A stretch of DNA of 36,634 bases, taken from positions 1 through 36,634 of the forward strand of contig PHDQ01000004.1 of NCBI GenBank assembly GCA_002841025.1. Reading direction: 5' to 3'. Shown here one piece after another: positions 1-36,634 of this stretch. Made by a program: the position numbers and the translations under genes. This DNA is from Bacteroidetes bacterium HGW-Bacteroidetes-13. GTDB taxonomy: Bacteria > Bacteroidota > Bacteroidia > Flavobacteriales > Flavobacteriaceae. The notes under the pieces are model-generated. The model did no database searches and was not told where the DNA came from. It worked only from the letters and a program-made list of their open reading frames with translations. Position 1 is the stretch's first letter; each line of letters begins with the position of its first letter.

Positions 1-1077
1 CCTTTTATCAATAGCGAAGCATTACAAAGCCGCATTTCCGATTTGTCAAAGCAGGTTGCCAATGATTTGGGCGATATCAGACCGCTATTTGTCGGTATTT
101 TGAACGGCAGTTTTATGTTTGTTTCAGATTTTTTAAAAAATTACCCAAACGATTGTGAGCTGAGTTTCATCAAATTGGCTTCTTATGTAGGAACAGAAAG
201 TTCTCAGCAAGTTCGCACGCTCTTCGGTCTGGATGAAGACTTGACCGGCAGAACCGTCGTCATTCTTGAAGACATTGTGGATACCGGTCACACTTTGGAA
301 GAAATTAACCATATTTTTAAGAAAAAAGGTGTTGAAAAACTACTGATTACCACTCTTTTCTTTAAACCTGAGTCCTATAAAAAAACGATGCCGATAGACT
401 ATGTTGGATTTGAAATTCCAAACAAATTCATTGTTGGTTTTGGTTTAGACTATGACGGTTTGGGAAGAAATCTACCGCAAATTTATCAATTGCATACACA
501 AGAAATGAAAAACATCGTTTTGTTTGGCCCTCCGGGCGCAGGCAAAGGGACGCAGGCAACCATATTGAAAGAAAAATACCATTTGGTTCATATCTCCACC
601 GGCGATGTTTTCCGATTCAATATAAAAAACAGCACACCCCTTGGCGAGAAAGCAAAAACCTATATCGACAAAGGATTGTTGGTTCCGGACAGCATTACCA
701 TCGGCATGCTCGAAGCGGAAGTTGAGAAAAATCCGAATGCAAAAGGTTTTATTTTTGACGGTTTCCCAAGAACCAAAGAACAGGCAAATAAATTGGACGA
801 GTTGCTCAAACGCAAAGGACAATCGGTCAATGCGATGATTGCGCTCGAAGTGGAAGACAATATTTTGGTGGAAAGATTGCTCGAACGCGGAAAAACAAGC
901 GGTCGTCCGGATGATTCCAACGAAATGGTCATTCGCAAGCGAATCAAGGTTTATTACGATGAGACAGCTGTTTTAAAAGAATATTACCAAGCACAAAATA
1001 AATATTTCGGCATCAACGGTATTGGCGAAATCGAGGATATTACCCAACGCGTCAGTCAAGTGATTGATACGTTATAA
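1..1077 (+). CDS. adk: Hypoxanthine phosphoribosyltransferase-adenylate kinase fusion protein, 5' truncated by window edge
   Basis: Frame is open from base 1 (PFINSEALQSRISDLSKQVAND...), so the listed start at 43 (a TTG) is an edge artefact. PRTase motif VVILEDIVDTGHT, then in-frame Adk P-loop NIVLFGPPGAGKGTQA and DGFPRTKEQA; no stop between the two domains. Confidence 0.93.
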   Translation, partial: PFINSEALQSRISDLSKQVANDLGDIRPLFVGILNGSFMFVSDFLKNYPNDCELSFIKLASYVGTESSQQVRTLFGLDEDLTGRTVVILEDIVDTGHTLEEINHIFKKKGVEKLLITTLFFKPESYKKTMPIDYVGFEIPNKFIVGFGLDYDGLGRNLPQIYQLHTQEMKNIVLFGPPGAGKGTQATILKEKYHLVHISTGDVFRFNIKNSTPLGEKAKTYIDKGLLVPDSITIGMLEAEVEKNPNAKGFIFDGFPRTKEQANKLDELLKRKGQSVNAMIALEVEDNILVERLLERGKTSGRPDDSNEMVIRKRIKVYYDETAVLKEYYQAQNKYFGINGIGEIEDITQRVSQVIDTL

Positions 1078-1091
1078 TTTAATTAGAAAAA

Positions 1092-2093
1092 ATGACGGAA
1101 GGCAATTTTGTTGATTATGTAAAGATGTATGTTTCTTCCGGAAAAGGAGGGAAAGGATCCGCCCATTTACGTCGTGAAAAATACATTCCTAAAGGTGGCC
1201 CAGATGGTGGAGACGGTGGACGAGGCGGACACGTAATCATCAGAGGAAACAAAAATCTTTGGACACTTTATCACCTCAAATTTGCCAAGCATGCCCGCGC
1301 CGAGCATGGCGGTGACGGTGCTTCCAACAGAAGTACGGGAGCCGACGGGAAAGATACTTTTGTAGAAGTACCATTGGGAAGCATCATACGCGATGCGGAA
1401 ACCAATGATATCTTGTTTGAAATTACCGAAGACGGACAAACAAAAATTATCGCGGAAGGCGGTAAAGGCGGATTGGGAAACTGGCATTTTAGAACGGCCA
1501 CACACCAGACACCGCGATTCTCGCAACCCGGTATTCCGCTACAAGAACGCGACATCATCATCGAACTGAAAATATTGGCCGATGTGGGCTTGGTAGGATT
1601 TCCGAATGCCGGAAAATCTACTCTGCTATCGGTTATCACTGCGGCTAAACCCAAAATTGCCGACTATCCGTTCACCACGCTCAAACCCAATTTGGGCATC
1701 GTCCCGTACAGAGAATTCCAATCGTTTGTGGTGGCCGATATTCCCGGTATCATCGAAGGAGCTTCTGATGGTAAAGGTTTGGGACTTCGCTTTCTTCGAC
1801 ACATCGAAAGAAATTCGATTTTGTTGTTTCTGATTCCTGCCGATGAAAAAGACTTGAACAAAGCCTATAAAATTTTATTGGGAGAGCTCAAGAAATTTAA
1901 TCCGGAGTTGTTGACAAAACCGAGGGTTATCGCCGTTTCTAAATCCGATTTGTTGGATGAAGAATTAAAAGATGAGCTTCAAAAAAGTTTGAAAAAGCAG
2001 TGGAAATTTCCTTTTCTTTTCATTTCTTCAGTTGCCCAACAAGGTCTTACGGAGTTGAAAGACAAGTTGTGGGAAATCCTCAATGAGGAATAA
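1092..2093 (+). CDS. obgE: Obg family GTPase ObgE/CgtA
   Basis: Glycine-rich Obg domain ([30 protein letters not shown]), G1 [21 protein letters not shown]. Confidence 0.97.
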
Positions 2094-2230
2094 TCAACCT
2101 AAACCGCATTTTAGGCTTTGCAAACTTTGTGACTTTTTGGTGAAAAAATAACTACAGCGGCATTAAGAAATAGCAATTGAATTTTCTATCCGCCACTTTT
2201 CAAGTATCTTTACGCATATTTGATTAAAAA

Positions 2231-3511
2231 ATGACCAGCATACCTTTAGCCGAACGCATGCGTCCCACTTGCTTGGATGAATTTGTGGGTCAGGCACATT
2301 TGGTGGGAGAACACGGGTTTTTGCGCCAACACATCTTGAAGGGTTTTGTACCTTCTCTGATTTTGTGGGGACCGCCCGGTGTTGGAAAAACCACCTTGGC
2401 TTCGATCATTGCCAAACAATCGCAACGACCTTTTTATCAGTTGAGCGCCATCAATGCGAGCGTCAAGGATGTAAGAGAAATAATCGACAAAGCCAAGTCG
2501 GACAAAGGTATTTTTACCGCCAAAAACCCCATTCTTTTCATTGATGAAATACATCGATTCAGCAAATCACAGCAAGATTCTTTGTTGGCGGCTGTCGAGA
2601 AAGGCTGGATTACGCTGATTGGCGCTACTACAGAAAATCCGAGTTTTGAAGTGATTTCGGCTTTGTTGTCGCGCTGTCAGGTGTATGTTTTAAACGATTT
2701 TGAAAAGGCGGATATGCTTTTGCTCATCCAAAGAGCCATTGAGACGGATGCATTGTTCAAGGAAAAAGACATTCAATTAAAGGAAACCAACGCCTTGCTT
2801 CATCTTTCCGGAGGCGATGGAAGAAAGTTGCTCAACTTACTCGAATTGGTGGTGCTTGCTTCCAATGAAGAAACCATCGCGATTACAGACGAAAAGGTTT
2901 TGGAACTGGTGCAAAAAAATCCGTTGCGGTATGACAAAACCGGGGAAATGCACTACGACATTGTCTCTGCTTTTATCAAATCCATTCGCGGCAGCGACCC
3001 GAATGCTGCGGTCTATTATTTGGCTCGCATGATAGAAGGCGGTGAAGATGTTAAATTCATTGCCAGACGCATGCTTATTTTGGCTTCCGAAGACATTGGC
3101 AATGCCAACCCAACGGCTTTGATTATGGCCAACAATACTTTTCAGGCTGTAGCCGTAGTGGGTAATCCTGAGTCGCGGATTATCTTGAGTCAATGCGCTA
3201 TTTATCTGGCGACTTCGCCCAAAAGCAACAGCAGCTATATGGCTATCAATCAGGCGCAAGAATTGGTCACAAAAACAGGAAATTTGCCTGTGCCACTGCA
3301 TTTGCGCAACGCGCCAACCAAGCTGATGAAGGATTTAGATTACGGAAAGTCATATAAATATGCGCACAATTATGCGGGTAATTTCGCTGAGCAAAACTTT
3401 CTGCCGGACGAAATTGACGGAACGAAATTGTATGAACCCGGACAAAACCAACGGGAGTTTTCCATCCGCGAATTTCTCAAAAAACTTTGGGGGAAGAAAT
3501 ACGGTTATTGA
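2231..3511 (+). CDS. rarA: Replication-associated recombination protein A (RarA/MgsA), AAA+ ATPase
   Basis: [22 protein letters not shown], Walker [20 protein letters not shown], and C-terminal MgsA region. Confidence 0.95.
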
Positions 3512-4345
3512 TTATTGCTTCTTAAACACTTTAGTTTCCGATTTTCCATTCGCATCGGTAAGTTCAATGGTTAAGTTTCCTTGCGCATCAAAATACCCGA
3601 TGGTGGTTTGTTTTTTGTAAGTCGTTAGGAAGATACCGGGTTGCCCGGTGGGTTTGAGCGTGGCAATCATTCCGTAATTGACCACATCGTCTATCACTGA
3701 TTTTTTGTATAGTTCAAATCCTTTGTCGTTGGGTTTCAACATATAGGAATCACCATCGGCGACCATGTCAACAATGGAAGTTTCTACCACCGGAATGACG
3801 GCGTTTGCAGCGGGCGTTTGCACAACGATTTGCTGTTGAACAGTCTGTGGTTGGTAATTTTGCTGTTGAACTACATTTTGTGCGCCCGGCAATACGTTTT
3901 TAGTGATTGCAGCATTGTAGTTGTATTTGTAATCGACTGCATCCAAAGACTGCAAGGCGTTGCGAAGCGATTCTTGGTAAGACTGTCTGAAATCTTTCGA
4001 GTTGCTCGAACCTTCTTCGGACATAAAAACCGCTTGGTTGTTGCAATTGATTAAATCTACATTGGTTTTGCTCGAAAACATAGTCGATTTGTTTCTCACT
4101 TGTGCTTTCAAAGCCAAGCAGTTGTTAACGGCTAATTCTGGGGGAAAATTCTCATCGTTGAAATAAACCTCAAATCCTTTTTTCTCTAAGTATTGTTTGA
4201 GCAACGAATTGAGCATGTACTTATCCGGTTCGTTCAAAAAATCGAACTGATGCGGGACAATTACATATTTAAAATCATTGATATTTGATTGACCGAAAGT
4301 GTGTAGGCTAAAGGTAAGGATTAGCGCAATAAGAACATTCTTCAT
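3512..4345 (-). CDS. Secreted hypothetical protein, 277 aa
   Basis: N-terminal signal peptide MKNVLIALILTFSLHTFGQ; long ORF; no domain I can name. Confidence 0.8.
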   Translation of the reverse strand: MKNVLIALILTFSLHTFGQSNINDFKYVIVPHQFDFLNEPDKYMLNSLLKQYLEKKGFEVYFNDENFPPELAVNNCLALKAQVRNKSTMFSSKTNVDLINCNNQAVFMSEEGSSNSKDFRQSYQESLRNALQSLDAVDYKYNYNAAITKNVLPGAQNVVQQQNYQPQTVQQQIVVQTPAANAVIPVVETSIVDMVADGDSYMLKPNDKGFELYKKSVIDDVVNYGMIATLKPTGQPGIFLTTYKKQTTIGYFDAQGNLTIELTDANGKSETKVFKKQ

Positions 4346-4425
4346 GGTGGAGGTAGATTATTTGTAGGATGTTTTTAAATAGTATAAAGGAAAAACAATT
4401 CGGCTAATGTATTAATTTTTTCAAT

Positions 4426-5115
4426 TTAAAGGTATGTTTTTAACAAGCCGAGGTGATTTATTTCCAATGTTTTCATTTTGATACTTGAATCTTTTGGATT
4501 GTAAAAAATGGCACGCATTCCAAAATCCAATGCGCCCAATATATCAGCTTCCAAATTGTCTCCCACCATTATACTATGGTTTGGTTTTGAGCCTGCAGTT
4601 GTGACGGCATATTCGAAAATTTTCGGATTTGGTTTTTTTACACCCGCAGCCTCGGAGGTAATGATGTGATTGAAGTAGTTTTCAATTCCTGAGCCTTTTA
4701 TTTTTTTGGATTGGATGTGGTCAAAACCGTTGGTGATGATGTGAAGTTTGTATTTGGGTTTGAGGTATTCCAAAACGTCCAATGCGCCGTCAATCAGGTG
4801 ATTGTGCGCAGTTAGGTTTTCCAAATATTCCAATGAAAGCGCATGTATCATCGGGTCGGAAACGTTTCTGTTTACGGCTGCAAAAGTGTCTTTCAGCCGG
4901 TGGTAGCGCAAGTCTTCCGAGTTTATTTTGTCTTCGCGATACAGCTTCCAGTATTGATCATTGATGGCTTCATAGTGTGTCAAAAACGCATCCAAATCAA
5001 GTTTTATTTGGTGTTTTTTAAACAAATAGAAAAAGGCGAGTTTTGAGTTTTTATCAAAGTCCCAAAGCGTGTGATCTAAATCAAAAAAAACATCGGTGAT
5101 CGGATTCAATTGCAT
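4426..5115 (-). CDS. yjjG: YjjG-family HAD hydrolase / noncanonical pyrimidine nucleotidase
   Basis: HAD motif I DVFFDLDHTLWDFD, motif II HIITNGF, motif III/IV KKPNPKIF...MVGDNLEADI. ATG at 5115 preferred over the upstream ORF start at 5160. Confidence 0.88.
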   Translation of the reverse strand: MQLNPITDVFFDLDHTLWDFDKNSKLAFFYLFKKHQIKLDLDAFLTHYEAINDQYWKLYREDKINSEDLRYHRLKDTFAAVNRNVSDPMIHALSLEYLENLTAHNHLIDGALDVLEYLKPKYKLHIITNGFDHIQSKKIKGSGIENYFNHIITSEAAGVKKPNPKIFEYAVTTAGSKPNHSIMVGDNLEADILGALDFGMRAIFYNPKDSSIKMKTLEINHLGLLKTYL

Positions 5116-6407
5116 AATTGTTTTAATAATTTTATATAGCTGGCACGCCATCCACGCCAATGATCCATTTGGCTAAACGTATAATTGTGAAATACGGTGA
5201 TAAAAGTACCGTGATTTGCTTTTACTATTTCTAATAAAGATGTTAATTTTTTATTACGCTCCGATATGGAGTCAATTTTTTGCAGAGCGGCATCTAATGC
5301 ACAGAAGGGAAACACTTTCAATGGCGTTTGGATTTCGTAGCCCAAATCATAAAAATAAAATGGAAATGAAGTGCTGGCTCTAAAACCTAAATGTGTTGCA
5401 TATCCCATGGTGTAGTCTTCACGGATTTCTAATTCGATTAATTTTCGATACGTTTCCGGTAAGTTGAGCTTGGTGAATGATTGCCTCACCCTATCTGTTT
5501 TTCGGTGGATGATATTTTCCAAACGTTCCTTTTCCACACGCATTTTATTGGCATCATTTTGTGCCAAAAAAGAAATTTTAAGTCCGACACTTGCCTTGTC
5601 TGCCAAATCCTTGATGAGTAGTTTGAACTTTGGCTCGCTTATACTCAGGCTTTTATCATACGCGCTGATTTCGGATAGTAAAAAGAAGAAGCGAATCTCG
5701 ACCGGATATTTTTCGTGTTCGCCCAATATCCATTCATAGATGTCGTACGGATCGTTTCGCAACCGAAGATGAACCAATGCTCTTCGCCACAAATGATTGA
5801 ATTTCAATTGATAGATGTTTTTGGAAATTTCAATCAAATTTCTCAATACACTTTTGCAGCGGTAAGCGTAGGCTTCGGGAATATCCAAAATGCTGATTGC
5901 TTTGAATGCAGGGCTTTCAAAGACTTTTTCGGGGAATTTGGCTTGTAAAATTTCCTTGAATTTTAGCGCCCAAATATCCACCACCGGAATTTCCAAAAAA
6001 TTATTTTTTCCGGCAATGCCTTCGCCAACGGGAAATCGTCCGAATTCATCTTTGACATGCGGAAGATATTCTTCGTATCGACTGAGTAGATAGAAACTAG
6101 CTGCAAAAATATCAAATGGGATTGCGCTTTTTTCCCCGACTGAGAAAAAACAGGGCGTATCGTCCCAATTATCAATGTGAATTTCGATATCTGAAATTCC
6201 TCTGTCAAAAAGCAAATCATGGTTTTTTACAAATAATTCATTGCCCAAAGCTTGTTTGGAATACGACATTTTCAGGTCATCATGGGCAACAAAATCCTCA
6301 ACCCGCGAAGTAAATTCAACCGGAATGTTTAATATTCGCACACAAATTTGCCGAAAGATATAAACCAATCGAGGGGTGATTTTGTGGCTGTAAATGAGTA
6401 GCGGCAA
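5106..6407 (-). CDS. Polysaccharide deacetylase-like family protein (433 aa)
   Basis: Overall resemblance to flavobacterial polysaccharide-deacetylase-annotated proteins (LLSRYEEYLPHVKDEFGRFP, C-terminal TLGFRASTSFPFYFYDL-type region GYATHLGFRASTSFPFYFYDLGYE). Not confirmed by search. Confidence 0.7.
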   Translation of the reverse strand: MPLLIYSHKITPRLVYIFRQICVRILNIPVEFTSRVEDFVAHDDLKMSYSKQALGNELFVKNHDLLFDRGISDIEIHIDNWDDTPCFFSVGEKSAIPFDIFAASFYLLSRYEEYLPHVKDEFGRFPVGEGIAGKNNFLEIPVVDIWALKFKEILQAKFPEKVFESPAFKAISILDIPEAYAYRCKSVLRNLIEISKNIYQLKFNHLWRRALVHLRLRNDPYDIYEWILGEHEKYPVEIRFFFLLSEISAYDKSLSISEPKFKLLIKDLADKASVGLKISFLAQNDANKMRVEKERLENIIHRKTDRVRQSFTKLNLPETYRKLIELEIREDYTMGYATHLGFRASTSFPFYFYDLGYEIQTPLKVFPFCALDAALQKIDSISERNKKLTSLLEIVKANHGTFITVFHNYTFSQMDHWRGWRASYIKLLKQLCN

Positions 6408-6423
6408 GGTGAAGCGATTTTAG

Positions 6424-6486
6424 ATTAATGAATTATGAATTATGAATTGTGAATTGTGAATTGTGAATTGTGATTTACGAATTGTG
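6424..6486. repeat. Intergenic heptanucleotide tandem array, 9 units (AATTRTG variants)
   Basis: attaatg aattatg aattatg aattgtg aattgtg aattgtg aattgtg atttacg aattgtg, exact 7-bp register. Confidence 0.95.
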
Positions 6487-6549
6487 AATTAATTATTTAC
6501 TGTTTTTTGATTACGGGGTAACGAGTTTAAAAAATTTGTCTATTGCCTA

Positions 6550-6569
6550 CCTGCCTGCCGGCAGGCAGG
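6550..6569. repeat. 20-bp perfect palindrome CCTGCCTGCCGGCAGGCAGG flanked by identical heptads TTGCCTA
   Basis: Left heptads TTGTCTA TTGCCTA (6536-6549), palindrome 6550-6569, right heptads TTGCCTA TTGTCTT (6570-6583). Confidence 0.95.
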
Positions 6570-6591
6570 TTGCCTATTGTCTTCGGGCTTC

Positions 6592-7290
6592 TCACATCAA
6601 CCCTTCATCGGAAAAACTATAATATTTATTACCCCCGACTATAATATGATCCAGCACCCGAATATCCAAATTTTCGCCGGCTTTTTGAAATTTTTGTGTC
6701 AGGCGTTTGTCCGATTCGCTCGGAACTAAGTTTTCGGTCGGGTGATTGTGGCAAAGTATCATCGACGTTGCGCTCAATTCTAAGGCTTTTCTGAAGGCCA
6801 AACGAACATCAACTGTGGTCGTGCTGATGCCGCCTTTGCTGAGTTGTTCGGTTCGGATGATTTTGGTAGCCTGATTCAGATAAAGTACCCAAAACTCTTC
6901 ATGTGGCAAATCGGAAAGCAGGGGTTCCATGATTTGAAAAACATCTCGGCTGGTGGTGACTTTTTTTCGTTCGATGCTTTCTGTGTTTTGTCGGCGTCTT
7001 CCCAATTCGAGTGTAGCGGCGATGCTGATGGCTTTGGCTTCGCCGATTCCTTTGAATTGCATCAACTGCTCGAGGGTGAGTTTGCCGAGTTCGTTCAGGT
7101 TGTTTTCTACTTTGGCCAAAATCCGTTTGCTCAAATCCACCGCCGATTCGTTTCTACTGCCCGAACCAATCACGATGGCAAGCAATTCTGCATCGCTCAG
7201 GCTGGTTTTGCCTTTCTGCGCTAATTTTTCTCGCGGTCGGTCGTCTTCAGACCATTGTTTAATCGATAGATTTTGGGAGCTGGGATCCAT
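6592..7290 (-). CDS. radC: RadC family JAB/MPN domain protein
   Basis: IKQWSEDDRPREKL, helix-hairpin-helix FKGIGEAKA, JAMM-like motif CHNHPTENLVPSESD. ATG at 7290 fits the promoter below better than the 7341 TTG start. Confidence 0.95.
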   Translation of the reverse strand: MDPSSQNLSIKQWSEDDRPREKLAQKGKTSLSDAELLAIVIGSGSRNESAVDLSKRILAKVENNLNELGKLTLEQLMQFKGIGEAKAISIAATLELGRRRQNTESIERKKVTTSRDVFQIMEPLLSDLPHEEFWVLYLNQATKIIRTEQLSKGGISTTTVDVRLAFRKALELSATSMILCHNHPTENLVPSESDKRLTQKFQKAGENLDIRVLDHIIVGGNKYYSFSDEGLM

Positions 7291-7307
7291 TTCGATAAGC
7301 TTGTAAA

Positions 7308-7341
7308 CAAATATAGTGGCTTTTTGGGAGAAAAAGTTCAA
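7308..7341 (-). promoter_or_regulatory. Bacteroidetes-type promoter for radC: TTG-N23-TATATTTG
   Basis: On the minus strand, TTG (7341-7339), 23-nt spacer, TATATTTG (7315-7308), matching the TTG/TTTG...TAnnTTTG consensus. Confidence 0.6.
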
Positions 7342-7474
7342 CTTAATCGAGTGTGTTTAGAAAACGGGACTTGCAATCGTTTATTTTTATAAATCACCTG
7401 TTTCAAATATCATGGATTTCTTGATAAAAACAGTCGTTTCGAAAACTTGATTTTTACACTTAAGATTAGATCAT

Positions 7475-9244
7475 TTAATATTTAATCAATTTGCGGACAA
7501 AAGTTCCTTCTGTTGAGTCTATCACGAGAATCAGTAAACCTTTATAGTTATTGTTTATTTCAATTTCGAATTTGTTGTTTTTAGGAGAGCTGTCTTCGAA
7601 GATAATTTGACCTAAAGTGTCGTAAATTTTAATTTTTCTGATACTTACAAAACTGGAAATATCTATGGTAAACCTATTTTCAAAGGGATTTGGAAACACC
7701 ATCAATCTATCACTTTTAGATATGTCTTCCAATGATAAGGTAGCAGTACCCTGCTTAATTTGATTTATTTGATTGATGTTGACATTCGTGAAGTTTTCAA
7801 ATTTTCCGTCAGGCCATCTGACTTTGACATTGTCAATACTAGAAGCAATTCCCAAACCAAACTCAAGAGGTAAACTGTTAAATGATCCTCTTCCTGCGCC
7901 ACCGCTCACTTCTTTTACGGTAGTGAGTCCTCCTGCTGTAATTTCTACTCTGGCTCCAATTGCATTTACGTTACTGTTGAAACCCAATACACTATTAATC
8001 ACACCTTCCAAATCAAGCGTTACCCAATTATTTGAATTGACGGAATCATTTCTCCATAATTTGGTGTCAACACCTGGGCCGCCGGTTAAAATCACATCTT
8101 GGTCGCCATCGTTGTCATAATCAGCAAATGCCACGCCTCTTGCGTCCCAAGTGATGTTTCCTAAAACGCTATTCGTAATATCCTGAAATGTTGTTCCATT
8201 AATGTTCCTAAAAAGGATGCTTTGTGTGGATGATGGATCAAACCCATTCGAAACAAAGAAGTCCTCAAATCTATCATTGTCTATGTCCCCAACATTGCAA
8301 CTAATTCCCCAACCGGAAGTGTCTTCTGTGCCGGTTTCAATGGTTTTATCGAGGAAAGTGAGATTACCTTGATTTTGATAAAACGCATTGGGTTGAAAAG
8401 GAGGAGGAGGTGTCGTTCCCGGTGCGTGCGGCCATGTAGTCCAATACAAATCCATGTCTAAGTCGTTGTCGTAATCGAACGAAATAACCCCCATGCCAAG
8501 TCCAACTTGGTTAATTCCAGCGGTGCTTGATATGTCAGTAAAATTTCCTGTCCCGTCATTTAAATATAATTTGTTTGAAACAGAAGACCTATTACCGGTG
8601 AAAATGTCTATCCAACCATCGTTGTTAATATCTGTCGGAACCACGCCGATATCTAAACTGTTTTCATTAATGCCTACGCTGCTTGAGACATTTTGAAACT
8701 GAAAATTACCTAAATTCTTATATAAAAAATCATTTGCGGAACTGGCTACATAAATATCTAAAAGCCCATCTCTATTGTAGTCTAATAGTGAAACACCCCT
8801 TTTTCGGGTGGTGTTGTCTGTGATGTTGGATTGTACTCCCAAAATAGATTGAAATGAGTAGTTTGAAGCTACACCTAAGTTCCTGTAAAGCAAATCGGGA
8901 TTTATACCATCTACAGATACGAGGAAAATATCCAAGTTTCCATCGTTGTCAAAATCACCAAAGACACATCCTGTCGTAGGAAATGAATCAGTTAAACCTA
9001 CAGCAATACTCACATCAGTAAATACATCATTTCCATCATTCCGCATTAATTTAGATTGCCCGTTAGTAGATAAAAAAATGTCCTGATCACCGTCATTATC
9101 ATAGTCGCCCCATGCGATAGATTCAACTGTTTCAGCATTGAAAGACAAACCTGCCGTAGCGGTAACATCCGTGAATACTGTTTGCGCTTGTGTGCGAATC
9201 AAACTCAAACCTGCAAAAAGAAGTAATAAGTAATTTAATTTCAT
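7475..9244 (-). CDS. Secreted FG-GAP/VCBS repeat protein with ASPIC/UnbV-like domain and T9SS type A sorting domain
   Basis: Signal peptide; repeated DYDNDGDQDIFL / DFDNDGNLDIFL blades; ASPIC-like NAIGARVEITAGG...VKVRWPDG; C-terminal VFPNPFENRFTIDI...LIKY. Confidence 0.92.
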   Translation of the reverse strand: MKLNYLLLLFAGLSLIRTQAQTVFTDVTATAGLSFNAETVESIAWGDYDNDGDQDIFLSTNGQSKLMRNDGNDVFTDVSIAVGLTDSFPTTGCVFGDFDNDGNLDIFLVSVDGINPDLLYRNLGVASNYSFQSILGVQSNITDNTTRKRGVSLLDYNRDGLLDIYVASSANDFLYKNLGNFQFQNVSSSVGINENSLDIGVVPTDINNDGWIDIFTGNRSSVSNKLYLNDGTGNFTDISSTAGINQVGLGMGVISFDYDNDLDMDLYWTTWPHAPGTTPPPPFQPNAFYQNQGNLTFLDKTIETGTEDTSGWGISCNVGDIDNDRFEDFFVSNGFDPSSTQSILFRNINGTTFQDITNSVLGNITWDARGVAFADYDNDGDQDVILTGGPGVDTKLWRNDSVNSNNWVTLDLEGVINSVLGFNSNVNAIGARVEITAGGLTTVKEVSGGAGRGSFNSLPLEFGLGIASSIDNVKVRWPDGKFENFTNVNINQINQIKQGTATLSLEDISKSDRLMVFPNPFENRFTIDISSFVSIRKIKIYDTLGQIIFEDSSPKNNKFEIEINNNYKGLLILVIDSTEGTFVRKLIKY

Positions 9245-9288
9245 AGTTTTTTTGTATTGAGTGTTTGTCTAAATAAAAAAACATTAAC

Positions 9289-9296
9289 CAAATGTA
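9289..9296 (-). promoter_or_regulatory. -7 box TACATTTG upstream of the FG-GAP gene
   Basis: Exact TAnnTTTG on the minus strand about 45 nt before the start codon; no convincing -33 element seen. Confidence 0.35.
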
Positions 9297-9312
9297 ACTA
9301 AAAAACAATTTT

Positions 9313-10674
9313 TTATAAAACGAATTTCTGCTTTAATTCTTCAAAATTCACCCCACCATAATTTCCGCTACTCATCAGTAGCCAAACATCATCTTGCGGA
9401 TTTTGATTGTCGAGAAAGGTGCGAAAAGAAGTAGCTTCCGTAAAAACGATTAAATCTTCTCTCCCGAATGCGCTTCGTATTTCATCGGGCGAAATAGGTA
9501 CCATGTTTTTGATTTTCAAAGCTTCCAAATCGTAAAAAACGACCGCCACATCTGCTGCTTGCATGCTGTTTCGATATTGCTCCAGAAACACCGGATTCAG
9601 ACTGCTGTACGTATGCAATTCAAAACAAGCGGTTACTTTTTTGTCTTTAAATTGCGCTTTTACGGAATTGACGGTGGCTGTAACTTTGGAGGGCGCATGC
9701 GCAAAATCTTTAAATACGGTCAGTTGCTTGGTTTCTACCATTTTTTCCAAACGTTTTCCGGCACCGCTAAAGCTAGCGATGGCCTCGTAAAACATTTCTT
9801 CATCGATGCCCAAATGGAGACAAATCCATTGCGCACCCGCCAAATTACTCAGGTTGTGCTTGCCAAAAACTTGTAGTGGAACCGTGCCAAAAGCTGTGTC
9901 TAAATTGGTTTTCCCGTTTTCGATGTGACTTTCGGGGGTGTGATACGGATGTTTTCGGATATAAACTTCGCTGTTTTCTACCATTACTTTTACGGTTGGG
10001 TCTTCTTCGTTGTAAACCAAAATCCCTCCTGGCACTATTTCTTTGATAAATTGCCTGAAAGTATCGACATACTCTTCAAAGGTTTTAAACACATTGATGT
10101 GATCCCAAGCAATACCGCTAATCAAAGCGATATTGGGCTTGTAATGCAAAAATTTTGAACGACTGTCTAAAGCAGAGCTCAAATATTCATCGCCTTCAAA
10201 AATGGCAAAATCATTTTCGTTCGTCAAATGGACTAATGGTGCATTTCTGTTTTGCAAGGCACCTGCCATGTAGTCCACTTCTTTGCCGTGGTAATCAAGT
10301 ACGTGCAAAATCATAGAGGTAATGGTGGTTTTGCCGTGCGATCCGCCGATAACTACGCGGGTTTTGTTTTTTGATTGCTCGTACAGAAATTCAGGATAAG
10401 AGAAAATATGGATTCCTGACTCAATCGCCTTCAGCAGTTCGGGATTGTCTTTTTTGGCATGCATACCGAGGATTACCGCATCGAGTTGGTCGTGGATTTT
10501 TTCGGGAAACCATCCGAAGGTTTCCGGCAGTAAACCTTTGGCTGCTAAGTTTGATTTTGAGGGTTCAAAAATCACATCATCGCTTCCCGTGACGACATCC
10601 CCTTTTTCATGCAAAGCCAACGCCAAACCGTGCATGGCACTTCCTCCGATGGCTATAAAATGATATGCTGGCAT
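9313..10674 (-). CDS. mpl: Mur ligase family protein, UDP-N-acetylmuramate:L-alanyl-gamma-D-glutamyl-meso-diaminopimelate ligase (Mpl-like)
   Basis: FIAIGGSAMHGLALAL, VVIGGSHGKTTITSMILHVL, FEGDEYLSSALD, DFAHAPSKVTAT. Confidence 0.92.
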   Translation of the reverse strand: MPAYHFIAIGGSAMHGLALALHEKGDVVTGSDDVIFEPSKSNLAAKGLLPETFGWFPEKIHDQLDAVILGMHAKKDNPELLKAIESGIHIFSYPEFLYEQSKNKTRVVIGGSHGKTTITSMILHVLDYHGKEVDYMAGALQNRNAPLVHLTNENDFAIFEGDEYLSSALDSRSKFLHYKPNIALISGIAWDHINVFKTFEEYVDTFRQFIKEIVPGGILVYNEEDPTVKVMVENSEVYIRKHPYHTPESHIENGKTNLDTAFGTVPLQVFGKHNLSNLAGAQWICLHLGIDEEMFYEAIASFSGAGKRLEKMVETKQLTVFKDFAHAPSKVTATVNSVKAQFKDKKVTACFELHTYSSLNPVFLEQYRNSMQAADVAVVFYDLEALKIKNMVPISPDEIRSAFGREDLIVFTEATSFRTFLDNQNPQDDVWLLMSSGNYGGVNFEELKQKFVL

Positions 10675-10680
10675 TTTTGA

Positions 10681-10715
10681 GTTTTAAGTGTTTGGTTTTG
10701 AGTGTTTAGTTTTGA
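10681..10715. repeat. Five heptads GTTTTRA/GTGTTTR alternating
   Basis: gttttaa gtgtttg gttttga gtgttta gttttga. Confidence 0.8.
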
Positions 10716-10730
10716 AACTGTAACAATATA

Positions 10731-10759
10731 ACATTTTCAAATTAACACATTTTCAAATT
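10731..10759. repeat. Direct repeat ACATTTTCAAATT x2 spanning the rlmB stop codon, 16-bp offset
   Basis: acattttcaaatt at 10731-10743 and 10747-10759. Confidence 0.9.
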
Positions 10760-11494
10760 GATTCTTTGTCTAACTACTTCATACAAAATAGCTCCGCAAG
10801 CAACCGATACGTTCAGCGATGCGATGTTCCCTGTGATGGGAAGCGAAGCTTTTTCGTCTGCTAATTTTAAGATAGATTCCGAAACACCTTTGTCTTCCGC
10901 GCCCATGATGATAGCCAAGGATTCGGTCAGGTTGAGGTCGTAAATCTTTTGATTTGTTTTTTCGGTGGCGGCGATTATTTTTATATCTGAACTTTGCAAG
11001 TAAAAGACGGCGTCTTTCAGATGATCTACTTTACAGACGGGTATAGAATACAACGCACCTGCCGAAGTTTTGATGGCATCTGCATTGACGGGTGCACTGC
11101 CGTTTTTTGGAATGATGATGCCGTCTGCACCCACACATGCTGCCGTTCGGGCAATGGCACCGAAGTTGCGCACATCGGTCACGCCGTCGAGGAGCAGGAG
11201 CAGAGCGGGTGTTGCTTTTTCAGCAACTTGTTCGAGCAGTTTCTCGATGGTAATATAAGATATTTCGGATACGACCGCTACTGCACCTTGGTGGTTTCGG
11301 TCGCCGAGTTTGTAGAGTTTTTCTTCCGGCACATAGGAAACGGATACACTTTTGCGGTTTGCCAAGTTTGTCAACTCTTTGTAGAGTTCACTTTGAAGCC
11401 CTTTTTTAAGGTATATTTTTTCTATTTCTTTACCGGCGTTGAGTCCTTCCATGATGGCCCGAATGCCGTAGATGGTTTGTGTTTCTTTTTGCAT
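10742..11494 (-). CDS. rlmB: TrmH/SpoU family 23S rRNA (guanosine-2'-O)-methyltransferase RlmB
   Basis: IYGIRAIMEGLNAGKEIEKIYLKKG, LDGVTDVRNFGAIARTAACVGADGIIIPK, MGAEDKGVS, LNVSVACGAILYEVVRQR. Start ATG at 11494. Confidence 0.95.
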   Translation of the reverse strand: MQKETQTIYGIRAIMEGLNAGKEIEKIYLKKGLQSELYKELTNLANRKSVSVSYVPEEKLYKLGDRNHQGAVAVVSEISYITIEKLLEQVAEKATPALLLLLDGVTDVRNFGAIARTAACVGADGIIIPKNGSAPVNADAIKTSAGALYSIPVCKVDHLKDAVFYLQSSDIKIIAATEKTNQKIYDLNLTESLAIIMGAEDKGVSESILKLADEKASLPITGNIASLNVSVACGAILYEVVRQRINLKMC

Positions 11495-11518
11495 GGGGCA
11501 AAGATAAGGAATAAAAAA
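11467..11518. repeat. 52-bp perfect direct repeat, copy 1 (start of functional rlmB)
   Basis: cgtagatggtttgtgtttctttttgcatggggcaaagataaggaataaaaaa, identical to 12457-12508 (offset 990 bp). Confidence 0.98.
11499..11506 (-). promoter_or_regulatory. -7 box TATCTTTG 4 nt upstream of the rlmB ATG
   Basis: Minus strand reads TATCTTTG CCCC ATG; no clear -33 element. The same box occurs in copy 2 at 12489-12496. Confidence 0.5.
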
Positions 11519-11553
11519 GGCTGCCATAAGACGGACTGTGCATAAAATAAAAA

Positions 11554-11573
11554 AACAAGATGTTTCATCTGTT
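11554..11573 (-). terminator. Terminator-like hairpin between tnpA and rlmB, possibly bidirectional
   Basis: aacaagatg-ttt-catctgtt (one bulge), with a T-run on the minus strand (TTTTTTT) and T6 on the plus strand. Confidence 0.55.
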
Positions 11574-11649
11574 CTTTTTTATTTGCCAACCGACGGGTAG
11601 GTTTTTTAATGGTCAGTTGCCTGCCTTTTCGGCGTTTAGATGTTTCATT

Positions 11650-11663
11650 GTCCCTTTAGGGAC
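11650..11663. repeat. REP-like hairpin GTCCC-TTTA-GGGAC, left of tnpA
   Basis: gtccctttagggac; inverted counterpart cgtccctaacgggacg at 12294-12309. Confidence 0.8.
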
Positions 11664-11756
11664 GGCATATCGGTAGAAAATCATACAAACATGAACCGGC
11701 GTGCCGTCAGGTACGCTATATGAAGCTCGGAGAAATGCGTGTTAATGCGCAACATA

Positions 11757-12221
11757 TCACATTTCGATTGGTTTAAAAATGTACAGTTGATTAAATTTGA
11801 TCTCATGTGTTTTCAAAAGCTCAAGATATTCTTCCCCGAACGTTTTTGTTTTATGATGATTTTCCTGATTCTGAATGTATGTAATGACTCTGGGCAATTG
11901 TGATTTAGAATAAGAAAATGCGCCATAACCTGCCTGCCAGGAAAATTTTCCTTTTGTGAATCCTTTCTGATTTATCCATTTCGACGAATCTTGTTTGACC
12001 TGTTTTATTAAATCAGATAGAGCTTGTACAGGGCTCATCCCAAATAAAAGGTGAATATGATCCGGCATGCCATTAATTTGTAGCATTTTGTGCCCGTTAT
12101 GCTGAATTATTCCGGTAATGTATTTATACAAATCATCTTTCCATTTGGGTTGGATAAGGCTCTGCCGGTTCTGGACTGCAAAAATGGTTTGAATATGTAT
12201 TTGTGTATAGGTGTTGGCCAT
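11757..12221 (-). CDS. tnpA: IS200/IS605-like or REP-associated Y1 transposase
   Basis: MANTYTQIHIQTIFAVQNRQ, HUH motif PDHIHLLF, catalytic-tyrosine region VITYIQNQENHHKTKTFGEEYLELL; full length (154 aa), no frameshift seen. Confidence 0.92.
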   Translation of the reverse strand: MANTYTQIHIQTIFAVQNRQSLIQPKWKDDLYKYITGIIQHNGHKMLQINGMPDHIHLLFGMSPVQALSDLIKQVKQDSSKWINQKGFTKGKFSWQAGYGAFSYSKSQLPRVITYIQNQENHHKTKTFGEEYLELLKTHEIKFNQLYIFKPIEM

Positions 12222-12293
12222 AATAATCTTTATAGATGTTGTACCTGACGGCACAACGGGAGATTTTGGTTTTCTTCGGTTCTACCCATATAC

Positions 12294-12309
12294 CGTCCCT
12301 AACGGGACG
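12294..12309. repeat. REP-like hairpin CGTCCC-TAAC-GGGACG, right of tnpA
   Basis: Perfect 6-bp stem; inverse orientation to the left hairpin within the 29-bp inverted repeat. Confidence 0.8.
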
Positions 12310-12456
12310 AACCGCGCCAATCACTATTGAGTTCTTTCGCACAGTTTTCATGGAAGATAAAGATAATAAATACCAACAATTAATGTGAATTAAATTAAAG
12401 GTGAATTTCTTCCCTGTTCGAGCCTTGAATTCACTATCTACCCGTGGAAAAAAGGG

Positions 12457-12508
12457 CGTAGATGGTTTGTGTTTCTTTTTGCATGGGGCAAAGATAAGGA
12501 ATAAAAAA
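12457..12508. repeat. 52-bp perfect direct repeat, copy 2 (orphan rlmB 5' end)
   Basis: Identical to 11467-11518. On the minus strand it encodes MQKETQTIY, then diverges to ALFSTGR and a stop. Confidence 0.98.
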
Positions 12509-12530
12509 ACCACCCGGCTAATGGGTGGTT
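12502..12530 (-). terminator. Intrinsic terminator of the SusC-SusD-lipoprotein operon
   Basis: aaccaccc-ggctaat-gggtggtt, 8-bp stem followed on the minus strand by TTTTTTTATT. Confidence 0.8.
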
Positions 12531-12555
12531 TAAGTTATTTTATTTTAAAAAACAA

Positions 12556-13431
12556 TTATTTTGGACATATACTCAAGACTACTTCGCCAGGAGTTGGAGG
12601 AGGTCCAGGAAGACCGCCTCTAGCAACCACATCACCATCTAAAAAGATTGTAAAAATGTGTTCAGCTTCAAAACTACCGGGGGTATAAACTATATTGAAA
12701 GAAGTGGTTCCTGGAGCTATAGTAAATTCAAAATTTGTACCGCTTCCCGTTGCAGTTATAACGGTAGAAACACCATCTATTGTTACAGTCATGAAAGCAC
12801 CATCCCAACCATCTCCGTAGTCATCAACAAGCTCAAACTTGTAAAGTCCTGGGACTGGCACTAATGGGATACAGGCAATGTTTGCGAAATACCGATAGGG
12901 AGATCTAAAGAATGATGATGAAGCTACATTGCTGGCAACATCCGTAAAGGTAATTGTCCGTCCGTCCGTCAGGTTTAGTGCCAAGCGTATCACAAACCTA
13001 TCGCCACCAGTAAAATCTCCCGATGCCAAGCTTAACGCTGTTGATATTTCACTTAACGTAATTTTGAGAGTTGTTCGTGGAAGTTTAAACTCATCGATTG
13101 TGAATTCACTGGCGTCAATCGTTTTAAGTTGAACTTCAGACCCAACCGAAACAAAACTTTTTCCGTCTTCACTTGGTTTTTGGAGCGATACAAAAACATC
13201 GACAGATTCCATCAAACCACCGTCTTCAATATCTTGTTCTTGGAACACCAAAGAAAATTCGGAATTAGAATCAAACGCATTGTATGTACCGCTTTCCAAG
13301 TTGATTGTTCGCAGTACGGCTCCTCTTTCAATGGTATTTAGCACGTCTTGGCCAATCGTTGCATCGTCACTCGAGCAGGCTCCTAAAGCCAGAATGAGTG
13401 TTGCAATTATATAGATTTTAAATTTTTTCAT
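12556..13431 (-). CDS. SusCD-associated lipoprotein with C-terminal YGDGWDGA module
   Basis: Lipobox LALGACSSDD; adjacent to susD/susC on the same strand; LVDDYGDGWDGAFMTVTIDG. Confidence 0.85.
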   Translation of the reverse strand: MKKFKIYIIATLILALGACSSDDATIGQDVLNTIERGAVLRTINLESGTYNAFDSNSEFSLVFQEQDIEDGGLMESVDVFVSLQKPSEDGKSFVSVGSEVQLKTIDASEFTIDEFKLPRTTLKITLSEISTALSLASGDFTGGDRFVIRLALNLTDGRTITFTDVASNVASSSFFRSPYRYFANIACIPLVPVPGLYKFELVDDYGDGWDGAFMTVTIDGVSTVITATGSGTNFEFTIAPGTTSFNIVYTPGSFEAEHIFTIFLDGDVVARGGLPGPPPTPGEVVLSICPK

Positions 13432-13458
13432 AATTAAACATTTTAAATTTCATCTGAA

Positions 13459-15117
13459 TTAATTAGCAATTGGGAATCCCGGTGAAGCTGGGTTGTTATC
13501 CCAAAATACTTGCGTGGTTACGTTTTGACGTTGTTGGATATTCAAATTGTTATTTGCAGAATTTGCAGAATATCTGAAAGAACGAATGAAGCCACCCGGA
13601 TTTGGCTCTCTGTTGGGTTGCAAAGTAGTTGGAAATCCGGTTCTTCTATAGAAGTTGTAGCCTCCTAATCCATTGCCGTAAGTTGCAATAAAATATTGTT
13701 CAGCCAAGATATTCCACTTATCTGTATTTGTGCCATTATCAAAAGAGCTGTCGATAAATTCTTCAAAATCTTGAACATCCCCTGTAGTTGCAAAGTAGTT
13801 AGGATTTGCATCTGGATCTTTAGTTGCAAATGGGAACACTTTATCGAAAGATTTTGAAATGCCTTCAAGTATGAATCCTTTGGCTTGTGTAGGGTTGTTG
13901 TTGACTAAAGCAACCTCTGCGCGCATAAAATCAACCCATCCTGCCAATAAAATAGGTTGGATTCCTGCTCCTTTACCACCTCCATTTTCGTCAACATCTT
14001 CAAAACGGTTATCGTCAAACATGCCAGCCACAGGATACACTCCCCACGTTGTGCGCAAAAATCCATCCGGTGGGATACCGTCACTATCACCATGATCTCG
14101 TCCCCAATAACCGTCAGGTAGTCCGCAAAATGTGAAGCCACCGTCTATATAATGTTGCGGAGGTGTTTCCAAAGAACAAGATAATGTTTCTTCGTTAGAA
14201 GGGATTCCATCTTGACCGGGAGTCGCGCTCACTTGTCTGTAAAAATAATAACGTGTTCTTGGGTCATTGGTTGTAATCATTGTGTTCATGAGCCAGTTTG
14301 ACATATAATCTCCGGCTCCGGTTGGCGTGTAGTTAGAGCCAAATTCGGGATGACGCGTGTCCGGTTGAACGGCATTGGTACCATATTGAAAAACGAAATC
14401 ATCATCGGAAGAACTGATATAGTTTTCTGAATTAACTATCGCCTGAAACTTATTTAGCGCATCCGAATCAACCAATCTTGTTTGAAGATATATCTTCATT
14501 TTTAAAGTATTGGCTAATTTAACCCATTTTGCCCATTTTTTATTATAGTAAAAATCGATAGGTGGATCTTCAAAATTGTCATCTCTGGTAAAGTTAACAA
14601 TGGCTTTATCAAGTAAATCTAAAGCGACGGCATAAACATCAGCTCCGGAATCTAATTTAGGATTCAGTATTTCAGGGGCTTGTATTGCTTCGGAATAAGG
14701 CACATCACCAAAAAAATCAACGAGTATCGTGAGAACATCCGCTTCAATCACTTGTGCGATGGCGAGTGCACGAAATTGTTTATTCTCTTCGGCTGGAACT
14801 TGCATTGCCCTGATGTCTGCTAAGATGTTTTGATAAGCCAATTCCCATTCAAAATCGAGGCTTGTAGGTGAAAATGCATTGACATATTGTCTGTCCTGCA
14901 TGGCTATCTGTCGAATGGGTTGTGCAGCATCAAAACCATACAAATTAATTAAACGCGCATAATCCAGTTGAATAGCGTTGGTAAATAAATTTACATCACC
15001 CTGATCATCCTTGAGGAAGTTGGGGTTATCGCGAATGTCTAATTCGGTGGTTTCACATCCACTAAATAGTATTCCCGAAGCTAAAATTCCGAGGAAGTAT
15101 TTGAATATTTTTTTCAT
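13459..15117 (-). CDS. SusD/RagB-family nutrient-binding outer membrane lipoprotein
   Basis: Lipobox GILFSGCETTELDIRDNPN, TPR-like QVIEADVLTILVDFFGDVPYSEA, position directly after SusC. Confidence 0.92.
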   Translation of the reverse strand: MKKIFKYFLGILASGILFSGCETTELDIRDNPNFLKDDQGDVNLFTNAIQLDYARLINLYGFDAAQPIRQIAMQDRQYVNAFSPTSLDFEWELAYQNILADIRAMQVPAEENKQFRALAIAQVIEADVLTILVDFFGDVPYSEAIQAPEILNPKLDSGADVYAVALDLLDKAIVNFTRDDNFEDPPIDFYYNKKWAKWVKLANTLKMKIYLQTRLVDSDALNKFQAIVNSENYISSSDDDFVFQYGTNAVQPDTRHPEFGSNYTPTGAGDYMSNWLMNTMITTNDPRTRYYFYRQVSATPGQDGIPSNEETLSCSLETPPQHYIDGGFTFCGLPDGYWGRDHGDSDGIPPDGFLRTTWGVYPVAGMFDDNRFEDVDENGGGKGAGIQPILLAGWVDFMRAEVALVNNNPTQAKGFILEGISKSFDKVFPFATKDPDANPNYFATTGDVQDFEEFIDSSFDNGTNTDKWNILAEQYFIATYGNGLGGYNFYRRTGFPTTLQPNREPNPGGFIRSFRYSANSANNNLNIQQRQNVTTQVFWDNNPASPGFPIAN

Positions 15118-15143
15118 TTCTTAAAATTTTATTTATTAGCTGT

Positions 15144-18100
15144 TTAGAAAGAGGCTTTTAAACTCAGACCATATCTTCTGGAACTTGGGCCGTTTAAAAA
15201 ATCAAACCCGGAGCCGTTTCCGACTCCTGTTCCTGCTACATTCGGGTCAAAGTTTGTCCCGTCCGGAGTGTTGATGGCATCATACCAAAGGTTGAATCCG
15301 GAAGCTGTTATTGACAATGAACCAAAAGGTGTTTTGTCCAAGAATCTATTGGGTAGGGAGTAGCTTAGGGATACTTCTTGCAAACGAATGGTTGTTCCAT
15401 CATAAACTTGCAACTCACTCGGACCAAACAAAATATTGTCAAAAAAGAAACCAGAGTTGTTGATGGCAACGGTATTTGGTTGACCGGTAGTGGACTGAAT
15501 ACCCGGAAGTATAAACGTTTCTCTGCGGTTTTGTGTATCTGTCGTTAACCCTCTACCCAAAAGTGTTGCGATTGTTTGAGAATACACATCTCCTCCTTGT
15601 CTGTAGTTTACCAAAACGTTTAGGGAGAAGTTTTTGTAAGTAAAAGTATTAGAAAAATTCACCACATAATCGGGATTTGGATCTCCGATGACAAATAATC
15701 CTTCATCAAAAACATAATTTCCTTCACTGTCAATTAAAGGAAGACCTTGGTCGGTTCTAGCGATGCGACTACCCACAAGAACACCAAGAGGCTGGTCGTC
15801 GATTGCTGCATTCCCCAAGTTTGAAAAGCCATCAAAAACCAGAACATTACTATCCTGACCCAAATCGGTCACACGTGTTTCGTTGACGGTGTAATTCGTG
15901 TTGAATTTCCAACCAAATCCTTCTTTGTCTTTGGATTTGAAAATGTCTATGCCAAGGTCTATTTCGACACCTTTTCCTTGAATTTCTCCTACGTTGGTCT
16001 GAGTGACGTTAAAACCTGAAGCCGGATCTAAATCTTTATCGACAATTAAATCCTCCGTGATACGATAGTAGGCAGACGCTTCAAATGAAATCCGGTTGTT
16101 TAACCAGTTTGATTCTATACCAACTTCGTATTCTTTGAGCCTCTCGGCTTTTAAATCGGGGTTGCCAAGTCTCTCTGACGTAGTATTAATGACCACATCT
16201 TTATTATCATCATCTTTATTTTTAAATCTTTGTGTTTCCAAAATTAAGGTTGAGGCAACAGGGAAGCCCGTTGGGAAACTGGCCGATTCGCCATATCCCG
16301 CTCTTAATTTTAGAAAATTAACGACTTTGCTGTTTTTCATCCAGTCGAAAGCGGTTGTAGGGATAAATGAAAGGCTTGTTGATGGATAAAAAACAGATCG
16401 CTGATCCACATTAAGGTTAGAAACCCAGTCATTTCTACCTGAAACGGTTAGGTATATCCAACGTTTGTAGTCAAAATCTGCCTGTCCGTATGCCCCAACT
16501 ATATTTCTTTCTTGAGAAAACTGAATTTCATTCTGAGTAGCAAAATTGAAATGGCGATTTACACCGAAAACTTGTTGACCCAAGCTCGAAACTCCATTGC
16601 GGTCAAATATCTCTCTTCTCGTTGTTGCTCCCACATTGAAAGTGGCACCTATATTTTCGGTGATTTGGTATTGACCGGTCAAGATAAAGTTGTGATCCCA
16701 GATGGTGTTGGTGTTTGTCCAAGTTCTTAAGAAACCGCTGCGGGTTGCTGCATCATCACTTATCCCACCTTTGTTTTGTTGGTCAAGGTTGTCTTCACTA
16801 TAAACATCAATACCCAAACGATAGGTCAAGTTTAAATTGTCATTAATCTTATAATCGATTGCACCGTTTCCAAATACACGATTGGTAACCTGGCCCGTTT
16901 TGGTGTTGGCTACCGTCCATAATGGATGCTGAATGCTGTTGTTCTGACGATAAAAGACGCTACCACCGGTTATCGGATTTTGGAAAGGAATCCCCATCAA
17001 ATCTACTGATCGTGGCGTAAAGAACACGTTTGAGAAAACGGATGAACCACCACCTAATACGGTGTTACCGTCACCGGCAGCAACCGGAGGCGAAACGAAG
17101 TCGGTACGGGCGTAGTTTAAAGTACCGCTCACCGTTAATCGGTTAGACAACTCGGCACGTCCGCCCAATCCAAAAGTGTTTCTAAGCAATTTGTTTTCGC
17201 GGGTAAAACCTTTGTCTTCAAGATTACTCAAGCTCAGGTTGAAGCTCATCTTACCATCATTTGATTTTCCTGAAAAATTCAGGGCGGTGTTGCTCACCTG
17301 ACCGGTTCTGAAAAAGCGCTCGGCATTTTGGTAAGGTTTGTATTCATAGCGTACATCGGCAAATTCAGGAAATGCTTGGCGAATTCCAGTAGAAAGTGCA
17401 GCAGTTGCAAATGGATGTCGGACAGTTCCATCAGCAGCGATGGCTGAGCTGGTTCCAAAACCATCGATGCCGTCTTTTCTAAAGGCGGGACCCCAGTTGC
17501 TGAAAAACCAACCAAATGCTTGGTCAAAACCATTACCAAATTCATTCTGATAGTCCGGCAAGGAAGCAATTTCTGTTTGGAAAAACGAAGTAGTTAAGGT
17601 TGCTTCAAATTTCTTGTTGCTGTTGATACCAGCCATGCCGTTTTTGGTGGTAATGAGGATAACTCCGTTACGACCTTGAGTGCCATATAGGGTTGCAGCA
17701 GCAAGACCCTTTAGAATATTGACACTTTCAATGTTGTTCGGATCGAGGTCAAGAAACCTACTGGAACCATTATTCCCATCAACAAAATTGTTTGAACTAT
17801 TGTTGTCAATGTCACCCGCAGTGTTTGTGTCACTTGAGAAAGGCACACCATCCACAATAAACAAGGGCTGGTTACTTCCGCTAAAGGAGGACAAACCCCG
17901 GATGATGATGCTGGTACCCGAACCGGAAATACCGCTTTGTTGGGTAATCTGTACACCGGAGGCTTTGCCTGAAAGCACACGTCCGATGTCACCTTCCGCA
18001 CGTTGTTCAAGACGATCGCTGCCTACTTCGGCAACGGCATATCCCAACGCTTTCTTTTCGCGTTTAATACCTTGAGCAGTTACAATGACTTCTTCAAGTT

Positions 18101-18398
18101 GCAAACCTTCTTCTAGTGAAACATTCACAGTGTTTGAAGCTCCGACGGTAACGGTTTTAGATTCCATACCGACATAGCTGAACACCAATACATCGCCCAC
18201 ACTCGCTTTGATGGCAAATTTACCGTCAAAATCGGTTTGCGTTCCGGTGGTTGAGCCCCGAACAACAACACTTGCCCCGGGTAAGGGCTGGCCGCTGGAT
18301 TCGGTAACTGTACCAGAAACTGTTTTCTCTTGTGCAAAGGTCATCTGCACAACCAACGCTAAGAGCAGCGTCAGAATTCCTCTAAATTTTGTTCTCAT
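15144..18398 (-). CDS. SusC/RagA-family TonB-linked outer membrane protein
   Basis: CarboxypepD-regulatory-like VSGTVTESSGQPLPGASVVVRGSTTGTQTDFDGKFAI, plug GVQITQQSGISGSGTSIIIRGLSS, ATLYGTQGRNGVILITTK. Start ATG at 18398. Confidence 0.96.
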   Translation of the reverse strand: MRTKFRGILTLLLALVVQMTFAQEKTVSGTVTESSGQPLPGASVVVRGSTTGTQTDFDGKFAIKASVGDVLVFSYVGMESKTVTVGASNTVNVSLEEGLQLEEVIVTAQGIKREKKALGYAVAEVGSDRLEQRAEGDIGRVLSGKASGVQITQQSGISGSGTSIIIRGLSSFSGSNQPLFIVDGVPFSSDTNTAGDIDNNSSNNFVDGNNGSSRFLDLDPNNIESVNILKGLAAATLYGTQGRNGVILITTKNGMAGINSNKKFEATLTTSFFQTEIASLPDYQNEFGNGFDQAFGWFFSNWGPAFRKDGIDGFGTSSAIAADGTVRHPFATAALSTGIRQAFPEFADVRYEYKPYQNAERFFRTGQVSNTALNFSGKSNDGKMSFNLSLSNLEDKGFTRENKLLRNTFGLGGRAELSNRLTVSGTLNYARTDFVSPPVAAGDGNTVLGGGSSVFSNVFFTPRSVDLMGIPFQNPITGGSVFYRQNNSIQHPLWTVANTKTGQVTNRVFGNGAIDYKINDNLNLTYRLGIDVYSEDNLDQQNKGGISDDAATRSGFLRTWTNTNTIWDHNFILTGQYQITENIGATFNVGATTRREIFDRNGVSSLGQQVFGVNRHFNFATQNEIQFSQERNIVGAYGQADFDYKRWIYLTVSGRNDWVSNLNVDQRSVFYPSTSLSFIPTTAFDWMKNSKVVNFLKLRAGYGESASFPTGFPVASTLILETQRFKNKDDDNKDVVINTTSERLGNPDLKAERLKEYEVGIESNWLNNRISFEASAYYRITEDLIVDKDLDPASGFNVTQTNVGEIQGKGVEIDLGIDIFKSKDKEGFGWKFNTNYTVNETRVTDLGQDSNVLVFDGFSNLGNAAIDDQPLGVLVGSRIARTDQGLPLIDSEGNYVFDEGLFVIGDPNPDYVVNFSNTFTYKNFSLNVLVNYRQGGDVYSQTIATLLGRGLTTDTQNRRETFILPGIQSTTGQPNTVAINNSGFFFDNILFGPSELQVYDGTTIRLQEVSLSYSLPNRFLDKTPFGSLSITASGFNLWYDAINTPDGTNFDPNVAGTGVGNGSGFDFLNGPSSRRYGLSLKASF

Positions 18399-18425
18399 TT
18401 TTAAATTATTTGAATTAGCTAATCG

Positions 18426-18456
18426 CAAAAGTCATAATAAAAAGTTAATAATACAA
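18426..18456 (-). promoter_or_regulatory. Candidate promoter of susC operon: TTG-N20-GACTTTTG
   Basis: Minus strand TTG (18456-18454), 20-nt spacer, GACTTTTG (18433-18426), 7 of 8 to TAnnTTTG. Confidence 0.45.
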
Positions 18457-18528
18457 CTATTATACAAAAAAAAAGTTAATTAATTTTTCGGAAATATTGA
18501 ATTTAAGGTGCGTTTACTTGAGAATATC

Positions 18529-20223
18529 TCAAAAACGTGCGTTTAAGCTGATGTGGACCTTTGATTCAGAAAAGTTAAATTCTGAATTTTTTGATTTTCC
18601 GATGGCATAATTGAGTCTGAGGATGCCGGCTCGGGTAAGTAATCCTATTCCAAACCCGAAACTAATCAAATTATCTCTGAGCTGGGTAACTTCGTTTTCC
18701 AAATAGGCAAAGTCTGTGATCGTGTTCAGATAAAGCGCATTGGAAACCACATATTGATATTCTGTGTTTACGACACTGTAAGTAGTGGCTGCCAATATGT
18801 TTTCGCTGAAACCGCGAATGGAGTTGATGCCGCCAAATCGGAAAGTTTCATTTTCAAAATAGTTGGGAGACAATAAAATTTCGGAGGTGTTTCTAAAAAA
18901 TAATTTGTTTCGCTCATTCAGGCTGTATTGATAGAAGCCCCTGAATCCAAATCTTTGTTGCGCACTTTTTTCGGATTCGGAGTTGCGGTTTCCAAACTCG
19001 GTGTTGACAACCAAACTCAATTTTCGCGGAAAAAAAAGATTGTCCGGCTGGGTGATTTCATAACTCGCATCCAAATTAAAAAAAGTAGCGTCCAAATCTT
19101 GAACCGAGTTGATGACAATATCCCTCAAATTATTCGACTCGTATTGTTTGATGCCGCCGGATAATCGGATGCGATCGTTCAGTTGGTAAGTAAGGTTAAA
19201 TTTTCTATCCACATTCACGTAGGTAGAGTCTTGCCTGAACAAAGATAAAGAAAGTTTGGCTCCGAAAGGCGCGTTGAAAAAATAGGGAATATCTACATCA
19301 ACCATAAAACGGGTTTGATCGTTTCCGTCGTCTTTCCAAAACAAGTTAAAAGTTTCGCCTCTGTTTAAGGTGTTGTTCAATCTAAAATCGATGGTGCCGT
19401 TGAGGGTCAAATCGCCGGTGTCTTGATCGTTTGAAAAGCCCAGGAATCCGTCGAATGAGCTGCTTTTGGTTTTCTCAAGGTAAAGATAAACAACGGTCGA
19501 ATCGGCGGTAAACAGTATTTCGGGTGGTTTGGTCTGACTTACAAACGGCAAACTCCGCAATTGTTCAGATTTTCGGATAATCTCATCCTTAGATACTTTT
19601 CTCCCGGTTTTAAGACCGGCATAATAACGTATAAAATTTTGCGGAAAGTTTTCATAACCTTTCACCACGATTTTGTCGATGGTGCGCATTTCGTTCATTT
19701 CCGCATTGAGTGTAGCCAGCACCCATCCATCTTTGGTTTCGATGTTTTTCAATTGAACCTGCGCAAATGAAAAGCCTTTTGCTTCGTAGTGACGGCTGAT
19801 GGCATTCAGCACAATTTCCGAATTTTCGATGGGAATGACAAAAAACGTCTCTGTCATATTTTTTGAATATTGACGGAGGAAAGATTGATCGAGCAAGTCT
19901 TTGTTGTAAAAAACTTTTAATTGACGGAAGCGTTTTCCCAAATCCAAATGAGACACAAACAGCGAATCGCCTAAATTTTTGAAGCTGATTTCCGTGAGAT
20001 TTAAATAACCTATATTAATAAGGAGTTTTGAAAAGGAATTTTTTTCCTTCTCGAGTTCACTGAAATTCACAAATGATTTTTGATACCTAACCGAATCGAT
20101 GGTTTTGTTTTGCGCGTCGCTCGTGCCATCTATTTTTAATCTCAAAGTTTGACCTGCGCCGATTTGAGGGAGTAAGGTTGATAACAAAAGCAGTAAGACG
20201 AAAAGCGGATTTTTGGTAGTCAA
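18529..20223 (-). CDS. Omp85/BamA-TamA-like outer membrane protein
   Basis: Signal peptide TTKNPLFVLLLLLSTLLPQIGAGQ; POTRA-like region; barrel with FRFGGINSIRGFSENILAATTYSVVNTEYQY; terminal aromatic ...SLNARF. Start is non-ATG (TTG at 20223 or 20265). Confidence 0.85.
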   Translation of the reverse strand: MTTKNPLFVLLLLLSTLLPQIGAGQTLRLKIDGTSDAQNKTIDSVRYQKSFVNFSELEKEKNSFSKLLINIGYLNLTEISFKNLGDSLFVSHLDLGKRFRQLKVFYNKDLLDQSFLRQYSKNMTETFFVIPIENSEIVLNAISRHYEAKGFSFAQVQLKNIETKDGWVLATLNAEMNEMRTIDKIVVKGYENFPQNFIRYYAGLKTGRKVSKDEIIRKSEQLRSLPFVSQTKPPEILFTADSTVVYLYLEKTKSSSFDGFLGFSNDQDTGDLTLNGTIDFRLNNTLNRGETFNLFWKDDGNDQTRFMVDVDIPYFFNAPFGAKLSLSLFRQDSTYVNVDRKFNLTYQLNDRIRLSGGIKQYESNNLRDIVINSVQDLDATFFNLDASYEITQPDNLFFPRKLSLVVNTEFGNRNSESEKSAQQRFGFRGFYQYSLNERNKLFFRNTSEILLSPNYFENETFRFGGINSIRGFSENILAATTYSVVNTEYQYVVSNALYLNTITDFAYLENEVTQLRDNLISFGFGIGLLTRAGILRLNYAIGKSKNSEFNFSESKVHISLNARF

Positions 20224-20322
20224 GCGCGAAGTTTTGAGCGTTGTAAACTTAACGCAAAAAACCAAAAAAAATATATGTTTAAATTTTTTTTTGAAGAAGC
20301 GAATAAAATAAGTGAATAAGCA

Positions 20323-20353
20323 TTTGAAAAATTAAATTTAATTTCTACATTTG
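20323..20353 (+). promoter_or_regulatory. Consensus Bacteroidetes promoter for the str operon: TTTG-N19-TACATTTG
   Basis: TTTG 20323-20326, 19-nt spacer, TACATTTG 20346-20353. Confidence 0.85.
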
Positions 20354-20400
20354 CAACCCCCTAAAAAGAGGGAATTAAATTCAATATTTTTAATTACATT

Positions 20401-20781
20401 ATGCCAACAATTTCACAGTTAGTACGAAAAGGAAGAGCCAGCATTACCAAGAAGAGTAAATCGGCTGCTTTGGACTCGTGCCCGCAACGAAGGGGTGTAT
20501 GTACGCGTGTTTACACCACCACGCCCAAAAAACCAAACTCAGCGATGCGCAAAGTTGCGCGTGTGCGTTTGACCAATGGCAACGAGGTGAATGCGTATAT
20601 CCCCGGAGAAGGACACAACCTCCAAGAGCACTCGATAGTATTGGTAAGAGGCGGAAGGGTTAAAGATTTGCCGGGCGTTAGATATCACGTTGTTCGGGGA
20701 GCGTTAGACACTGCCGGTGTCGCCAACCGCAAACAAAGAAGATCTAAATACGGTGCAAAACGCCCCAAAGATAAAAAGTAA
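20401..20781 (+). CDS. rpsL: 30S ribosomal protein S12
   Basis: [12 protein letters not shown]...[17 protein letters not shown]...[21 protein letters not shown]. Confidence 0.99.
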
Positions 20782-20804
20782 CATTTAACCATTTAATGTA
20801 AGTC

Positions 20805-21281
20805 ATGAGAAAAAGACAGGCAAAAAAGAGACCTCTTTTGCCGGATCCCAAGTTTGGAGACCAACTGGTAACCCGGTTTGTAAACAACTTGATGTGGGAC
20901 GGTAAAAAATCGGTGGCATTTGATATATTTTACGATGCAATGGCTATCGTGGAAACAAAAAAGCAAGATGCCGAGAAATCAGCAGTTGATATTTGGAAAG
21001 ACGCACTTTCCAATGTAATGCCTCACGTAGAGGTAAGAAGCCGCCGCGTAGGTGGTGCAACATTCCAAATCCCGATGCCCATTCGCGCAGATCGAAAAGT
21101 TTCGATGGCGATGAAATGGCTCATTCTTTATGCGAGAAAACGCAACGAGAAATCGATGGCGCTTAAATTGGCGTCAGAAGTGCTTGCTGCGGCTAAAGAA
21201 GAAGGTGCGGCTGTTAAAAAGAGAATGGACACCCATAAAATGGCAGAAGCTAACAAAGCATTCTCTCACTTTAAGTTCTAA
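20805..21281 (+). CDS. rpsG: 30S ribosomal protein S7
   Basis: [30 protein letters not shown]. Confidence 0.99.
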
Positions 21282-21299
21282 TATTTCCAATAAATTATC

Positions 21300-23426
21300 A
21301 TGTCTAGAGATCTCAATTACACAAGAAATATAGGAATTGCCGCTCACATCGATGCCGGAAAGACCACCACAACCGAAAGGATTTTATTCTACACCGGGGT
21401 GAGTCATAAAATCGGTGAAGTACACGATGGAGCTGCAACCATGGACTGGATGGAGCAGGAGCAGGAGCGGGGAATTACCATTACTTCTGCCGCCACAACT
21501 TGTACCTGGAATTTTCCAACTGAGCAAGGCGCAACACTTCCAGATACTAAGCCTTACCACTTTAACATCATCGATACTCCGGGTCACGTTGACTTTACCG
21601 TTGAGGTAAACCGTTCATTGCGTGTGCTTGATGGGTTGGTATTTTTGTTCAGTGCTGTTGACGGTGTTGAGCCGCAATCTGAAACCAACTGGAGATTGGC
21701 AGACAATTATAAAGTGCCAAGACTCGGGTTTGTAAACAAAATGGACAGACAGGGTGCAAACTTTTTGGAAGTTTGTAAACAAGTGCGTGAGATGTTAAAA
21801 TCTAACGCCGTACCCATTGTATTGCCAATCGGTGAAGAAGAAAATTTCATAGGAATTATCGACTTGGTTAAAAACAGAGCCGTCATTTTTCATGACGAAA
21901 ACTTTGGCTCAACCTATGATGTGGTCGATATTCCGGAAGATATGAAGGAGGAAGTTGCCCTTTTTAGAGGTCAACTCATCGAAGCGGTTGCGGATTACGA
22001 TGAAAGTTTGTTAGAGAAATTTTTTGAAAATCCGGATTCTATCACGGAAGATGAAATCAACATCGCCTTGCGAAAAGCTGCGATTGACATGAGCATCATC
22101 CCGATGATTTGCGGGTCTTCCTTCAAAAATAAAGCCGTTCAATTCTTGTTGGATGCCGTTTGTAAATATTTGCCAAGCCCGCTTGACAAAGAAGGTATCA
22201 TCGGAATCAATCCGGATACCGAAAAAGAAACCATCCGAAAACCCGATGCAAAAGAACCTTTTGCTGCATTGGCTTTTAAAATTGCTACCGATCCTTATGT
22301 AGGCCGTTTGGCATTTTTCAGAGCATATTCGGGCAGATTGGATGCGGGTTCTTATGTGTTTAACACACGTTCAGGCAACAAAGAACGCATTTCTCGCATT
22401 TATCAAATGCATGCCAACAAGCAAAACGCCATCGATTGTTTGGAAGCAGGAGATATCGGAGCTGCTGTCGGATTCAAAGATATCAAAACCGGCGATACGC
22501 TTTGTGATGAGAAACACCCAATCATTCTGGAAAGTATGAATTTTCCGGCTCCCGTTATTGGTATTGCGGTTGAACCCAAAACCAAAGCGGATGTGGACAA
22601 GTTGGGCATGGCGCTGTCAAAATTGGCAGAAGAAGATCCGACATTCCAAGTTAAAACAGACGAAGCGTCCGGACAAACCATCATCTCAGGTATGGGCGAG
22701 CTTCACTTGGATATCATTGTCGATCGCTTGAGAAGAGAATTTAAAGTGGAGGTTAATCAAGGTCAACCCCAAGTAGAATACAAAGAAACCCTTACCAAAA
22801 CGATTGATCACCGAGAAGTTTACAAAAAACAAACCGGTGGACGCGGAAAATTTGCGGATATCGTCTTCACCCTGGGTCCTCCGGATGAAGGAGCGGTTGG
22901 ATTGACTTTTGTCAATGAAATCAAAGGGGGTAATATTCCTCGAGAATTTGTTCCATCAATCGAAAAAGGTTTCAAAGCTTCCATGTCAAATGGACCTCTT
23001 GCCGGATTTGTGGTGGATAGCATGAAAGTAGTCATCAAAGATGGTTCATTCCACGCGGTTGACTCCGATTCATTGTCATTCGAACTTGCTGCCAAAATCG
23101 GTTTTAGAGAAGCTGCACGTTTAGCAAAACCCGTATTGTTAGAGCCTATCATGAAGTTGGAAGTGTTGACTCCGGAAGAAAACATGGGTGATGTCGTTGG
23201 TGACTTGAACCGTCGTCGCGGGCAAGTAAACAACATGGACGAAAGAGCCGGTGCAAAAGTTATCAAAGCTTTGGTTCCGCTTTCAGAAATGTTTGGATAT
23301 GTGACTACCCTCAGAACGTTGAGTTCTGGTAGAGCCACTTCAACCATGGAATTTTCGCATTATGCAGAAACTCCAAACAATATAGCCGAGGAGGTTATCA
23401 AGAAAACAAAAGGCCTTAACGCATAA
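21300..23426 (+). CDS. fusA: Elongation factor G
   Basis: [37 protein letters not shown]; 708 aa. Confidence 0.99.
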
Positions 23427-23435
23427 TAACATCTC

Positions 23436-23741
23436 ATGAGCCAAAAAATAAGAATAAAACTGAAATCATACGATTACAATTTGGTGGACAAGTCTGCTGA
23501 TAAAATCGTTAAAACCGTAAAAAGTACTGGTGCTATCGTAACCGGGCCGATTCCTTTGCCAACACACAAAAGAATTTTTACCGTGCTACGGTCTCCCCAC
23601 GTCAATAAAAAAGCACGTGAGCAGTTTCAATTGAGTTCATACAAAAGATTGCTCGATATCTACAGTTCTTCGTCCAAAACCATCGATGCATTGATGAAAT
23701 TGGAATTGCCAAGCGGAGTAGAAGTCGAAATCAAAGTGTGA
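23436..23741 (+). CDS. rpsJ: 30S ribosomal protein S10
   Basis: [25 protein letters not shown]...[28 protein letters not shown]. Confidence 0.99.
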
Positions 23742-23747
23742 TGATTT

Positions 23748-23780
23748 ATGAAGACTTTTGATTCAAATCAAAAAGTCTGA
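23748..23780 (+). other. Mini-ORF MKTFDSNQKV overlapping a hairpin in the rpsJ-rplC gap (possible leader peptide)
   Basis: ATG...TGA; spans stem-loop 23752-23778 (agacttttgatt/aatcaaaaagtct). Confidence 0.25.
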
Positions 23781-23781
23781 C

Positions 23782-23832
23782 ATGTCCGGAGCTACGAGCA
23801 AAGGAAAAGCGGAAAAATACATTCAGAGTTGA
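23782..23832 (+). other. Mini-ORF MSGATSKGKAEKYIQS ending in the loop of the downstream terminator hairpin
   Basis: ATG at 23782, TGA at 23830-23832; its last codons form the 5' arm of the hairpin. Confidence 0.3.
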
Positions 23833-23857
23833 ACGTATTTTGACTCTGATTTTTTTT
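23823..23857 (+). terminator. Terminator-like hairpin inside the S10 operon, between rpsJ and rplC
   Basis: tcagagt (23823-23829) / actctga (23843-23849), 13-nt loop, followed by eight T (23850-23857). Confidence 0.55.
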
Positions 23858-23933
23858 ATAGAAAAATAGAATAGGTAATTATTATTAACAAGATGGCAGA
23901 CAGCGCATTTCAGAATTAAAATTCAAAAAGTGT

Positions 23934-23961
23934 AAAGTCTAAAATCTAAATTCAAATCACA
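23934..23961. repeat. Degenerate heptad tract just upstream of rplC
   Basis: aaagtct aaaatct aaattca aatcaca. Confidence 0.5.
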
Positions 23962-24579
23962 ATGTCTGGGTTAATAGGTAGAAAAATCGGCATGACCAGC
24001 ATCTATGACGCAAACGGGAAAAATATTCCGTGTACCGTTATTGAAGCAGGACCATGCGTAGTTACCCAAGTCAGAACCAACGAGGTTGACGGGTATGCAG
24101 CGTTGCAACTTGGTTTCGATGACAAAGCAGAAAAAAGGTCAGATAAAGCCGCCATTGGGCACTTTAAAAAAGCCGGAACTGCTCCAAAGAAATTTGTTGC
24201 TGAATTCAAAGAATTCAAAGGAGATTATAAACTAGGAGACGTCGTTGATGTAAAACACTTTGAAGAAGGTGAGTTTGTCGATGTGAGTGCCACTTCCAAA
24301 GGGAAAGGTTTTCAAGGCGTTGTAAAAAGACACGGTTTTGCCGGTGTGGGTCAAGCTACCCACGGTCAGCACAACCGATTGAGAGCACCAGGTTCTGTAG
24401 GCGCATCTTCTTATCCTTCCAGAGTGTTCAAAGGAATCAGGATGGCGGGTCGAATGGGTGCAGAAACAGTTACCGTTCAAAACCTTCAAGTTTTGAAAGT
24501 AGTTCAAGATAAAAACTTGATCATAGTAAAAGGATGTGTCCCAGGACACAAAAATGGATACGTAATTCTTCATAAGTAA
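23962..24579 (+). CDS. rplC: 50S ribosomal protein L3
   Basis: [32 protein letters not shown]. Confidence 0.99.
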
Positions 24580-25205
24580 TGGAAGTAGCAGTATTAGATA
24601 TCAACGGAAAAGAAACCGGCAGAAAAGTTACCTTATCTGACACGGTATTCGCAACAGACCCGAATAATCACGCTTTGTATTTGGATGTCAAACAATATTT
24701 GGCCAATCAAAGACAAGGAACGCACAAATCGAAAGAACGTGCAGAAGTTACCGGAAGTACCAGAAAAATTAAAAAGCAAAAGGGGACAGGTACAGCGCGT
24801 GCTGGCAGCATAAAAAACCCACTTTTTAAAGGTGGTGGAACTGTTTTCGGTCCACGTCCGAGAAGCTATTCGTTCAAGTTGAATAAAAATTTGAAAAAAT
24901 TGGCTCGCAAATCTGCACTCTCTCTTAAAGCAAAAGAAAATGCAATATTTGTACTCGAAAACATTCAGTTTGAGACACCTAAGACCAAGAATTTTATTTC
25001 AGTTTTGAAAGCTTTGGGGATTGAAAATAAAAAATCTTTATTTGTGTTGGGCGATTTAAATAATAATGTATATTTGTCGTCACGCAATTTAGGGCGTACT
25101 AAAGTTGTAACTAATTCAGAATTAAATACATACAGCATTTTAAATGCAAATAGTTTGGTTCTGTTTGAAGGTTCGCTAGAAGGAATTGAATCGAATTTAA
25201 GTTAA
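24579..25205 (+). CDS. rplD: 50S ribosomal protein L4
   Basis: RQGTHKSKERAEVTGSTRKIKKQKGTGTARAGSIKNPLFKGGGTVFGPRPRSY; TAATG overlap with rplC. Confidence 0.99.
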   Translation: MEVAVLDINGKETGRKVTLSDTVFATDPNNHALYLDVKQYLANQRQGTHKSKERAEVTGSTRKIKKQKGTGTARAGSIKNPLFKGGGTVFGPRPRSYSFKLNKNLKKLARKSALSLKAKENAIFVLENIQFETPKTKNFISVLKALGIENKKSLFVLGDLNNNVYLSSRNLGRTKVVTNSELNTYSILNANSLVLFEGSLEGIESNLS

Positions 25206-25215
25206 ATAGAAAACG

Positions 25216-25506
25216 ATGAGTATCTTAATTAAACCCATCATTACCGAGAAAGCCAACAAAGCCAGCGAGTTAAACAATCGCTATACTTTTGTTGTAAATC
25301 CAAGCGCGAACAAGATTCAAATCAAAGGAGCTGTTGAGGCTGCTTACGGAGTTTCAGTTACATCAGTGAGGACACTGAATGTTCGTCCGGATCGCAAATC
25401 GCGTTATACCAAAGGCGGAATGATCCAAGGTAAAACAAATGCACAGAAAAAAGCCATCATTACTTTGGCTGAAGGAAACAACATAGATTATTACAGCAAT
25501 ATCTAA
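25216..25506 (+). CDS. rplW: 50S ribosomal protein L23
   Basis: [37 protein letters not shown]. Confidence 0.99.
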
Positions 25507-25517
25507 GGAAAATAGAA

Positions 25518-26339
25518 ATGTCAGTAAGAAAATTAAAACCAATAACCCCGGGTCAGCGATTTAGAATTGTCAACGAATTTGACGCTGTCACGGCTTCAAA
25601 ACCGGAGAAAAGCTTATTAGCACCTGCTAAAAAGTCTGGCGGTAGAAACGACCGAGGCAAGATGACCATGCGCTATACCGGTGGCGGTCACAAACAACGC
25701 TATCGAATTGTTGATTTTAAACGTGATAAGTCGGGTGTTCCTGCTACGGTTAAGACAATAGAGTATGATCCAAACAGAACAGCTTTTATCGCTTTGTTGA
25801 ATTATGCAGATGGTGAGAAAAGATACATCGTTTCTCCAAACGGATTGAAAGTTGGACAAACGGTAGTTTCCGGAGAAAATTCGGCACCGGAAATCGGAAA
25901 TGCACTTTTGTTGAGTGAAATTCCACTGGGAACCATCATATCTTGCATCGAGCTTCGTCCTGGTCAGGGTGCTATTTTGGCCAGAAGCGCAGGATCTTTC
26001 GCTCAGTTGATGGCTCGTGATGGTAAGTATGCAACCATTAAAATGCCATCCGGAGAAACCCGATTGATATTGGTTACTTGTATGGCTACCATAGGAGCTG
26101 TTTCTAATTCAGATCACCAATTGACTGTTTCCGGTAAAGCCGGTAGAAACAGATGGTTGGGAAGAAGACCAAGAACACGCCCTGTAGCGATGAACCCTGT
26201 CGATCACCCGATGGGTGGTGGTGAAGGACGTGCTTCCGGAGGCCATCCGAGGTCGAGAAAAGGCATTCCTGCAAAAGGATATCGCACACGCTCCAAGACC
26301 AAAGCTACCAATAAATACATTATCGAACGTAGAAAGTAA
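25518..26339 (+). CDS. rplB: 50S ribosomal protein L2
   Basis: [13 protein letters not shown]...[27 protein letters not shown]. Confidence 0.99.
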
Positions 26340-26347
26340 TATAAGTT

Positions 26348-26626
26348 ATGGCAAGATCACTCAAGAAAGGACCTTACGTTCATTTCAAGTTAGAAAAGAA
26401 AATACAAGAAAACGTAGAATCCAACAAGAAAACTGTTCTTAAAACATGGTCTCGGGCATCAATGATAACCCCGGATTTTGTTGGACAAACTTTAGCGGTT
26501 CACAATGGTCGACAATTTATTCCGGTATATGTGACCGAGAATATGGTTGGACATAAATTAGGAGAATTTTCTCCGACACGTACCTTCAGAGGACATGCCG
26601 GAGCTAAAAACAAAGGTAAAAAATAA
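26348..26626 (+). CDS. rpsS: 30S ribosomal protein S19
   Basis: [15 protein letters not shown]...[29 protein letters not shown]. Confidence 0.99.
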
Positions 26627-26632
26627 TAGGTC

Positions 26633-27046
26633 ATGGGAGTTCGCAAACACGAAAGAGCTAATCAGTTAAAAGAAGCAAAGCGAGATATTGCTTTTGCTAA
26701 ATTGAACAACTGTCCGTCTTCACCTCGCAAAATGCGATTGGTGGCAGATCAAATAAGAGGTCAACATGTGAATAAAGCCATGGCTTTACTCAAATTCAGT
26801 TCAAAAGAAGCCTCTCGAAAATTGGAGAAACTATTGTTATCCGCCATTGCAAACTGGCAAGCCAAAAACGAAGATGCTGATGCAGAAAAAGCTGGCTTGT
26901 TTGTAAGTGAAATAAAAGTTGATGGAGGTACTTTCTTGAAAAGACTTCGTCCGGCTCCACAAGGACGGGCGCATCGCATCAGAAAACGTTCAAATCACGT
27001 TACCCTTGTATTGGGTGCATTCAATAATTCTCAAAGCAAAGCATAA
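26633..27046 (+). CDS. rplV: 50S ribosomal protein L22
   Basis: [31 protein letters not shown]...[20 protein letters not shown]. Confidence 0.99.
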
Positions 27047-27777
27047 TGGGACAAAAAACCAATCCAATAGGGAATCGTTTAGGAATCATCAGAGGATGGG
27101 AATCTAACTGGTATGGTGGAAATGATTACGGTGACAAATTAGCCGAAGACGACAAAATCAGAAAGTACATTCACGTTCGTTTGGCAAAAGCCAGCGTATC
27201 CCGCGTGATTATTGAGCGGACACTTAAATTGGTAACCGTTACCATCACAACTGCCCGTCCGGGTATTATCATTGGTAAAGGTGGTCAAGAAGTTGACAAA
27301 CTCAAAGAAGAGTTAAAAAAGATTACAGACAAAGATGTTCAACTCAACATTTTTGAAATCAAAAGACCTGAGTTAGACGCATTTTTAGTTGCATCGAGCA
27401 TTGCTCGTCAGATAGAGAACAGGATTTCATACCGCAGAGCCACAAAAATGGCAATTGCAGCATCCATGCGAATGAATGCAGAGGGAATAAAAGTTCAAAT
27501 TTCCGGTCGATTGAACGGTGCGGAAATGGCCAGAAACGAATCCTACAAAGACGGACGCATTCCGTTATCTACTTTTCGTGCAGACATTGACTATGCTTTG
27601 GTAGAGGCGCATACTACTTATGGTAGATTGGGTATAAAAGTATGGATTATGAAAGGGGAAGTTTACGGTAAAAGAGAATTATCACCATTGGTTGGTCTTT
27701 CTAAAAAAACCGGAGGCAAAGAGCAACAACAACCATCTTCTAAAGGTGGAGCGTCCAAACAAAGAAGAAGAAAATAA
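27046..27777 (+). CDS. rpsC: 30S ribosomal protein S3
   Basis: [27 protein letters not shown]-domain [17 protein letters not shown] overlap with rplV. Confidence 0.99.
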
Positions 27778-27803
27778 AAGTTATTTAAGAAACGTAAAGA
27801 GCC

Positions 27804-28223
27804 ATGTTACAGCCAAAAAGAACCAAATATCGCAAGCAGCAGAAAGGCAAGATGAAAGGCATTTCGCAACGCGGACATCTCCTTTCAAACGGAATGTTTG
27901 GTATCAAAGCCCTTGATTCTGTTTTTATTACATCTAGACAGATTGAAGCCGCCCGTATTGCCGCAACCCGATTCATGAAAAGAGAAGGTCAATTGTGGAT
28001 AAAAATATTTCCGGATAAACCAATAACCAAAAAGCCACTCGAGGTTCGTATGGGTAAAGGAAAAGGTGCCGTTGAATATTGGGTAGCCATTGTAAAACCA
28101 GGCAGGATTTTGTTTGAAGTAGGTGGTGTACCGCTTGATGTTGCTAAAGAAGCACTTCGGTTGGCGGCACAAAAATTACCTACCAAAACCAGATTTATCA
28201 TTGCAAACGATTATCAAGCTTAA
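27804..28223 (+). CDS. rplP: 50S ribosomal protein L16
   Basis: [30 protein letters not shown]. Confidence 0.99.
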
Positions 28224-28234
28224 TCGAAACTAAC

Positions 28235-28426
28235 ATGAAACAATCAGAAGTAAGCAAATTGAATGTTCAGGAGTTGACAGATAAACTCCAAGAATTTCAA
28301 AAAAAATATACGGATTTGAAAGTTGCTCACGCCATCACTCCGTTAGAAAACCCTGTCCAATTGCGCGCCATCCGAAAAACGGTTGCTCGCATTCAAACAG
28401 CACTCACGCAAAGAGAACTCCAATAA
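28235..28426 (+). CDS. rpmC: 50S ribosomal protein L29
   Basis: MKQSEVSKLNVQELTDKLQEFQKKYTDLKVAHAITPLENPVQLRAIRKTVARIQT. Confidence 0.98.
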   Translation: MKQSEVSKLNVQELTDKLQEFQKKYTDLKVAHAITPLENPVQLRAIRKTVARIQTALTQRELQ

Positions 28427-28441
28427 TTCAAGTTATCCAAG

Positions 28442-28696
28442 ATGGAAAGAAATTTAAGAAAAGAACGAATCGGTGTTGTTACCAGTAATAAAATGGTTAA
28501 ATCCATTGTGGTTGCCGAAGTTGAACGAGTCAAACACCCGCTATACGGTAAGTTCGTTCTCAAAACCAAAAAATATGTTGCACACGATGAGAAAAACGAA
28601 TGCAACATAGGAGATACCGTAAAAATTATGGAAACTCGTCCGCTCAGCAAGTCAAAATGTTGGAGGTTAGTTGAAATCATTGAAAGAGCTAAGTAA
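28442..28696 (+). CDS. rpsQ: 30S ribosomal protein S17
   Basis: [37 protein letters not shown]. Confidence 0.99.
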
Positions 28697-28698
28697 TT

Positions 28699-29067
28699 AT
28701 GATACAGCAAGAATCAAGGCTTAAAGTAGCCGACAATACCGGTGCCAAAGAAGTTCTGACTATCCGCGTTTTGGGTGGTACAGCAAGAAGATATGCATCT
28801 GTTGGAGATAAAATCGTTGTTACCGTAAAAGATGCAACGCCAAACGGAACCGTTAAAAAAGGTCAAGTTTCAACTGCGGTTGTAGTACGTACCTTGAAAG
28901 AAGTGCGTCGTGCAGACGGATCATACATTCGCTTCGATGACAACGCCTGCGTGTTGCTCAATGCAGCTGGTGAGATGAGAGGGACACGTGTTTTCGGACC
29001 CGTAGCTCGCGAATTGAGAGAAAAACAATTCATGAAAATTGTTTCATTGGCACCCGAAGTGCTTTAA
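28699..29067 (+). CDS. rplN: 50S ribosomal protein L14
   Basis: [27 protein letters not shown]. Confidence 0.99.
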
Positions 29068-29080
29068 TATTTGAATGACC

Positions 29081-29395
29081 ATGAAAAAATTTAAAATAAA
29101 AGCCGGTGATGTTGTCCGTGTTACAACCGGAGAACACAAAAACACGGAAGGAAAAGTTTTAAAGGTTTTGGTAAAAACCGATAAAGCCTTGGTAGAAGGT
29201 GTCAACATGGTTTCTAAACACACGAAACCAAGTGCTAAAAACCCACAAGGAGGAATTAAAAAAATGGAAGCTCCTATTCATATTTCCAATGTTGCCCTGA
29301 TTGATTCAAAATCAGGTAAAACCACACGAGTCGGTTTCAGAACAGAAGATGGGAAAAAAGTAAGATTTTCTAAGCGATCAAATCAATCAATATAG
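29081..29395 (+). CDS. rplX: 50S ribosomal protein L24
   Basis: [31 protein letters not shown]; start taken at the second ATG (29081). Confidence 0.97.
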
Positions 29396-29397
29396 TT

Positions 29398-29949
29398 ATG
29401 GCTTATCTACCTAGACTTAAACAAGAATACAGAGAGCGTGTGGTAACGGCTCTGACCAACGAATTTGGTTATAAAAACGTTATGCAGGTTCCTAAATTGG
29501 AAAAAATCGTTCTATCTAGAGGTGTGGGCGGAGCTGTTGCGGATAAAAAACTAATCGATTATACAGTCGATGAGTTGACCAAAATTTCTGGTCAAAAAGC
29601 AGTAGCCACCATTTCTAAAAAGGACGTTGCAAACTTCAAACTCCGAAAAGGAATGGCCATTGGTGCCAGAGTAACACTACGCGGAGATCGTATGTACGAA
29701 TTTCTCGATAGATTAATCACAACAGCTTTGCCTCGTGTCCGCGATTTTAGCGGCATCAAAGCCACCGGATTCGACGGAAGAGGAAATTATAATTTGGGCA
29801 TCACAGAACAAATTATTTTTCCAGAAATCGACATCGATAAAGTGAACAAAATTTCAGGTCTTGACATCACGTTTGTGACCAATGCAAATACAGATAAAGA
29901 AGCAAAATCATTGCTAAGCGAACTCGGTTTACCTTTTAAAAAGAACTAA
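29398..29949 (+). CDS. rplE: 50S ribosomal protein L5
   Basis: [44 protein letters not shown]. Confidence 0.99.
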
Positions 29950-29952
29950 GAT

Positions 29953-30222
29953 ATGGCTAAAGAATCCATGAAAGCACGCGAAGTTAAACGCCAAAAATTG
30001 GTTGACAAATTCGCAAAAAAGAGAAAAGAAGCACTTGAAGCCGGAGATTATCAAGCTTTACAGCTAATCCCAAAAAATGCTTCACCCGTTAGATTGCACA
30101 ATAGATGTAAACTCACCGGTCGCCCAAAAGGATATATGAGAATATTCGGATTATCTCGTGTAACTTTCCGTGAAATGGCCAATCAAGGTCTTATCCCGGG
30201 TGTCAGAAAAGCAAGTTGGTAA
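29953..30222 (+). CDS. rpsN: 30S ribosomal protein S14 (zinc-independent type)
   Basis: [24 protein letters not shown]...[30 protein letters not shown]; lacks the CxxC pairs. Confidence 0.99.
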
Positions 30223-30244
30223 TAAAGGAAATAAAGAAACAGAT

Positions 30245-30643
30245 ATGAATACAGATCCTATTGCAGATTATCTTACCAGAATTAGAAATGCCGTGAATGC
30301 CAAACACAGAGTGGTTGAAATTCCTGCGTCTAAATTTAAAAAAGAGATTACCAAAATTCTTTTTGACCAAGGGTATATTTTAAGTTATAAATTTGAAGAT
30401 GATTCCGTACAAGGTACGATTAAAATCGCTTTAAAATATGATGCCGTGACCAAAGAACCGGTTATCAAACAAATTCAACGCATCAGCAAACCGGGCCTTA
30501 GAAAATATTCCGGAGCGCATGGTGTACCCCGAATTCTCAATGGACTTGGAATCGCCATCGTGTCAACATCAAAAGGATTGATGACCGGCAAACAAGCTCG
30601 TCAAGAGAATGTAGGTGGAGAAGTTGTGTGTTACGTTTATTAA
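30245..30643 (+). CDS. rpsH: 30S ribosomal protein S8
   Basis: [35 protein letters not shown]; start at 30245, not the 30170 ORF start. Confidence 0.99.
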
Positions 30644-30662
30644 TATAAATAGTTTAGACATC

Positions 30663-31205
30663 ATGTCAAGAATAGGTAAAAACCCGATCACAATCCCTCA
30701 AGGTGTAAGCATTGAGATAGCTGATAACGTGGTAAAAGTAAAAGGCAAACTCGGTGAGCTTTCGCAGCATTATTCGGATGTATCTATCAAAATAGAGGAC
30801 GGAAAAGTAATCGTAGAAAGACCTTCAGATTCTAAAGATCATACGGCCAAACACGGTTTGTATCGTTCGTTGATCAACAATATGGTCAACGGTGTATCTG
30901 TAGGTTTTACAAAAGAACTCGAATTGGTTGGCGTTGGTTACAGAGCTTCCAATCAAGGACAGAAACTCGAATTGGCTTTAGGCTTTTCTCACGGTATCGT
31001 TTTTGAAATTGCCTCCGAAGTGAAAATTGAAACGGTCACTGAAAAAGGTAAAAATCCGATTGTTAAATTGGCTTCACATGACCGACAACTGTTGGGTCAC
31101 GTAGCCGCTAAAATCAGGTCTTTCAGAAAACCGGAGCCTTATAAAGGAAAAGGAATCAAATTTGTTGGCGAACAACTTAGAAGAAAAGCAGGTAAATCAG
31201 CGTAA
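30663..31205 (+). CDS. rplF: 50S ribosomal protein L6
   Basis: [19 protein letters not shown]...[20 protein letters not shown]; start at 30663. Confidence 0.99.
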
Positions 31206-31216
31206 AAAGTATCAAA

Positions 31217-31573
31217 ATGGCATTAGCAAATAACAAAAGAAGACAACGTATTCATTACAGAATTCGCAAAATTGTCAGCGGAACTTCCGCCAGGCCTCGA
31301 CTTGCTGTATTCAGAAGCAACGCTGAAATTTACGCGCAAGTAATCGATGATGTGAATAAAGTAACCTTAGTTGCCGCTTCATCAAGAGATAAAGACATAC
31401 TCTCTGCAACAGGCACCAAAACCGATAAAGCAGCACTTGTCGGTAAATTAATTGCCCAACGCGCAAAAGACAAAGGGATTGAAACAATCGCTTTCGACAG
31501 AGGTGGCTATCTATATCACGGACGTATCAAATCATTAGCAGAAGGCGCCAGAGAAGGCGGACTTAAATTCTAA
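31217..31573 (+). CDS. rplR: 50S ribosomal protein L18
   Basis: [39 protein letters not shown]. Confidence 0.99.
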
Positions 31574-31578
31574 GCATT

Positions 31579-32103
31579 ATGTTGGATAAATATAAAAACG
31601 TAGAACACGTAAAACCAAGTGGAATCGAATTGAAAGATCGTTTGGTTGGCGTACAGAGAGTTACTAAAGTAACAAAAGGTGGACGTGCATTCGGTTTTTC
31701 TGCTATCGTTGTGGTAGGAGATGAACACGGTGTAGTCGGACAAGGTCTTGGGAAATCTAAAGAAGTCGCTGATGCAATCGCTAAAGCAGTCGAAGATGCC
31801 AAGAAAAACTTGGTTCGCATACCCCTTAAAAACGCAACACTTCCTCACGAACAAAAAGGTAAGTTTGGCGGTGCTCGTGTCAACCTGCTTCCGGCAGCTC
31901 CCGGTACTGGTGTGATAGCTGGTGGTGCAGTAAGGGCAGTACTTGAGGCAGTCGGTGTACATGATGTATTGTCTAAATCTCAAGGTTCATCAAACCCGCA
32001 CAATGTGGTCAAAGCAACTTTTGATGCTTTGTTGCAGTTGAGAAGCGCACACCGTGTTGCACAACAAAGAGGCATCTCTTTAGATAAAGTTTTTAAAGGA
32101 TAA
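31579..32103 (+). CDS. rpsE: 30S ribosomal protein S5
   Basis: [46 protein letters not shown]. Confidence 0.99.
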
Positions 32104-32115
32104 TACCAAGATACC

Positions 32116-32298
32116 ATGACAAAGTTAAAAGTAACAAAAGTAAAAAGCAGTATTAACCGCCCCGAAACACAGAAAAGAACATTGGAGTCTTTGGGTCTCG
32201 GAAAAACTGGTTCATCTGTTTTACACGATAACACTCCGTCAGTGTTGGGCATGATTAACAAGGTAAAACATTTGATTTCTGTTGAAGAAGTAAAGTAA
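32116..32298 (+). CDS. rpmD: 50S ribosomal protein L30
   Basis: KLKVTKVKSSINRPETQKRTLESLGLGKTGSSVLHDNTPSVLGMINKVKHLI. Confidence 0.97.
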   Translation: MTKLKVTKVKSSINRPETQKRTLESLGLGKTGSSVLHDNTPSVLGMINKVKHLISVEEVK

Positions 32299-32364
32299 AG
32301 ATAAGAAGTAAACCATCACAATTTAGTTGGCAACAATTAGAATTATTAATGGCAAATTTCACCT

Positions 32365-32385
32365 GACCGACCGTTTAAGCGGGTC
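32365..32385 (+). promoter_or_regulatory. GC-rich hairpin upstream of rplO
   Basis: GACCGACCGTTTAAGCGGGTC: GAC/GTC plus CCG/CGG pairs with a bulge, in an otherwise AT-rich 114-bp gap. Confidence 0.4.
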
Positions 32386-32412
32386 TGAAAAAAATATAAA
32401 ATAAATTAACAG

Positions 32413-32862
32413 ATGAATTTAAGTAACTTACAACCGGCAATCGGTTCTACGCACAATCAAAACAAACGTCTTGGACGCGGACAAGGTTCCGGCAAAGGTG
32501 GAACTGCCTCACGTGGTCACAAGGGAGCCAAATCTCGTTCAGGTTATTCCAAAAAAATAGGCTTTGAAGGTGGTCAAATGCCATTGCAAAGACGCGTTCC
32601 TAAGTTTGGTTTCACCAACATCAACAGAGTAGAATACCAAGGAATCAATTTGGATGTTTTGCAACAATTGGTCGAGAAAACCAATTTAAAAGAAATCAAC
32701 CACCAAGTTTTGGTCGCCAATAAACTAGCCACCAAAAACGATTTGATTAAAATTCTTGGAAGAGGTGTATTGAAAGCAAAAATTCAGGTAACCGCACACA
32801 AATTTACAGCTACCGCCAAAGCAGCTATCGAAGCCGCCGGTGGAGAAGTCAAATCGCTTTAA
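32413..32862 (+). CDS. rplO: 50S ribosomal protein L15
   Basis: MNLSNLQPAIGSTHNQNKRLGRGQGSGKGGTASRGHKGAKSRSGYSKKIGFEGGQMPLQRRVPKFGF. Confidence 0.99.
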   Translation: MNLSNLQPAIGSTHNQNKRLGRGQGSGKGGTASRGHKGAKSRSGYSKKIGFEGGQMPLQRRVPKFGFTNINRVEYQGINLDVLQQLVEKTNLKEINHQVLVANKLATKNDLIKILGRGVLKAKIQVTAHKFTATAKAAIEAAGGEVKSL

Positions 32863-32871
32863 TAGAGAAGA

Positions 32872-34212
32872 ATGAAATTCATAGAGACCCTCAAGAATAT
32901 TTGGAAAATAGAAGCATTAAGAAGTCGCATTTTAGTGACCTTGGGTTTTCTTTTGGTTTATCGTTTTGGTGCGCATATTCCGCTACCCGGAATTGATGCT
33001 TCTCAACTAAATCAGTTGGCCACCAACACGCAGAGTGGTTTGCTTGGATTGTTAAACGCCTTTACCGGCGGTGCTTTTGCAAAAGCCTCTATCTTAGCAT
33101 TGGGAATTATGCCCTATATTTCCGCTTCTATTGTTGTACAATTAATGGGTATCGCGGTTCCTTACCTTCAAAAACTGCAAAAAGAAGGTGAAAGCGGAAG
33201 AAAAAAACTCAATCAAATAACACGTTGGCTCACCATCGCTATTACATTGGTTCAGGCACCCAGCTATTTGGCAAGCCTTCCTGCATTGGGTATTCCTGAG
33301 AGCGCATTTTTATTAGGTTATAGCACTTTGTTTTGGACTTCATCCATCATTATTTTAACCACCGGGACTGTATTTGCCATGTGGTTGGGGGAGAAAATTA
33401 CAGACAAAGGTATCGGAAACGGTATATCACTCCTCATCATGGTTGGGATCATCGCTCGCATGCCAGTTGCTTTTATACAGGAATTTTCATCTAGGGTTAC
33501 GGAGTCAAATGGTGGCTTGATACTCATATTAATCGAGGTTGTTATATGGTTATTGGTCATTATGGCTTCTATCATGTTGGTGTTGGCAGTTCGTCAAATA
33601 CCGGTTCAATATGCCCGTAGATCAGCTACAGGTGTGATGGAAAAAAATGTTGCCGGAAGCCGTCAATACATCCCTTTGAAATTAAATGCATCAGGGGTAA
33701 TGCCTATCATTTTTGCGCAAGCAATTATGTTTATCCCCGCAGCAGTGATTGGTCTCTCAGAATCCGACACGGCTCAATCTTTCACAGCAGCACTCAGCAA
33801 TATTTTCGGGTTTTGGTACAATCTATTGTTCGCAGTTCTCATCATATTGTTTACTTATTTTTATACTGCAATAACAGTACCTACCAATAAGATGGCAGAT
33901 GATTTAAAAAGAAGCGGTGGTTTTATTCCCGGTATTAGACCCGGAAAAGAAACTTCTGAATATTTGGATAAAATTATGTCTCAAATAACATTTCCAGGGT
34001 CTTTGTTCTTAGCATTGGTGGCTATCATGCCGGCCTTTGTTGTGAACATAGTGGGAATTCAGCAAAGCTGGGCTTTATTTTATGGAGGAACTTCTTTGCT
34101 TATCCTTGTTGGGGTTGCAATTGACACACTTCAACAAGTAAATTCGTATTTGTTGAATAAACATTACGATGGTTTGATGAAAACAGGGAAAAACAGAAAA
34201 GCAATAGCATAA
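32872..34212 (+). CDS. secY: Preprotein translocase subunit SecY
   Basis: [43 protein letters not shown]; multi-spanning. Confidence 0.99.
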
Positions 34213-34216
34213 ATAT

Positions 34217-34432
34217 ATGGCAAAACAATCAGCAATCGAACAAGACGGTACCATTATCGAAGCCTTGTCAAATGCAATGTTTCGAGTAGAATTGGAAAAC
34301 GGCCATGTTGTGACTGCTCATATCTCCGGAAAGATGAGAATGCACTACATCAAATTGTTACCCGGTGATAAAGTAAAATTAGAAATGAGTCCGTACGATC
34401 TTTCAAAAGCACGTATAACTTACAGATACTAA
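34217..34432 (+). CDS. infA: Translation initiation factor IF-1
   Basis: [71 protein letters not shown]. Confidence 0.99.
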
Positions 34433-34521
34433 AAAATAAGTAATTAAACGCCTGCGGAAAGCATTTTTTAAATGATAAAAGCACGTTACACACTACCGAC
34501 AAAAGAATAATACATAAAAAG

Positions 34522-34638
34522 ATGAAAGTAAGAACATCAATCAAAAAGAGAAGTGCCGAGTGCAAAATTGTACGTCGCAAGGGACGTTTATACGTCATCA
34601 ATAAATTAAATCCGAGATTTAAACAAAGACAAGGTTAA
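34522..34638 (+). CDS. rpmJ: 50S ribosomal protein L36 (38 aa; absent from the ORF track)
   Basis: Translated by eye: [38 protein letters not shown]. Confidence 0.97.
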
Positions 34639-34640
34639 TT

Positions 34641-35015
34641 ATGGCAAGAATTTCAGGGGTTGATTTACCCAAGCAAAAACGTGGCGTGATCGCTTTGACC
34701 TATATTTTCGGTATAGGTAGAAGTAGAGCCAAAGAAATTTTGGCGAAAGCCGGAGTTGATGAAAACACAAAAGTTCTAGATTGGAATGACGACGCAATCG
34801 CAGGTATTCGCGACGCAGTCAGTTATTACAAAATTGAAGGTGAACTTCGCTCGGAAATCCAATTACACATCAAACGATTGATGGATATCGGATGCTACCG
34901 AGGTATCAGACACCGTTTGGGTCTTCCACTCAGAGGTCAACGTACCAAAAACAATTCAAGAACCCGAAAAGGGAAAAGAAAAACAGTTGCTAACAAGAAG
35001 AAAGTAACTAAATAA
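34641..35015 (+). CDS. rpsM: 30S ribosomal protein S13
   Basis: [39 protein letters not shown]...[18 protein letters not shown]. Confidence 0.99.
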
Positions 35016-35023
35016 TAGTTAAT

Positions 35024-35407
35024 ATGGCAAAGACAACCACAAAAAAACGCAAAGTCATTGTTGAGGCTAGCGGAGAAGCACATGTTAGCGCTTCTTTCAA
35101 CAACATTATCATTGCTTTAACCAACAAAAAAGGTGAAGTAATTTCTTGGTCATCTGCAGGGAAAATGGGTTTTAGAGGTTCTAAGAAAAACACGCCGTAT
35201 GCTGCACAATTAGCCGCCGAAGACGCATCAAAAGTAGCGCAAGAAGCCGGTTTGAGAAAGGTAAAAGTATTTGTAAAAGGCCCAGGTAACGGAAGAGAAT
35301 CTGCCATCAGAAGCATTCACAACAGCGGTATCGAAGTTACCGAAATAGTTGACGTTACGCCAATGCCACACAACGGATGCCGTCCACCAAAAAGAAGAAG
35401 AGTTTAA
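35024..35407 (+). CDS. rpsK: 30S ribosomal protein S11
   Basis: [46 protein letters not shown]...[18 protein letters not shown]. Confidence 0.99.
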
Positions 35408-35429
35408 ACTATTTTTAATATTAATTCCA

Positions 35430-35481
35430 ACATCCGCAAAACGTCGGCGAAGGACAGACCTTAATTCACGACAGCGAATGT
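35430..35481 (+). promoter_or_regulatory. Structured region upstream of rpsD, candidate S4-binding leader
   Basis: P1 acatccgc (35430-35437)/gcgaatgt (35474-35481), 7 of 8 pairs; P2 gtcg (35443-35446)/cgac (35469-35472); P3 aagg (35450-35453)/cctt (35459-35462). Confidence 0.5.
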
Positions 35482-35496
35482 TTAATCCAAATCCCT

Positions 35497-36102
35497 ATGG
35501 CAAGATACACCGGTCCCAAAACTAAAATCGCCAGAAAATTCGGCGAAGCTATCTTCGGAGAAGATAAATCATTTGAAAAGAAAAATTACCCACCGGGTCA
35601 ACATGGTTTGGCCAGCAAAAGAGGTAAAAAATCTGAATATGCTGTCCAGTTGATGGAAAAGCAAAAAGCAAAATACACCTACGGTGTTTTAGAGCGTCAG
35701 TTTAGAAACATGTTTGAGAAAGCGACTCGTAGTCAAGGAATCACCGGTGAAGTATTGCTTCAATTGTGCGAATCCAGATTAGACAATGTTGTGTACAGAA
35801 TGGGAATTGCACCGTCCAGAAGCGGCGCAAGACAATTGGTCTCTCACAGACACATCACCGTAAATGGCCATGTAGTGAATATCCCTTCTTACAATCTCAA
35901 AACCGGCGATGTGGTTGCCGTAAGAGAAAAATCAAAATCATTGGTTGCAATCGAAGATTCTTTAGCAAGAACCGCTACCGTATACGAATGGCTGACCTGG
36001 AATTCAGACAAATTGGAAGGAACATTTGTTTCGATTCCGCAACGTGTCCAAATACCGGAAAACATTAAAGAACAACTCATCGTTGAATTGTATTCAAAAT
36101 AA
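35497..36102 (+). CDS. rpsD: 30S ribosomal protein S4
   Basis: [21 protein letters not shown]...[33 protein letters not shown]. Confidence 0.99.
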
Positions 36103-36122
36103 TCTTTGAAACCCTAATTATT

Positions 36123-36634
36123 ATGGCAGTATTAAATTTTCAAAAGCCCGATAAAGTTATCATGATTGATTCTACGGATTTTGAAGGTCGCTTTGAATTC
36201 AGACCTTTAGAACCCGGTTACGGATTGACAGTCGGTAACGCGCTCAGAAGAGTATTGTTGTCTTCCCTCGAAGGCTATGCAATATCCTCATTAAGAATTG
36301 AAGGCGTTGAGCATGAGTTTTCTACCATCAAAGGTGTTGTAGAAGATGTTACAGAAATTGTTCTTAATCTCAAACAAGTTCGTTTCAAAAATCAAATCGA
36401 AGAAACCGAATCCGAATCTGTTAGTGTGTCATTGACCGGAAAAGATCAAGTCACTGCCGGCGATTTGCAAAAACACATTTCCGGTTTTCAAGTTCTTAAT
36501 CCCGATTTGGTTATCCTAAATAAAGAAGCCAATGTAACCCTCAATTTTGAATTTACCATCGAAAGAGGAAGAGGTTATGTTCCAGCCGAAGAAAACAAAA
36601 AAGCTAATGCAGTTTTTGGAACCATCGCGATGGA
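36123..36634 (+). CDS. rpoA: DNA-directed RNA polymerase subunit alpha, 3' truncated by window edge
   Basis: [84 protein letters not shown], read by eye; continues past the edge. Confidence 0.98.

Follow-up and report, generated by a model that had tools for sequence, protein, structure and literature searches.

Insertion of a REP-bounded Y1 transposase element at rlmB with a 52-bp target duplication, and long direct repeats at related loci in Bacteroidota

Among the described Y1 (HUH) transposases, no terminal inverted repeats and no target duplication have been reported for the IS200/IS605 group (subclass 1.1) (PMC7290912), while members of subclass 1.2 have been defined by the signature motifs DH[IV]H, WQ and Y---Q--HH, do not share the properties of insertion sequences and are generally without typical terminal secondary structures, this being a general and not an absolute trait (Quentin et al. 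2018, PMC6006769). It has furthermore been stated that tnpA_REP genes show no evidence of mobility (PMC8266576), and there is precedent for tandem REPIN units and clusters that include flanking DNA (PMC3116915).

The element described here shares features with each of these systems. Like IS200/IS605 it possesses a Y1 transposase with an HUH motif and hairpin ends, but it differs from that group in that its insertion carries a 52-bp duplication relative to the empty site. Judged by the published motifs, its transposase appears to match subclass 1.2, which it also resembles in size (~150 aa), low copy number (two here) and occurrence in Bacteroidetes, although it is set apart by clear terminal palindromes and by a pair of filled and empty sites; these palindromes represent a small addition to the published description of the subclass. 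As in RAYT/tnpA_REP systems, tnpA has palindromes on either side, which are found again elsewhere in the genome, with tnpA-less pairs nearby, the difference being an insertion with an empty site both at this locus and at a second one (L382). In contrast to class-2 RAYTs, the transposase scores only 34.9 bits against the REP-associated tyrosine transposase model NF047646, below its cut-off of 80. The initial annotation of this DNA had missed that the transposase is not of the canonical IS200 type and that similar long duplications flank other such elements.

Architecture of the rlmB locus

The window, meaning the whole 36.6-kb stretch of DNA that was analysed, is a single contig (C174) of a 2.54-Mb genome assembly (G000) consisting of 358 contigs and 82% complete. 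Sequence comparison within the window showed that positions 11467-11518 recur at 12457-12508, exact over 52 nt at a spacing of 990 bp, so that the two copies are separated by 938 bp; the chance expectation of an exact 52-mer repeat in a window of this size is ~3e-23. On the minus strand the order is a lipoprotein-like gene, its terminator hairpin, copy 2, the 938-bp insert, copy 1 and the remaining rlmB (Table 1). On this strand copy 1 comprises the end of a T-run, the -7 box TATCTTTG, an ATG and nine rlmB codons, and copy 2 reads MQKETQTIYALFSTGR up to a stop codon. The identity of RlmB was confirmed by Pfam and NCBIfam profile searches. The initial annotation had already reported this exact duplication, with copy 1 as the start of a functional rlmB and copy 2 as a truncated version beside the upstream terminator, and the sequence comparison, the RlmB profiles with the intact frame, and the position of the hairpin all agree with it. 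The new junction has also created an in-frame ATG at 11525-11527, 12 codons ahead of the rlmB start, which makes a longer product possible (MAAFFIPYLCP-MQKETQ).

Table 1. Positions of the features at the rlmB locus of the window
Feature	Position	Strand	Basis
rlmB, reading frame intact	10742..11494	-	TIGR00186 2e-59; 88% identical in G001
Copy 1: end of the rlmB promoter, ATG and nine codons, continuous with remaining rlmB	11467..11518	-	Sequence comparison
Segment D, 131 bp, non-element: genus-wide leader repeat ending AATAAAAAAGAACAGATGAAA, then first codons of another gene (MKHLVFLFYAQSVLWQP), interrupted at copy 1	11519..11649	-	Genus comparison
Outer REP-like palindrome GTCCCTAAAGGGAC, opposite element end	11650..11663	-	Sequence; folding
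Inner palindrome GTACCTGACGGCAC, downstream of tnpA	11701..11714	-	Sequence
tnpA, 154-aa Y1 transposase, open and apparently intact	11757..12221	-	Pfam Y1_Tnp 1.6e-27; NCBIfam IS200/IS605 transposase; invariant motif columns
Inner palindrome TGTGCCGTCAGGTACA, upstream of tnpA	12240..12255	-	Sequence; folding
Outer REP-like palindrome GTCCCGTTAGGGAC, element end on tnpA 5' side	12295..12308	-	Inverted arms 11650-11678 / 12280-12308; ssDNA hairpin fold
Segment B, 148 bp, non-element: promoter-like TATCTTTA, then ATGAAAACTGTGCG	12309..12456	-	Genome searches
Copy 2: dead second rlmB start, with the end of the promoter, ATG and nine codons, adjoining the terminator	12457..12508	-	Sequence comparison
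Terminator hairpin of upstream lipoprotein-like gene, the ancestral rlmB neighbour	12510..12529	-	Sequence; insert-free terminator-rlmB junction in G001

An assembly artefact has to be considered in a fragmented metagenome bin of 358 contigs and 82% completeness, the more so as exact repeats near the usual k-mer sizes warrant suspicion. However, both junctions lie within one 36.6-kb contig, and the same arrangement is found in other genomes with some flanking copies that have diverged (80-95%), which cannot be an overlap artefact, making this the least probable of all the explanations weighed here.

Measured from REP to REP, the core of the element spans 659 bp (11650-12308). Its TnpA carries the motifs DHIH, WQ and YIQNQENHH, and DH[IV]H, WQ and Y---Q--HH are invariant across eight aligned proteins including that of the window. 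Palindromes of the type GTCCC..GGGAC and GTGCC..GGTAC flank tnpA, with their order inverted between the two sides; folding predicts two single-stranded hairpins at the tnpA 5' end, while the 3' end folds better than shuffled sequences but into a different predicted structure. The assembled genome holds two tnpA copies, and the second of these, on contig C152, has similar palindromes and is without the 52 bp, for which a whole-assembly search with the unit revealed no further occurrence in the assembled genome. The 52 bp is not part of the element. Contig C152 (L002, ~375-535) also contains a tnpA-less pair of the same palindromes, which adjoins the second tnpA copy (73% identical) and resembles a miniature non-autonomous copy.

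The initial annotation had treated the spacer as one transposase unit of about 938 bp, which holds for its length but not for its nature, as 131 bp (D) and 148 bp (B) of other DNA lie outside the core. Both segments resemble the starts of other genes, and B is perhaps such a start. The leader repeat seen in D is a dispersed repeat of ~90 bp whose end coincides with the start codon in many genes of the genus (L068-L082; in G000, G001 and G002) and which forms tandem arrays in G002; an integron-like reading of these 90-bp repeats was dropped, as they proved to be leaders that end on start codons. This composite insert, in which B and D accompany the REP core, is the chief argument for repair-associated capture, in which 938 bp of another locus, the element among them, would have been joined at a staggered break in rlmB or copied there by template-switching replication, with the 52 bp filled in or copied twice and no catalytic part for the transposase. 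The lack of inverted repeats at the ends of the insert is also in its favour. On the other hand, neither the assembled 82% of G000 nor two congeners yielded a donor for the 938 bp or for B and D, and the missing 938-bp donor speaks against capture.

Empty site, direction and estimated age of the insertion

In two genomes of the same genus, G001 (RlmB 88% identical) and G002 (64%), the locus consists of the lipoprotein-like gene, a terminator region and rlmB; the rlmB start occurs once, and at this locus neither congener has tnpA or the second copy. When the flanks of the window were joined with one 52-bp copy, the 938-bp insert and the other copy being removed, the result aligned to G001 and G002 without a large gap, indicating that the insert is derived, and the second copy with it. 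The insertion point lies inside codon 10 of rlmB and 52 bp of the target were duplicated, the downstream copy rebuilding the promoter end, start codon and reading frame and the upstream copy being a dead gene start. The ancestral terminator-rlmB junction and the arrival of a ~938-bp unit with a duplication that rebuilt the gene start, both proposed in the initial annotation, are thereby borne out, and neither of the two relatives lacking tnpA carries both copies. Its suggestion of a recent event also fits, as the copies differ at 0/52 sites and G001 differs at 15/52; assuming that the dead copy drifts freely and that no conversion took place, the insertion would belong to roughly the most recent sixth of the period since G001 split off, which is an estimate and not a date. 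Support is good for the duplication but not for its mechanism.

Two explanations bear directly on this arrangement. An excised circle containing the insert and one 52-bp copy could have recombined by a single crossover with the 52 bp at the empty rlmB, which would yield exactly the observed arrangement and the exact identity of the copies, and tandem units of element plus flank do occur in relatives (L107, L113, L121, L153), in line with the REPIN clusters that include flanks (PMC3116915). However, such a circle presupposes that insert and rlmB start had been linked in some earlier molecule, which only moves the question back, and 52 bp is short for homologous recombination; we regard this route as improbable. 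Still less credit can be given to a two-step history in which an unrelated event first doubled the rlmB start and the element inserted between the copies afterwards. Elements do occur between tandem copies of DUF6090 gene starts, but here the insert directly abuts both copies, the duplication without insert is absent in relatives, and two rare events at one place would have had to leave the copies still identical.

Direct repeats at related loci and a second empty site

The window prompted a search of 260 distinct loci of related (subclass-1.2-like) tnpA and 86 usable class-2 RAYT loci, in which direct repeats around tnpA were retained from 35 bp and 78% identity upwards if no third or inverted copy was nearby, these filters and thresholds having been chosen during the work and not beforehand. 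Controls were 383 pseudo-element positions in the same contigs and a DDE-transposase set, which with only 12 usable loci was too small to be informative. Qualifying repeats were found at 10/260 subclass-1.2-like and 3/86 class-2 loci versus 1/383 control positions, the single control match being a DUF6090 paralogue. After removal of REP and DUF6090 cases the tally was 9/346 versus 0/383 (p ~0.001, window included), the filter having contributed eight further loci; more than 95% of loci are without such a repeat, which at these may have decayed or may never have been present.

The nine loci have two-copy direct repeats of 41-246 bp, mostly consisting of neighbouring gene ends. Besides the rlmB start in the window, the repeat corresponds to the hemB start (L316), the stretch from the hsdM end up to the hsdS start (L230), the ftsY end (L144) and the paaK end (L163, where the repeat includes a REP and the locus runs into the contig end); that of L295 is intergenic and may hold an unknown repeat. 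The other three are class-2 RAYT loci, namely L382 with an 88-bp repeat, L387 with two tandem tnpA copies and L427, which is counted by the filter alone. The gene names hemB, ftsY, paaK-like and hsdS were checked, and hsdM was assigned on the basis of its sequence and its position ahead of hsdS. Ends of neighbouring genes were matched across tnpA in 28/483 tests versus 2/483 with shuffled partners, some of the 28 being REP arrays or paralogues, and the protein-level test also showed the end of a META-domain gene duplicated ahead of a topoisomerase gene (L259).

Most flanking repeats at related loci proved to be REP arrays or tandem element copies (e.g. L039, L041, L044, L049, L059, L113, L125) and were excluded from the host duplications; at L113 (Aquiflexum) the whole tnpA element with its REPs is present in nearly identical direct tandem copies. 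L054 and L315 were rejected as paralogous neighbours, and DUF6090 loci were left out of the main tally because these genes occur as tandem paralogues. DUF6090 gene starts flank 19/260 loci, in 10 of them on both sides, and REP-bounded tnpA elements often lie between a cut-off DUF6090 start and a further one (L002, L103, L105, L107-L109, L120-L122, L133 and others), the upstream fragment ending shortly past the GEI motif.

A second pair of filled and empty sites was obtained at L382, where the repeat (95%) covers the last part of a 461-aa gene and the intergenic DNA as far as the next gene. The joined flanks of L382 align over 686 bp, along their full length, with locus L441 from the same genus, which has one copy of the repeat, no insert and no transposase at the site. 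The L382 insert starts and finishes with the element's own inverted REPs, and since it is the element itself, it favours an element-driven process over chance capture. This exact fit, together with long target repeats that recur around this class of elements and hardly at control positions, counts against repair-associated capture, which is a real rival for the window given its extra DNA, yet in our judgement rather unlikely.

Proposed route of insertion and its meaning

The best explanation, which we favour with some reserve, is that a REP-bounded Y1 element matching subclass 1.2 entered rlmB together with some flanking DNA and duplicated 52 bp. The insertion, the duplication and their direction are shown by the comparisons above; the joining step is inferred. 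Single-stranded element DNA would be joined at a replication fork, where tens of target bases may be held twice on one strand, as an extended 3' end and as an unremoved 5' flap of the same stretch, and joining between the 3' end and the flap would leave a long direct repeat. Against this explanation stand the 131 + 148 bp by which the insert in the window overruns the REPs, as such DNA would not be carried along if a transposase cut at its own ends, the many loci without a repeat and the wide range of repeat lengths, and neither a donor nor a transposition intermediate was observed. Long target repeats probably recur with REP-bounded Y1 elements in Bacteroidota, whose loci bear them much more often than control positions, although only a few per cent of the loci support this view. 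Only tentatively, and with more doubt than confidence, do we extend this to a pathway, distinct from IS200/IS605 peel-and-paste, by which REP-bounded Y1 transposases (subclass 1.2 and class-2 RAYTs) would regularly make target duplications of ~40-90 bp.

For the study of how RAYT-type genes and REP palindromes spread, pairs of filled and empty sites with long target repeats provide individual insertion events, real insert boundaries and a testable pathway. Insertion into a gene end can be harmless when the duplicated stretch rebuilds the gene, and such insertions would survive because the repeat restores it. If true, the long-duplication pathway would offer a direct handle on the spread of these genes and REPs.
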